Origin: Gammaproteobacteria bacterium
GTDB taxonomy: Bacteria > Pseudomonadota > Gammaproteobacteria > PS1 > Pseudothioglobaceae
Length of the DNA stretch: 58,819 nucleotides
NCBI GenBank assembly: GCA_029243595.1
Contig: JAQWRQ010000019.1
Coordinates: 1 to 58,819, forward strand
Direction: 5' to 3'
Position 1 is the stretch's first letter. Every line of letters begins with the position of its first letter. Below are positions 1 through 58,819 of the stretch, in pieces. The notes under the pieces were generated by a model. It did no database searches and had not been told where the DNA came from. It worked only from the letters and a program-made list of their open reading frames with translations. Made by a program: the position numbers and the translations under genes.

Positions 1-51
1 AATAACATTGACTATAATAAAACTATTAACTTTGAATTAACAGGATTTTAA

Positions 52-633
52 ATGACAGATCAAATCAACAAAACCAGAACGCTATTCGCTGTGTTTATCA
101 TGGTGCTTTTAATGATTGCCACGCGTGGACATTCTAACTGGCTATCAAGCTTAGTACACTTGCCTGACTTTACCATTCCAGCTTTATTTATTGCCGGCAT
201 TTATCTGCGTAAATTCTGGGTAGCTTTTACAATTATTATTAGTGCTATTGCAATTGATAACTATGCAATCATACATGAAGGTGTTAGTGCAAACTGCATC
301 ACCCCTGCTTATAGCGTACTACCATTTACTTACTACGGAATTTTCTGGGTTGGTAAATACATGAGTAGTTTAAATATTGATACTAGCATTGTAAAAAATG
401 CATTGATTATTATTGTGGCAGCGAGTACTCAGTGGCTAATAGCAACTTCAAGCTATTACTTCTTTACTGCCACTTATGCAAAAACGGGTTGGGCCAACTT
501 CCCTGCTTACGCACAACAATGGTCAATCGTTGACATCCCACCAGTGCTATTCTGGATGATTGCCATATCAATTGTATTTACGCTTAATCATCGCTATTCA
601 TTTATCCCTTACTTTTCTACTCAGAAAAACTAA
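52..633 (+). CDS. btuM: BtuM-like cobalamin uptake membrane protein
   Basis: The 193-residue product is an integral membrane protein with about six hydrophobic segments. It resembles BtuM, the solitary ECF-S-like vitamin B12 transporter of Gram-negative bacteria that works without a dedicated ECF module. Seen: an early Thr-Arg-Gly-His stretch (24-27), a Tyr-Leu-Arg motif (51-53), and Cys82 followed by Ile-Thr-Pro-Ala-Tyr. In BtuM of Thiobacillus denitrificans a cysteine at the equivalent place (Cys80) binds the cobalt of cobalamin and supports decyanation. The next gene, 9 bp downstream, encodes a corrinoid adenosyltransferase, which fits B12 salvage. The ATG at 52 is the first in frame. The family call comes from memory of the motif and context, not a search. 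Confidence 0.72.
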   Translation: MTDQINKTRTLFAVFIMVLLMIATRGHSNWLSSLVHLPDFTIPALFIAGIYLRKFWVAFTIIISAIAIDNYAIIHEGVSANCITPAYSVLPFTYYGIFWVGKYMSSLNIDTSIVKNALIIIVAASTQWLIATSSYYFFTATYAKTGWANFPAYAQQWSIVDIPPVLFWMIAISIVFTLNHRYSFIPYFSTQKN

Positions 634-642
634 AACAAAGCC

Positions 643-1236
643 GTGTCTGATGATCAATACAAGGCTCGCATGCAGCGTAAAAAAGAACATATCGATTCTC
701 GCATAGAAGAAGCCAATATTGATAAAGGTATTATCGTACTATTAACTGGCAACGGCAAAGGTAAGTCCTCCTCCTCGCTAGGCATGGTCTGTCGTGCCTT
801 AGGTTACGACATGAAAGTCGGTATTGCCAAGTTCTTAAAAGGTGTACAAGACACGGGCGAAGATGCATTCTTAGCCAAACAGCCCAATGTTCAAACTGCC
901 TTTATGAAAACTGGCTTTACCTGGGACACACAAGACAAAAAATATGACACAGCTATGGCTATTGAGACTTGGTCAAAAGCTGAACAATACCTTAGTGATA
1001 AATCAATAGATCTGGTCGTGTTGGATGAACTCACTTATATGATTAGCTATAAGTATCTTGATGAGCAACAGATTCTAGATGCATTAAATAATCGCCCTAA
1101 AGATCAACACGTGGTTATTACCGGTAGGGCTGCTTCAGAAAGCTTAATAGAAATTGCTGATACTGTGAGTGAAATTAAAGATATCAAGCACGCCTTTAGG
1201 GCAAACATCAAAGCACAAAAAGGAATTGACCTCTAA
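643..1236 (+). CDS. cobO: Cob(I)yrinic acid a,c-diamide adenosyltransferase (CobO/BtuR type)
   Basis: This cytoplasmic enzyme transfers the 5'-deoxyadenosyl group of ATP to the reduced cobalt of corrinoids, making coenzyme B12. The 197-residue length is normal for the CobA/CobO/BtuR family. The P-loop variant Gly-Asn-Gly-Lys-Gly-Lys-Ser lies at residues 36-42, followed by Ala-Leu-Gly-Tyr and later Val-Leu-Asp-Glu, all typical. Translation is taken from GTG at 643, which keeps the full N-terminal helix; an ATG at 670 is an alternative. It probably shares a transcript with the BtuM-like gene. The 3' end overlaps convergent radA by 4 bp. No other B12 biosynthesis gene is in view. Confidence 0.9.
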   Translation: MSDDQYKARMQRKKEHIDSRIEEANIDKGIIVLLTGNGKGKSSSSLGMVCRALGYDMKVGIAKFLKGVQDTGEDAFLAKQPNVQTAFMKTGFTWDTQDKKYDTAMAIETWSKAEQYLSDKSIDLVVLDELTYMISYKYLDEQQILDALNNRPKDQHVVITGRAASESLIEIADTVSEIKDIKHAFRANIKAQKGIDL

Positions 1237-2594
1237 GTATTCTCGCTCATATACTGCAAGGCTTGATACAAATATTCTACTGGAACGATTTTTAGCCCTT
1301 TAGGCGCTTTTTTAGGCAGATTACCCTTCGGTATGATTGCTACCTTAAAGCCGTGTTTTTGCGCCTCTGACAAACGCTCAATTGCATTGTAAACTGGGCG
1401 CACCTCGCCGGTCAGCCCTACTTCTCCAAATGCAATCCAATCCTTAGGGATAACTCGATCTCTAAGGCTGGACATAATGGCCAACATTACTACTAAATCA
1501 GACGCTGTTTCATTTACCTTAATACCACCTACCACATTCACAAATACATCTTGATCGTGCGTGGCCACCCCGCCATGCTTATGCAATACTGCAAGTTGTA
1601 AGGCTAGGCGATTTTGCTCCAAGCCTACACTTACCCTTTTAGGATTGCCACCTGCTTGGTCAACCAAAGCTTGCACTTCAATCATCAGTGGTCGTGTTGC
1701 CTCACGCGTTACCATCACCATCGAGCCTGGTGATGGCTTAGCTTGGTTTGATAAGAAAATGGCTGATGGATTTTCAACTTGCTGCAAGCCAGTTTCACCC
1801 ATGGCAAACACGCTAATTTCATTAACTGCGCCAAAGCGGTTTTTCACCGCACGGATAATACGGTAACGCCCGCCTGCATCACCCTCAAAATAAAGCACGG
1901 CATCTACCATGTGCTCAAGAATTCTTGGGCCAGCTAATGCACCACCTTTAGTCACATGGCCAATCATGAGTAAGATAGTATTGGTTTGCTTGGCAAATTG
2001 CGTAAGTTGCGCAGCGCAATCACGCACTTGGGTAACAGAGCCAGGTGCAGAAGTTGAACCGTCAGTCACCATGGTTTGAATTGAATCAATCACAATGACT
2101 TTAGGTTTTACTTCTTTAGCAAGTTTGATGATTTTTTCTAGATGAGTTTCACTGAGTAACAAAATATCTTCTTTAATACCGAGTCGAACTGCTCTATCAC
2201 TAATCTGCTCTGCTGACTCTTCACCACTCACGTATAGAGTTGTGTCGGTTTTATTAATGGCTGCCATGGCTTGAAGAATCAGTGTTGACTTACCAATACC
2301 TGGGTCACCACCAATCAACACCACAGAACCATCTACCAAGCCGCCACCCAAAGTACGGTCAAGCTCAGTTAGCCCGGTTGATAATCTGGTTCTGTTTTCA
2401 GACTTGATATCAGATAAATTTTGAACCGTTGAAGGTGGGAGATCTTTTAGGCTTTCAGGTTTTGAGGAAGTGGCTATTGACAATACAACTTCTTCCAATG
2501 TATTCCACTCTTTACAAGTTAGACACTGCCCTGCCCATTGTGGCTGCGAAGCGCCACACTCACGACAAGCAAATTCAATCTTGGCTTTTGCCAT
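1233..2594 (-). CDS. radA: DNA repair protein RadA
   Basis: RadA is a RecA-like, DnaB-type helicase that promotes branch migration during recombinational repair. The 453-residue product shows the complete family layout. An N-terminal zinc finger has Cys10, Cys13, Cys24 and Cys27. The Walker A motif is Gly-Gly-Asp-Pro-Gly-Ile-Gly-Lys-Ser-Thr at 95-104. The RadA signature Lys-Asn-Arg-Phe-Gly is at 251-255, followed by a C-terminal Lon-like domain. The start codon overlaps the nrdR stop by one base (TAATG), so the two are probably co-translated. Confidence 0.96.
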   Translation of the reverse strand: MAKAKIEFACRECGASQPQWAGQCLTCKEWNTLEEVVLSIATSSKPESLKDLPPSTVQNLSDIKSENRTRLSTGLTELDRTLGGGLVDGSVVLIGGDPGIGKSTLILQAMAAINKTDTTLYVSGEESAEQISDRAVRLGIKEDILLLSETHLEKIIKLAKEVKPKVIVIDSIQTMVTDGSTSAPGSVTQVRDCAAQLTQFAKQTNTILLMIGHVTKGGALAGPRILEHMVDAVLYFEGDAGGRYRIIRAVKNRFGAVNEISVFAMGETGLQQVENPSAIFLSNQAKPSPGSMVMVTREATRPLMIEVQALVDQAGGNPKRVSVGLEQNRLALQLAVLHKHGGVATHDQDVFVNVVGGIKVNETASDLVVMLAIMSSLRDRVIPKDWIAFGEVGLTGEVRPVYNAIERLSEAQKHGFKVAIIPKGNLPKKAPKGLKIVPVEYLYQALQYMSENT

Positions 2595-3046
2595 TATTTC
2601 TTCATGAGCTTATCAATCTCATCTTTAAAGGCTTCAATATCTTGAAATTGACGATAAACCGAAGCGAAGCGAATGTAAGCTACTTCATCAAGTGCTTTGA
2701 GTTCTTCCATTACCCATTCGCCAATTTTATTCGATGGCACTTCTCGCTCAGACTGAGTCATTAACTTGCGCGAAATACGCGCAATAGCTGTTTCAATTTG
2801 TGAGGTTTTTACTGGGCGTTTTTCTAAAGCCTTTAATAAACCTGAGCGAAGCTTCTCTTCACTAAAAGATTCACGTGACTCATCGCTTTTAATTAAACGA
2901 GGTAGATTTAAATCAACCGTTTCACGGGTTGAATAGCGCTCACCACAAGAGGTGCACTCGCGACGACGACGCACTTGTGAGCCGTCATCAATTAAACGAG
3001 TATCTAATACCTTAGTATCGTCAGACTGACAAAATGGACAGCGCAT
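2594..3046 (-). CDS. nrdR: Transcriptional repressor NrdR
   Basis: NrdR senses ATP/dATP and represses ribonucleotide reductase operons by binding NrdR boxes. The 150-residue protein starts with the zinc ribbon Met-Arg-Cys-Pro-Phe-Cys. Its four cysteines are at 3, 6, 31 and 34, and an arginine-rich strand precedes the second pair. An ATP-cone domain follows from about residue 49. It lies 18 bp downstream of glyA, as in many proteobacteria (glyA-nrdR), and overlaps radA by one base. Length and motifs are complete. Confidence 0.96.
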
Positions 3047-3064
3047 TCTCCCCCTTGAATAATG

Positions 3065-4318
3065 CTATTTGTAAACTGGATGTTTAGCACAAAGATCGCT
3101 TACTTTCGCCTTCACTTCATCAATCACTGATTGATTATCAAGATCATCACAAATGTCACAAATCCACGAAGCCAGATTAGCACAGTCAGTTTCATCAAAA
3201 CCGCGTGTGGTTGCCGCTGGCGTACCCACACGAATACCACTGGTCACAAATGGTGACTGCGGATCATTTGGTACTGCATTCATATTAACAGTAATATGTG
3301 CATTACCCAATGCAGCGTCAACCGCTTTACCGGTTAGACCTTGCTCAATAAAACTCACTAAGAATAAATGATCATCCGTACCACCAGATACTACGTCAAA
3401 TCCACGCTTAATAAATGTGCTAGCCATGGCTTGTGCGTTAACCTTAACTTGTTTTTGATAAGCTTTATATTCATCACTCATGGCTTCTTTAAAGCAAACC
3501 GCTTTCGCCGCAATGATATGCATCAACGGACCACCTTGAATACCCGGGAATATTGCAGAGTTTAATTTCTTTTCAATCTCTTCATTGGCTTTGGCTAAGA
3601 TCAAACCACCACGAGGGCCACGCAATGTTTTGTGCGTGGTTGTCGTTGTAACATCAGCAATAGCCACTGGAGATGGGTACTCTCCGGTTGCGATCAAGCC
3701 AGCAACGTGTGCCATGTCCACCATTAAATACGCACCAATATCATCAGCGATATCTCTAAATTTTTGCCAATCAACCACACGTGAATACGCTGAAAAGCCA
3801 GCAATAATCATTTTTGGCTTGTGCTCTTTTGCTAATGCTTCAACTTGAGCGTAATCAATCTCACCTGTTGATTCATCGAGGCCGTACTGAATGGCGTTAA
3901 AGTTTTTGCCAGAAAATGAAGGCTTTGCACCATGAGTTAAGTGACCACCATGCGCAAGACTCATGCCTAAGATTGTATCGCCCGGCACGAGTAGCGCTTG
4001 AAATACTGCAGCATTGGCTTGAGAGCCAGAATGCGGCTGTACATTAACATAGTCCGCACCAAATAACTCTTTGGCACGATCAATAGCCAACTGCTCAACC
4101 ACGTCTACATGTTCACAACCTCCATAGTAGCGTTTCTTAGGATAACCTTCAGCATACTTATTAGTCAACTGAGAGCCCTGCGCCTCCATCACTGCAGGTG
4201 AAGTGTAATTCTCACTAGCGATTAGCTCAATATGTGCTTCTTGACGTGCAACTTCGGCATCAATGGCGTTGGCAATGTCTACGTCAACTACGCTTAGAGT
4301 TTTTGATCTTTCAAACAT
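3065..4318 (-). CDS. glyA: Serine hydroxymethyltransferase
   Basis: GlyA is a PLP enzyme that interconverts serine and glycine with transfer of a one-carbon unit to tetrahydrofolate. The 417-residue length matches the family. The PLP lysine is Lys230 in a Thr-rich motif followed by [10 protein letters not shown]. The N-terminal Glu-Leu-Ile-Ala-Ser-Glu-Asn and Lys-Tyr-Ala-Glu-Gly-Tyr-Pro motifs are present. An AAGGAG Shine-Dalgarno lies just before the ATG at 4318. It heads glyA-nrdR-radA and is divergent from the DJ-1 gene. Serine dehydratase (sdaA) is the next gene but one, so serine metabolism clusters here. Confidence 0.97.
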
Positions 4319-4393
4319 GACTTCTCCTTGTAAATTTGATAAATATAAATTACAATTAATTTTATCTTAATTTATGAATACACGAGAATAATT

Positions 4394-4942
4394 ATGCCTC
4401 AAATATTAATACCTTTAGCCAATGGATTTGAAGAAATTGAAGCCATCAGTATTATTGATATTTGCAGACGTGGCGAGATCAATGTAATTGTTGCTGGCAT
4501 TGGCGATAACACCATTATCGGTGCACACGATATTCCTGTTATTACCGATTGTTTAATCGATGATGTTAATACTGATAATTTAGATATGATTGTATTGCCT
4601 GGTGGCTGGGGTGGCACTGAAACACTAGCAAGTAATACAACAGTGCAATCTATTCTTAAACAAATGAAGCAAAACGATAAACACATTGGTGCAATCTGTG
4701 CTGCACCTTATGCGCTTAATGCTGCTGGCGTATTAAGTGAAAATTACACTTGTTATCCTTCGATTGAAAACAAAATCCGCATACAAGGCTACGATAAAAA
4801 TACTGATACCATCACAGATGGGAAAGTCATGACGTCGCAAGGTGTGGGTACGGCGATTTGTTACGCATTAGAAATTATCAACACTTTGCAAGGCAAGAAA
4901 ATGTCGCAAAAAGTCAAGAAAGAAATATTAGCCAAATGCTAA
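4394..4942 (+). CDS. DJ-1/PfpI family protein (YajL-like)
   Basis: This 182-residue cytoplasmic protein has the DJ-1/ThiJ/PfpI fold. Seen: the N-terminal Ala-Asn-Gly-Phe-Glu-Glu-Ile-Glu-Ala motif with the conserved glutamate, the Leu-Pro-Gly-Gly turn at about 68-71, and the nucleophile elbow with Cys102 in Ala-Ile-Cys-Ala-Ala-Pro. The N terminus and the reactive Cys/Glu pair match the DJ-1/YajL branch, linked to oxidative and carbonyl stress protection; the exact activity of that branch is debated. It is transcribed away from glyA with a 75-bp intergenic region and converges on sdaA. Confidence 0.88.
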   Translation: MPQILIPLANGFEEIEAISIIDICRRGEINVIVAGIGDNTIIGAHDIPVITDCLIDDVNTDNLDMIVLPGGWGGTETLASNTTVQSILKQMKQNDKHIGAICAAPYALNAAGVLSENYTCYPSIENKIRIQGYDKNTDTITDGKVMTSQGVGTAICYALEIINTLQGKKMSQKVKKEILAKC

Positions 4943-4983
4943 AAATGCTTTAATATCTGACTCCGTAATACACTCATCAGACT

Positions 4984-6363
4984 TTAACACTCTGTAATGG
5001 TAACAGCAAGCCCACCCAAAGAGGTTTCTTTAAACTTTTCAGACATCTCTTCACCTGTTTGTTTCATTGCAGCAATACATTTGTCTAATGACATGAAGTG
5101 CTCTCCTGTTCCTCGCATAGCAAGAGATGAGGCTGTAAACGCCTTGATTGCACCAAAACCATTGCGCTCAATACAAGGAATCTGAACAAGTCCATTAACA
5201 GGATCGCAAGTCATACCAAGATGATGCTCAAGAGCAATTTCAGCTGCATTCTCAACCTGCTGTGGTGTACCTCCTCGGGCAGCGCATAACCCGGCTGCAG
5301 CCATAGAAGATGCGGACCCAACCTCACCTTGACACCCTACTTCCGCCCCAGAAATTGAACTATTATGCTTAATCAACCCGCCAATAGCACTGGCTGTTAA
5401 TAAAAAATCTCTCACTTGCTGAGTAGTTCCGCTCTGATGAACTACTAGATAGTACAAAATAGCAGGTATGACACCTGCCGCACCATTTGTAGGTGCGGTA
5501 ACAACCATGTGTCCAGCTGCATTTTCCTCATTAACAGCCATAGCATAAGCACAAAGCCAATCATTTACATCGGCATTATTGGGTTGTTCTTTAAGTTGCT
5601 CATGCAATTTTTTTGCTCGTCGGGGCACATTGAGTCCACCTGGCAATATGCCTTCCACACTTAAACCTCTTTCTATGCACTGCTTCATTGCTTGCCAAAT
5701 TAAATCCATCCCTTGATCCAAATCTTTACCTGTGATCAACACCTCTTCATTAAGTCGTTTCATATGGGCAATAGAAAATCCACTTTCAATTGACATGGTT
5801 AGCATTGACTGTGCTGAATCAAAGCCATAAGGAAAGTCATCAATAGACTGCATTTTAAGAGGCGCTGTTATCAGATTAATTTCAGCCAATGTACTTACAA
5901 AACCCCCACCAATAGAAAAATATGTTTCAGAAAAAATTGTACTGCCTTTTTCATCTAGTAACTCATAAATCATGCCGTTAGGGTGTTCTGGTAAAGGCCT
6001 TCCTTTATCAAAAATAATATCTTTACTGGCAGAAAACAAGAGGCTGTGGGTTTCATCTATATTGATAGACGTGTTCTCCCAAATTTGACCAACAAGTGTA
6101 TCTAAGTCCACATCTGCCACGTCTTTTGGCAAATAGTTATTTAGGCCCAATGCTATAGCACGATCAGTTGCATGCCCTTTCCCCGTTGCAGATAACGAGC
6201 CTTTGAGTGTGCATCGAATAGAAGTCCCTGCAGAAACTTTGTGTGTTGAACAATACTTCTTAAGCAGATGGGCGAATTCTCGTGCAGCTATCATCGGCCC
6301 CATAGTATGAGAGCTTGATGGGCCAATTCCAATTTTTAAAAGATTAAGAACACTAATGAACAT
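4984..6363 (-). CDS. sdaA: L-serine ammonia-lyase, iron-sulfur, single chain
   Basis: The enzyme deaminates L-serine to pyruvate and ammonia with a [4Fe-4S] cluster. The 459-residue chain carries both the beta domain (N-terminal Gly-Pro-Ser-Ser-Ser-His-Thr motif at 14-20) and the catalytic alpha domain. Cluster cysteines are visible at 344, 386 and 397. The chain ends in Cys459, the position of the C-terminal cysteine that occupies the fourth iron in the Legionella enzyme (tail-in-mouth resting state). The ATG at 6363 has only a poor Shine-Dalgarno. The 276 bp upstream hold strongly phased A/T tracts. It lies on the same strand as moeB but is probably separately transcribed. Confidence 0.95.
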
Positions 6364-6639
6364 ATTTAATTTTAATTACCTTTTCTATTTATTTTAAGAA
6401 CACCTAACTTATTATCCATCAAAATTACATCATTAGACTAAATTGTATAGCTTCGATAACTTTCATCCTAAACGATTTTATAAAAAAATATTGGAAATTA
6501 TTGAAATATACGTAGAACTTAATAAAAACCACATAAAAACAACTAAAATAGACTTTTTTAGCTATTTTTTGGTTAAAAATAGAGTTTTTTATAGTTTTTA
6601 ACGGATTTTTAACTAAAAATTGATATTTTTTAGCAAATT
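6364..6639 (-). promoter_or_regulatory. AT-rich moeB-sdaA intergenic region with phased A/T tracts
   Basis: No gene is visible in these 276 bp. From about 6524 to 6631 there are eleven runs of four to six A or T, centred near 6526, 6537, 6546, 6556, 6567, 6577, 6587, 6597, 6608, 6617 and 6628. The mean spacing is about 10.3 bp, close to one DNA helical turn, the arrangement expected to curve DNA. A minus-strand TATACAAT (complement of 6442-6449) about 80 bp upstream of the sdaA start could be a -10 element. The role in sdaA control is inferred. Confidence 0.55.
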
Positions 6640-7386
6640 TTAAGAATTACTGTTGCAAATAGGGCATAAATTGTCTTTATCGACTTTTATTTGTCTAAAA
6701 GTCAAGTCTATCGCATCAATTACCATGAGCTTTCCAACCAGTTGCTCACCAAGATTTAAAACTACTTTAATTGCCTGCAGTGCTTGCATTGTGCCAAGCA
6801 TGCCTGCTACTGGTGCCAAGATGCCGTTGTCAGTGCAGTTTTCATCGCTATTACCATCTGGTGAATACAAACACTGATAACACGGCTGCTCAGCCTCATA
6901 ACCTTTGAACACTGATAACTGCCCTTCAAATCGAATTACCGCCGCTGAAACCAAAGGGGTTGTTTCTGCAACGCAAGCTTGATTTACTTTAAAACGCGTG
7001 TCAAAGTTATCCGTACCATCAAGCACTACGTCGGATTTTGCTATCCAAGCGTTTAAATTGTCATTATTAAGATCTTTCACTGTTGTGACTTTAATGCCTG
7101 GATTAATCGCCAGCATTTTGACCTTAGCAGAGTCTACTTTAAACGCACCAATATCATCGGTGTGGTGAATGACTTGGCGTTGCAAATTAGACAGTTCTAC
7201 TTTATCAAAATCTGCAATGATCAAACGCCCCACACCTGCTGCTGCAAGATACATGGCAGACGGTGAGCCTAATCCACCCATGCCAATCAGCAACATAGTG
7301 GCATCAAGCAAAGCGTCCTGCCCTTCTACACCCACCTCTGGCAAGATGATTTGTCGAGAATATCTTAATAAGTCTTGGTCGTTCAT
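6640..7386 (-). CDS. moeB: Sulfur-carrier adenylyltransferase, MoeB/ThiF/HesA family
   Basis: This E1-like enzyme adenylates the C-terminal glycine of a small sulfur carrier (MoaD or ThiS). The 248-residue length is that of MoeB/ThiF without a rhodanese domain. Seen: N-terminal Arg-Tyr-Ser-Arg-Gln, nucleotide motif Gly-Met-Gly-Gly-Leu-Gly-Ser-Pro at 35-42, an Asn-Leu-Gln-Arg-Gln motif, Asp-Gly-Thr-Asp-Asn-Phe, and zinc-binding Cys-X2-Cys pairs near 168-171 and at the C terminus. No MoaD or ThiS gene is adjacent, so the partner is undetermined; a thiO gene at 20 kb leaves a thiamine role possible. The start overlaps the msrA stop by 4 bp. Confidence 0.87.
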
Positions 7387-7871
7387 TTGAAATATTTATC
7401 CAGTTTCGGTGTGATTAACATCGCACAATAGGGTTGGTTTGGGTTGTTGTTATAATAATTTTGATGATAGTCTTCTGCTGGATAAAAAATATCTAGCTCG
7501 GTTACTTCAGTCACAATATTATCGCCTAATTTCTCAATAAATAGTTTAGCTTGAGTTTGCTGCTCAGTATTTGTATAGAACACAGCTGATCGATACTGCG
7601 TACCACGATCATTACCTTGTTGATTAAGCGTGGTGGCGTCATGTGTCGCAAAGAAAACTTGGAGCAGGTCTTCAAAAGAAACAATGGTCTCATCAAATTC
7701 AATCTTTACTACTTCGGCATGTCCAGAACTGCCTGTACAGATATCTTGATAAGTTGGATCAATAGTTGACCCATTACAATACCCCGACTCAACAAGAGCA
7801 ACACCTTGTATGCGTTGAAAAACCGCTTCAACACACCAAAAACATCCACCGGCAAAATACGCTGTTTGCAT
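7383..7871 (-). CDS. msrA: Peptide methionine-S-sulfoxide reductase MsrA
   Basis: MsrA reduces methionine-S-sulfoxide in oxidised proteins and free methionine. The 162-residue protein has the catalytic motif Gly-Gly-Cys-Phe-Trp-Cys with the nucleophile at Cys10, then the expected Gly-Tyr-Cys-Asn-Gly, Gly-His-Ala-Glu-Val and the C-terminal Gln-Asn-Tyr region. It overlaps moeB by 4 bp, so the two form an operon. The start faces the AlkD-like gene with only 38 bp between the two start codons, leaving little room for two conventional divergent promoters with leaders. Confidence 0.95.
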
Positions 7872-7909
7872 GTATGATTAGACTCTTAATAAAACCCATA
7901 GTATAGCCG

Positions 7910-8614
7910 ATGAGCGCTCAAGAAGTTATTACACAACTCAAATCTTTCGCAACTGCTGAGCGCAAAAAGCAAAACGAATATTATTTTAAAACTGGGGCTG
8001 GACAATACAGTGAGTTCGATCAGTTTATTGGGGTGCGCACGCCACAGATCCGATTAATTGCCAAACAATATTATCGGCACATCAACTTTAATGAAATCGA
8101 CAAACTGATTAATCATGCTGTTCATGAAATCCGTTATTGTGGTTTGATTATTTTGGTGTATCAATATCAAGCTGGCGATCAAGAGGCGGTGTTTGATTAT
8201 TATCTAAAAAACCTTAATGCTGTCAATAACTGGGATTTGGTCGATTATTCAACGCCGCATATTATTGGTAATTATCTGTTTAACCATCAAGATAAACTGT
8301 CACTACTTTATGACTGGACAAAATCAGCTGATTTGTGGGAAAGGCGTATTGCTATTGTGGCAAGCATTGCTTTTATCAAGCAAGGTGAATTCACCCCGAC
8401 ACTTAAAATTAGCAAGATGCTTCTTAATGATCAAGAAGATCTGATTCACAAAGCTGTTGGCTGGATGCTTAGAGAAATTTACAAAAAAGACAATGCTATT
8501 TGCACAATCTTCTTAAAAGAAAACTACGCACAACTACCCAGAACTACTTTAAGATATGCAATTGAACGCATGCAAGAGAATGAAAGGCAGCGTTATTTAA
8601 AAGGGGAGCTTTAG
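7910..8614 (+). CDS. AlkD-like DNA alkylation repair protein
   Basis: This 234-residue all-helical protein belongs to the HEAT-like-repeat DNA glycosylase family (AlkC/AlkD). AlkD enzymes excise positively charged 3-methyl and 7-methyl purines without base flipping. The catalytic set of Bacillus cereus AlkD has clear counterparts: Trp108 and Asp112 in the Asn-Asn-Trp-Asp-Leu-Val-Asp motif, Arg145/Arg146 in Leu-Trp-Glu-Arg-Arg, and Trp185 in Val-Gly-Trp-Met-Leu-Arg. It therefore looks active. The next gene begins immediately after its stop, indicating an operon. Confidence 0.9.
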   Translation: MSAQEVITQLKSFATAERKKQNEYYFKTGAGQYSEFDQFIGVRTPQIRLIAKQYYRHINFNEIDKLINHAVHEIRYCGLIILVYQYQAGDQEAVFDYYLKNLNAVNNWDLVDYSTPHIIGNYLFNHQDKLSLLYDWTKSADLWERRIAIVASIAFIKQGEFTPTLKISKMLLNDQEDLIHKAVGWMLREIYKKDNAICTIFLKENYAQLPRTTLRYAIERMQENERQRYLKGEL

Positions 8615-8926
8615 ATGTATCAAATTAGTTTTTACGTGCCTGAGGCTGACCTAGAAATAGTTAAAAATGCTATGTTCGATGTAGGTGCAGGTAAGTTTGA
8701 TAACTATGAAAACTGCGCCTGGCAAACTACGGGTATTGGGCAGTTTAAACCTGTCGGTGATGCTAATCCTGCTATTGGTATGTTGGATGAGCTAGAGGCG
8801 ATTGAAGAATACAAGGTTGAGATGATGTGTGTTGATGATAATTTACAGTTAGTCATTGAAGCCATGAAATTTGCACATCCTTATGAACAAGTGGCTTACA
8901 CGGTTATAAAAATGGAAAACTTATGA
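8615..8926 (+). CDS. YqfO/NIF3-like small protein
   Basis: This 103-residue soluble protein corresponds to the small CutA-like module inserted in NIF3/YqfO proteins, occurring alone. Seen: the N-terminal strand Ile-Ser-Phe-Tyr-Val-Pro, a central Ala-Gly-Lys-Phe-Asp-Asn-Tyr-Glu-Asn-Cys segment, and the C-terminal His-Pro-Tyr-Glu-Gln-Val-Ala-Tyr motif. Stand-alone versions are common in gammaproteobacteria; no biochemical role is established. The start codon directly follows the AlkD-like stop, and its end overlaps the AI-2E family gene by 4 bp, so the three genes should be co-transcribed. Confidence 0.8.
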   Translation: MYQISFYVPEADLEIVKNAMFDVGAGKFDNYENCAWQTTGIGQFKPVGDANPAIGMLDELEAIEEYKVEMMCVDDNLQLVIEAMKFAHPYEQVAYTVIKMENL

Positions 8927-9993
8927 ATACACCTTACGAACACGGCTTTATGCTCAGCTTATTGGTCTTAGCCATTGGTGGCTTAATCTGGCTATTCACT
9001 CCTTTTATTCCTGCACTATTTTTAGCCTTACTCATTGCAATCGCAACTTTTAAACAATACAACAAGTTCCAGCAAAAATTTTCAAATTCAAATGCTGCGC
9101 TTTTAATAACACTGTTAGTTACTGTTGTATTAATCCTACCGCTGAGTTACATTCTACTGATTAGCGGGCTAGAGATTTCCGCATTAATCCAAACCATTAA
9201 CACCGATTTTGATACAGAAAAAAGCAGGCAAGTATTTGATCAAACTATTTCTAGTTTGCCTTTATCCGATTCACTTAAGGTTACTTTAAACGCTGCACTT
9301 AGTAGTAATATGGAAGGATTTTTAATCAGTATTAAAGATTTCTCTGTGGTGATTTTAAAGAGCATTGTGTCGTTGTCTTCTCACTTTATCTTCTTCTTAA
9401 TTGTGACTATCTTCTCGCTCTATTACTTCTATATCGACGGCAAGAATACAGTGAAACGCCTTAAAGATTTATCACCACTAGAAAACTACTTGGATGATAT
9501 TTTGTTCAATCAATTTTCAAGCTTGTCTATTACCTTGGTGGGTAGTGTCTTTATCATTGCGCTATTACAAGGTATGGTGTTTTCTATCGGTGTGATGATT
9601 GTAGGCTTACCAGTGTTGTACTTTGGTATTGCCATGGCTTTGGCTAGCTTTATCCCAGTACTTGGTGGTTTGATTATTTGGCTGCCTTTAAGTTTGTATT
9701 TATATGCACAAGGGCAAACTGCTGACGCAATGATTATTGTGCTGTTTGGTGCGGTGTTTATTGGTACGATTATTGATCACTTTGTGCGACCAATGGTCAT
9801 TCAAAAGTTTTCGCAAAAATCAGACCAATCTAGCGCCTTAGATCATACGCTAATCACAGTATTATCAACGCTTGCAGGTATTATGCAGTTTGGCATCTTA
9901 GGGTTGCTTATTGGCCCAATCATTGCTGCTATGGCGATTAGTATCTTTGATGTGTACGCTATTAAATACGCAGACACACTCGATCAGTCTTAA
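8923..9993 (+). CDS. AI-2E family transporter (PerM/TqsA/YdiK type)
   Basis: This 356-residue polytopic inner-membrane protein of the UPF0118 (AI-2 exporter) superfamily has about eight transmembrane segments: two clustered hairpins in the first 85 residues, a soluble stretch around 90-135, and a membrane-rich C-terminal half. The conserved region Phe-Ile-Pro-Val-Leu-Gly-Gly and the late Asp-His-Phe-Val-Arg-Pro motif mark the family. Members act as autoinducer-2, sodium/proton or other small-solute exporters, so the substrate cannot be assigned. It is third in the operon after the AlkD-like and NIF3-like genes. Confidence 0.87.
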   Translation: MNTPYEHGFMLSLLVLAIGGLIWLFTPFIPALFLALLIAIATFKQYNKFQQKFSNSNAALLITLLVTVVLILPLSYILLISGLEISALIQTINTDFDTEKSRQVFDQTISSLPLSDSLKVTLNAALSSNMEGFLISIKDFSVVILKSIVSLSSHFIFFLIVTIFSLYYFYIDGKNTVKRLKDLSPLENYLDDILFNQFSSLSITLVGSVFIIALLQGMVFSIGVMIVGLPVLYFGIAMALASFIPVLGGLIIWLPLSLYLYAQGQTADAMIIVLFGAVFIGTIIDHFVRPMVIQKFSQKSDQSSALDHTLITVLSTLAGIMQFGILGLLIGPIIAAMAISIFDVYAIKYADTLDQS

Positions 9994-10008
9994 AATTCAC
10001 TAATCGGG

Positions 10009-10014
10009 TATAAT
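10009..10014 (+). promoter_or_regulatory. Possible -10 element of the 10042 gene
   Basis: A perfect TATAAT lies 27 bp before the ATG at 10042, just after the stop of the AI-2E family gene. No convincing -35 hexamer is seen at 16-18 bp; TTAAAA near 9990 is the nearest. It suggests the following gene has its own promoter. Confidence 0.4.
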
Positions 10015-10041
10015 GTTGTCTTTTTCTTAAAAGACAGTGCT

Positions 10042-10512
10042 ATGCTAACAAAACTGGTTAAATTCTTAGAAAACAATCATCCAGATTCTAATATCAATGA
10101 TTATTTAGACGCCAAATATTTACAATTAACACCACCTCAGTTAAAACAAATTGCAGATGCGTTAAATTCTGGTGAATTACAAATCAAACCAGCATCAAGC
10201 TGTTCTGCTGATCGTTTTATTTTTCATTTTGGCAGTACAATCATCTTAGTGCAAAAAGACACGACTAATTCATCGGCTGTTTATCAAGCAGAGCTTTCTT
10301 GGGAAACTGACTTTATGGCGATTCATTCAACTAGAAATAAGGGTAAGGGTTTTTATTTTATTGCGTTTGAATTTGATGACGATTATCAAGTTACTTTAAA
10401 ACAAACAGATAAGCTTTTAGAAGATCAAGTTAGAAATGAAGAGCAAAATCAAGAGTTGATTGATAAAGCCATGCCGGTACTTAGAGGCTTTATGTCGGCT
10501 ATCTCTGAATAG
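10042..10512 (+). CDS. Unknown protein, 156 residues
   Basis: I do not recognise this family. The product looks soluble, without signal peptide or membrane segment. The N-terminal 60 residues are helical and polar (Leu-Thr-Pro-Pro-Gln-Leu-Lys-Gln-Ile motif). A central beta-rich part around 68-125 contains an aromatic strand, Gly-Phe-Tyr-Phe-Ile-Ala-Phe-Glu-Phe-Asp-Asp-Asp, and an acidic helical tail follows. It has a possible promoter of its own and ends 3 bp from the convergent ihfA stop. Codon use looks like its neighbours. Length, a plausible promoter and tight packing support a real gene. Confidence 0.72.
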   Translation: MLTKLVKFLENNHPDSNINDYLDAKYLQLTPPQLKQIADALNSGELQIKPASSCSADRFIFHFGSTIILVQKDTTNSSAVYQAELSWETDFMAIHSTRNKGKGFYFIAFEFDDDYQVTLKQTDKLLEDQVRNEEQNQELIDKAMPVLRGFMSAISE

Positions 10513-10515
10513 AGT

Positions 10516-10802
10516 TTAAACGCCTAACTGGGTCGATTTTTTAAGTTTTGGCCCTGCTTTAAAAGTAACTACTTTTCTGGCTGAAATCATTACTTGTTCG
10601 CCTGTTTTAGGGTTTCTGCCTGGTCTAGATGACTTTTCTCTGACAATAAAATTACCAAAACTAGATAATTTTACCGACTCACCTTGGGCGAGTGATTTTT
10701 TAATCTCGTCAAAAAAATCATTGGTAATCGATAAAGCTTGATTGTGCGTCACACCAATTCTATCTACTAGTAAATCAGCAATGTCCTTCTTAGTAACTGA
10801 CA

Positions 10803-10803
<1 letters not shown>
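10516..10803 (-). CDS. ihfA: Integration host factor subunit alpha
   Basis: IhfA with IhfB forms a sequence-specific DNA-bending heterodimer of the HU/IHF family. The 95-residue protein shows Lys-Leu-Ser-Ser-Phe-Gly-Asn-Phe, the Gly-Arg-Asn-Pro-Lys-Thr-Gly beta-arm tip with the DNA-intercalating proline, and Phe-Lys-Ala-Gly-Pro-Lys-Leu near the end. Its position directly after pheT, with a one-base overlap (TAATG), is the standard pheST-ihfA order and separates it from the HU gene at 26.3 kb. Confidence 0.95.
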
Positions 10804-14226
<3,423 letters not shown>

Positions 14227-14234
14227 TATATGGT

Positions 14235-14603
14235 TTACTTAGCGGCTGCTGCGATCGCGGCCTTAGCTTGGTCTGCAATCTGTGCAAAAGCTGCTTTATC
14301 AAAAATCGCAATATCTGATAAAACTTTACGGTCGATTTCAATACCTGCTTTGTTCATACCATCAATTAATCTTGAATAGCTTAAACCATTATTACGTGCT
14401 TCAGCATTAATACGAACAATCCAAAGTCTACGGAACTGACGACGTCTTTGACGACGATCACGATACGCATATTGACCCGCTTTGATTACTGCTTGTTTAG
14501 CAACACGGTAGACTTTTGATCTTGCACCGTAATAACCTTTAGCTTTCTTTAAAATTTTCTTATGTTTAGCGTGCGCCTGCACACCTCTTGATACTCTTGC
14601 CAT
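14235..14603 (-). CDS. rplT: Ribosomal protein bL20
   Basis: bL20 binds 23S rRNA early in large-subunit assembly and in several bacteria represses its own operon. The 122-residue protein has the family N terminus with [12 protein letters not shown], the very basic [14 protein letters not shown] helix, and Gly-Leu-Ser-Tyr-Ser. A GGAG Shine-Dalgarno precedes the ATG at 14603. It lies 14 bp after rpmI. Confidence 0.97.
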
Positions 14604-14617
14604 TTTCTATACTCCTA

Positions 14618-14815
14618 TTAACTATACGGTAACATTTTACGAACCATTGGTACATCTGCTTTCTCAACAGTGTCCGGTGAACGTAAGCTACGTTTTCTAG
14701 AAGTGCTCTTCTTTGTCAAAATATGACGTAGGTGAGAGTGTTTACATTTGTAACCGCCACTGGCAGTTTTCTTGAAGCGCTTTGCAGCACCTCGGTTGGT
14801 CTTCATCTTTGGCAT
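14618..14815 (-). CDS. rpmI: Ribosomal protein bL35
   Basis: This 65-residue basic ribosomal protein has [10 protein letters not shown] and Leu-Arg-His-Ile-Leu-Thr-Lys-Lys motifs. Two ATG codons stand in tandem at 14818 and 14815. I chose 14815 because it gives the usual Met-Pro-Lys-Met-Lys-Thr start and a better spacing (6 rather than 3 bases) from the AGGAG at 14822-14826. A possible pseudoknot lies just upstream. Confidence 0.95.
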
Positions 14816-14832
14816 CATTTTCTCCTTGTCTT

Positions 14833-14866
14833 GTTAGACATATTTAACTATTCCTAACGAATAGTT
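14833..14866 (-). promoter_or_regulatory. Possible pseudoknot in the rpmI leader
   Basis: On the minus strand an 8-bp perfect stem (14866-14859 with 14853-14846) encloses the loop GUUAG (14858-14854). The sequence CUAAC at 14837-14833, about 10 bases after the stem and 6 bases before the AGGAG of rpmI, is fully complementary to that loop, so an H-type pseudoknot can form. In Escherichia coli bL20 represses rpmI by binding a pseudoknot between infC and rpmI. A similar role here is inferred from position and pairing. Confidence 0.42.
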
Positions 14867-14896
14867 TTTTATTTAAAGAAGTAATCTAGTGTTTCG

Positions 14897-15427
14897 TTAC
14901 TTCTTTTTCGATTTGGGTGCCAGCATCATGCCTAGCTGGCGACCCTCCATCTTTGCCTTTTGTTCTACATTGGCAAATTCTTCTGTATCTTTCTCAATTC
15001 TGTCTAGCATTTCCATGCCTAGCTCTCTGTGCTGCATTTCGCGTCCACGGAACCAAATACTTACTTTAACTTTGTCACCATTTTCTAAAAATTTAACCAA
15101 ATTTCTAAATTTAATTTGGTAATCGCCTTCTTCGGTACCTGGGCGATATTTAATGGTTTTAACTGTATTTTTCTTTTGTTTCTTTTTCTGGTCACTCAGT
15201 TGCTTCTTTTGTTCATAGAGAAACTTACCAAAATCCATAATTTTACAAACAGGTGGTTCAGCGTTAGGAGAAACCTCAACCAAATCCATACTAGCGTCTT
15301 TGGCCATCTCTTTTGCTTTATCTATATTTACAACACCAGCTTGATCGCCGTTAGCGTCAATTAACCGAACTTCTGAAACTCTAATGTTGTCATTAATTCT
15401 GGTTTTTACTTTATATGGTTTTTTAAT
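14897..15427 (-). CDS. infC: Translation initiation factor IF-3 (ATT start)
   Basis: IF-3 binds the 30S subunit and proofreads start-codon selection. From the first ATG (15307) the protein would have 136 residues and lack most of the N-terminal domain. Reading upstream in frame to ATT at 15427 adds 40 residues containing Arg-Ile-Asn-Asp-Asn-Ile-Arg and Glu-Val-Arg-Leu-Ile, which match the IF-3 N terminus, and gives 176 residues, the normal size. The sequence AGAGGA lies 6 bases before this ATT. An AUU start is the known basis of IF-3 autoregulation. It starts 2 bp after the thrS stop. The C-terminal domain motif Phe-Arg-Gly-Arg-Glu-Met is intact. Confidence 0.95.
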
Positions 15428-15429
15428 AA

Positions 15430-17322
15430 TTATTCCTCTTTAACTAATTTTATAAACGCTTCTATCGACATAGAACCTAGATCCTCACCGCCGCGTTTAC
15501 GCACTGAAATTTCTTCATTTTCCATTTCTCTACCACCCGCTACCAAAATATATGGGTAACGTTGCATAGAGTGCTCGCGTATTTTAAAGCCTATCTTCTC
15601 ATTTCGCAAGTCCGAAACCACTCTAAGCCCTTGTTTTTTTAACTTTTTCTCAACATTGGTAACAAAATCATGCTGTTTTTCAGAAATATTCAAAATTACC
15701 GCTTGAATTGGTGCCAACCAAGATGGAAATGCACCCTCGTAATGCTCAATCAAAATTCCAACAAATCGCTCAAGTGATCCAACGATTGCACGGTGTAGCA
15801 TTACCGGTGTTTGCTTTGAGTTGTCTTCAGCCACGTATTGCGCATCAAGGCGCTCTGGCATTGAAAAATCAACTTGTAAAGTGCCACATTGCCATTCACG
15901 ATCTAAGCAGTCTTTTAGTACAAATTCAATCTTCGGGCCGTAGAAAGCACCTTCACCCTCTTGTAAGTCCCATTTAATACCTTTGGCATCAAGTGCTTCA
16001 GCCAATGCAGCCTCTGCCCTATCCCAAACTTCATCAGAGCCCACACGATTTTCAGGGCGGGTAGAAAGCTTAATATCTACATTGTCAAAACCAAAATGCT
16101 TATAGACATCAAAAGTTAAATCAATAAAAGTAGATACTTCTGATTGAATTTGGTCGGCCGTACAAAAAATATGACCATCATCCTGCACAAAATTGCGTAC
16201 ACGCATAATGCCGTGCAAAGTGCCCGATGGCTCGTTACGATGGCATGAGCCAAACTCAGCCAAACGTAATGGCAAATCACGGTAAGATTTTAAACCTTGA
16301 TTGTAAATTTGAATATGTGCTGGGCAGTTCATCGGCTTGACCGCGTAATCACGATTCTCACTACTGGTAGTAAACATGGCGTCGCCAAACTTATCCCAAT
16401 GACCTGATTTTTCCCAAAGTGTTCTATCGATTAGCTGTGGCGTGTGCACCTCTTTGTAATCATTATCTCTAAAAACACCACGCATGTATTGTTCAACAAT
16501 TTGATACAGCGTCCAACCTTTTTCATGCCAAAACACCATGCCAGGCGCCTCTTCTTGCATGTGAAATAAATCTTGTGTTTTGCCAATCTTGCGATGGTCA
16601 CGCTTCTCGGCTTCTTCTAAGCGGTATAGATAATCTTTAAGATCGTCTTTACTCGCCCAAGCAGTGCCATACACACGTTGTAGCATTTCATTGTTGCTAT
16701 CACCACGCCAGTATGCGCCGGCCAATTTCATCAATTTAAAGGCTTTTAATTTAGCTGTTGATGGTACGTGAGGGCCACGACATAGGTCAATAAAGTCACC
16801 TTGTTGGTACAGCGATAGTGTTTGATCTGACGGGATAGATTCAATAATCTCAGCCTTGTAATGTTCGCCCTTATCTTTAAAAAATTGTACCGCTTCATCA
16901 CGACCCATTTCACTACGCTCAATCTTAAGATTTTGCTTAATAAGATGGTTCATGTTCTTTTCAATCTTAGCCAAGTCGTCTTCAGAGAAACCGTCTTTAT
17001 AAGCAAAATCATAATAAAAACCATTATCAATCACCGGACCAATCGTAACTTGTGCGTCCGGGTAAAGCATTTGTGTGGCTTGTGCTAAAAGGTGCGCTGT
17101 AGAGTGACGAATCACTTCAAGCCCTTCTTCATCCTTTGCAGTGATGATTGACAACGTAGCATCAGACTCAATCACATGAGAGGCATCCACCAACTCTCCA
17201 TTGACTTTACCCGCCAATGTCGCCTTAGCAAGACCAGAGCCAATCGACTTGGCTACGTCAAATACACTGAGCACTTGATCAAAAGATTTTTCAGTTCCGT
17301 CTGGAAGTGTGATTATTGGCAT
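15430..17322 (-). CDS. thrS: Threonyl-tRNA synthetase
   Basis: ThrRS charges tRNA-Thr and edits mischarged serine. The 630-residue protein has the TGS domain (Met-Pro-Ile-Ile-Thr-Leu-Pro-Asp-Gly start), the editing domain with His-Ser-Thr-Ala-His-Leu-Leu, class II motifs (Met-Asn-Cys-Pro-Ala-His; Arg-Asn-Glu-Pro-Ser-Gly) and the C-terminal anticodon-binding domain. The ATG at 17322 matches the family start; a TTG at 17331 would add only three residues. No Shine-Dalgarno is seen. It heads the thrS-infC-rpmI-rplT-pheS-pheT-ihfA operon. Confidence 0.97.
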
Positions 17323-17367
17323 TGCAAACAACTAAAATTAAAAGGCTGTATTTTACCTTGACAAGGC

Positions 17368-19065
17368 TTATTCTGAGGTGCTAATTTGCTCAACCATCAG
17401 TTGTAAATTAGTCGCCCCTCGCCAAATATTGATTGATAATTTATAAGCGACTGTTACTTGCTTAGAGTTAAGTGGCGCTTGAAAAAAAGCAATCGCATCA
17501 TGGGTGTGGGTATCGCCAACCAATTTAAGTCGGCATTTAAGGTGTTTTTCACCCACTACTTTTTGTTCAACCACCTCAAAATTTCCATAAAAGATTGGCT
17601 CTTCAAACCCTTGACCCCAAGGTCCTGCCTCTTTAAGAATTTCTGCATTATTAAGTGAAATATCAAAGGCCTCAAGTTGGCCGTCCGTTAGTAGCTCTAC
17701 TTTTGGAATTTCACCATTTAAATGTGACTTAATAGCATCATGAAAAGCTCGTTTAAATGAATAAAATTCTTCTGATTTAATACTAAGCCCCGCTGCCATT
17801 GCGTGGCCACCAAATTTTAAAATTAAACCTGGATTATTACGATCAACCAAATCAAGTAGATCTTTAATATGTACACTGGGAATAGAGCGGATAGAGCCTT
17901 TCAAAAAATTGCCAGATTTTGCAAATACAGCCACTGGACAGTGATAATCTTCTTTGAGTTTTCCTGCAACGATGCCGACAATACCTTCGTGCCAAGTTGG
18001 GTCAAATAAGCTAAGTGCAAATTTGCCTTCAGACACATCTTGAGCATCGACAATGGCTTGCGCCTCATCTTGGATTCGGGCTTGCTCCTCTTTGCGTTTT
18101 TGATTAAATGCTTCAAGCTCTTGAGCGTAGCGCCTAGCATCGTTCATATCATCTGTTAATAAACACTTGATACCACGAGAAATATCACTCAAGCGCCCCG
18201 CCGCATTAAGACGTGGACCTACGGCAAAGCCAAGATCGCTGGCTTGTAAGGTTTGCGCTGGTCGATTGGCAATTTCAAGCAATGCCAAAATACCTGGAGA
18301 GCATTGTTTTTGCTGAATACGTTTAATGCCTTGGTCAATTAAAATTCTATTATTTTGATCAAGCTTAACAACATCTGCCACTGTGCCTAATGCAACTAAG
18401 TCTAATACCTGGCGAAGGTCGGGCAAAGGAATGTTGTTATTGGTGAAGTAACTACCCTTATGGAGGTGACTTTTTAAAGATGAAAACAAGTAAAAACACA
18501 CGCCAACACCGGCTAAATTTTTGCTTGGAAAATCACAACCTTTAAGATTGGGATTGATAATGGCATCAGCCACTGGCAAAGAATCACTTGGTAAGTGGTG
18601 ATCGGTAATAATGACATTAATACCTGAGTCCTTGGCCAGCTGTGTGCCATCAAAGCTAGAGATGCCATTATCAACGGTGATGATTAAATCTGGTTGTTTT
18701 TCCTTAATAGCCAGATCAACAATTTCTGGGCTAAGACCATAACCATGCTCGAACCGATTTGGCACTAAGAAATCAACCTGTTTAGCGCCCATCATTCTTA
18801 ATGATTTCATTGCAACCACACTGGCTGTTGCGCCATCAGCATCAAAATCGCCAATAATTAAAATGCGTTTTTGCTCGGTTAATGCTCGCTCTAATAATGA
18901 CAAGGCTTTGTCTAACTCAGAAAAATTAGGCCTTAGAAGATCTGAAAGTGTTAATGACAGTTGTGATTCTGCCAAGCCTCTGGCGGCATAAATTTTCTTT
19001 AAAAAAACTGGAATATCTTCTGAATAAGACGAGAATAAAGCTTGATCTATCGCCCTACTTAGCAT
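17368..19065 (-). CDS. recJ: Single-stranded-DNA exonuclease RecJ
   Basis: RecJ degrades single-stranded DNA 5' to 3' in recombination and mismatch repair. The 565-residue protein has the DHH-phosphoesterase signature: Gly-Asp-Phe-Asp-Ala-Asp-Gly at 72-78 and Asp-His-His at 155-157. The DHHA1 motif Lys-Phe-Gly-Gly-His-Ala-Met-Ala-Ala-Gly and a C-terminal OB-like domain follow. The start overlaps the DUF1566 gene by 11 bp, so it is co-transcribed with the lspA-thiO group upstream. Confidence 0.95.
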   Translation of the reverse strand: MLSRAIDQALFSSYSEDIPVFLKKIYAARGLAESQLSLTLSDLLRPNFSELDKALSLLERALTEQKRILIIGDFDADGATASVVAMKSLRMMGAKQVDFLVPNRFEHGYGLSPEIVDLAIKEKQPDLIITVDNGISSFDGTQLAKDSGINVIITDHHLPSDSLPVADAIINPNLKGCDFPSKNLAGVGVCFYLFSSLKSHLHKGSYFTNNNIPLPDLRQVLDLVALGTVADVVKLDQNNRILIDQGIKRIQQKQCSPGILALLEIANRPAQTLQASDLGFAVGPRLNAAGRLSDISRGIKCLLTDDMNDARRYAQELEAFNQKRKEEQARIQDEAQAIVDAQDVSEGKFALSLFDPTWHEGIVGIVAGKLKEDYHCPVAVFAKSGNFLKGSIRSIPSVHIKDLLDLVDRNNPGLILKFGGHAMAAGLSIKSEEFYSFKRAFHDAIKSHLNGEIPKVELLTDGQLEAFDISLNNAEILKEAGPWGQGFEEPIFYGNFEVVEQKVVGEKHLKCRLKLVGDTHTHDAIAFFQAPLNSKQVTVAYKLSINIWRGATNLQLMVEQISTSE

Positions 19066-19612
19066 TGCTTATAGCGCGAATGTACGAATCAAATGATTTG
19101 TCACTGCCATTTGTGCCACCATAAAAAAACGGCACATCGATCGCCACATTGTCATCATGGCCATGGCTCATTGAAGTCCAATAAGGCTGTGGCTGTGTAT
19201 TAGGAAAATATTTTAGATTGATTAACGGATTGTCATCGTTATAAACCAATAATGCCATTAATTCAGATTTACTTGGCAAGTGCCAATTAGACGATTGACA
19301 CAAACTACTTTTATTTAGCGCTTGGACAAAAGCCTGCGTATTGCATCCCTTACCCCATTGGCAATTACGACTGTATTCGCCATCTTCTACACCAGAATTA
19401 CCATCAAACCAAGTGTAGGTACTCTGGGCATCTTGCAAGCCTTTTTTGCTAACTTTAACTTCCCATATTAGCTGTGATTTGTCGTCCAAAACACAAGACC
19501 ATTGTTTTGCATCATCTGCCAACAAGGCGCCTTCGTTTGAAACCTTAATTAACTTGGCGTTAGTCAAGGTGCTAAAACATAAGGTGATAAACAATAAGGT
19601 AATTTTATTCAT
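19055..19612 (-). CDS. DUF1566 (Lcl C-terminal-like) exported protein
   Basis: The 185-residue product has a signal peptide (hydrophobic residues 4-18, Thr-Asn-Ala cleavage site near 19), so it is periplasmic or secreted. The mature part has the DUF1566/Lcl pattern: a Thr-Tyr-Thr-Trp-Phe repeat-like strand, Asn-Trp-His-Leu-Pro-Ser-Lys-Ser-Glu-Leu, and Tyr-Trp-Thr-Ser. Related domains occur in secreted adhesin-like proteins; function is unknown. Four paired cysteines (41, 83, 89, 104 region) could form disulfides. It overlaps thiO by 8 bp and recJ by 11 bp. Confidence 0.78.
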   Translation of the reverse strand: MNKITLLFITLCFSTLTNAKLIKVSNEGALLADDAKQWSCVLDDKSQLIWEVKVSKKGLQDAQSTYTWFDGNSGVEDGEYSRNCQWGKGCNTQAFVQALNKSSLCQSSNWHLPSKSELMALLVYNDDNPLINLKYFPNTQPQPYWTSMSHGHDDNVAIDVPFFYGGTNGSDKSFDSYIRAISNAK

Positions 19613-20588
19613 TGACTAATTTTGTTATTTTGTTGGCGCTGGCTGGCGCCATATTAAGCCCGTTACGAAAATGCCCGGTATTAATAAATAAATTTTGATA
19701 ACTTTCATCTTTGGCTACAATCACTTTGCCTGAGCGACTGGCTGGTCTAAAACCTGACCAATGGTATTCAATTTCAGCATTTTTAAGTGCTGGTACGTGC
19801 TGCCAAGCAAATTCATGAAGGCTTTGTTTGGTTTGGTCATCAATATCACGATTAAAACCAACCTCTTCCATGGTCGAACCAATGAGTATTTTACCATCGG
19901 CTCTGGGAATTATATAGCGACCCTGATTGAGAATAACATGGGGGATTTCACTCGCTTGAGCTTTAAGTACAATCATCTGCCCCTTCATTGGAAAAATTTC
20001 GTCCTTTAAGATTAGTAACTGCTCACTCCAAGCGCCAGCGCAAGCAATAACTTTATCAGCTAAAAAATCACCTTTTGATGTGTGTACACCTAACACTTTA
20101 TCTTCTTTAGTTATCAAATTTTCAACTTGTGTATGCTCAACAATCTTAACGCCTTTTTGGATAATATCTGCCTTTAGTGCCTGCAATAAACGAGGATTTC
20201 TAACGCTTGCTACATGGGTGAATAAGGCGCCATCAACATGATGATCATAGCCAATATGGTAGCGCTTCATCCACGCTTTAGCTTCAGGCGATTCAAACTC
20301 ATCCATCATCAATAATCCAGATTTTTGATACTGAGGATCAATACCGCTAGAACGATGCAAATCATCACACAACGCCTCATAAATAGCTTGAGATTCTAAG
20401 CTTAAATCATTAGTTAGATCATCATAATGCCAAGGGTAAAGTGGGCTGATAATGCCACCACCTGCCCATGAGGATTCTTTGCCACATTCTCGTTGATCTA
20501 ATAGCGTAACCTCTGCACCCGAGATTACTAACATGCGTGCACTCATCATGCCAATAATACCGCCGCCAATAACGATACAATCACTCAT
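19605..20588 (-). CDS. thiO: FAD-dependent glycine oxidase ThiO-like
   Basis: ThiO oxidises glycine to iminoglycine for thiazole synthesis in thiamine production. The 327-residue protein begins with the FAD-binding Rossmann motif Ile-Gly-Gly-Gly-Ile-Ile-Gly, followed by Glu-Val-Thr-Leu-Leu-Asp and the Ser-Ser-Trp-Ala-Gly-Gly-Gly-Ile segment typical of ThiO. The Gly-Arg-Tyr-Ile-Ile-Pro-Arg and Gly-Phe-Arg-Pro-Ala motifs also fit. The start at 20588 gives a 4-bp ATGA overlap with lspA; longer readings would place 26 atypical residues before the motif. No thiamine genes are adjacent, so another D-amino-acid-oxidase-like role is possible. Confidence 0.82.
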   Translation of the reverse strand: MSDCIVIGGGIIGMMSARMLVISGAEVTLLDQRECGKESSWAGGGIISPLYPWHYDDLTNDLSLESQAIYEALCDDLHRSSGIDPQYQKSGLLMMDEFESPEAKAWMKRYHIGYDHHVDGALFTHVASVRNPRLLQALKADIIQKGVKIVEHTQVENLITKEDKVLGVHTSKGDFLADKVIACAGAWSEQLLILKDEIFPMKGQMIVLKAQASEIPHVILNQGRYIIPRADGKILIGSTMEEVGFNRDIDDQTKQSLHEFAWQHVPALKNAEIEYHWSGFRPASRSGKVIVAKDESYQNLFINTGHFRNGLNMAPASANKITKLVNE

Positions 20589-21049
20589 GATTTTTTCATA
20601 TCGGAAAATAATAGCAGTGCAACACCTACACTGATTAAGATATCCGCCACATTGAATACTGGCCAATAAAACGCTTGATAATGAAGATCGATAAAATCAA
20701 TCACAAAGCCTAGAAAAAAACGATCAATCAAATTTCCCACCGCGCCCGCTAAAAGAATAGATAGTGCGCTGAGTTTTAACACTTGATCTACAGCTACTCG
20801 GTACATCCAGACCATAATAGCAATACTGGCAATTATTGAAATGCCAGATAATGCATATCGCTGCCAACCTGATTGATCAGCCAAAAAACTGAAAGCCGCA
20901 CCATAATTGTGTACATGCGTTAGGCTGAAAAATTCATTAATAACAACGGAGTTGTTGGGCTTAATATAGCCATAGACCAATAATTTTGTCACTTGATCTA
21001 ACAATATTAACAACAAGGATAAAAAGAAATAATGCTTAACTTTACTCAT
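20585..21049 (-). CDS. lspA: Lipoprotein signal peptidase (signal peptidase II)
   Basis: LspA is an inner-membrane aspartyl protease that removes lipoprotein signal peptides. The 154-residue protein has four hydrophobic segments. It carries the conserved Asp-Gln-Val-Thr-Lys, Asn-Tyr-Gly-Ala-Ala-Phe, Gly-Asn-Leu-Ile-Asp-Arg and Phe-Asn-Val-Ala-Asp motifs. Asp118 (in Val-Ile-Asp-Phe) and Asp136 are the expected catalytic pair. It overlaps the upstream solute-binding lipoprotein gene and thiO by 4 bp each. Its neighbour encodes one of its likely substrates. Confidence 0.96.
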   Translation of the reverse strand: MSKVKHYFFLSLLLILLDQVTKLLVYGYIKPNNSVVINEFFSLTHVHNYGAAFSFLADQSGWQRYALSGISIIASIAIMVWMYRVAVDQVLKLSALSILLAGAVGNLIDRFFLGFVIDFIDLHYQAFYWPVFNVADILISVGVALLLFSDMKKS

Positions 21050-23118
21050 GTGCGTCTAAAACGGTAAATAACACCTAATAACATTAGCGCCAAAACAATC
21101 ATTGGCCACCACACCACTTGATTGTGTTTTTGGCGAAAATCCTCTCTTAATTGAGGGTTAATGCGTAAATATTTGAGTGTATTTCTTGCCATTGCATGGG
21201 GTTTTGAATTAGTTAACCATTGGTGGTAAAGGCCGTATGACTTTGGAATAAAACCCCAAACCCAAGGCGCATCTTCACGCAATATGGCCACCATTTTATC
21301 AATGAGTACTTGCCTGTCAGCAGAATTTGGCATATTTTTCATTTGCTCAAATAATTTATCATATTCGGCATTTTGATAGTTAGCACCATTTTCTCCGCCT
21401 GTTTCAACTTTGGAGTTTTTTCCATACAATAAGAATAGGAAGTTCTCCGGATCAGGGTAATCTGCATTCCAGCCTAATTCAAACAATTGAGTTTGACCTT
21501 TGCTCATTTTATCTTGCAGTCGATTATAGCTACTTGATCTAATCACCAATTGAATGCCAATTTTTTTAAATTGTTTTCTGATCCAGTCTAGCCTTGGCTG
21601 GTCTTCTGCACTGCTGGCAGTTGTATCAAAATACAAAACAAGAGGCTTGTTGGTAGTTGGATCAATACCTTTAGCGTATCCTGCTTGCACCATCAAATCT
21701 TCTGCTTTAGAAATATCCTTACGCTTATCTAATGCATCGTAAACAAATGGATTGTAACTCTCGGCCGCACCAAAAATACCAGCAGGAATTGGCCCGTGGG
21801 CCGCGCTACCGCGACCATTTCTAAAAATAGAAATATATTCTTCTTCATTAATGGCAATTGAAATGGCTTGCCTTAATTTTTGAGTAGATGATGTATAACC
21901 GCCAACTGTTGTATCTAGCATATTAAAAGCAGTGTAATAAACGCTGGTACTATTACTGGTGAGTAGGCGAATATTTTTACCGCTCATTCTTGGCGCTAAA
22001 ACAGTTTGACCTTTGGCTTTAACCTCAATGGCTTGATCAAAATTATCACTAGAGATACCCGATTTATCATAATATCCTTGTAAAAATTTATTCCAATAAG
22101 GTGCAGTTTCTTTTTCTAGTAAGAAATGCACTCTATCTAAAAATGGCAGTTTTTTATTCTGGTCAACCAACAAGTGATTTTCTATATCGCTGTCTTCACC
22201 TGTACTTGGGTAATACTCATCATGAAAATTAAGGTTTTTCTGAAGGATCATTTCCTTGTTTGGATTATTAACCGTTAATTGAAAAGGCCCCGTTCCTACT
22301 GGATACCAGTCCAGTACAATGTTTTTATCAATCAAGCCTTGTTGTGCATAAAACGCATCTGCCTCTGGCGGTATAGCGGTAAAAAATGGCATGGCTAACC
22401 AGTATAAAAACTGCTCTTGAACGCCGTTTACCTTTATAGAATAACGATATTTATCTAACACTTTAACACCTGATATTTGATGCTGAGTTAAATCAAGTAC
22501 GCCTTTAGCACTTTTTAGTTCAGCGTTTAAATCATCAAGACCAACAATCATCTCACTCATTAAACTTAGTATCGGAGAATGTAGTTTGGGATTAGCTAAA
22601 CGCTTAATTTGATGCACAAAGTCACTGGCAACCAATTCTCTTGTTGCGGTTTTTTCAAAATTACTCAAATAATTAATACGACTAAGGTCAGCATCACTTA
22701 GCGCAAGATTTTTTTCAACAAAGGCAGGATGGTTTTGATACATTATCCCCGGCTTGATTTGCAAAATATAGCGTGAAAAAGCCGCGGACTGTCTATCCAC
22801 AGCTGGAATCTCATCACCTTTTTCATTGTAATAATGTACTTGTGGCATATGTGCCAATACACCTGGTATTAAAGTATAAGGTCGTTTTAAATAGTGATAT
22901 TGCAGTGGCGTCTCATACACCGACTGAATAAAAGTCCACTCATTCGAAGAATACGAACGTGCTGGGTCTAAATGCTTTGGACGTGCAGAAAAAGAACTGT
23001 AAAGTGTATTGTCTAGTCTTTGCGCATCAGGGTACGGGTTATTCCAGGGCTCAGTACAGGCACCTAATAGAGGTAAAACAGCCCATATTAAAAGCTTTAT
23101 ATGTTTATAATTCAACAT
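21046..23118 (-). CDS. Family 5 solute-binding lipoprotein with C-terminal membrane anchor
   Basis: The 690-residue protein is a large extracellular solute-binding protein of the oligopeptide/dipeptide ABC class (SBP family 5). The signal peptide ends in a lipobox Leu-Gly-Ala-Cys with the lipidated residue at Cys21. Family features include Pro-Val-Gly-Thr-Gly-Pro-Phe and, near the end, Asp-Tyr-Pro-Asp-Pro-Glu-Asn-Phe. The C terminus has an extra hydrophobic helix (about 668-686) followed by arginines, as if anchored in a membrane at both ends. No permease or ATPase gene is adjacent, so the transport partner is unknown. It is transcribed divergently from fabI. Confidence 0.85.
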
Positions 23119-23148
23119 CGTATCAATTATAAATACTTAAGGAGTCTT

Positions 23149-23934
23149 ATGGGTTTTTTAACAGGAAAAAGAGCGCTAATTGTTGGTGTTGCATCTAACC
23201 GATCTATTGCATGGGGTATTGCTGAATCAATGGCCAAACAAGGCTGTGAAATTGCACTCACTTACCAAAACGATAAATTAAAAAAACGCGTTGATAAATG
23301 TGCGGTTGTTTGTAATTCTGACATTGTTATTCCTTGCGATGTGGGCACTGACGAAAGTATCGATGCCACCTTTGCAGAGCTTAAAAACCATTGGGATAAC
23401 TTTGATATCTTAGTCCATTCTGTTGCTTTTGCACCGCGTGAGGCATTGGATGGTAATTATGTTGAAGCCACTACACGTGAAAACTTTGCCACAGCGCACG
23501 ACATCAGCTCATACAGTTTTACCGCTTTAGCCAAAAGTGCAAGCCCAATGCTTAATGACAATGGCGCCCTACTAACCGTGAGTTACTTAGGTGCTATTCG
23601 CGCGATTCCTAACTACAATGTTATGGGTGTTGCTAAGGCTTCACTTGAGGCTAATGTTCGCTATATGGCAGCTGCTATGGGTCCTGAAAAAGGTATTCGC
23701 GTTAATGCTGTATCTGCCGGACCAATTAAAACATTGGCAGCGAGTGGCATTAAAGACTTTGGCAAACTATTAGACTATGCCGCTGATAGTTCTGCACTTA
23801 AACGTAACGTAACCATTGACGAGGTAGGTAATGCTGCAGCCTTCTTGTGTTCAGACTTAGCGTCGGGTATTACGGGTGAAGTTACTTACATTGATTCTGG
23901 TTACAACTTCTATGATAAGGGCCCTGATTTATAA
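23149..23934 (+). CDS. fabI: Enoyl-ACP reductase FabI
   Basis: FabI catalyses the last, NADH-dependent step of each fatty-acid elongation cycle. The 261-residue short-chain dehydrogenase has [11 protein letters not shown] near the N terminus and the Tyr-X6-Lys catalytic pair in Asn-Tyr-Asn-Val-Met-Gly-Val-Ala-Lys. The start at 23149 follows AAGGAG (23139-23144) and gives the standard Met-Gly-Phe-Leu start. An in-frame ATG at 23101 lies inside the divergent neighbour. A strong terminator follows. Confidence 0.96.
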
Positions 23935-23950
23935 TCAGCAAAACTTATCC

Positions 23951-23984
23951 AAAAAAAGACCTGCTAAATTGCAGGTCTTTTTTT
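23951..23984. terminator. Bidirectional intrinsic terminator between fabI and ppiD
   Basis: The GACCTGC/GCAGGTC stem has a six-base loop, flanked by seven A on the left and a T run on the right, so it reads as an intrinsic terminator on both strands. It separates the convergent fabI and ppiD genes. Confidence 0.92.
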
Positions 23985-24004
23985 TGTTTTAAAGTTAGCT
24001 AACT

Positions 24005-25849
24005 TTATAAACGCTCAGTAAAAATTTCTAAATCTGCATTTTTTCTTAGCGTTGTCAAAATACCCTTAAAGACTTCATCTGATTCAAAGCTCAACAAAGA
24101 ACGTGCTAATGCATTATTTGGCGCTTCATCAGGCGCTTTAACTTTTGATAGAGAAATCACAACAGACTCACGCTTGTTTAAACTCTGAGCACTGTAAGTC
24201 GTGCTATTGTGTGGCTTAGACAAGGCGAATACTTTATTAACAATCATCACATCTGCTTTATCAGAATCGCGTTTAATCCAGCCAACTTTGTTCCATTTAA
24301 GTTGGTTTTTGTCCATTAGCGTCTGTACTGTTTCAGTATCACCGTTTACCAATGACTCTGAAATTTTCTTAGCAATATCATCCACAAAAGTTTTTGCTAA
24401 TAACGTCGTTAGGTGGGTGTTGATCTCACCCTTAACTTCGTCAAATGATTTTTGTCGTTGTGCTAGTTTATCCTTAACCCTAAGCACCACTATCCTATCA
24501 CCAGGCAATTCAACTGGCTCAGAGTTTTCACCCTTGTTAAACACTACGTCACTAAAAGCTGCATTAGTAAACTTTTGCTCGTATTGCGTGTTGTTTTGAG
24601 TGAAAAACTCAGACGTGTTTAATTTAAGACTCATTTGATCTGCCACCTCTTCCAAACTAACCTCATAAGCCAAATTGGTTAACTGTTCAGTTAAATCATA
24701 AAGTGATTTTTGCGCCTTTGTTTGTTTGTAAAGCTTGGTTAAATCATCACGTACAGATTCAAATGACTTGATATCGCCTACTTGAATTGCGTTTAGTTTA
24801 ATCACATGGTAGCCAAATTCTGTTTTCACTGGCTCAGCTACTTCACCTACTTTCATGCTAAATACTTTAGCCTCAAACTCAGGCATCATAACACCTAAAG
24901 TAAAGAACCCTAGATCACCACCAGCATCTTTTGAGCCTGTATCTTGAGAATGTGTTGCTGCTAATTTAGCAAAATCAGCACCTGCGTTTAACTGGGTAAT
25001 GATCTGATCTGCTTGCTGTTTAGACTCCACCAAGATATGCTGAGCTTGACGTTCTTCTTCTGTGGTGAAACGCTCTTTCTCATCTTCGTAGAAGTTAAAC
25101 AGTTCATCATCATTAACTTGAATACCTTTGGCGATTTGATCAAGTGATAATTCAACAAAGCCCACCTTGAGTTTCTGAGGCTCAGAAAAAGATTCTTTTT
25201 GATTGTCATAAAAATCTTTAACACTCTCGGGTGCTACTTTTACTTTATCTGAATAATTGTTTGCATTGAGCTGAATGTAATTAAATTCACGTTGTTGATC
25301 GTTAAGTGCTTGTAAATTTTTCAATGCAGAAGGTGTTACAAAAGCAGAATCTAATAAGTTATATTTGATTTGACCCTGAGTTAGTTCTGCTAATTTAGTT
25401 GTCTCGTACGCTACATCGCTATAACCATTAAGTGCTAATAGCTTCTTGTACCTTTCTATAGAAAATCGCCCATCGACTTTAAAGACATTGTTAGACTGAA
25501 TCAGCGCTTGTAGTTCTTCAGGCGTTGTTGCATGACCCATATCCTCAGCAAGCTGATCTAAAAGGCGTCTATTAACCATTGATTCAAGCGTGGATTGCTT
25601 AAGTATGTTGTCAAACTCAGCTGTGTATTTTTCAGCTAACTCTTGCTGCAGTTGTCTTTTCTTTGGATTGAATTCTGACAAGAACTCTTCTTTTGATATC
25701 TCTTCACTATTAATAGTAGCTACCGTTTCTCCCGAACCATTGAAGTCAACACCATAAAGAGCGGTAATAATAAAAGTCAGTGAAATTAAGCCAACGATCA
25801 CATAGGTAATTACACCTTTAGACTTTTCCTTGATTGAGTTTAACATCAT
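24005..25849 (-). CDS. ppiD: Periplasmic folding chaperone PpiD
   Basis: PpiD is an inner-membrane-anchored periplasmic chaperone with an inactive or weak parvulin domain, acting near the Sec translocon. The 614-residue protein has an N-terminal membrane helix (about 12-32), a SurA-N-like domain, a parvulin domain (about 262-355, from Gln-Ala-Gln-His-Ile-Leu-Val to Gly-Tyr-His-Val-Ile-Lys-Leu) and a C-terminal helical region. Two ATGs in tandem (25849, 25846) make the exact start uncertain by one codon. Position next to hupB is conserved in gammaproteobacteria; here two tRNA genes sit between. Confidence 0.93.
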   Translation of the reverse strand: MMLNSIKEKSKGVITYVIVGLISLTFIITALYGVDFNGSGETVATINSEEISKEEFLSEFNPKKRQLQQELAEKYTAEFDNILKQSTLESMVNRRLLDQLAEDMGHATTPEELQALIQSNNVFKVDGRFSIERYKKLLALNGYSDVAYETTKLAELTQGQIKYNLLDSAFVTPSALKNLQALNDQQREFNYIQLNANNYSDKVKVAPESVKDFYDNQKESFSEPQKLKVGFVELSLDQIAKGIQVNDDELFNFYEDEKERFTTEEERQAQHILVESKQQADQIITQLNAGADFAKLAATHSQDTGSKDAGGDLGFFTLGVMMPEFEAKVFSMKVGEVAEPVKTEFGYHVIKLNAIQVGDIKSFESVRDDLTKLYKQTKAQKSLYDLTEQLTNLAYEVSLEEVADQMSLKLNTSEFFTQNNTQYEQKFTNAAFSDVVFNKGENSEPVELPGDRIVVLRVKDKLAQRQKSFDEVKGEINTHLTTLLAKTFVDDIAKKISESLVNGDTETVQTLMDKNQLKWNKVGWIKRDSDKADVMIVNKVFALSKPHNSTTYSAQSLNKRESVVISLSKVKAPDEAPNNALARSLLSFESDEVFKGILTTLRKNADLEIFTERL

Positions 25850-25967
25850 AATATTTTGAACGGTACTTTGCGCTATGCACTAAAACCATTTGTTAATAAA
25901 AAATAAGAATTATAAACGAAAACACTCATGCACTTAAAAGGCTTTATCTTGTGAGTAAAGAATGGAT

Positions 25968-25997
25968 AAAAAAAGCAACCGATTGGCTGCTTTTTTT
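25968..25997 (-). terminator. Terminator downstream of the tRNA genes
   Basis: A hairpin, GCAACC/GGCTGC with one mismatch and a GATT loop, is flanked by seven A and seven T. On the minus strand it lies 30 bp after the tRNA-Asp CCA end and should end the tRNA transcript before ppiD. Confidence 0.8.
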
Positions 25998-26027
25998 AAA
26001 ATTTCGCAATATTTGCAAAAGAAAATA

Positions 26028-26104
<77 letters not shown>

Positions 26105-26116
26105 GAAATGTTTTTT

Positions 26117-26192
26117 TGGTGGGCGATACTGGGCTTGAACCAGTGACCCTCGCCTTGTAAGGGCGATGCTCTCCCAACTGAGCTAATCGCCC
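26117..26192 (-). tRNA. tRNA-Val (anticodon TAC)
   Basis: The 76-nt cloverleaf has acceptor stem GGGCGAT/ATCGCCC, D arm AGCTCAGTTGGGAGAGC, anticodon stem-loop TCGCC-CTTACAA-GGCGA, T-arm sequence GGTTCAAGCC, A as discriminator and an encoded CCA. A promoter-like sequence and a leader hairpin lie upstream. Confidence 0.95.
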
Positions 26193-26203
26193 AAAAAAAC
26201 TAT

Positions 26204-26262
26204 GCCCGACACTTAAATCTAAGCACCGGACAAATTATACTTAAAAATTAATTATTTATTAA
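26204..26262 (-). promoter_or_regulatory. Promoter and leader hairpin of the tRNA-Val-tRNA-Asp unit
   Basis: On the minus strand TTAATA (26262-26257), 17 bases, then a perfect TATAAT (26239-26234) form a sigma-70-type promoter that overlaps the 3' end of hupB. Just downstream, 26231-26220 and 26215-26204 can pair over 12 positions with four G-U pairs around a four-base loop, making a leader hairpin ending about 11 bases before the tRNA-Val 5' end. A predicted start near 26227 would remove the outermost few pairs. Confidence 0.6.
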
Positions 26263-26527
26263 CTGATTCTTTAAGTAATTTACCTGCTTTAAATGCAGGT
26301 ACTTTAGATGCTTTGATTTGAATCGCTGCACCTGTTTGTGGGTTGCGGCCTGTACGTGCTGCACGGTCTCTTACTAAAAAGCTACCAAAACCTGTAATAG
26401 CAACATTGTCGCCACCTGCTAATGCACCAGTAATTGCGCCAGTTGTTGCGTCTAATGCGCGGGCTGCGTCTGCCTTAGTTAAACCTGAAGCATCTGCAAT
26501 TGCTGCTACTAAATCTGATTTGTTCAT
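26252..26527 (-). CDS. hupB: Nucleoid protein HU-beta
   Basis: HU is a small histone-like DNA-bending protein. The 91-residue product starts Met-Asn-Lys-Ser and has Gly-Phe-Gly-Ser-Phe, [12 protein letters not shown] and Val-Pro-Ala-Phe-Lys-Ala-Gly-Lys, closest to HU-beta. AGGAG lies before the ATG at 26527. It has a strong promoter at 26603-26630 and a terminator-like hairpin in its leader. The gene is next to ppiD apart from the tRNA pair. Confidence 0.96.
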
Positions 26528-26566
26528 GTTTTATTCTCCTGTGTAGTAAATTGTCTTTCTCTGTTT

Positions 26567-26597
26567 AAAAAAACAAAGCCTTGATCAAAAAGCTTTG
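26567..26597 (-). terminator. Terminator-like hairpin at the hupB leader start
   Basis: CAAAGC (26597-26592 on the minus strand) pairs with GCTTTG (26579-26574) around a 12-base loop and is followed by seven T. It could end the upstream ccm transcript. Because the hupB promoter lies just before it, the hairpin would also be at the very 5' end of the hupB mRNA, where it might attenuate or protect the transcript. Confidence 0.62.
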
Positions 26598-26602
26598 AAT
26601 GG

Positions 26603-26630
26603 ATTATCCATCAAAAACCCCCGCTGTCAA
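26603..26630 (-). promoter_or_regulatory. Sigma-70 promoter of hupB
   Basis: A perfect TTGACA (complement of 26625-26630) is separated by 16 bases from GATAAT (complement of 26603-26608). It is the best sigma-70-type match noticed in the window and fits a highly expressed nucleoid protein. Transcription should begin near 26596. Confidence 0.82.
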
Positions 26631-26681
26631 TAGCTTTTCGTAAAATAATAGTATTCTTTATCTTCTGCCAATACCTTATTT

Positions 26682-27236
26682 TTATAGTGGGTTAATTAAA
26701 GGCAAAATATCATTTTTCCAAATACTGGGTGTTACCTCGCCTAAATGCTTAAATATAATCACACCTTTGTCATTCACCAAGAAAGTCTCTGGAACTCGAT
26801 ATACGCCTAATTCTAGGCCTAATTTTCCTGCTTCATCAAAAGCAACGAAATCAAAAGGATTGCCTCGCATGCTTAAAAAACAATCACCAAAATTGGTGTG
26901 GTCTCGGTCTGCTTCAACACAAGCACTCAATTTCTTTTTATCTTTGTAGTTAATGCCCATCATTTGCACCGAGTTAGATTTAGCAATATTGATTAGCATC
27001 TGGTGTTCTACATGACAAGTCGCACACCAAGACGCCCAAACATTAACCAAAGAAAACTTGTCTTTTAATCTACCTTGAGTAAAGAATTTTTCTCCTGTAT
27101 GAAAATCCACCACTTCAATATTAGGAAAATTTTTACCAATTAAAGGTGAGGGTAATTTCTTGGTATCGCGCCCCAAGCCATCTAGCAAAAAATAAGCCAA
27201 TACAACAAATAAGGCTAATGGTAGAAATTTACCCAC
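26682..27236 (-). CDS. ccmG: Thiol:disulfide oxidoreductase CcmG (DsbE)
   Basis: CcmG is a membrane-tethered periplasmic thioredoxin that helps reduce apocytochrome c before heme attachment. The 184-residue protein has an N-terminal anchor (about 4-20) and the active site Trp-Cys-Ala-Thr-Cys, with Cys71 and Cys74. The cis-proline loop is in Val-Pro-Glu-Thr-Phe. It ends the ccmC-D-E-G series, 15 bp after ccmE. In many gammaproteobacteria ccmF lies between ccmE and ccmG; here it does not. Confidence 0.92.
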   Translation of the reverse strand: MGKFLPLALFVVLAYFLLDGLGRDTKKLPSPLIGKNFPNIEVVDFHTGEKFFTQGRLKDKFSLVNVWASWCATCHVEHQMLINIAKSNSVQMMGINYKDKKKLSACVEADRDHTNFGDCFLSMRGNPFDFVAFDEAGKLGLELGVYRVPETFLVNDKGVIIFKHLGEVTPSIWKNDILPLINPL

Positions 27237-27251
27237 AGATGACTCTCATTG

Positions 27252-27677
27252 CTATTGTTCAGATTTTTTGGTTTTTTCTAAGGCATCAGCAACCTCAGGT
27301 GGCATGTAATTTTCATCATGCTTAGCAAGCACCTCTGTCGCCACAAAGATACCATTTACCAATGAACCAGTGGTAATAATGCCCTGACCTTCTCTAAACA
27401 AGTCTGGCAAGATGCCGGTATATTCAATGTTAAATTTATTTTTATTGTCCGTCACATCAAAGTTAACCGTCATATCTTTGCGTTTCACGCTATCTTTAGC
27501 GACCAAGCCACCCAAACGAAAACTCTTGCCAACAGGCGCCTTGCCCTCTGCCACTTCGGTAGGTGAATAAAAATAATTAGTATTACTGCCTAACGCTTGA
27601 AGCAGCAAAGTAATGGCTAATATAGCGCCCGCCACTAATAAAGCAACAAACACCATTCTATTTTGTCTTTTAGTCAT
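27252..27677 (-). CDS. ccmE: Heme chaperone CcmE
   Basis: CcmE covalently holds heme on a histidine and delivers it to the cytochrome c ligation complex. The 141-residue protein has one N-terminal membrane helix (about 8-28) and a periplasmic beta barrel. The heme-binding histidine is His120 in Leu-Ala-Lys-His-Asp-Glu-Asn-Tyr-Met-Pro-Pro, equivalent to His130 of Escherichia coli. Its ATG directly follows the ccmD stop codon. Confidence 0.95.
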   Translation of the reverse strand: MTKRQNRMVFVALLVAGAILAITLLLQALGSNTNYFYSPTEVAEGKAPVGKSFRLGGLVAKDSVKRKDMTVNFDVTDNKNKFNIEYTGILPDLFREGQGIITTGSLVNGIFVATEVLAKHDENYMPPEVADALEKTKKSEQ

Positions 27678-27842
27678 TTATTTATCTCTTGAATATTTAA
27701 TGCGTAATTGCGTAATAGCGTTTTCATGGAGGGATTTGGTTCTGAAAAACAAAACAGAAATCACCGCAAAAGTCAGGAAATACGAAAACCATATATAGTA
27801 GGTATATTTGTCAAATGATACCAAGTCAAGTAACGTTGTCAT
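27678..27842 (-). CDS. ccmD: Heme exporter accessory protein CcmD
   Basis: This 54-residue small protein begins Met-Thr-Thr-Leu-Leu-Asp-Leu-Val and has one transmembrane helix (about 15-33: Tyr-Ile-Trp-Phe-Ser-Tyr-Phe-Leu), then a short basic cytoplasmic tail. Position, topology and length fit CcmD, which helps release holo-CcmE from CcmABC. The ATG overlaps the ccmC stop (ATGA), and the TAA is followed at once by the ccmE ATG. CcmD sequences are poorly conserved, so the call rests mainly on context. Confidence 0.88.
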   Translation of the reverse strand: MTTLLDLVSFDKYTYYIWFSYFLTFAVISVLFFRTKSLHENAITQLRIKYSRDK

Positions 27843-28579
27843 CTTTCACCTCCGGTAATAATATCTTTAACCCAGCGTGAATTCTGCTCTCTCACTAACA
27901 CCTCATCTCTAGCGCGAAGTAACACCAAAGCGCCGTATAAAAACTTAAAGGCAAAACTCATTAGCATTAACGCAATAAACATATCGCTTTGCATCGAAAC
28001 CTTGGTCACGCTTACAGACGAGCCTTGGTGCAAACTGTTCCACCATTCAACTGAATAATAAATAATGGGGATGTTAACCAAACCCACAATCGCTAAAACT
28101 GAAGAAGCTTTGGCCGCAGTTTTTGGGTTATCAAAGGCATTATTAAGTGACATATAAGCCAAATACAAAAACAATAAAATCAGCTCAGAAGTCAAACGCG
28201 CATCCCATACCCACCAAGTACCCCACATTGGCTTACCCCATACAGCGCCAGTGACGAGCGCTAAAAAAGTAAAAGCTGCACCAATTGGTGCTGAAACGGA
28301 TGCCACCACATTGGCGAGTTTAATCTGCCAAATCAGGCCAATCGCACCAGCAATAGCCATGACTACATAAATAAATAAGCTCATCCATGCGGCGGGCACA
28401 TGCACATACATAATACGTACACTATCACCTTGCTGATAATCAGCCGGAGACACAACTAAACCCCAATATAAACCTGCCAAAGTTAAGGCGATAAACGGGT
28501 ACAAAAACCAAGGAATAAGTTTTTCGCTAATTCGGTAAAAATTTTGTGGCGAGGCAAACGCCTGAATCCATTTCCACAT
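27839..28579 (-). CDS. ccmC: Heme export/handling protein CcmC
   Basis: CcmC loads heme onto CcmE at the periplasmic face of the inner membrane. The 246-residue protein has six membrane helices and the tryptophan-rich Trp-Gly-Thr-Trp-Trp-Val-Trp-Asp motif at 119-126. His60 and His184 match exactly the numbering of the heme-ligating histidines in the Escherichia coli protein. ccmA and ccmB are not upstream: the next gene on that side is tsaB. The set is therefore split in this genome. Confidence 0.95.
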   Translation of the reverse strand: MWKWIQAFASPQNFYRISEKLIPWFLYPFIALTLAGLYWGLVVSPADYQQGDSVRIMYVHVPAAWMSLFIYVVMAIAGAIGLIWQIKLANVVASVSAPIGAAFTFLALVTGAVWGKPMWGTWWVWDARLTSELILLFLYLAYMSLNNAFDNPKTAAKASSVLAIVGLVNIPIIYYSVEWWNSLHQGSSVSVTKVSMQSDMFIALMLMSFAFKFLYGALVLLRARDEVLVREQNSRWVKDIITGGER

Positions 28580-28581
28580 AT

Positions 28582-28602
28582 TGATTAATGATTAATGATT
28601 AA
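28582..28602 (+). repeat. Three tandem copies of TGATTAA
   Basis: Three perfect 7-bp copies fill most of the short gap between ccmC and tsaB. They are too short and AT-rich to suggest more than slippage or spacing. Confidence 0.7.
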
Positions 28603-28612
28603 GAATTGCAAA

Positions 28613-29260
28613 TTATTTTAATGATTTCTGCGCCACATTATTGCGTAAATAAGTCGGTAATGGTAATTCATTATCATGCACACCCTTTTGATTTAAATAT
28701 AAATCAATCAAATTTTCAGCTTTTGGGTAGAAATCTGACGCACAATGCTTAACACCTGTTTGCTCAGAAAGCTCATTTTCGTAGACGCCCCAGCCCGTAC
28801 CTATGCCGATAAAATCTTGATTCAGTACATCAACTTCATTTGGTTTTTTTAAACTTTCATTAGATAGATTTTGATCTTGATACACCCCCCAATACACCTC
28901 ACCCATACGTGCATCAAGTGCTACAGCAATCTTATTAGATTTATATTTTTTGGCTGCGCCAAAGCCCACAAGCTCTAAAGTAGAAAAGCCCATGGTAGGA
29001 ATATCATAGGATAACGACATGCCTTGCACCACACCAATACACATGCGTACACCGGTAAATGCACCCGGGCCTTTGGTATAAACAATACTGTCTAAATCAG
29101 CCACAGCGATACCAGACTCGGCAAACACTTCATCACACAAAGGCAGAATAAGTCCTGAGCTTTTTGCCACATCTTTAACGAAACGGCTAACTTTCACCCC
29201 ATTAGTGTAAAGGCTCACTGAGCAAACCTCAGTACAAGTATCGATCGCTAATAAATTCAT
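28613..29260 (-). CDS. tsaB: tRNA t6A synthesis protein TsaB
   Basis: TsaB is the ASKHA-fold partner that, with TsaD and TsaE, makes N6-threonylcarbamoyladenosine at position 37 of tRNAs. The 215-residue protein has Leu-Ala-Ile-Asp-Thr-Cys near the start, Gly-Pro-Gly-Ala-Phe-Thr-Gly-Val-Arg at about 64-72, and Ala-Leu-Asp-Ala-Arg-Met-Gly-Glu-Val-Tyr-Trp-Gly. All are family signatures. It follows mtgA by 7 bp on the minus strand. Confidence 0.94.
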   Translation of the reverse strand: MNLLAIDTCTEVCSVSLYTNGVKVSRFVKDVAKSSGLILPLCDEVFAESGIAVADLDSIVYTKGPGAFTGVRMCIGVVQGMSLSYDIPTMGFSTLELVGFGAAKKYKSNKIAVALDARMGEVYWGVYQDQNLSNESLKKPNEVDVLNQDFIGIGTGWGVYENELSEQTGVKHCASDFYPKAENLIDLYLNQKGVHDNELPLPTYLRNNVAQKSLK

Positions 29261-29267
29261 AATCTTA

Positions 29268-29951
29268 CTATTTTACAATTTTCTCAAACTTATTATAGAT
29301 AGATAAAACCAATTGCCTGCGTTTAGACAACCTTTTTGCATGTTTGATTGGGTGGTAATAACTTGGCCCTTTCACCAAGGCTACTAAGGTTGCCATTTCC
29401 TCGGCTGATAAATCGCTAATGGATTGATTAAAATAAAATTGCGCACCTTTTTCAAACCCATAAATCGCCTTTTTGCCTTGCTGTGCCAAATACACCGTAT
29501 TCATGTAACGATTAAGAATAAAGTCTTTATCAAAAGAAAACTCGAGCAACATCGCCATCAACACCTCATTAAGTTTACGGCTAATGGTTTGCTCTCTAGT
29601 GAGTAAGGTATTTTTGATCAGCTGCTGGGTTAGTGTACTCGCCCCTCGAATAGGTTTGTCATACAGCCAATAATCACGCAACACTCTGGCAATCTCTTTA
29701 AAATCTACACCCGGATGCTCAAAGAAAGATTGGTCCTCTACCAATAACAACATATTCAGCAATGGCTTAGGGTGTTGCTCTAATGACAACGTAGAATGAA
29801 TAGGTGTCAGTGGTTTTGAAAATTCATCTCTAACCAAATTATTTAAATAATTCAAATACAAAGCAAACAACAAAATACTCAGTAGTATTAAGCGCTTTAG
29901 CCATTTAATGGTGATTGATTTTAAATTCAAGAAAGTTAGCGCCTTTATCAA
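29268..29951 (-). CDS. mtgA: Monofunctional peptidoglycan glycosyltransferase MtgA
   Basis: MtgA polymerises lipid II into glycan strands (GT51 family). The 227-residue protein has one N-terminal membrane helix (about 18-36), the catalytic motif Val-Glu-Asp-Gln-Ser-Phe-Phe-Glu-His-Pro-Gly with Glu72, Gly-Ala-Ser-Thr-Leu-Thr-Gln-Gln-Leu-Ile-Lys-Asn, and Arg-Lys-Leu-Asn-Glu. No ATG precedes the catalytic region in frame (the first is codon 67), so initiation must be at a non-ATG codon: TTG at 29951 or TTG at 29930. No Shine-Dalgarno was found, so the start is uncertain. Confidence 0.9.
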   Translation of the reverse strand: MIKALTFLNLKSITIKWLKRLILLSILLFALYLNYLNNLVRDEFSKPLTPIHSTLSLEQHPKPLLNMLLLVEDQSFFEHPGVDFKEIARVLRDYWLYDKPIRGASTLTQQLIKNTLLTREQTISRKLNEVLMAMLLEFSFDKDFILNRYMNTVYLAQQGKKAIYGFEKGAQFYFNQSISDLSAEEMATLVALVKGPSYYHPIKHAKRLSKRRQLVLSIYNKFEKIVK

Positions 29952-30018
29952 TAATTAGGTTAATTTTAACAAAATCCATCTATTAATGGTTTTTTCATAC
30001 TATCTGCTTTCTTAATGA

Positions 30019-30047
30019 TTGTGAAAATTGTCTAACTAGTATAAAAT
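30019..30047 (+). promoter_or_regulatory. Candidate promoter of rpsF-rpsR-rplI
   Basis: TTGTGA at 30019-30024, 17 bases, then TAAAAT at 30042-30047 lie about 70 bp before the rpsF start. The match is four of six and five of six to the sigma-70 consensus. No other promoter-like match stands out in the mtgA-rpsF gap. Confidence 0.5.
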
Positions 30048-30114
30048 ACCCACTCCCTTGCTTGATCACATGGTGTGGCAAGCTATTTTATAATAACCAT
30101 AAGGAGAAAGACTC

Positions 30115-30462
30115 ATGAGACACTATGAGATTGCACTGATTGTGCACCCTGACCAATCGGCTCAGGTAGGTACAATGATGGACAAATACAAAGAAATGAT
30201 TACTGCTGACGGCGGTAACATTCATCGCGAAGAAGACTGGGGTCGTAAACACCTAGCTTATCCAATTGATAAAATTTATAAAGCACACTACTTAATGATG
30301 AACATTGAGTGTGGTCAAGAAACACTTGACAAGCTGAATTACAACTTCCGTTTTAACGATGCTATTTTAAGAAATTTAATTATTTCTAAAAAAGTAGCGA
30401 TCACTGAGCCTTCAGCTATGATGACTGCTAAAGACGAAGACAAAAAACCAGTTAGAAGATAG
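30115..30462 (+). CDS. rpsF: Ribosomal protein bS6
   Basis: bS6 binds bS18 and 16S rRNA in the platform of the 30S subunit. The 115-residue protein has the typical start [14 protein letters not shown] and the [10 protein letters not shown] motif. A clear AAGGAG precedes the ATG. It starts the rpsF-rpsR-rplI operon; primosomal priB, present between rpsF and rpsR in enterics, is absent. Confidence 0.97.
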
Positions 30463-30471
30463 GAGATTATT

Positions 30472-30726
30472 ATGGCTAAGCAACAGAAAAGAAAACGCAG
30501 ACCTCTAATTAAAGTTAATACTTTTTGTCGTTTCACGGCAGCAGGTGTTAAAGAGATTGACTATAAAGATGTGGATGTTTTGTTAAAGAACATTGACGAA
30601 GGTGGAAAAATTACACCATCAAGAATGACTGGCACTAGTGCTAAGTTCCAACGTCAATTAACGACTGCAATCAAAAGAGCTAGATTTTTAGCATTGATTC
30701 CTTACACTGACAAACATAAGAAATAG
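30472..30726 (+). CDS. rpsR: Ribosomal protein bS18
   Basis: The 84-residue basic protein of the 30S platform partners bS6. Seen: a basic N terminus, Asp-Tyr-Lys-Asp-Val, Gly-Lys-Ile-Thr-Pro-Ser-Arg, and [12 protein letters not shown]. AGGAG lies just before the ATG, 9 bp after rpsF. Confidence 0.97.
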
Positions 30727-30735
30727 GAGTTAATC

Positions 30736-31191
30736 ATGCAAGTAATTTTATTAGAAAAAATTGGTAAATTAGGCAACTTAGGCGATTTAGCTAACGTTAA
30801 ATCAGGCTATGCTCGTAACTTCTTAATCCCACAAGGTAAGGCTAAGCCAGCAACAACAGCTAACATGGCTGAGTTTGAAGCAATCAAAGCTGACTTACAA
30901 GCAAAAGAAGCGGCAGCTTCTAAAGAAGCACAGACTAAAGCAGATGCTATGTCAGGTGCTGTTTGTACGATTAAAGTAAATGCAGGCGATGAAGGTAAAC
31001 TATTTGGCTCTATCGGCACAGCTGATATCGCAGCAAGTTTAGCGGCTAGCGGCCATGAAGTTGAAAAACGTGATATCAATATGCCAGAAGCGATTCGCTT
31101 TGTTGGTGAATACGATATTAGTGTGACTTTGCACGCTGATGTTAATGTTGATATTAAGGTAGTAGTTGAAGCTTCAGAAGACGAAGAATAA
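30736..31191 (+). CDS. rplI: Ribosomal protein bL9
   Basis: bL9 is a two-domain large-subunit protein near the L1 stalk. The 151-residue product has the N-terminal RNA-binding domain with Gly-Lys-Leu-Gly-Asn-Leu-Gly-Asp and Gly-Tyr-Ala-Arg-Asn-Phe-Leu-Ile-Pro, a connecting helix rich in Ala/Lys/Glu (about 50-80), and the C-terminal domain with Lys-Leu-Phe-Gly-Ser-Ile. It ends the ribosomal operon before a terminator. Confidence 0.97.
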   Translation: MQVILLEKIGKLGNLGDLANVKSGYARNFLIPQGKAKPATTANMAEFEAIKADLQAKEAAASKEAQTKADAMSGAVCTIKVNAGDEGKLFGSIGTADIAASLAASGHEVEKRDINMPEAIRFVGEYDISVTLHADVNVDIKVVVEASEDEE

Positions 31192-31224
31192 CCAACCTTT
31201 TAACTCAAAAATTGCGTTAAAATT

Positions 31225-31248
31225 AAAACCCTCGAGAGAGGGTTTTTT
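31225..31248 (+). terminator. Intrinsic terminator after rplI
   Basis: AAAACCCTC pairs perfectly with GAGGGTTTT around a GAGA tetraloop and runs into six T. It sits 33 bp after the rplI stop and ends only 20 bp before the dnaB start. Confidence 0.93.
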
Positions 31249-31267
31249 ATTATCTAAAACAACGCAA

Positions 31268-32713
31268 ATGGACATCGAAAACGCTAATATACCGCCAAAT
31301 TCACTTGAATCAGAGCAATCTGTACTTGGTGGATTACTACTACACAACGAAGCCTGGGAACAGGTGGCTGATGCCCTAACAGCTGATGATTTTTATAACG
31401 CCTCTCACCGACTTATTTTTAATGCGATCGCTTTACTTTTGGAGCATGATAACCCTGCCGATATTCTTACGGTTAAAGAGCGATTAAAAAAAACAGGCGA
31501 AGAAGAGTCTGTTGGTGGTTTTGCCTACCTTTCACAAATTGCTGAAAGCACACCCAGCATATCTAACATTCAAACTTATGCAAAACACGTGCGTGAGCTT
31601 TCTGTTTATCGTCAGCTTATTATTGTCAGTCATGAAATTGCAGATACTGCTTATCGACCAAAAGAGATTGAATTACAAGAGTTGATTGATCTATCTGAAA
31701 GAAAGATATTTAACATCGCTGAGCAAATCACTCGTGGAAAACAAGATGTGGTTAATGTTAAAACTATTATTAAAGATGTGGTTAATTCAGCACATGAATG
31801 GGCAGAAAATCAAGGTGGATTAACAGGATTAGAAACTGGTTTTACTGAATTAGACAAAATGACTTCGGGCTTACAAAATGGTGATTTGATCATTATTGCG
31901 GGGCGCCCCTCAATGGGGAAAACTTCTTTTGCTATGAACATTATAGAAAATGTTGCCATTGAACAAAATAAACCAGTACTGGTCTTTTCTTTAGAAATGC
32001 CGACCGAAGCTTTAACACTTCGTATGATTTCTTCATTTGGCCGAATTGACAGCAAAAAAATACGTTCTGGCGATATGACAGAAACCGACTGGAATAGTTT
32101 TAATCATGCTGTAAGAGCACTGGAAAGTAATGATATTCTTATTGATGAAACCCCATCTATCACCCCAACTGAAATTCGAGCAAAAGCGCGTCGAATAAAA
32201 AGACAGCATCCTGAGTTGTCAGTAATTATGGTGGATTACCTTCAGCTAATGACCGTGCATGGTAAGAGTGAAAACAGAGTGCAAGAAATATCTGAAATAT
32301 CTCGATCACTCAAAGCACTGGCTAAAGAAATCAATGTACCTGTGATTGCCTTATCTCAACTTAACCGTGGTGTTGAATCTCGACCTAAAGCCGGCAAAGG
32401 GCGTATGCCACAAATGGCAGATTTACGTGAATCTGGCTCTATTGAGCAAGATGCCGATATCATTGGTTTTGTTTATCGTGATGAACAATATCATGATGAT
32501 ACTTACTCCAACCCAGAAGAGGTTGGTAAGGCTGATTTGAAAATTGCCAAGCATCGTAATGGTGAGACTGGTAAGGTTGAGCTCGCTTGGATTGGAGAAT
32601 ACACCCGTTTTGAAAATTATACGAAAAACGATCAATTCCCCCATGATTATGATCAAAACCAACCAAATCCTGACCAGTTTCCACCTAATGACAGCGACAT
32701 GACTTTGATGTAG
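31268..32713 (+). CDS. dnaB: Replicative DNA helicase DnaB
   Basis: DnaB is the hexameric 5'-3' helicase of the replication fork. From the ATG at 31268 the protein has 481 residues and the usual start Pro-Pro-Asn-Ser-Leu-Glu-Ser-Glu-Gln-Ser-Val-Leu-Gly. The N-terminal primase-interacting domain is followed by a RecA-like domain with Walker A Gly-Arg-Pro-Ser-Met-Gly-Lys-Thr-Ser and Asp-Leu-Arg-Glu-Ser-Gly-Ser-Ile-Glu-Gln-Asp-Ala-Asp. A longer reading from 31166 would run through rplI and the terminator and was rejected. No Shine-Dalgarno is visible. It begins a long same-strand run to nucleoside-gate gene 35791. Confidence 0.96.
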   Translation: MDIENANIPPNSLESEQSVLGGLLLHNEAWEQVADALTADDFYNASHRLIFNAIALLLEHDNPADILTVKERLKKTGEEESVGGFAYLSQIAESTPSISNIQTYAKHVRELSVYRQLIIVSHEIADTAYRPKEIELQELIDLSERKIFNIAEQITRGKQDVVNVKTIIKDVVNSAHEWAENQGGLTGLETGFTELDKMTSGLQNGDLIIIAGRPSMGKTSFAMNIIENVAIEQNKPVLVFSLEMPTEALTLRMISSFGRIDSKKIRSGDMTETDWNSFNHAVRALESNDILIDETPSITPTEIRAKARRIKRQHPELSVIMVDYLQLMTVHGKSENRVQEISEISRSLKALAKEINVPVIALSQLNRGVESRPKAGKGRMPQMADLRESGSIEQDADIIGFVYRDEQYHDDTYSNPEEVGKADLKIAKHRNGETGKVELAWIGEYTRFENYTKNDQFPHDYDQNQPNPDQFPPNDSDMTLM

Positions 32714-32720
32714 ATTCAAT

Positions 32721-33770
32721 ATGCGTGCTAGGGCTTCAATTTCACAATCAGCATTAACTCACAATTTATCGGTTGTTAAGCAATTAACATCTGGTGCCAA
32801 AGTGGTGTCGATGATAAAAGCCAATGCCTATGGTCATCACTTGGATTGTATTCATCCGTTAATCGACGGTTCAGACATGCTAGCTGTTAGTGAGTTGTTA
32901 GAAGCTGAAAAATTACGAGCTATTACTAAGCACCCTATTTTGCTATTGTCAGGCGTGTATTCAGAAACTGAACTACAGCAAGCGATTGAGCTAAATTGTC
33001 ATATTGTTGTGCACCACGCATCACAAATAACCATTATTAATAACACTCAGAAATCAGTTAGTATTTGGCTTAAGATTGATACTGGCATGCATCGACTAGG
33101 TTTATCTACCAATGAGTACAAAGAATGCTTGCCTTTGCTTAAGGACAACCCTTTAGTGGAGGTTGCCTGCATCATGAGTCACTTTGCTTGTGCAGACGAA
33201 ATTGAGCATCCTATGAACGAAGCTCAGCTTAACGATTTTCAGACGTTAACAACCCAAACAGATGTTCGCTCTATGGCAAATTCTGCTGCGATTTTATCTC
33301 AAGCAGAAACAACCTTTGATTTTGTACGCCCCGGCATTATGCTTTATGGCGCTTCTCCGTTTAACACACCCAACGATCAGCTCAAACCAGTAATGAAACT
33401 GTCTGCACCCATCGTTTCAATAAAAACCCTGCAAGCAGGTGAATCGGTCGGTTATGGTGCTACTTGGATAGCGAATATAGATACCACTATAGCTATTGTT
33501 GGTATTGGCTACGGGGACGGCTACCCTAGGCATGCTAAAAATGGCACACCAGTATTGATTAATAGCGTTTTATGCTCACTGGTCGGCCGTGTGTCGATGG
33601 ATCTAATTTGTGTAGATATTGGCACAACAAAAGCCAATGTTGGTGATAATGCCATTTTATGGGGTGATGAAAAACTACATGTTGAAACTGTTGCCACTTA
33701 CAGTGATACCATTTCTTATGAACTGTTAACTGGCATTAGCAGTCGTGTAGAGTTTGTAAAGCATGCCTAA
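32721..33770 (+). CDS. alr: Alanine racemase
   Basis: Alr makes D-alanine for peptidoglycan. The 349-residue PLP enzyme has the cofactor lysine Lys33 in Met-Ile-Lys-Ala-Asn-Ala-Tyr-Gly-His and the second catalytic residue in Gly-Tyr-Gly-Ala-Thr-Trp. It also has the C-terminal Gly-Arg-Val-Ser-Met-Asp segment. It starts 7 bp after dnaB, the usual dnaB-alr pair, and overlaps the following phosphoesterase gene by 8 bp. Confidence 0.95.
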   Translation: MRARASISQSALTHNLSVVKQLTSGAKVVSMIKANAYGHHLDCIHPLIDGSDMLAVSELLEAEKLRAITKHPILLLSGVYSETELQQAIELNCHIVVHHASQITIINNTQKSVSIWLKIDTGMHRLGLSTNEYKECLPLLKDNPLVEVACIMSHFACADEIEHPMNEAQLNDFQTLTTQTDVRSMANSAAILSQAETTFDFVRPGIMLYGASPFNTPNDQLKPVMKLSAPIVSIKTLQAGESVGYGATWIANIDTTIAIVGIGYGDGYPRHAKNGTPVLINSVLCSLVGRVSMDLICVDIGTTKANVGDNAILWGDEKLHVETVATYSDTISYELLTGISSRVEFVKHA

Positions 33771-34461
33771 GTTAATCCAAATTAGCGATTGCCATATTGA
33801 TGACCAGCCTATGGCTATGGGGGTTAATTCACAGGACAATCTTAAGAAAATTATTCAACAAATCAGCCTTGTTGATTTTGACGCTTTATTAATTAGTGGC
33901 GATTTAACCCACAACGGAGGTATTAAATCTTACCAAATTTTAAAAGAGATATTACTGCCCATTAAAAAACCAATGTTTGTTATTGGTGGTAATCATGATG
34001 ATGCTAACAACTTAAACCAATACTTTAGTAAAAATTTATTCGAATCTTTTACATTGGGTAATTGGGAAATTATCACTATTGATTCTGTACAAAGCAACAA
34101 AACCAGTGGATTGGTTACCCAGACAGCACTTGAAAAACTAGATTTAATGCTTTTAAAGTCTCAATCAGACCATATTGTTGTTACTCTGCATCACCCTATT
34201 GTCCCCATGAATAGTAGTTGGAATGACGAACTATCATTGGAAAATCCACAAGATTTATTCCAAGTTTTGGATCAACATTCCAAAATACATGCTGTTGTAT
34301 TCGGACATGCGCACGAAGCAGCTGAATTTTCACACGCCAACTTCAATATTATTTCATGTCCTTCTACCGCCCTACAGTTTAACCAAGAGCAAAGGGTTGG
34401 ATATAATGAGTTTAATCTTAATAATAACGGCACGATTAACCATAAAACACAATGGATTTAG
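33763..34461 (+). CDS. cpdA: CpdA-like metallophosphoesterase
   Basis: This 232-residue calcineurin-like phosphoesterase most resembles CpdA, the 3',5'-cyclic AMP phosphodiesterase. All dimetal-site motifs are present: Asp-Cys-His, Gly-Asp-Leu-Thr-His-Asn-Gly-Gly, Gly-Gly-Asn-His-Asp-Asp, Leu-His-His-Pro, and Gly-His-Ala-His. The next gene is DUF1249 (YqiB-like), and cpdA and yqiB are also neighbours in Escherichia coli, which supports the name. It overlaps both neighbours (8 and 10 bp). Other small phosphodiester substrates cannot be excluded. Confidence 0.83.
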   Translation: MPKLIQISDCHIDDQPMAMGVNSQDNLKKIIQQISLVDFDALLISGDLTHNGGIKSYQILKEILLPIKKPMFVIGGNHDDANNLNQYFSKNLFESFTLGNWEIITIDSVQSNKTSGLVTQTALEKLDLMLLKSQSDHIVVTLHHPIVPMNSSWNDELSLENPQDLFQVLDQHSKIHAVVFGHAHEAAEFSHANFNIISCPSTALQFNQEQRVGYNEFNLNNNGTINHKTQWI

Positions 34462-34907
34462 AATCTCAATATTTGCACGATTTATATAATTCTAATCAGT
34501 CCAAAACATATAGTGATGTTGCACACCTATTTGAGTTGAATTATCAAAAAATACTCAAGCTCATACCGCTACTTAAGCAGACTAATTACGACAGCATTAT
34601 TCACCACGATCAGTTATCAGACCTGCATTTAATTGTTGACCAACGATTTACCCATACGGGTATTTACACATTAACACACATACTTAACGGCAATATTCGC
34701 AAACCTGATATTAAATTTAAAATCTATTTTGATGTGCAGTTGCTAGAGGTTATCTCTGTTTGCAATGAAACCACACTTAATAGCGATCATCCGTATTTAG
34801 CACAATGCAGTGACATGAATATAAAATGGGAATTAAATCTATTTATTGAAAGATGGCTAGATTATTGTTTGGATAAATATCAAGGAAAATCATGGCAGAC
34901 GCTGTAG
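34452..34907 (+). CDS. yqiB: DUF1249 protein (YqiB-like)
   Basis: The 151-residue protein matches DUF1249. An N-terminal helical part with Glu-Leu-Asn-Tyr-Gln-Lys-Ile-Leu-Lys-Leu-Ile-Pro is followed by a beta region with Leu-His-Leu-Ile-Val. The C-terminal motif has Trp-Glu-Leu-Asn-Leu-Phe-Ile-Glu-Arg-Trp-Leu-Asp-Tyr-Cys-Leu. Function is unknown. Its placement between cpdA and a nucleotidase gene, with overlaps on both sides (10 and 16 bp), suggests translation coupled to cyclic-nucleotide turnover genes. Confidence 0.83.
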   Translation: MDLESQYLHDLYNSNQSKTYSDVAHLFELNYQKILKLIPLLKQTNYDSIIHHDQLSDLHLIVDQRFTHTGIYTLTHILNGNIRKPDIKFKIYFDVQLLEVISVCNETTLNSDHPYLAQCSDMNIKWELNLFIERWLDYCLDKYQGKSWQTL

Positions 34908-35794
34908 ACCCAAAAGCCAAAGGAAAACTGGTTGTTGCAATCTCATCAAGAGCTTTGTTTGACTTGGACGAATCTCATCAGATATTTAAAGAACATGGTG
35001 TAGAGGCTTACGCCAAACACCAAGAGGAAAATGAAGAGGTGATTTTAAAGCCTGGTGTTGGCTTTACACTGGTTAAAAAACTGTTAAACCTTAATACTGC
35101 GCAAAACCCAATTGATGTTATCTTGCTCTCTCGAAACAGCGCCGATACAGGTTTGCGCATTTTTAATTCGATTGAGCACTATGAACTTAATATCTCACGA
35201 GCAGCCTTTACCCGCGGCGAAAGTACGCACACTTTGGTAGGTGCTTTTGAGGCGGATTTATTTTTATCAAGCAACTATCAAGATGTACAAAAAGCATTAG
35301 AATCAGGTTTTGCAGCCGCCTCTATTGTTGGCTCTGGCTCAAACGATTCTCACGATACACAACTGCGTATTGCGTTTGATGGTGATGCGGTCATCTTCTC
35401 AGATGAAGCAGAAAAAATATACCAAGAAAAAGGCATTGAAGCCTTTGAAGAAAATGAAAAAAATTCAGCCAATGTTGAACTTAAGGCTGGGCCTTTTAAA
35501 TGCTTCTTAAAATCACTACATAAAATTCAATCTGCTTTTCCTGTGGAAAACAACCCAATTAGAACAGCCCTAGTGACAGCACGCTCTGCGCCTTCACACA
35601 AACGCGTGATTCATACCATGCGTGAATGGGGTATTCGTATCGATGAATCTTTCTTTTTAGGTGGGTTAGATAAAGGTGTTTTTTTAAAAGAATTTGGCGC
35701 AGATATCTTTTTTGATGACCAACATTCACATTGTGAATCAGCCTCTCAATACGTACCAACTGGACACGTCCCAAGTGGAATTTCTAATTCGTGA
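34892..35794 (+). CDS. 5'-nucleotidase (NT5C1-like family)
   Basis: The 300-residue product belongs to the bacterial relatives of cytosolic 5'-nucleotidase 1 (PF06189), which remove phosphate from nucleoside monophosphates, AMP in animal members. Seen: Ala-Ile-Ser-Ser-Arg-Ala-Leu-Phe-Asp-Leu-Asp near the N terminus, Leu-Ser-Arg-Asn-Ser-Ala-Asp-Thr-Gly-Leu-Arg, Phe-Asp-Gly-Asp-Ala-Val, and Gly-Ala-Asp-Ile-Phe-Phe-Asp-Asp-Gln. AAGGA precedes the ATG inside the end of the DUF1249 gene. The stop overlaps the next start (GTGA), indicating translational coupling to a membrane nucleoside-gate protein. Confidence 0.85.
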   Translation: MADAVDPKAKGKLVVAISSRALFDLDESHQIFKEHGVEAYAKHQEENEEVILKPGVGFTLVKKLLNLNTAQNPIDVILLSRNSADTGLRIFNSIEHYELNISRAAFTRGESTHTLVGAFEADLFLSSNYQDVQKALESGFAAASIVGSGSNDSHDTQLRIAFDGDAVIFSDEAEKIYQEKGIEAFEENEKNSANVELKAGPFKCFLKSLHKIQSAFPVENNPIRTALVTARSAPSHKRVIHTMREWGIRIDESFFLGGLDKGVFLKEFGADIFFDDQHSHCESASQYVPTGHVPSGISNS

Positions 35795-36678
35795 GATTTG
35801 ACACTAAAGCATTTTTTGCTAGTTCTGGTTCAACTGCTAAAATCATTCTTACTACCGTTATTCCTTATTTTTTATTAGCAGAACTGTTATTGTATTTTGA
35901 GTTAATGCCTGTTATTGCTCAAATATTTACACCTTTTACTACTTTACTTAATTTACCACCAGAAGCAGCATTAGCTTTGGCATCTGGGGTGTTTCTTAAT
36001 TTATATGCAGCCATTGCCTTTGCCGCACCATTAGGTCTAAGCGTCTACGATTGGACAATACTAGGGTTGTTTCTTGGTGTACTTCACTCAATCCCTGTTG
36101 AATCAGCCATTATGAAAAAACTGGGTGTTAGCTGGATAAAATCAGTGAGTTTTAGACTGATTATGGCATTTGTGGTATTGACACCTTTGCTAATTATTCC
36201 AGCAGAGATATTGTTTGAAAACCCTGGTGAGGTTACTAATGCTTTATATCAAACAACTTCAATAATGCCTACAAATTTCACTGATTTTTTATTACAAAAA
36301 ATTTATGAATCAATTTTACTTTCAATAGAAATTATTATTTTAGTTAGTCTAGTTATTTTTATCGTTACCTTGATCAAAGGTTTGAGTCTCTTGCAAAAAT
36401 TTGATCACCGCCTAAGTGCCATAATGGCTCTAATAACCGGTGTTTTAATTGGCATTACGTATGGTGCTGGCGTTCTCTTAAAAGAAGCAAAATACATGAG
36501 TAAAAAACAAGTGACATCCGTATGTTACTTTTTAATGGTGGCTCACGCCATTATTGAAGACACACTGCTGTTTGTATTTTTTGGGGCCGATGTTTTTCTA
36601 CTTGTTAGTATTCGATTATTTTTCGCTACCATTGTATTTTTTATCATCTCTGTTTATTACAAAATAGGTCAGACTTAA
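35791..36678 (+). CDS. Nucleoside recognition (Gate) domain membrane protein
   Basis: This 295-residue integral membrane protein has about eight hydrophobic segments and two copies of a Gate-like unit: an N-terminal Thr-Val-Ile-Pro-Tyr-Phe region, and a C-terminal region with Ser-Val-Cys-Tyr-Phe-Leu-Met-Val-Ala-His-Ala-Ile-Ile-Glu-Asp-Thr. The N-terminal Ala-Leu-Ala-Ser-Gly-Val-Phe-Leu-Asn and His-Ser-Ile-Pro-Val-Glu-Ser motifs also fit nucleoside-recognition proteins. Gate domains occur in nucleoside and ion transporters; the substrate here is not known. It starts at GTG 35791, sharing bases with the nucleotidase stop. Confidence 0.78.
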   Translation: MRFDTKAFFASSGSTAKIILTTVIPYFLLAELLLYFELMPVIAQIFTPFTTLLNLPPEAALALASGVFLNLYAAIAFAAPLGLSVYDWTILGLFLGVLHSIPVESAIMKKLGVSWIKSVSFRLIMAFVVLTPLLIIPAEILFENPGEVTNALYQTTSIMPTNFTDFLLQKIYESILLSIEIIILVSLVIFIVTLIKGLSLLQKFDHRLSAIMALITGVLIGITYGAGVLLKEAKYMSKKQVTSVCYFLMVAHAIIEDTLLFVFFGADVFLLVSIRLFFATIVFFIISVYYKIGQT

Positions 36679-36737
36679 AACGAGGTAAAGCCTTACAATT
36701 GTCGGTAAAATAACTTAACTATTTTTTTATAACTAAC

Positions 36738-38000
36738 ATGTCTAACAAAATCCAAGCCATTCGTGGAATGAACGACCTACTACCTAAGGATTCTTCTTTG
36801 TGGTTGTCGTTAGAAAAAACAATCTTTGATTTGTTTACCTCTTATGGCTTTAAAAATATTCGCACACCCATTGTTGAAAAAACTGATACTTTTTGTCGTG
36901 CGATTGGCGAAGCAACCGATATTGTTGAAAAAGAAATGTATTCTTGGAAAGAGTCTAGCGGTGAAAGCTTAAGCCTAAGACCTGAAGGGACTGCCGGCTG
37001 TGTACGCGCCATGATTGAGCACAATCTACCCAGAGAAGGTATTCAAAAAGTCTTTTACCAAGGCGCTATGTTTCGACACGAACGCCCGCAAAAAGGTCGT
37101 TACCGTCAGTTTCACCAGGTGGGTGTCGAGGTGTTTGGTGCTGATACTGCCAAAATAGATGCTGAATTAATGGCGATGACACATTCACTGTGGCAAAACC
37201 TTGGTTTAAAAAATGTTACTTTAGAAATCAACACGCTAGGATCGACTGAAGCAAGGGCAAACTATCGATCCATATTGGTTGATTATTTCACTCAGTATAA
37301 AGATCAATTAGATGAAGACTCTACACGACGATTATCGTCAAATCCACTGCGCATTCTAGATAGTAAAAATAAAGACATGCAGTCTTTAATTAATGCCGCA
37401 CCCAAGCTCATGGACCATCTTGATGGTGAGTCAAGCAAGCACTTTGATGAATTTAAAGCTTATTTAGAATGCTTGGATATTCCTTACATTATCAATACGC
37501 GTCTGGTTAGAGGGCTAGATTATTACAATCGCACTGTATTTGAATGGACCACAACTGACCTAGGCTCACAAGGCACGATTTGTGCTGGAGGTCGTTACGA
37601 TGGTCTGGTTGAAAAAATGGGTGGAAAATCCACGCCTGCAGTTGGCTTTGCCTTAGGCTTAGAGCGCTTGATTTTATTATTAGAAGCACAAGGTGTTGCT
37701 TTAGAGAAATCGCCTTTATCTATTTATTTAGTTGCACTGGGTGATAATGCACAGCTAAAATCTATGCAAATTGCCACACAACTGCATCAAGCATTGCCCA
37801 AAGCAATACTTTATAATGACATCACTTTAGGCAGCTTTAAAGCGCAATTTAAAAAAGCAGATAAAGCCAATGCTGATTACGCTTTAATCCTAGGTGAAGA
37901 AGAAGTACAAAACAATCAAATCGCGATTAAACCACTTAAAGGCCAAGGTGAGCAACAAACCATGAGCTTAGAAGATGCGATTCAATATTTTAAGAATTAA
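36738..38000 (+). CDS. hisS: Histidyl-tRNA synthetase
   Basis: HisRS charges tRNA-His. The 420-residue class II enzyme starts with Gln-Ala-Ile-Arg-Gly-Met-Asn-Asp-Leu-Leu-Pro. It has Leu-Arg-Pro-Glu-Gly-Thr-Ala, Phe-Arg-His-Glu-Arg-Pro-Gln-Lys-Gly-Arg, the histidine-binding motif Arg-Gly-Leu-Asp-Tyr-Tyr-Asn-Arg-Thr, and a C-terminal anticodon-binding domain. It begins the conserved hisS-yfgM-der series. A TAAAAT at 36706-36711 may be its -10 element. Confidence 0.97.
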   Translation: MSNKIQAIRGMNDLLPKDSSLWLSLEKTIFDLFTSYGFKNIRTPIVEKTDTFCRAIGEATDIVEKEMYSWKESSGESLSLRPEGTAGCVRAMIEHNLPREGIQKVFYQGAMFRHERPQKGRYRQFHQVGVEVFGADTAKIDAELMAMTHSLWQNLGLKNVTLEINTLGSTEARANYRSILVDYFTQYKDQLDEDSTRRLSSNPLRILDSKNKDMQSLINAAPKLMDHLDGESSKHFDEFKAYLECLDIPYIINTRLVRGLDYYNRTVFEWTTTDLGSQGTICAGGRYDGLVEKMGGKSTPAVGFALGLERLILLLEAQGVALEKSPLSIYLVALGDNAQLKSMQIATQLHQALPKAILYNDITLGSFKAQFKKADKANADYALILGEEEVQNNQIAIKPLKGQGEQQTMSLEDAIQYFKN

Positions 38001-38012
38001 GAGAATTATCAT

Positions 38013-38627
38013 ATGAAAAATTTCATTGAAGTAGGAAAAACTGAAGACGAACAAGCTGAGCAAATCAAAAAATGGCTTAGAGAAAACGGACCTCAAATTG
38101 TTGCGGGTATTGTTATGGGTCTGTCAGGTATATGGGGTTTTGACTATTACAATAACTACCAGTACGAACAATCTATTAACGCACGCGCCGCTTACTTATC
38201 CGTTGTTTCAAACCCTAATTCGCCAACATTAGCCACCCTGAAAAGCGACCACAAAGACAGTGATTACACACAACAATCTGTATTAATGATGGCAAAACAC
38301 GCGGTCTCAGCTGGTAATTATCAGCAAGCAATTGAGCATTTATCACCTTTATTAAAGGCTGAAAATGAATTCATTGCAAACACAGCCAAACTAAGATCGG
38401 CTGCTATTTATTTGCAAATGAGTAATCATGATCAAGCGTTATCTGTACTTGGCACTGATGAAAATTCAGCCTTTAACGCTTTATACAACCACACTAAGGG
38501 TGATATTTATTTAGCACAAAACAACATTGATTCTGCCAAAAAACATTACCAATTGGCCTTAGGTCAATTATCAACCGATTCTGAATTGAGAAATCTAATT
38601 CAAATCAAATTGAACGACCTTAACTAA
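38013..38627 (+). CDS. yfgM: YfgM-type ancillary SecYEG translocon subunit
   Basis: The 204-residue protein has a short cytoplasmic N terminus, one membrane helix (about 28-44: Ile-Val-Ala-Gly-Ile-Val-Met-Gly) and a periplasmic TPR-like helical domain (about 50-204). This is the topology of YfgM, which works with PpiD near the Sec translocon. Its place between hisS and der is conserved. The bamB gene, normally next, is missing: der begins 14 bp after this stop. Confidence 0.88.
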   Translation: MKNFIEVGKTEDEQAEQIKKWLRENGPQIVAGIVMGLSGIWGFDYYNNYQYEQSINARAAYLSVVSNPNSPTLATLKSDHKDSDYTQQSVLMMAKHAVSAGNYQQAIEHLSPLLKAENEFIANTAKLRSAAIYLQMSNHDQALSVLGTDENSAFNALYNHTKGDIYLAQNNIDSAKKHYQLALGQLSTDSELRNLIQIKLNDLN

Positions 38628-38641
38628 CACCCTTCTGCATC

Positions 38642-40054
38642 GTGGGCTTACCTGTCATCTCATTAGTTGGACGTCCAAATGTAGGAAAGTCCACTCTATT
38701 TAATCGCTTAAGCAAATCGCGCCAAGCCCTGGTGTCTGACTTTGAAGGGTTAACGCGTGATCGACAATATGCAGAAGTTTTACTAGATGATGATAGCGAA
38801 ACTTTCGTCACTATTATTGATACCGGCGGGTTAACTGGTGATGACAATGTCGTTGACAGTGGTATTCAAGGGCAAGTATTAAGCGCCTTAGAAGAGTCTG
38901 ATGTTATTTATTTTATTGTTAGCGCTAGAGATGGCGTCATTGGCCTAGATCAAGAAATTGGCGCGCAATTACGTCGACTCAAAAAAAATATCGTTTTGGT
39001 TTGTAATAAAGCCGAAGGATTAAACCTTAGTCTAGCAGCAGAATTTTATGAATTAGGCTTGGGAGAGCCAATTTTGATTGCAGCTGAACATGGTCAAGGT
39101 ATCGAGGAATTGATCGACCATACATTACCACTACTACCCCAGGTAACCGATGACGATGAAAACGATGACGATGTTGAGGGTATTGCTGTTGCAGTACTGG
39201 GTAGACCCAATGTAGGAAAATCTACACTGATTAATCGTATTTTAGGTGAAGAGCGTGTACTGGCAATAGACCTGCCAGGCACCACCCGTGATAGTATCTA
39301 TATCCCTTTTGAGCGCGAGGGGCAAAAGTACACATTGATTGACACTGCTGGTATTCGCCGCAAGCGCTCCACCCATGAAAAAATTGAAAAATTCTCAATC
39401 ATTAAAGCTATTGATGCTCTAGAAAAATCGCACGTGGTTATCTTAGTACTAGATGCGAGCGAAGGTGTGACTGAGCAAGATGCCACCCTACTCGGCATGA
39501 TTGCTGATAAAGGTAGGGCTTTAATGATTGCCATCAATAAATGGGATGGACTAGATGACTACCAAAAATCAGAAGTCAAGCGCAAACTTGAAGTTAAGCT
39601 CTCGTTCGTCAACTATGCCAGTGTGCATTATATTTCTGCCCTACATGGCTCTGGCGTAGGTAAGTTGTTCTCCCCTATTCAAAAATCTTATCAAAGTGCG
39701 GGTGAGAAACATCCAACTTCATTGCTAAACAAAATATTAGAAAAGGCCAATCAAGGGCATCAGCCACCACCCGTTAAAGGTAGGCGTTTGAAGATTAAGT
39801 ACGTCAACCAATCTGATGTATTCCCACCCACCTTTACATTCCATGGCAACCACCTGCAAAGCGTGCCAAATGCTTATGAGCGCTATTTAAAAAATCTATT
39901 CATGAGAGAGTTAAAACTCACTAACACGCCGATTAGAATGGAATATAGGAGTGGAGAAAACCCTTTTAAAGATAATAAGAATGAATTAAATGCCAGACAA
40001 ATTGTTAAAAAGCGTCGTTTAATGCAATTTATTAAGAAGCGGAAAAAGCGCTAG
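38642..40054 (+). CDS. der: Ribosome-assembly GTPase Der
   Basis: Der (EngA) is an essential double-GTPase for 50S assembly. The 470-residue protein has two P-loops of identical sequence, Gly-Arg-Pro-Asn-Val-Gly-Lys-Ser-Thr, at 10-18 and 187-195. The matching Asp-Thr-Gly-Gly and Asp-Thr-Ala-Gly motifs and a C-terminal KH-like domain are present. The acidic linker between the G domains (about 169-179) is rich in Asp. Initiation is at GTG 38642; no Shine-Dalgarno is seen. The 3' end overlaps a convergent gene by 23 bp. Confidence 0.96.
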   Translation: MGLPVISLVGRPNVGKSTLFNRLSKSRQALVSDFEGLTRDRQYAEVLLDDDSETFVTIIDTGGLTGDDNVVDSGIQGQVLSALEESDVIYFIVSARDGVIGLDQEIGAQLRRLKKNIVLVCNKAEGLNLSLAAEFYELGLGEPILIAAEHGQGIEELIDHTLPLLPQVTDDDENDDDVEGIAVAVLGRPNVGKSTLINRILGEERVLAIDLPGTTRDSIYIPFEREGQKYTLIDTAGIRRKRSTHEKIEKFSIIKAIDALEKSHVVILVLDASEGVTEQDATLLGMIADKGRALMIAINKWDGLDDYQKSEVKRKLEVKLSFVNYASVHYISALHGSGVGKLFSPIQKSYQSAGEKHPTSLLNKILEKANQGHQPPPVKGRRLKIKYVNQSDVFPPTFTFHGNHLQSVPNAYERYLKNLFMRELKLTNTPIRMEYRSGENPFKDNKNELNARQIVKKRRLMQFIKKRKKR

Positions 40055-40378
40055 AATAACTCGCCTCTTTTGTATTTTTATCTAGGCTAATAACTAATTC
40101 ACAATACGAATTTTCTAAAATTTTGGCTTGAGACGGGTCATCGCTACAAGCACAACCTGATAATACTTCACAAAAAAATACCCCAGTTTTAACTTCAACC
40201 GAATCTTTAGTTTCATGGCTAGATAAGATAATTGGTTCAATCGTCGACTGATCAATCACTGCACTATGGTTACAACAATCTTTTAAGGGTAGTACGCCGA
40301 GCTCGAGCGACTGAATGGCTTGCTTAAAATATTGAGGAAATTCATCGCTTCCCCAATACTTTAAAGCTTGATCAAACA

Positions 40379-40379
<1 letters not shown>
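40032..40379 (-). CDS. Unknown Cys-containing protein downstream of pyrG
   Basis: I do not recognise a named family. The 115-residue soluble protein has a Cys-Cys-Asn-His pair (about 35-38), a Gly-Val-Phe-Phe-Cys-Glu-Val strand, a Gly-Cys-Ala-Cys-Ser-Asp-Asp-Pro motif (about 76-83) and Ser-Tyr-Cys-Glu-Leu. The Cys-X-Cys plus Cys-Cys-X-His layout could bind a metal. Its ATG shares one base with the pyrG stop, so it is translated from the pyrG transcript. The acidic, Cys-rich motif looks conserved rather than random, but function is unknown. Confidence 0.72.
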
Positions 40380-42025
<1,646 letters not shown>

Positions 42026-42050
42026 CTAACAAAGTTGAAATGGTTATGAT

Positions 42051-42066
42051 ACACAAAACTGTGTAG
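42051..42066. promoter_or_regulatory. Palindrome between pyrG and msbA
   Basis: TACACA and TGTGTA form a perfect 6-bp inverted repeat around AAAC, 33 bp before the msbA start and 31 bp from the pyrG start. Its place in a divergent promoter region makes it a possible operator; no regulator can be named. Confidence 0.4.
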
Positions 42067-42098
42067 AATATGGGCGTATTAAATCATAGTAAATATCG

Positions 42099-43820
42099 AT
42101 GCAATATAAACAATTTTTTTCGCGCCTATTCTTCTACTTAAAGGCGCATATTGGCAAGCTTATCTTTACTTCGGTAATGATGATGCTAGCAACCGCATTA
42201 GAAAGTTCCATCCCTGAAATCACCGGCCGTATTGTTGACGAACTATTTGCCGCCGAACGCGACCAACAAACCGCTCTAATTTATGCCTTAGCCTTATTTG
42301 GTGTGATTGTGCTTAGCTCTATTTTTGCAGTAACCTCTACCGCTGCTAGCTCTTGGGTATCTAACAAGGTGATCATGGACTTGCGTGTCGATATGTTTGC
42401 CAAATTATTACGCCTCCCTAAATCTTATTTTGACCAACACCCTACTGGAAAAACCCTATCTAAACTTACTTTTGATGTCGAACAAATTGCAGCGGCTGCC
42501 TCGAGTATTTGGCTCGATTTTATTAAATCCTCTATGTCAGTTATTATTTTAGTTGGTTATTTGTTTTACAAAAATTGGCAACTAAGCTTAACGCTAATTA
42601 TCTTATTACCATTGGTGTATTTAGCAGTCAAACTCTCATCAAATCGTATGCGTAGCTCATCTCAAAAAGTGCAAAATTCCATGGGAAGAATGACACACTT
42701 ACTAGATGAAAACATCTCTGGCAGCTCCTTGGTTAAGATCTATCATGCACAAAATCAAGAAAGCAATAAATTCAACGACCTAATTAAAAACATTCGCCAA
42801 CAACGATTCAAAGTTGATATGACTGGCGCATTTAACACGGGTTTTGTTAATATCTTAATTGGCCTATCGCTAGGTAGTGTGGTGTATTTCTCATCCACCT
42901 TGCTAGCTATGAGTGCTGGTGAATTCCTATCGTTCTTTACGGCGATGGGTATGCTGGTTAAGCCCGCTAAAAGTTTAGTAAATATCAACAAACCACTACA
43001 AACTGCGATGGCTGCTGGTGAAAGCGTCTTTGGCCTGATTGATGAAGACGAAGAACACAATGATGGCACAACAAAACTTAGCAATTCAAAAGGTGCGATT
43101 AAATTCAAGGATGTGTCTTTTGGTTATTCTGACGATGCCACTGTTTTAAACAACATCAACTTAGATATTGAGCCAGGTAAAACCGTTGCCTTAGTAGGCT
43201 CAACAGGTAGTGGTAAAACTACTATTATTCAGCTATTGGCTAAATTTTATTCACCAAATTCTGGTGTTATCACCATTGATGGCACCGATATTAGCAAGTT
43301 TGAAGTCGATTCACTGCGATCACAAATTGCTTTTGTTGATCAAAATGTACGCTTATTCAATGACACGGTTAAGGGTAATATCGCTCTGGGTCAAACCGAC
43401 ACCATGAGTGATGATCAAATTCAACATGCCGCTAAAGTCTCCAATGCACATGAATTTATTCAAGAGCTTAGTGATCAGTTCGACACTGAGATTGGTGAAG
43501 ACGGCACCAAGCTTTCTGGCGGTCAGCGCCAACGCCTAGCCATTGCACGTGCCATCGCTAAAGACAGCCCTATTTTGATTTTAGATGAAGCCACTTCAGC
43601 ACTCGATTCTGCCACCGAAAAACAAGTACAAGCCGCCATTGATGAAATGCAAAAAGACCGCACAACCATCATTATTGCTCATAGGCTTAGCACTGTTCAA
43701 AAGGCTGATAGAATCGTAGTGTTACGTCGTGGTGAGATTATCGAGCAAGGCTCACATAAAGATCTAATTAATGCAAAAGGTGAATACGCCTCGCTATACA
43801 AACACCAATTTGAAGATTAA
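42099..43820 (+). CDS. msbA: Lipid A export ABC transporter MsbA
   Basis: MsbA flips lipid A-core across the inner membrane. The 573-residue half-transporter has a six-helix exporter domain (about 1-310), then an ATPase with Walker A Gly-Ser-Thr-Gly-Ser-Gly-Lys-Thr-Thr. The signature Leu-Ser-Gly-Gly-Gln-Arg-Gln-Arg, Walker B Ile-Leu-Ile-Leu-Asp-Glu-Ala-Thr-Ser and a His-Arg-Leu-Ser switch are present. Size and fusion order fit MsbA. Related multidrug half-transporters look alike and no lpxK gene is adjacent, so the exact substrate is less sure than the family. Confidence 0.85.
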   Translation: MQYKQFFSRLFFYLKAHIGKLIFTSVMMMLATALESSIPEITGRIVDELFAAERDQQTALIYALALFGVIVLSSIFAVTSTAASSWVSNKVIMDLRVDMFAKLLRLPKSYFDQHPTGKTLSKLTFDVEQIAAAASSIWLDFIKSSMSVIILVGYLFYKNWQLSLTLIILLPLVYLAVKLSSNRMRSSSQKVQNSMGRMTHLLDENISGSSLVKIYHAQNQESNKFNDLIKNIRQQRFKVDMTGAFNTGFVNILIGLSLGSVVYFSSTLLAMSAGEFLSFFTAMGMLVKPAKSLVNINKPLQTAMAAGESVFGLIDEDEEHNDGTTKLSNSKGAIKFKDVSFGYSDDATVLNNINLDIEPGKTVALVGSTGSGKTTIIQLLAKFYSPNSGVITIDGTDISKFEVDSLRSQIAFVDQNVRLFNDTVKGNIALGQTDTMSDDQIQHAAKVSNAHEFIQELSDQFDTEIGEDGTKLSGGQRQRLAIARAIAKDSPILILDEATSALDSATEKQVQAAIDEMQKDRTTIIIAHRLSTVQKADRIVVLRRGEIIEQGSHKDLINAKGEYASLYKHQFED

Positions 43821-45199
43821 GTTTTAGTTACAATCATTTTATGCTCTAGCATATCACGCATAGAATAACCAATACCACCAATACCGTAGCCTGAATGCTT
43901 GCGCCCTGCAAATGGCATCCAGTCCACTCTAAAAGTTGTATAGTTGTTAATCATCACCGCGCTGGCTTCGAGTTTCTTAGCTACATCCATTGCCAGTTTA
44001 GCATTATCACTAAAAATGGCAGATTGGAATGACACATCTAAACTATTGGCTTGCTCTATTGCATCATCAATCGTTTGATAACCATAAACACACACAACAG
44101 GGCCAAAAACCTCTTGGGTAGATACTTTTGAACCCTTAGCTGGGTTAAGTAGCACAGTCGGTTCATAGCTAACCTTGTTGATACGCTTTCCGCCAGTGAT
44201 TAATTTAGCACCCTCATCAACTGCCTCATTTACCCAGGCTTCAATTCGATCGGTTTCTTTTGGTAAGATTAACGGACCCAAATCACTATCTTCATTAATA
44301 GCATCACCCACTACTTGTTTCGATGCGACATCGGCAATCTTGTGCGCTAAATCTTTCGCCCTGGCCTCAGGTACATACACTCGCTGAACTGAGACGCAAA
44401 CCTGGCCTGAGTGATACATGCTGGCTTTTACCACGCCATTAATAAATCCTTGTTCATCTGCATATTCATCCAAAATCAATGGAGCCACACCGCCATGCTC
44501 AAGTGCACAACGCGTGCCTGGTGCTAGCTTTGATTTCAAATACCAACCCACTTTGGCAGAGCCAATAAAGCTAAAAAATGCCACACGTGAATCAGTGACT
44601 AATTTTTCAGAATTTTTTCTATTAGTGAGTGCAACTTGTACCCAGCCATCTGGCAATCCAGCTTGCTTGATAAGCTCAGCCAAACGTAAACAACACAATG
44701 GGGTGACAGACGCCGGCTTAATAATGACCGGACAACCTGCGGCAATAGCTGGAATAATTTGATGAATACTTAAGTTAAGTGGATGATTAAATGCGCTCAC
44801 CGCCACTACCACGCCAATAGGCTCTAGAATGGTAAAGGCTTCATGGCCAGCACCGGCAGCACTCAAATCCATTGGTATTTCAACACCTTTACTGTTTTCA
44901 ATTTCAGTGATGGCGATATGTATACCATTTACTGCACGAGTTACTTCAACACGCGCATCACGAATCGGCTTACCACCTTCATTGGCAATTAAACGTGAGA
45001 AATCTTCATGTTCAGCACCAACCAAATCAGCCAATTTTTGCAAAACACGTACACGCTCACTTACACTCAAACAGCCGCCTTTGTATAAAGCTTGAGCAGT
45101 TGAGAGCATAGTATCCACTTGCGCACTGTCATGCATTTCTAGCTCAGCCAACACCTCGCCTGTATAAGTTTGATTAACAATAAGCTTTTCTGTTGTCAT
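43817..45199 (-). CDS. NAD(P)-dependent aldehyde dehydrogenase
   Basis: This 460-residue enzyme of the aldehyde dehydrogenase superfamily oxidises an unidentified aldehyde. Catalytic residues are in place: Asn138 (in Ala-Phe-Asn-His-Pro), Lys161, Glu234 and nucleophile Cys268 (in Ser-Gly-Gln-Val-Cys-Val). The glutamate motif reads Leu-Glu-His-Gly-Gly instead of the common Leu-Glu-Leu-Gly-Gly. It lies 9 bp after a ThDP-dependent decarboxylase-like gene, so the pair may turn a 2-oxoacid into an acid through an aldehyde. Phosphate-like lactaldehyde or succinic semialdehyde relatives are alternatives. Confidence 0.86.
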   Translation of the reverse strand: MTTEKLIVNQTYTGEVLAELEMHDSAQVDTMLSTAQALYKGGCLSVSERVRVLQKLADLVGAEHEDFSRLIANEGGKPIRDARVEVTRAVNGIHIAITEIENSKGVEIPMDLSAAGAGHEAFTILEPIGVVVAVSAFNHPLNLSIHQIIPAIAAGCPVIIKPASVTPLCCLRLAELIKQAGLPDGWVQVALTNRKNSEKLVTDSRVAFFSFIGSAKVGWYLKSKLAPGTRCALEHGGVAPLILDEYADEQGFINGVVKASMYHSGQVCVSVQRVYVPEARAKDLAHKIADVASKQVVGDAINEDSDLGPLILPKETDRIEAWVNEAVDEGAKLITGGKRINKVSYEPTVLLNPAKGSKVSTQEVFGPVVCVYGYQTIDDAIEQANSLDVSFQSAIFSDNAKLAMDVAKKLEASAVMINNYTTFRVDWMPFAGRKHSGYGIGGIGYSMRDMLEHKMIVTKT

Positions 45200-45208
45200 T
45201 GTCTTGCC

Positions 45209-46846
45209 TTAATTATCAAATTGCTTTAAATCATCTAGCAATGTTTTAGTGTTTTGAGAATAATCAATTGGCAGGTCAATCAAGTGCACGCCACCCTGTT
45301 TAAATGCTTTTTCCATTGTTGGAATTAACTGATCACTTTGTTCTACTCTATGCCCAATCGCACCATAACTGTCAGCATATTTTACAAAATCCGGATTGTT
45401 AAAGTCCAAACCAAAATCATCCAATTCTTGAACAGCTTGTTTCCACTTAATCATGCCGTAGCCATTATCAGTAATGATCAAAACAACTAGGTTAAGTTTT
45501 AATCGTGTCGCAGTCTCTAGTTCTTGTGAATTCATCATAAATCCACCATCACCACATACAGCCAATACTTGTCTGTCTGGATACATTAAACTACACGCAA
45601 TGGCTGATGGTAAGCCAGCACCCATGGTTGCCAAGGCGTTATCTAACAACAAAGTATTGGGTTGGTGAGTATGATAATGACGCGCAAACCACAACTTAAA
45701 CATACCATTATCTAATGAGACAATGCCATCATCTTTCATCACCTTTCTAACATCTCTAATCACGCGTTGTGGCAACATTGGAAACGAGTCATCCTCATCC
45801 AGACTATGAATTGCATGACGAATCTTTCCAAGAAGTGGTTCGACCCATTCTCGATTACAGGTATAGCAGGTGTCAATACTTTCGGTTAAACGATCTATTG
45901 AATCACTAATATTACCCACTACCTCTATCTGGGGATAATATATGTCTTTAATTTGCGCTGAATGAAAGTTAATGTGAATAACTTTTTGCTCGTCTCCCCT
46001 CATAATAAAAGGTGGCTTTTCAACAATATCATGACCCACATTAATAATTAGGTCTGCTTTTTTAATCGCCTCATGCACATAATCATTTGATGAAAATGCT
46101 GCTGTTCCTATAAAGTTGTCAAAAGACGCACTCAAAACACCTTTACCCATTTGCGTATTAAAAAATAAGATACCTGTCTTGTTAACAAAATCTGCCAACG
46201 GTTGGCGAATGCGCTTTCGGTTAGCGCCAGCACCCACGAGTAACAATGGTCGTTCTGCTGCCTCAATTACTTCAACCGCTTTTTCAATAGCCCTATTAGT
46301 GGCAAATACTCGGTGGATCTTTTGTCTTGCAAAAATACGAGGATTGTCAACTTCTTCTCTGGCAACATCTTCAGGCAACTCTAAATGCACAGCACCAGGT
46401 CGTTCTTCCTCTGCAATACGAAATGCGCCGCGCACCAAAGACGGAATCTGTCCACCGTAAGCGATTTGATCAGAGTCTTTAACTAAAGGCTCCATCATTC
46501 TAACAATATCCAAGATTTGGAATTTTCCTTGTAAGCCATCTTTAATCGGTTTTTGACCCGTAATCACCACGATAGGCATCGCGCCAAGTTGTGCATAAGC
46601 AATAGCAGTCACAAGATTAGTAGCACCAGGCCCTAATGTAGCCAAACACACTCCCGCTTTACCAGTCAAACGCCCATAAGTGGCCGCCATAAATGCAGCA
46701 GCCTGCTCGTGCCTAGTAAGGATAAATTTAATGGATGAATTCCTAAGGGAATCTAATAAATCAAGGTTTTCTTCACCGGGAATGCCAAAGATATATTCAA
46801 CACCTTCATTTTCAAGTGCTTTTACAAATAGATCTGATGCCTTCAT
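45209..46846 (-). CDS. ThDP-dependent enzyme, acetolactate synthase large-subunit-like
   Basis: The 545-residue protein has the three-domain layout of acetolactate synthase and related ThDP enzymes. The catalytic glutamate Glu47 is in Thr-Arg-His-Glu-Gln-Ala. The ThDP motif is Gly-Asp-Gly-Gly-Phe-Met-Met-Asn to Thr-Asp-Asn-Gly-Tyr-Gly-Met. No ilvH/ilvN small-subunit gene is adjacent. It is followed at 9 bp by an aldehyde dehydrogenase gene, unusual for branched-chain amino acid synthesis, so a catabolic or 2-oxoacid decarboxylase role is plausible. A hairpin sequesters the G-rich sequence just before its ATG. Confidence 0.82.
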   Translation of the reverse strand: MKASDLFVKALENEGVEYIFGIPGEENLDLLDSLRNSSIKFILTRHEQAAAFMAATYGRLTGKAGVCLATLGPGATNLVTAIAYAQLGAMPIVVITGQKPIKDGLQGKFQILDIVRMMEPLVKDSDQIAYGGQIPSLVRGAFRIAEEERPGAVHLELPEDVAREEVDNPRIFARQKIHRVFATNRAIEKAVEVIEAAERPLLLVGAGANRKRIRQPLADFVNKTGILFFNTQMGKGVLSASFDNFIGTAAFSSNDYVHEAIKKADLIINVGHDIVEKPPFIMRGDEQKVIHINFHSAQIKDIYYPQIEVVGNISDSIDRLTESIDTCYTCNREWVEPLLGKIRHAIHSLDEDDSFPMLPQRVIRDVRKVMKDDGIVSLDNGMFKLWFARHYHTHQPNTLLLDNALATMGAGLPSAIACSLMYPDRQVLAVCGDGGFMMNSQELETATRLKLNLVVLIITDNGYGMIKWKQAVQELDDFGLDFNNPDFVKYADSYGAIGHRVEQSDQLIPTMEKAFKQGGVHLIDLPIDYSQNTKTLLDDLKQFDN

Positions 46847-46848
46847 AC

Positions 46849-46873
46849 GCCCCCAAGAGTATTGTTTTGGGGC
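46849..46873 (-). promoter_or_regulatory. Hairpin covering the ribosome-binding region of the ThDP gene
   Basis: On the minus strand GCCCCAA (46873-46867) can pair with TTGGGGGC (46856-46849) with one bulged base and a 10-base loop. The G run that pairs is only 3 bases before the ATG at 46846, where ribosomes would load. A translational switch is possible but not shown. Confidence 0.38.
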
Positions 46874-46962
46874 TAGGATACCATATTTTTTATAACTGAG
46901 CTATATTAGACGAGATAGATATTTTCAATAACTTAAAACTCTTATAACCATTTAAACAACAT

Positions 46963-47002
46963 AAAAAAAGTGTCTTGGATTTTTATAATACATCGAAACA
47001 CT
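46963..47002 (-). terminator. Terminator after ureG
   Basis: On the minus strand AGTGT (47002-46998) pairs with ACACT (46973-46969), extended inward by a further stem with one mismatch and one bulge, and runs into seven T (46969-46963). It lies about 35 bp after the ureG stop and probably ends the urea operon transcript. Confidence 0.62.
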
Positions 47003-47036
47003 AAATTTTACCCAATAACATAAATCCATCATACAA

Positions 47037-47645
47037 TTACAACATCCCATCCTTAACAATAAAACTAATAATTGTATCCACTCCAACTGATTTTTTTAAA
47101 TTTGTAAAAACAAAGGGTTTGTCAATTCTCATTCTCTTAGTGTCACTCTCCATAACTTCTAACGAAGCCCCAACATGTGGTGCTAAGTCAATCTTGTTGA
47201 TCACTAGTAAGTCTGATCGGGTAATGCCTGGGCCACCTTTTCTTGGAATTTTTTCGCCCTCTGCTACATCAATAACATAAATTGTGATGTCTGCAAGTTC
47301 AGGGCTAAAAGTTGCTGATAAATTATCTCCGCCACTTTCAACAAAAATAATATCTAAATCATTAAACTTATTATTTAAGTCCTCTATAGCGGCTAGATTC
47401 ATTGAGGCATCTTCCCTAATTGCAGTATGGGGACACCCCCCTGTTTCTACACCGATAATTCGATCTGCAGCAAGAGCATTACTTGCCGTTAGAAACTTTG
47501 CGTCTTCTTGGGTGTAAATATCATTGGTAACGACAGCAATTTGGTAAGTGTCACGCATTGCTTTACATAATACATCTAAAAGTGCTGTCTTGCCTGAACC
47601 AACTGGACCTCCGACACCAACACGTAGCGGTTGTTTGTTATTCAT
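47037..47645 (-). CDS. ureG: Urease accessory GTPase UreG
   Basis: UreG hydrolyses GTP to drive nickel insertion into urease. The 202-residue protein has the P-loop Gly-Pro-Val-Gly-Ser-Gly-Lys-Thr-Ala near 13-21. The nickel-binding Cys-Pro-His motif lies in Glu-Thr-Gly-Gly-Cys-Pro-His-Thr-Ala, followed by Glu-Ser-Gly-Gly-Asp-Asn-Leu and Asn-Lys-Ile-Asp-Leu-Ala. It is the last gene of the urt-ure block, 9 bp after ureF. Confidence 0.97.
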
Positions 47646-47654
47646 TAACTTCTC

Positions 47655-48332
47655 CTATGATCTAAAAATTCTTGTGTATTGTGTTTCGTGTAGACTACTA
47701 GCAATCGCTAATGCTGGCTGTGACATGCCGATACTCTCTTCATCTAATACCATTGATTGATCAATAGTTTCAGGAATTAAAGATATTAGTCTGTGTAATA
47801 ATTGTTGGCCTTGCGTCTGACCCAGAGGAATAATTTTAACAACAGCCGACACTTGATTTTCAAGCCAAGACCAGCTATAACCCAACAGCAAATCGTTAAC
47901 AGGTATTTTCCAATGTGCACTAATAAGTGCAAACCCAGACAAATGGTTTGTCTTAATTATATCTTCCCAACCCATGATAACTGAGGCATCTAGTGACTCT
48001 AAAACTTTAGTTAGTGCACGCCCTCTATTGATTTCTTCTTGCCTTAGTTCACTGGTCTCGCGACAAGCTAATAATATTTGACTCCAACGAGAAAATTTTT
48101 CTTTATTATTGACATCATACGCATCATAAAGTCTTCTCAAGATAGGAAGATCTGTATAAGTCAAGCCATACAAAAGTTGTTTACTAAGCCACTCATAGGC
48201 ACTATCTGCATCAACTATCCACTTATCTTCGACTGCCTTTTCTATGCCTTGGGAATAGGTAAAACCACCAATTGGGAGTGTAGGACTCATTAAACTCATT
48301 AGCCTTAATAGGCCAAGTTGGTTAATGCTCAT
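47655..48332 (-). CDS. ureF: Urease accessory protein UreF
   Basis: UreF joins UreD and UreG in the urease maturation complex. The 225-residue all-helical protein has the N-terminal Leu-Leu-Arg-Leu-Met-Ser-Leu-Met-Ser-Pro-Thr-Leu-Pro-Ile-Gly-Gly-Phe-Thr-Tyr-Ser motif. The start at 48332 overlaps ureE by 11 bp and puts this motif near residue 8, as in homologues. An upstream in-frame start at 48443 would add 37 residues that lie inside ureE and look unrelated. No Shine-Dalgarno is seen, so initiation may depend on coupling. Confidence 0.92.
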   Translation of the reverse strand: MSINQLGLLRLMSLMSPTLPIGGFTYSQGIEKAVEDKWIVDADSAYEWLSKQLLYGLTYTDLPILRRLYDAYDVNNKEKFSRWSQILLACRETSELRQEEINRGRALTKVLESLDASVIMGWEDIIKTNHLSGFALISAHWKIPVNDLLLGYSWSWLENQVSAVVKIIPLGQTQGQQLLHRLISLIPETIDQSMVLDEESIGMSQPALAIASSLHETQYTRIFRS

Positions 48333-48768
48333 GATGAGTGCTGGAGTGAGAAATATACGCGCCTTTTTCTGGACAAAAGGGCAGGTGTTCTGATACCACA
48401 TCCAAACCAAAACTTTGTACCATCCCATCCAGCACATGATCATGCCTATAATGCACGCTATTTATGGTAATTTGAAGTTCGACGTGACGATTTCCAAGAT
48501 GATAACAAACACGTGCTAGCAATAAAGCATCGCTTGTATAGATTGATGACAGTAACTCTGAAGCTGCAACAACCTGAACAGTAAAGTTATCTTTTGTTTC
48601 AATTAGATCGCCATGCTCAAGTACGTTGCCTCTTTGCATGAATATACCTACACCTTCACCACTATCTAAGTGGGCCCTTAATCGACTCTTTACCCTTTGA
48701 TCTAATGTCAATGTGATTGTTCCATCCACTTTATTAGTAGTAGAAATTTTATTAATAAACTCTTTCAT
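48322..48768 (-). CDS. ureE: Urease nickel chaperone UreE
   Basis: UreE delivers nickel to UreG and the urease apoprotein. The 148-residue protein has the N-terminal peptide-binding domain (Arg-Gly-Asn-Val-Leu-Glu-His-Gly-Asp at about 45-53) and the metal-binding domain with Tyr-His-Leu-Gly-Asn-Arg-His. It ends in the short His-rich tail His-Ser-Ser-Thr-His-His-Glu-His. The ATG at 48768 is 2 bp after the ureC stop; a TTG at 48774 would add two residues. Confidence 0.94.
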   Translation of the reverse strand: MKEFINKISTTNKVDGTITLTLDQRVKSRLRAHLDSGEGVGIFMQRGNVLEHGDLIETKDNFTVQVVAASELLSSIYTSDALLLARVCYHLGNRHVELQITINSVHYRHDHVLDGMVQSFGLDVVSEHLPFCPEKGAYISHSSTHHEH

Positions 48769-48770
48769 AA

Positions 48771-50474
48771 TCAAAATAGGAAATATCTCTGTGCCAATGC
48801 AAGCTCCTCTGCCGGCTCACAAGTTAATAAAACACCATCCGCCTTTACCTCGTAAGTTTGAGAGTCAACCTCAATATTTGGCTGGTAGCTATTATGAATC
48901 ATTGATGATTTTGTAACAGATCTACAATCTTTAACCGAACTTATTAATGACTTAAGTCCGAGTTGATCAACAATACCATTTTCAATACTTGCTTGAGATA
49001 AAAAAGTCATTCTAGTATTTAGTCTAGCTGCACCTAATGCACCAAACATCTTTCTATAATGAACTGGTTGAGGTGTTGGTATCGATGCATTAGGATCCCC
49101 CATAGGTGCTGCTACAATCATGCCTCCTTTAATAATAACTCCAGGTTTCGCTCCAAAAAACTTGGGCTTCCATAATACTATATCAGCTAATTTACCCATT
49201 TCTATTGATCCAACTTCATGCGATATTCCATGTGCAATTGCAGGATTAATCGTATATTTAGCCACATACCTTTTGGCACGAATATTATCATTATTAGGCA
49301 CATCTCCCTCTAATTGCCCACGTTGAATTTTCATTTTATTAGCTGTTTGCCAAGTTCTAGTAATTACCTCTCCAACTCGACCCATTGCTTGTGAATCTGA
49401 AGAAATCATAGAGAATGCGCCTAAATCGTGCAAAATATCTTCTGCTGCAATTGTCTCTCGTCGGATACGTGATTCAGCAAATGCAACGTCTTCTGCTATG
49501 GAAGGATCTAAATGATGACAGACCATTAACATATCTAAATGTTCATCTACAGTATTAATAGTGTATGGGCGTGTTGGATTTGTAGAGGACGGCAGTACAT
49601 TACTGTAACCACACGCCCTAATAATATCTGGGGCGTGCCCTCCACCAGCACCCTCTGTATGATAAGTATGTATAGTGCGGCCTTTCAAAGCGGCTATTGT
49701 GTCTTCAACAAAACCTGATTCATTTAATGTATCTGTATGGATTGCAACCTGAATATCATAGTTTTCAGCAACCGACAAACAATTATCAATAGCCGCTGGC
49801 GTTGTGCCCCAATCTTCATGAAGTTTTAACCCCATTGCGCCTGCCAAAACTTGCTCTTCTAATGGCTCAGGTAAACTTGCATTGCCCTTACCCATAAATC
49901 CCAAATTCATCGGCAAGTCCTCAGCTGCCTCTAGCATTCTGTGTATATTCCATGGGCCTGGAGTACATGTTGTAGCATTAGTACCTGCGGAAGGACCTGT
50001 GCCACCACCCAGCATTGTTGTAACGCCAGACATTAATGCATCTTCAACTTGTTGTGGGCAAATAAAATGAATATGTGCATCAACACCTCCCGCTGTTACA
50101 ATCTGACCCTCTGCAGCAATAACTTCAGTGCCTGCGCCAATAGATATGTCAATATTTGGCTGTATATCAGGATTACCAGCCTTTCCTATACCTGCAATAC
50201 GCCCATCTTTAATACCAATATCTGCTTTAATAATTCCCCAATGATCGAGAATAAGGGCATTGGTTATAACAACATCAACAATATCTTTACTGCATAATTG
50301 ACCCTGCCCCATGCCGTCACGAATAACCTTTCCGCCACCAAATTTGACTTCTTCTCCATAAGTCGTTAAGTCCTGCTCAACCTCAATAAAAAGTTCAGTG
50401 TCACCTAAACGAACTTGATCTCCCACTGTGGGGCCATACATTTCTGCATAGGCCTTTCTAGAAATAGTACTCAT
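48771..50474 (-). CDS. ureC: Urease catalytic subunit alpha
   Basis: UreC holds the dinickel centre that hydrolyses urea. The 567-residue protein keeps the active-site set at the numbering of the Klebsiella enzyme: His134 and His136, carbamylated Lys217 (in Gly-Leu-Lys-Leu-His-Glu-Asp-Trp), His246, His272, Asp360, and the mobile-flap Cys319 and His320 (in Met-Val-Cys-His-His-Leu). No key residue is missing, so the enzyme should be active. The start overlaps the ureAB stop (ATGA). Confidence 0.98.
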
Positions 50475-51124
50475 ACTTCCCCCATTATTTGAGCGTTAAA
50501 CCCATAAACAGTTTTCTTACCAGCATATTCAACTAGCTCCACTTCGCGTTCTTGGCCCGGTTCAAACCTTACTGCGGTTCCAGAGGGGATATTCAACCTA
50601 AACCCTTTAGTTTTCTCTCGATTAAAAGATAAGGCAGAATTTGTTTCATAGAAATGATAGTGGGATCCAACTTGAATAGGCCTATCACCATGATTTGCAA
50701 TTAAAATTCTAAGACGCTTTCTATTTAAATTAAGCTCTATTTCATCAGAAATATTAATTAACACTTCTCCTGGGATTAATACCTCATCTGGATTCTTATT
50801 AATGCTTTCAGATTCCTTAATGGGCTGGATTGGATCATGCACAGTAACGAGTTTTGTTCCATCGGGAAAAGTAGCCTCAACCTGAATGTCTGGGATCATG
50901 GATGCTATTCCTGACATGACATCATCTTCTGTTAGTAGCTGTCTACCATATTCCATGAGCTCTGCTACACTCTTGCCATCACGAGCTCCCTCTATTATTT
51001 CAAATGAAATATAAGCGATAGACTCTGGGTAATTTAATTTAACTCCTCTGTCTTTACGTTGTTTTGCCAATAAAGCAGCTGTAAATATTACTAACTTATC
51101 CTTCTCACGTGGTGTTAAATCCAT
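50471..51124 (-). CDS. ureAB: Urease gamma-beta fusion subunit
   Basis: One 217-residue chain joins the gamma subunit (about 1-100: Leu-Thr-Pro-Arg-Glu-Lys-Asp-Lys-Leu, Asp-Val-Met-Ser-Gly, [11 protein letters not shown]) to the beta subunit (about 112-217: Pro-Gly-Glu-Val, [13 protein letters not shown]). The organisation is that of Helicobacter UreA but without the C-terminal extension. The start at 51124 follows AGAGGT and gives the standard gamma N terminus. It lies 16 bp after ureD. Confidence 0.95.
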
Positions 51125-51140
51125 ATTTATACCTCTTAAG

Positions 51141-51968
51141 TTATGTTGCCCAAATCCTAGGGATTGAAGCCTCTCTATCAAAAACAGATGGTCGAATTAA
51201 CTGCCAAATATTTCTAAAAAAATCCTGGACTAAATGTGTCTTATTGCCCAAACATCTTATGACAATTATGTCCTCAATCTGGGTTATCCCAAAAACATAA
51301 TCTTCACTCTGATGCATTTCTCTGCGCACTAAATCTAATATTCTTTTATCAGTATTACTAACAACAAAAGTACCAAAAACTGGATACCCTCTGAGACCAA
51401 TAGTATTATTTAATTCGGAATTATCAATCTTTAGCTTATCAATCAAAACTGGTGCATTGTCTCTCCACAATTCAAAACTAAATGTTAAATTGCCGGAATC
51501 AAAAGTCTCGTTAATTGCAGGTCTTCCCAAACATTGAATCTCCCATGCAGCCACTTTCGCATTACCCAATAATGAAAATTTAGTAGAAAATTTTGACTCA
51601 GCGCCAGGAAAAATAATAGTCTCCATTGGTAACCACTCAAACGAACTATCGTTTGAAACAGTAAAATTTTGATTAATAACAGAGCATTTTTCATCACTAG
51701 AACGATAAACCTTTGTCGCCCCGGGTGTTGTAATTAAAGAACAAGAATTAGTATCTATATTAACATTAATTGACAGCTGGTCCCCACCCACAACGCCTCC
51801 TGGCGGGTGTAGTAAATATAAATGACATACACCACCCTCAGGGTAAAAAGGGCGTTGAATGGTTAATGGCCCTATGTGTTTTCTTTTTGAGAGAAAAGTT
51901 CTAGACTTGCTTTTAGAAAAGTTCAAATCTAATTTAGCTACCCAACTGTTATTCAAAGAATCAGCCAT
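51141..51968 (-). CDS. ureD: Urease accessory protein UreD (UreH)
   Basis: UreD is the scaffold of the UreDFG maturation complex. The 275-residue protein has the family motifs Gln-Arg-Pro-Phe-Tyr-Pro-Glu-Gly, [10 protein letters not shown], [11 protein letters not shown], and Trp-Leu-Pro-Met-Glu-Thr-Ile. It starts 9 bp after the unknown small membrane protein and precedes ureAB. Confidence 0.95.
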
Positions 51969-51977
51969 AAAAAGCTA

Positions 51978-52187
51978 TCAACCCCTATTTGTTTTTTGTT
52001 TTCTTGACAAAAAACCAACAGTGACAACAAGAGCAGAAATCAGTAATGCAATTTCAAATAAATTCCATGAGTTGGGTATATTATGAGTCAAACCCAAAGC
52101 ATGATTTGGTGTCATATGGGCTGAAATCGGTATAGCCACTGTAAGCCCTAATACTATAAGTGTAGATTTTATTTTAACTTTCAACAT
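51978..52187 (-). CDS. Unknown small membrane protein inside the urea operon
   Basis: The 69-residue product has a signal-like N-terminal hydrophobic segment (about 8-22, ending Ile-Ser-Ala-His), a short loop with three histidines (residues about 24-36), a second hydrophobic helix (about 44-58) and a basic C terminus. A strong AGGAGG lies 8 bases before the ATG, and the gene fits between urtE (14 bp) and ureD (9 bp), so it is very probably translated. I do not recognise it. It is far shorter than the nickel permeases UreJ/HupE and lacks their motifs. A role in urea or nickel handling is suggested only by position. Confidence 0.75.
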   Translation of the reverse strand: MLKVKIKSTLIVLGLTVAIPISAHMTPNHALGLTHNIPNSWNLFEIALLISALVVTVGFLSRKQKTNRG

Positions 52188-52201
52188 ATCTATATCCTCC
52201 T

Positions 52202-52897
52202 TTATACGGTTAAGTATTTTTTAATCAATTTATCATCTAATTCATTCATTAACCCAGAATAAACATTAGCGCCTCTATCAAGAATAACGAATTTATCTGC
52301 AACTCTTCTAGCAATTGGTAGTTTTTGTTCGACTAAAATCACAGTCATACCGCGCTCTGTATTTAATTTTCTAATGATGTCGCATATTTCAAGTATCACA
52401 TTCGGTTGGATGCCTTCAGTAGGTTCGTCAAGTATCAGTAATTGTGGATCAATTACCAGCGCTCTTCCAATGGCTAACTGCTGCTGCTGGCCACCAGATA
52501 AGTCACCACCTTGCCTTTCCAGCATCTCTTTTAAAACTGGAAACAATTCAAAAATATAGTCCGGTATTTTTTTAGCCTTATCCTTCCTAGCTGGCAACCC
52601 TATTTTTAAATTCTCTTCAACAGTTAATAAAGGGAAAATCCTCCTTCCTTGTGGCACATAACCAATTCCAATTGGTGCTCTTTCTTCTGAAGGAAGTCTC
52701 GAAATGTCTTCACCTTGAAAATTTATTTCCCCACTTTGAATGGGCAATAATCCCATAATACTTTCAACCAAAGTAGTCTTTCCAACGCCATTTCTACCCA
52801 TAATGGTAATGCAATCACCTTTAAGTACATTTATATCTAGGTCCCACAGAGTATGACTCTCTCCATAAAATTGATTTAGTTTTTTAATTTTAATCAT
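52202..52897 (-). CDS. urtE: Urea ABC transporter ATP-binding protein UrtE
   Basis: UrtE is one of two ATPases of the high-affinity urea importer. The 231-residue protein has Leu-Asn-Gln-Phe-Tyr-Gly-Glu-Ser-His at the start, Walker A Gly-Arg-Asn-Gly-Val-Gly-Lys-Thr-Thr, signature Leu-Ser-Gly-Gly-Gln-Gln-Gln-Gln and Walker B Leu-Leu-Ile-Leu-Asp-Glu-Pro-Thr-Glu-Gly-Ile-Gln. The ATG at 52897 is preferred to GTG 52903 because AGGTGA then has six-base spacing. Confidence 0.94.
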   Translation of the reverse strand: MIKIKKLNQFYGESHTLWDLDINVLKGDCITIMGRNGVGKTTLVESIMGLLPIQSGEINFQGEDISRLPSEERAPIGIGYVPQGRRIFPLLTVEENLKIGLPARKDKAKKIPDYIFELFPVLKEMLERQGGDLSGGQQQQLAIGRALVIDPQLLILDEPTEGIQPNVILEICDIIRKLNTERGMTVILVEQKLPIARRVADKFVILDRGANVYSGLMNELDDKLIKKYLTV

Positions 52898-52899
52898 TT

Positions 52900-53700
52900 T
52901 CACTCACCTAAATATACTTCGACAACCTTCGAGTTATTTTGAATTTGATCCATACTTCCTTCGGCTAACACACTGCCTTGATGAAGAACAGTAACTGGAC
53001 TTTCTAATGCTCTTACAAAGTCCATATCATGTTCAACTACTACAACAGTATGCTCTTTCCTTAAGAGCTTTAACAACTCAACAGTCTTATCCATTTCTTG
53101 GTGTGTCATTCCTGCAGCAGGCTCGTCTATCAGTAATAATTGGGAATTTTGCATTAACAACATTCCAATCTCTAACCACTGTTTTTGACCGTGAGACAAC
53201 AACCCAGCGAACATACCTCTGTGCGCCTCTAATCCAATTCTTTCTAAAACAATATTAATTGACTCTAATTCTTTAGATGATATATTTGCAAACAAAGTTG
53301 TAAACACACCCTTATCGCAATCCATCGCCAATTCTAAATTTTCAAAAACTGTCAGGTTTTCAAAAACTGTTGGTTTTTGGAATTTTCGTCCGATTCCTGC
53401 TCTAGCTATTTCATCTTCAGAATGTTGCAATAAGTTAAAGTTTTGCCCAAACCAAGCAGTCCCATAATCTGGTTTAGTCTTTCCAGTGACAATATCCATC
53501 ATAGTTGTCTTTCCAGCACCATTAGGGCCGATGATACATCGCAGTTCATTCTTTTTAATATAAAGGTTTAATGAGTCAATTGCCTTAAAACCATCAAAAC
53601 TCACTGTAATATCTTCTAAATACAAAATAATATCCTTATGGATATCAACCTCTCTTGTCGGTGCTGCTTTCTCAAAAAAAGCACGTATTTTTCTTCTCAT
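52900..53700 (-). CDS. urtD: Urea ABC transporter ATP-binding protein UrtD
   Basis: UrtD is the second ATPase of the urea importer, LivG-like. The 266-residue protein has Walker A Gly-Pro-Asn-Gly-Ala-Gly-Lys-Thr at 58-65. Arg-Lys-Phe-Gln-Lys-Pro-Thr-Val-Phe-Glu is typical of this branch. The signature is altered to Leu-Ser-His-Gly-Gln-Lys-Gln, the usual UrtD form, and Walker B is Leu-Leu-Leu-Ile-Asp-Glu-Pro-Ala-Ala-Gly-Met. The start shares one base with the urtC stop. Confidence 0.94.
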   Translation of the reverse strand: MRRKIRAFFEKAAPTREVDIHKDIILYLEDITVSFDGFKAIDSLNLYIKKNELRCIIGPNGAGKTTMMDIVTGKTKPDYGTAWFGQNFNLLQHSEDEIARAGIGRKFQKPTVFENLTVFENLELAMDCDKGVFTTLFANISSKELESINIVLERIGLEAHRGMFAGLLSHGQKQWLEIGMLLMQNSQLLLIDEPAAGMTHQEMDKTVELLKLLRKEHTVVVVEHDMDFVRALESPVTVLHQGSVLAEGSMDQIQNNSKVVEVYLGE

Positions 53701-54788
53701 TATTTCGTGCCTCTATATTTATTCATCAAACCTACGATTCCTTTAGGCAGGAATATTGTCACTAAAATAAACATGCCTCCCAATACAAATAACCATATTT
53801 CAGGCATTGCACTCGTTAAGAAGGTTTTTGAATAATTGACAATTAAGGCGCCAATAACGCCACCATAAAGTGTATACCTGCCTCCTATGGCAACCCATAT
53901 CACCATTTCAATTGAATTAATCGGTGAAAATTCTCCAGGATTGATGATCCCCACCTGTGGCACATATAAAGCACCGGCAATTCCGGCCATAATGGCTGAA
54001 AATGTAAAAATAAACAACTTTACATATTCAACTCTATAACCAATAAACCTAACTCGACTCTCAGAATCTCTAATAGCAACAGCCACCCGTCCAAGCCTTG
54101 AGTTGGTTATCGCTCTACTGGCTAAATAACCTGCAGCTAAAGCAATAGAAGAGGCAACGAACAGCCCAACTCTAGTAGAATCTGATTGCAAACTAAAACC
54201 TAAGATGTCTTTAAAATCTGTCAACCCATTATTACCACCAAAACCCAATTCATTTCTAAAAAATGCAAGCATTAATGCATAAACTAGGGCTTGTGTCATG
54301 ATAGACAGATATACACCAGTCACCCTTGATCTAAAAGCTAACCATCCGAACACAAACGCCAATAATCCTGGAATCAAAACTACCATAATCATTGCGAACC
54401 AAAATTGATCGAAACCATGCCAGAACCATGGTAATTCACTCCAATCTAAAAACACCATAAAATCAGGAAGAATTGGATCTCCGTAAACACCCCTCTCTCC
54501 AATTTGTCGCATTAAGTACATCCCCATCGCATATCCGCCTAATGCAAAAAATGCACCATGCCCCAAACTAAGAATTCCTAAGTACCCCCAAACAAGGTCT
54601 ACAGCAATCGCTAAGAGCGCATAGGTTAAATACTTGCCTAGAATAGTGACGGTATAAGTTGATAAATGCCACGGACTTTCTAGAGGCACTGCTATATTCA
54701 ACAACGGAATGAGAATTGTCACAGCTAGCAATATTGATAAAAATATTTTGCCGCCAGTATCGTTATTCAAAATTTTTGAAAAAAACAT
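53700..54788 (-). CDS. urtC: Urea ABC transporter permease UrtC
   Basis: UrtC is one of the two membrane subunits of the importer, in the LivM-like group. The 362-residue protein has about ten hydrophobic segments, with Gly-His-Gly-Ala-Phe-Phe-Ala-Leu-Gly-Gly-Tyr near 76-86 and Ile-Gly-Tyr-Arg-Val. The C-terminal part contains Ile-Glu-Met-Val-Ile-Trp-Val-Ala-Ile-Gly-Gly-Arg. A GGAG lies before the ATG; the gene starts 3 bp after urtB. Confidence 0.94.
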   Translation of the reverse strand: MFFSKILNNDTGGKIFLSILLAVTILIPLLNIAVPLESPWHLSTYTVTILGKYLTYALLAIAVDLVWGYLGILSLGHGAFFALGGYAMGMYLMRQIGERGVYGDPILPDFMVFLDWSELPWFWHGFDQFWFAMIMVVLIPGLLAFVFGWLAFRSRVTGVYLSIMTQALVYALMLAFFRNELGFGGNNGLTDFKDILGFSLQSDSTRVGLFVASSIALAAGYLASRAITNSRLGRVAVAIRDSESRVRFIGYRVEYVKLFIFTFSAIMAGIAGALYVPQVGIINPGEFSPINSIEMVIWVAIGGRYTLYGGVIGALIVNYSKTFLTSAMPEIWLFVLGGMFILVTIFLPKGIVGLMNKYRGTK

Positions 54789-54791
54789 GAC

Positions 54792-56405
54792 TTAATCTCC
54801 TGCAGATCTACCTTTTTGAGGGAATAGACCCCTAGGTCGCTTTTGAATAAACAAAATAATAAAAATTAAGATTAAAACTTTAGCTAGTACTGCACCAACC
54901 GAAGGTTCCATAAATTTGTTAAGAATACCCAAACCAAATCCACTGATTAATGTTCCCCACAAGTTACCAACACCACCAAAAACAACAACCATGAATGAAT
55001 CAATAATATATGCTTGTCCAAGATTCGGGCCAACATTAGTTAATTGAGACAAAGCCACACCTGCAATACCAGCAACACCTGACCCAAGTCCAAATGTCAT
55101 AGCATCTACCCAATTCGAGCGAACACCCATGGCTCTTGCCATATTTCTATCTTGCGAAACTGCTCTTACTTGAAGGCCTAATGAAGTTTTCTTTAAAACC
55201 ATTACAAGCGCTGCAAACACCAATAAACAAAAAACGATAATGTAGAGTCGATTCCAAGTTAGCGACAAAATACCATTAATCTCTAGAGCTCCAGACATCC
55301 ATTCCGGTGTTTCTACTGATCTATTTAACGGAGAGAAAACACTTCGAACAACCTGTTGTAAAACCAAACTCACACCAAATGTGGCAAGAAGAGTTTCTAA
55401 AGGTCTACCATGTAGATGTCTAATAATGCCAATTTGAATGAGTATCCCAACAAGCCCTGATACAACAAATGCTGCTGGAATAGCAACAAATATTGACATT
55501 CCAATATAATTCGGCATTAACAACTGGATAACATAGGTTGTATAAGCACCTAGCATAATCAACTCACCATGTGCCATGTTAATAACACCCATCACGCCGA
55601 AGGTAATAGCAAGTCCAATTGCAGCCAAGATAAGCACTGATCCAAAACTAACCCCAAAAAATATTGTCTCTAAATTTTTAAAAAAACCAATTTTCGAATC
55701 AATATTCTTTAATGCTGTGTCCGCCTCTAACTTTACTTCCAAATTTGGATCATTGTCTCGAGATTTTGTTAGTTTATTCTTAACAATCGGCTCTAGATTT
55801 CCCTCTAACGCCTTAATGGCTTTTATTCTAATGGATGGATCTTTATCGTTTAATTGATATATATTCATTAAGACCAGCATCGAATCGCGAACTTTTTCAC
55901 TCTTCTCATCCTTAATCAATACTTTTATCCTTTTAAACACATCAATATTGATGTCTTTATATGTATTTTTTACCGCTTTCAACCTAACCGACTCGTCAAC
56001 ATGAGTAAGGCTTAGCATTGAAAGCCCAAATTTTATTTTTTGACGTATCTTATTATTAATACCAACTTTCTTTAATTGGCGTTTTGAGAACTTACCGAAA
56101 GAATTACCATTTAATAAATCTTTAGCTAAATACTCTTTATTTTCCTTAATAGCATAAACAACTTTTTTGTTACTTTTAATATAAAAAACTTTTCCCTCTA
56201 ATAGAGATTCAAGCACAAACTCAACCTTATGGCTGTCATTCTGAATAATCTGTTCAACAATTTGTAACTTTGTTCGAAGCTTCTTTGTAGTTAATTGATT
56301 AATGGTATTTTGAAAGTCATCATTACTTGCCAAACTCTGAGATGAGAATACAAGACTAACGATCAAAACTAGAATGTATGAAAAAATCTTCATTTTATTT
56401 ATCAT
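54792..56405 (-). CDS. urtB: Urea ABC transporter permease UrtB with periplasmic N-terminal domain
   Basis: UrtB is the LivH-like permease. The 537-residue protein has a signal peptide (about 5-26), an N-terminal helical, HEAT-like domain (about 28-235, with repeated Arg-Leu-Lys-Ala-Val-Lys and Arg-Ile-Lys-Ala-Ile-Lys blocks), then the membrane domain from about 245. There Gly-Val-Met-Gly-Val-Ile-Asn-Met-Ala-His-Gly-Glu and Gly-Arg-Pro-Leu-Glu-Thr-Leu mark the family. The long N-terminal part occurs in many UrtB proteins. A 12-bp hairpin separates the gene from urtA. No Shine-Dalgarno is seen. Confidence 0.93.
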   Translation of the reverse strand: MINKMKIFSYILVLIVSLVFSSQSLASNDDFQNTINQLTTKKLRTKLQIVEQIIQNDSHKVEFVLESLLEGKVFYIKSNKKVVYAIKENKEYLAKDLLNGNSFGKFSKRQLKKVGINNKIRQKIKFGLSMLSLTHVDESVRLKAVKNTYKDINIDVFKRIKVLIKDEKSEKVRDSMLVLMNIYQLNDKDPSIRIKAIKALEGNLEPIVKNKLTKSRDNDPNLEVKLEADTALKNIDSKIGFFKNLETIFFGVSFGSVLILAAIGLAITFGVMGVINMAHGELIMLGAYTTYVIQLLMPNYIGMSIFVAIPAAFVVSGLVGILIQIGIIRHLHGRPLETLLATFGVSLVLQQVVRSVFSPLNRSVETPEWMSGALEINGILSLTWNRLYIIVFCLLVFAALVMVLKKTSLGLQVRAVSQDRNMARAMGVRSNWVDAMTFGLGSGVAGIAGVALSQLTNVGPNLGQAYIIDSFMVVVFGGVGNLWGTLISGFGLGILNKFMEPSVGAVLAKVLILIFIILFIQKRPRGLFPQKGRSAGD

Positions 56406-56413
56406 TATAAAAA

Positions 56414-56441
56414 TAGGGTGTTGTTCAGTAACAACACCCTA
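56414..56441 (-). promoter_or_regulatory. Strong hairpin between urtA and urtB
   Basis: A perfect 12-bp stem with a four-base loop lies 22 bp after the urtA stop and is followed on the minus strand by TTTTTATA directly before the urtB start. It can act as a partial terminator or a 3' stabiliser. Either would make the binding protein UrtA more abundant than the permeases, as is common for binding-protein operons. Confidence 0.72.
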
Positions 56442-56462
56442 CCTTTGATCAGTTATATGATC

Positions 56463-57752
56463 TTAGTAGTTCTGACCAGAACACTTTGCAGTTTTAACAT
56501 TGTAGTTGCCACAACTTAAAGGCTTTCTCCAATCTGCAATTAGATCCTTAGAACCAGGCAAGAAATCTGACCATGCATCACCTGCAACTAAACCTTCTGT
56601 AGACCAAACAGTTTCAAACTGACCATCAGCTTGAATCTCTCCGATTAATACTGGCTTAGTAATGTGATGATTAGGCATCATGGCAGATACACCACCTGTT
56701 AAGTTAGGCGTAGTTACACCAATGATAGCATCTTGAACCGCATTAGCTTCAGTGGTACCAGCCTTCTCAACCGCCTTAACCCACATATTAAAACCAATAT
56801 AGTGAGCTTCCATCGGATCATTTGTTACACGTTTGTCATCTTTAATGAAGTCTATCCATTTTGCAATGAATTCATCATTTTCGACTGCATCAGCACTCAT
56901 GAAGTAGTTCCAAGCAGCTAGATGTCCAACTAATGGACCTGTATCCAAACCAGACAATTCTTCTTCACCTACTGAAAATGCGATAACTGGGATATCAGAT
57001 GCCGAAATACCTTGATTACCAAGCTCTTTATAGAAAGGTACATTGGCATCGCCATTAATCGTTGAAACTACAGCAGTCTTTTTGCCGGTAGATCCAAATG
57101 TTTTAACATCAGAAACGATTGTTTGCCAATCGGAATGTCCAAACGGTGTGTAGTTAATCATAATATCAGACGATGCTACACCCTTTGCTTCTAAGTACGC
57201 CTTAAGAATCTTGTTAGTTGTACGTGGATATACATAGTCAGTTCCTGCTAATACCCAACGCGTAACACCCATATCATTCATAAGGTAGTCAACAGCTGGA
57301 ATAGCTTGTTGGTTTGGAGCTGCACCTGTATAGAACACATTCTTAGATGATTCCTCACCTTCGTATTGTACTGGGTAGAAAAATACGCTATTTAGTTCTT
57401 CAATAACAGGCAATACCGATTTTCTAGATACTGATGTCCAAGAGCCAAAAATTGCATCAACGTTATCATTCTCAATTAACCCTCTAGCTTTCTCAGCAAA
57501 TAAAGGCCAATTAGACGCTGGATCTACAACAACAGCTTCCAATTGCTTACCTAGAACGCCGCCTTTTTTATTTTGATCTTCGATCAACATTAACATTGTA
57601 TCTTTTAATGTTGTCTCACTAATTGCCATGGTGCCAGAAAGTGAGTGTAGGATACCTACCTTGATTGTCTCAGCTGCAATTGCTGATGTAGAGATAATAG
57701 CAGCTAAACCAGCCGCCACTACAACACTACTTATACTTTTATATAGTTTCAT
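56463..57752 (-). CDS. urtA: Urea ABC transporter substrate-binding protein UrtA
   Basis: UrtA is the periplasmic receptor that brings urea to UrtBC. The 429-residue protein has a signal peptide ending Ser-Ala-Ile-Ala-Ala near 27. The mature N terminus Ile-Lys-Val-Gly-Ile-Leu-His-Ser-Leu-Ser-Gly-Thr-Met-Ala follows. Phe-Gly-Ser-Trp-Thr-Ser-Val-Ser-Arg-Lys and Gln-Tyr-Glu-Gly-Glu-Glu-Ser match UrtA/FmdD proteins. GGAG precedes the ATG. As first gene of the block it carries the operon leader with the tandem repeats at 57821-57990. Confidence 0.95.
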   Translation of the reverse strand: MKLYKSISSVVVAAGLAAIISTSAIAAETIKVGILHSLSGTMAISETTLKDTMLMLIEDQNKKGGVLGKQLEAVVVDPASNWPLFAEKARGLIENDNVDAIFGSWTSVSRKSVLPVIEELNSVFFYPVQYEGEESSKNVFYTGAAPNQQAIPAVDYLMNDMGVTRWVLAGTDYVYPRTTNKILKAYLEAKGVASSDIMINYTPFGHSDWQTIVSDVKTFGSTGKKTAVVSTINGDANVPFYKELGNQGISASDIPVIAFSVGEEELSGLDTGPLVGHLAAWNYFMSADAVENDEFIAKWIDFIKDDKRVTNDPMEAHYIGFNMWVKAVEKAGTTEANAVQDAIIGVTTPNLTGGVSAMMPNHHITKPVLIGEIQADGQFETVWSTEGLVAGDAWSDFLPGSKDLIADWRKPLSCGNYNVKTAKCSGQNY

Positions 57753-57820
57753 TTTTTTTACTCCATTTATTTATAAAAAACAACTAAACACTATTGTTAA
57801 GTCGTCTATTTTTTAGCCAA

Positions 57821-57880
57821 AAAAAAATGCTCGCAACTTTTCTAAAATAATTTAGAAAAATAAACGAACATCTTTGTTCA
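57821..57880 (-). repeat. Terminator-like repeat unit A
   Basis: This 60-bp unit is 57/60 identical to 57931-57990. On the minus strand it forms a hairpin: an 11-bp outer stem with two G-U pairs, a 5 by 4 internal loop, a perfect 9-bp inner stem (57838-57846 with 57851-57859) and a four-base loop. A T run follows. It would lie in the 5' leader of the urtA mRNA if transcription starts in the spacer. Confidence 0.85.
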
Positions 57881-57881
57881 A

Positions 57882-57909
57882 ATTTTACAATCTTCAGTAA
57901 TTGTAAAAT
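57882..57909. promoter_or_regulatory. Palindrome in the repeat spacer (possible operator)
   Basis: ATTTTACAA and TTGTAAAAT are perfect 9-bp inverted arms separated by 10 bases. The palindrome covers the predicted -10 and transcription start of the minus-strand promoter-like sequence, as a repressor operator would. No regulator gene is adjacent. Confidence 0.5.
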
Positions 57910-57927
57910 GGCAATAACTTTTTACAA
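57900..57927 (-). promoter_or_regulatory. Candidate urtA promoter
   Basis: TTGTAA (complement of 57922-57927), 16 bases, then TACAAT (complement of 57900-57905) fit sigma-70 at four and five of six positions. Transcription would start near 57893, giving a leader of about 140 bases containing repeat unit A. Confidence 0.42.
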
Positions 57928-57930
57928 GTC

Positions 57931-57990
57931 AAAAAAATGCTCGCAACTTTTCTAAATTACTTTAGAAAAATAAACGAACATCTTTATTCA
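57931..57990 (-). repeat. Terminator-like repeat unit B
   Basis: This is the second 60-bp copy, 110 bp from the first. Two of its three differences from unit A fall in the four-base hairpin loop and one outside the stems, so both stems are unchanged. It lies 90 bp after the MORN gene stop and may terminate that gene. Confidence 0.85.
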
Positions 57991-58079
57991 GGTTCTCTCA
58001 TCCAACTTTAGATAAAAGATTCGCTAATAATACACTGTTTTTTATTATAAATAAACAATATTAAATATAAATAATATAA

Positions 58080-58718
58080 TCACCCCAAAATCGCTTGTAT
58101 CATTTCCTTATCAAAGAACATTTTTTCATCAATCAGACTGCCATTTTCGCTATATGACCTCTTAAACTTAGGCTTGCCATGTTTATATTTAGTCTCTTCA
58201 AATAGACCTCCATCTTTGTAATAACTCCTTAGGTAACCATGCAACAAGCCATTTTTATAGTCTTCTTCTTTTTTAATGTTGCCACTCTCATACCAAACTC
58301 TGGACAAACCTTCAAGTGTGTTGTTAGTAAAAAATCTTTCAAGTTGTTTATTGCCATTAGAATAGTAGCGAATACCTCTGCCATTATTAAGGTTATCGCT
58401 CATCTCCATACGACCCATCAAAGTACCATCTTCAAAGTAAATTGAAATGGTTCCATTAAGCATACCATCTCTAAAATAACCAACAGATTTTAGGACGCCA
58501 GACTTATAGAAGACTTTTTCTTGACCATGAAGTAAGCCATTAAAGTAATCTTTAGAAGACTCAACGGCATTATCGCCCCAATCTTCATTAATAACTTTAA
58601 TATTGCCTGTGTAAGGTTTGTTAGTGTTTAAATCTAACAATAAACCATCTTTAAATATGGTTGGACTAGCATTGGCAAATGAATGCAGTAGTAGAATAAA
58701 TAAAATTATGTTTTTCAT
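58080..58718 (-). CDS. Exported MORN/YwqK-like repeat protein
   Basis: The 212-residue protein has a signal peptide (hydrophobic 4-12, cleavage after Ala-Asn-Ala near 17). About six MORN-like repeats follow from residue 58, of the type Asp-Tyr-X-Asn-Gly-Leu-Leu-His-Gly and Tyr-Tyr-X-X-Gly-X-Leu. Such YwqK-type repeats are found in surface or periplasmic proteins and in some toxin-immunity systems; no function can be given. Its first 16 coding bases lie inside a perfect inverted repeat shared with a divergent gene. Confidence 0.85.
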   Translation of the reverse strand: MKNIILFILLLHSFANASPTIFKDGLLLDLNTNKPYTGNIKVINEDWGDNAVESSKDYFNGLLHGQEKVFYKSGVLKSVGYFRDGMLNGTISIYFEDGTLMGRMEMSDNLNNGRGIRYYSNGNKQLERFFTNNTLEGLSRVWYESGNIKKEEDYKNGLLHGYLRSYYKDGGLFEETKYKHGKPKFKRSYSENGSLIDEKMFFDKEMIQAILG

Positions 58719-58766
58719 ATGGTCGAATATTGTATCTCATATTAGACCATATGAAAAACATAATTT
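58703..58766. repeat. Perfect 22-bp inverted repeat over two divergent start codons
   Basis: 58703-58724 is the exact reverse complement of 58745-58766, with a 20-base spacer. Each arm holds GACCAT followed by ATG and the first codons (Met-Lys-Asn-Ile-Ile) of an outward-facing reading frame: the MORN gene on the left and a partial frame on the right. Confidence 0.95.
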
Positions 58767-58819
58767 CAAATTTTTACTTTAAACGATTAAGCGCTCTCCC
58801 AGAGTCGAGTGCAGCTCTA
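58751..58819 (+). CDS. Divergent partial gene at the window edge
   Basis: An open frame starts at ATG 58751 and runs without stop to the end of the window (23 codons: Met-Lys-Asn-Ile-Ile-Ser-Asn-Phe-Tyr-Phe-Lys-Arg-Leu-Ser-Ala-Leu-Pro-Glu and on). The product cannot be identified from this. Only 32 bp separate its ATG from that of the MORN gene. The 5' end is duplicated in inverted form. Whether it is translated is uncertain. Confidence 0.45.
   Translation, partial: MKNIISNFYFKRLSALPESSAAL

Follow-up and report, generated by a model that had tools for sequence, protein, structure and literature searches.

The minus-strand segment 58019–57819 of the window (the whole stretch of 58,819 nucleotides analysed) is, with high confidence, the 5' leader of the urt–ure cluster, comprising two complete ANTAR-responsive transcription attenuators arranged in series. 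The urea-uptake and urease proteins are probably made only when a nitrogen-related ANTAR protein is active. This reading rests on the anatomy of the leader, compensatory changes in its stems, the loop and spacing rules, the single ANTAR protein of the genome, and the presence of modules at other nitrogen genes, all taken from sequence. The leader precedes urtA (56463–57752, minus strand), the first gene of the cluster, coding for the substrate-binding protein of a urea ABC transporter (TIGR03407, E 9.8e-169, above the cut-off) and having a GGAG ribosome-binding site at 57761–57764 (minus strand). Downstream, on the same strand, lie urtB (54792–56405; TIGR03409, E 6.5e-127), coding for the transporter permease, and ureC (48771–50474; TIGR01792, E 9e-298), coding for the urease alpha subunit. 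UrtB carries an N-terminal extension of ca. 245 residues ahead of its permease domain.

Leaders of this kind are known. In the eut, nas, and ami leaders the ANTAR substrate consists of two hexaloop hairpins, P1 and P2, with A1 and G4 required in each loop and a linker of restricted length, and P2 alternates with the terminator (PMC3369931); in eutP the loops are spaced by 24 nt, from A29 to A53 (PMC3369931). Matches to the ANTAR target before urea and ammonium transporters were already described by Ramesh et al. 2012 (PMC3369931), and the ANTAR nitrogen regulon of Desulfotomaculum acetoxidans comprises 13 attenuators in six transcription units (PMC3369931), so that several attenuators per transcription unit have a precedent.

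Anatomy of the urtA leader

The original prediction, of two near-identical 60-bp units 110 bp apart, each forming on the minus strand a hairpin that runs into a T tract, was reproduced. The units are located at 57821–57880 and 57931–57990, are identical in 57 of 60 positions (95%), and lie 110 nt from start to start. In the minus-strand RNA each forms a hairpin of 12+11 bp followed by a U tract, with a folding energy of -22.3 kcal/mol (z -6.8) for the unit at 57821–57880 and -22.2 kcal/mol (z -7.2) for the one at 57931–57990, as compared with ca. -7 kcal/mol for shuffled sequences, of which none in 200 was as good. The plus-strand folds are much weaker (-10.2 and -8.5 kcal/mol), because G-U pairs turn into A/C mismatches, and the molecule under selection is therefore the minus-strand transcript. 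As had been noticed, two of the three differences between the units fall in the hairpin loop, here the terminator tetraloop (UUAU/GUAA), and none in the terminator stem; the third is a C/U difference in the 5' arm of P2, just outside that stem, where both bases pair with G.

The units themselves supply the 3' halves of two complete modules, in each of which a P1 hairpin comes first, and the order from the promoter to urtA is P1, P2/terminator, P1, P2/terminator (all on the minus strand). Module 1 comprises P1 (57994–58019), UCUUUUAUCU[AAAGUU]GGAUGAGAGA, whose stem shows compensatory changes, P2 (57976–57989), GAAU[AAAGAU]GUUC, the predicted antiterminator, and an intrinsic terminator of 12+11 bp with a U7 tract (57931–57985), which includes the 3' arm of P2 and constitutes most of the second 60-bp unit. 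A small hairpin, GACUU..AAGUU (GGCUU..AAGCC in one relative), is situated in the spacer at 57915–57931. Module 2 comprises P1 (57882–57909), AUUUUACAAUU[ACUGAA]GAUUGUAAAAU, whose A-U and U-A pairs are exchanged for G-C and C-G, respectively, by compensatory change in relatives, P2 (57866–57879), GAAC[AAAGAU]GUUC, again the predicted antiterminator, and a terminator of 12+11 bp with a U9 tract (57819–57875), which is most of the first unit. P2 thus reads GAAY[AAAGAU]GUUC in both modules, and since its 3' arm is also used by the terminator, the two structures are mutually exclusive. Both modules have the features of ANTAR leaders, i.e., two short hexaloop hairpins, A1 and G4 in both loops, a P2 overlapping the terminator, and a restricted P1–P2 distance: all four loops (AAAGUU, AAAGAU, ACUGAA, and AAAGAU) are of six bases with A1 and G4, and the distance from A1 to A1 is 23–24 nt. 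The four A1/G4 hexaloop hairpins, all in place, compare with 0.63 per shuffled leader.

The region between the units had been interpreted as a sigma-70-like promoter with a palindromic operator over the start. The sequence TTGTAA-N16-TACAAT is present at 57927–57900, but its hexamers are not conserved, the presumed -10 TACAAT reading TGCAAT or CGCAAT and the presumed -35 TTTAAA or TTTTTT in relatives, and the region contains seven promoter-like matches, fewer than the 11.2 of shuffled sequences. The supposed operator is the 11-bp RNA stem and hexaloop of the module 2 P1 (57909–57882), which covers the presumed -10 and in which, counting from the loop, pair 6 is A-U, G-U, or G-C, pair 7 U-A or C-G, and pair 8 U-A or U-G in this leader and its relatives. 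As the hexamers decay while the overlying sequence keeps its pairing, this element is an RNA stem, and a DNA operator or promoter between the units was rejected, as were sRNA genes in tandem, each with a promoter of its own, since the second of these promoters is not conserved. The promoter of the leader likely lies upstream of both units, with a putative -10 element TATTAT at 58032–58027 (minus strand); a -10-like TATNAT is aligned there in five of six leaders (TATTAT, TATAAT, TATTAT, TATCAT, and TATAAT).

No further copies of the units were found in the 1.1-Mb assembly of the organism, in which, beyond each other, they have only weak matches of 14–31 nt. This rules out a mobile element or a dispersed repeat standing beside unrelated genes, the latter having been named in the original prediction as a possible refutation. 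A phage origin was likewise rejected, no similar DNA having been found in phages. A search of Rfam gave no credible match, in agreement with the earlier remark that no known riboswitch fits; the sub-threshold matches were to irrelevant families and fell nearly all on an unrelated palindrome at 58703–58766. That palindrome, a 28-bp inverted repeat (96%) whose arms are separated by 8 nt, overlies the MORN-repeat gene's start codon at 58718.

Conservation among relatives

The bacterial family is probably Thioglobaceae (SUP05-like), to judge by gene content and genome size. UrtA homologues of 87–91% identity are encoded by six further family genomes, and in five of them (loci L017, L018, L019, L020, and L022) the double layout is found directly before urtA, with the P1 and then the P2 hexaloop hairpins in order in all six leaders that have it, the present one included. 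Upstream of the layout stands the MORN gene in the window, L017, and L018, and in L019, L020, and L022 this place is taken by a tRNA, a transporter-like gene, or other sequence; the layout is therefore to be assigned to urt rather than to the MORN gene. In the sixth genome, G003 (L021), no convincing module was detected in the urt leader (best match 15.6 bits, E 1.0), though it has urtA, the ANTAR protein, and modules elsewhere, so this control of the urea genes is not universal. The loops of the relatives keep G4. Position 1 of the P1 loop is G instead of A in both modules of L020 and in module 2 of L022 and L019, and the first P1 loop of L018 has one extra base. The second terminator of L019 (genome G002) shows no sequence resemblance, and its P2, GUAAAC[AAUGAA]GUUUAC, again shares an arm with the terminator.

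The modules were aligned by MAFFT without structure, and with the structure chosen after looking at these same sequences, 95.1% of the cells of P1 and P2 are paired in the 12 urt modules and eight pairs are changed on both sides. None of 500 shuffles reaches the observed pairing, and slid versions give 36–53%. For 25 modules the pairing is 95.6% and the covariation 0.865 vs 0.375. The covariation of the stems in relatives, proposed as a check of the original prediction, is thus borne out, and the strand-specific fold together with the compensatory changes upholds its claim of selection for RNA structure. The identity of the two units within a genome is 0.95, 0.92, 0.82, 0.95, 0.98, and 0.54 in the six leaders; in four of these (0.92–0.98) the resemblance between the two equals or exceeds that of any unit to its orthologue, which suggests gene conversion or repeated duplication.

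The ANTAR protein and its candidate regulon

The genome encodes one ANTAR protein, of the NasT/EutV/AmiR-like type, composed of a receiver-like domain and an ANTAR domain (E 6.8e-19), the nearest solved structures being those of Rv1626, EutV, NasR, and AmiR. RNA is contacted in EutV by R142, K143, K147, K149, E160, Y164, and M172 (PMC8934654), and in the alignment all seven residues are identical in the protein studied here. At the position of the EutV phospho-acceptor Asp54 the alignment shows Asn, a residue shared by all family orthologues read at this site; the acceptor Asp of a phosphorylation-activated regulator of the EutV type is therefore lacking, and phosphorylation there is unlikely to be the means of control. 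By analogy with NasS–NasT, in which a partner protein and not phosphorylation releases the regulator (PMC3795266), the protein may be freed by a partner. Its gene lies downstream of amtB and a CBS-domain gene and is not adjacent to urt; in relatives it is found within glnK–amtB operons. No ANTAR match was found in G015 and G023 (81% and 87% complete), which have the layout, possibly because contigs are missing.

The scan rule comprised P1, P2, and an overlapping terminator, with A1/G4 in the loops. In the whole window it gave exactly two matches, both in the urtA leader. In 231 kb made up of the window and the ANTAR-gene neighbourhoods it gave 20, against none for each of five altered loop rules; since ANTAR genes had partly guided the choice of that set, the fair background is 761 kb of other urtA loci, with three matches, one of them a known relative. 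The glnK(–amtB) leader of the organism has two modules in series, and a gene for a sensor-like protein of 311 aa preceding glnK has one. Genome-wide searches employed a covariance model built from all modules, which in this genome recovers these training members and one site outside the training set, before a nirB-like gene (E 0.008; L176, ca. 1500–1570; G000 C30:2486–2525). There, P1 has the loop [AATGGC] and P2 the loop [AACGAA], and the hairpin that P2 overlaps is not a terminator but covers the ribosome-binding site, which makes translational control possible. One or more module matches at E up to 0.5 were obtained in 58 of the family's 62 genomes, some of these matches being training sequences and the weak ones including some due to chance. 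The sites read singly in relatives, mostly pairs, lie before glnK, nirB-like, nitrate-reductase-like, nitrate-transporter-like, and porin-like genes, as named by our reading of the protein starts and not by a family search; in modules that the family has at other genes, the A1-to-A1 distance is 19–25 nt.

Two of the genes preceded by modules may be mentioned separately. The 311-aa protein (L169, G000 C54:1092–2024, minus strand), uncharacterised and adjoining glnK, has only a sub-threshold Pfam match, to YkuI_C; as an obligatory partner of the ANTAR protein it was rejected as universal, several genera without a full-length homologue keeping the ANTAR protein and the modules. The module before a porin-like gene in L212 (G003 C66:587) is ANTAR-like, and possibly links outer-membrane permeability to the nitrogen regulon.

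Proposed serial antitermination and its alternatives

From these comparisons we infer binding, antitermination, the direction of control, and the service of all sites by one protein. By default both terminators would form, transcription would end before urtA, and urt–ure would be off. The active ANTAR protein would bind the P1 hexaloop and then move to, or stabilise, P2, so that the terminator could not form, and RNA polymerase would have to pass two such checkpoints before reaching urtA. Scarcity of preferred nitrogen would switch the genes on, and two serial checkpoints may lower the leak and steepen the response.

It is very unlikely that the units are two ordinary intrinsic terminators, arisen by local duplication, which end transcription of the MORN gene and insulate urtA with no regulation. 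The strong hairpins with U tracts between two same-strand genes, and the near-identity of the units, which suggests duplication, would suit such terminators, but the upstream gene varies among relatives while both modules stay with urtA, and ordinary terminators need neither P1, nor A1/G4 hexaloops, nor a spacing of 23–24 nt, nor a like anatomy before glnK and nirB-like genes. We also consider it most improbable that the terminated short transcripts are sRNAs titrating the ANTAR protein by free P1 hexaloops, instead of attenuation in cis. Sequestration of EutV by EutX/Rli55 is on record (PMC8934654), and transcripts ending at module 1 or 2 would free RNAs whose P1 hexaloops, one or two in number, are accessible; yet the position next to urtA, the overlap of P2 with the terminator, and the recurrence before nitrogen genes are explained by cis attenuation alone.

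The layout put forward in the original prediction, i.e., an upstream terminator, a promoter with a palindromic operator, and an attenuator, has still less to recommend it: the promoter-like pair and the inverted repeat exist, but in relatives the former decays, the latter keeps its RNA pairing, and promoter-like matches are no more frequent than in shuffles. Of that proposal, attenuation before urtA is retained; the upstream unit is not a mere terminator followed by a separately controlled promoter, since both units are equivalent ANTAR-type attenuators with like modules at other nitrogen genes of the family. A pair of small-molecule riboswitches, to which a tandem structured leader ahead of a transport operon might point, can practically be discounted: Rfam offers no riboswitch or other known aptamer family, each "aptamer" would consist of two small hairpins only, and the leader is accounted for by the loop rule together with the linked ANTAR regulon.

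Two ANTAR-responsive attenuators in series thus remain the preferred reading, and the leader resembles those of eutP/EutV, nasF/NasR, and amiE/AmiR in the A1/G4 loops of P1 and P2, the P2–terminator overlap, the nitrogen genes downstream, and, for eutP, the loop spacing (24 nt vs 23–24 nt). It differs from them in having two complete serial modules with near-identical P2–terminator units, and in the G1 of some relatives' P1. Desulfotomaculum acetoxidans, which belongs to another phylum, likewise has several attenuators per unit in a nitrogen regulon, but here conservation of the double arrangement extends through a gammaproteobacterial family and to several operons. The regulator, like those of NasS–NasT and AmiC–AmiR, which a partner protein and not phosphorylation releases, couples a receiver-like to an ANTAR domain for the control of nitrogen-source genes; unlike them, it is encoded in a glnK–amtB operon, and its candidate targets include urea uptake. 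The newer parts are the conserved serial arrangement and the pseudo-receiver ANTAR protein, and an open-access literature search found no paper on leaders of this bacterial family.

A conserved design common to the family may be tentatively proposed, although we regard it as rather less than probable: a single ANTAR protein with a pseudo-receiver, whose own glnK–amtB operon is under its control, would have to win two antitermination decisions, independent and in series, per nitrogen operon. The response would be steep and low in leak, a partner and not phosphorylation would provide the signal, and gene conversion would keep the repeats alike. The findings assign a regulator, an RNA target, and a candidate regulon of urea, ammonium, nitrite, and nitrate genes to small-genome marine gammaproteobacteria. 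The control of urea use in these bacteria becomes a testable antitermination circuit, and the serial double attenuator offers a simple natural case of what two checkpoints gain over one.
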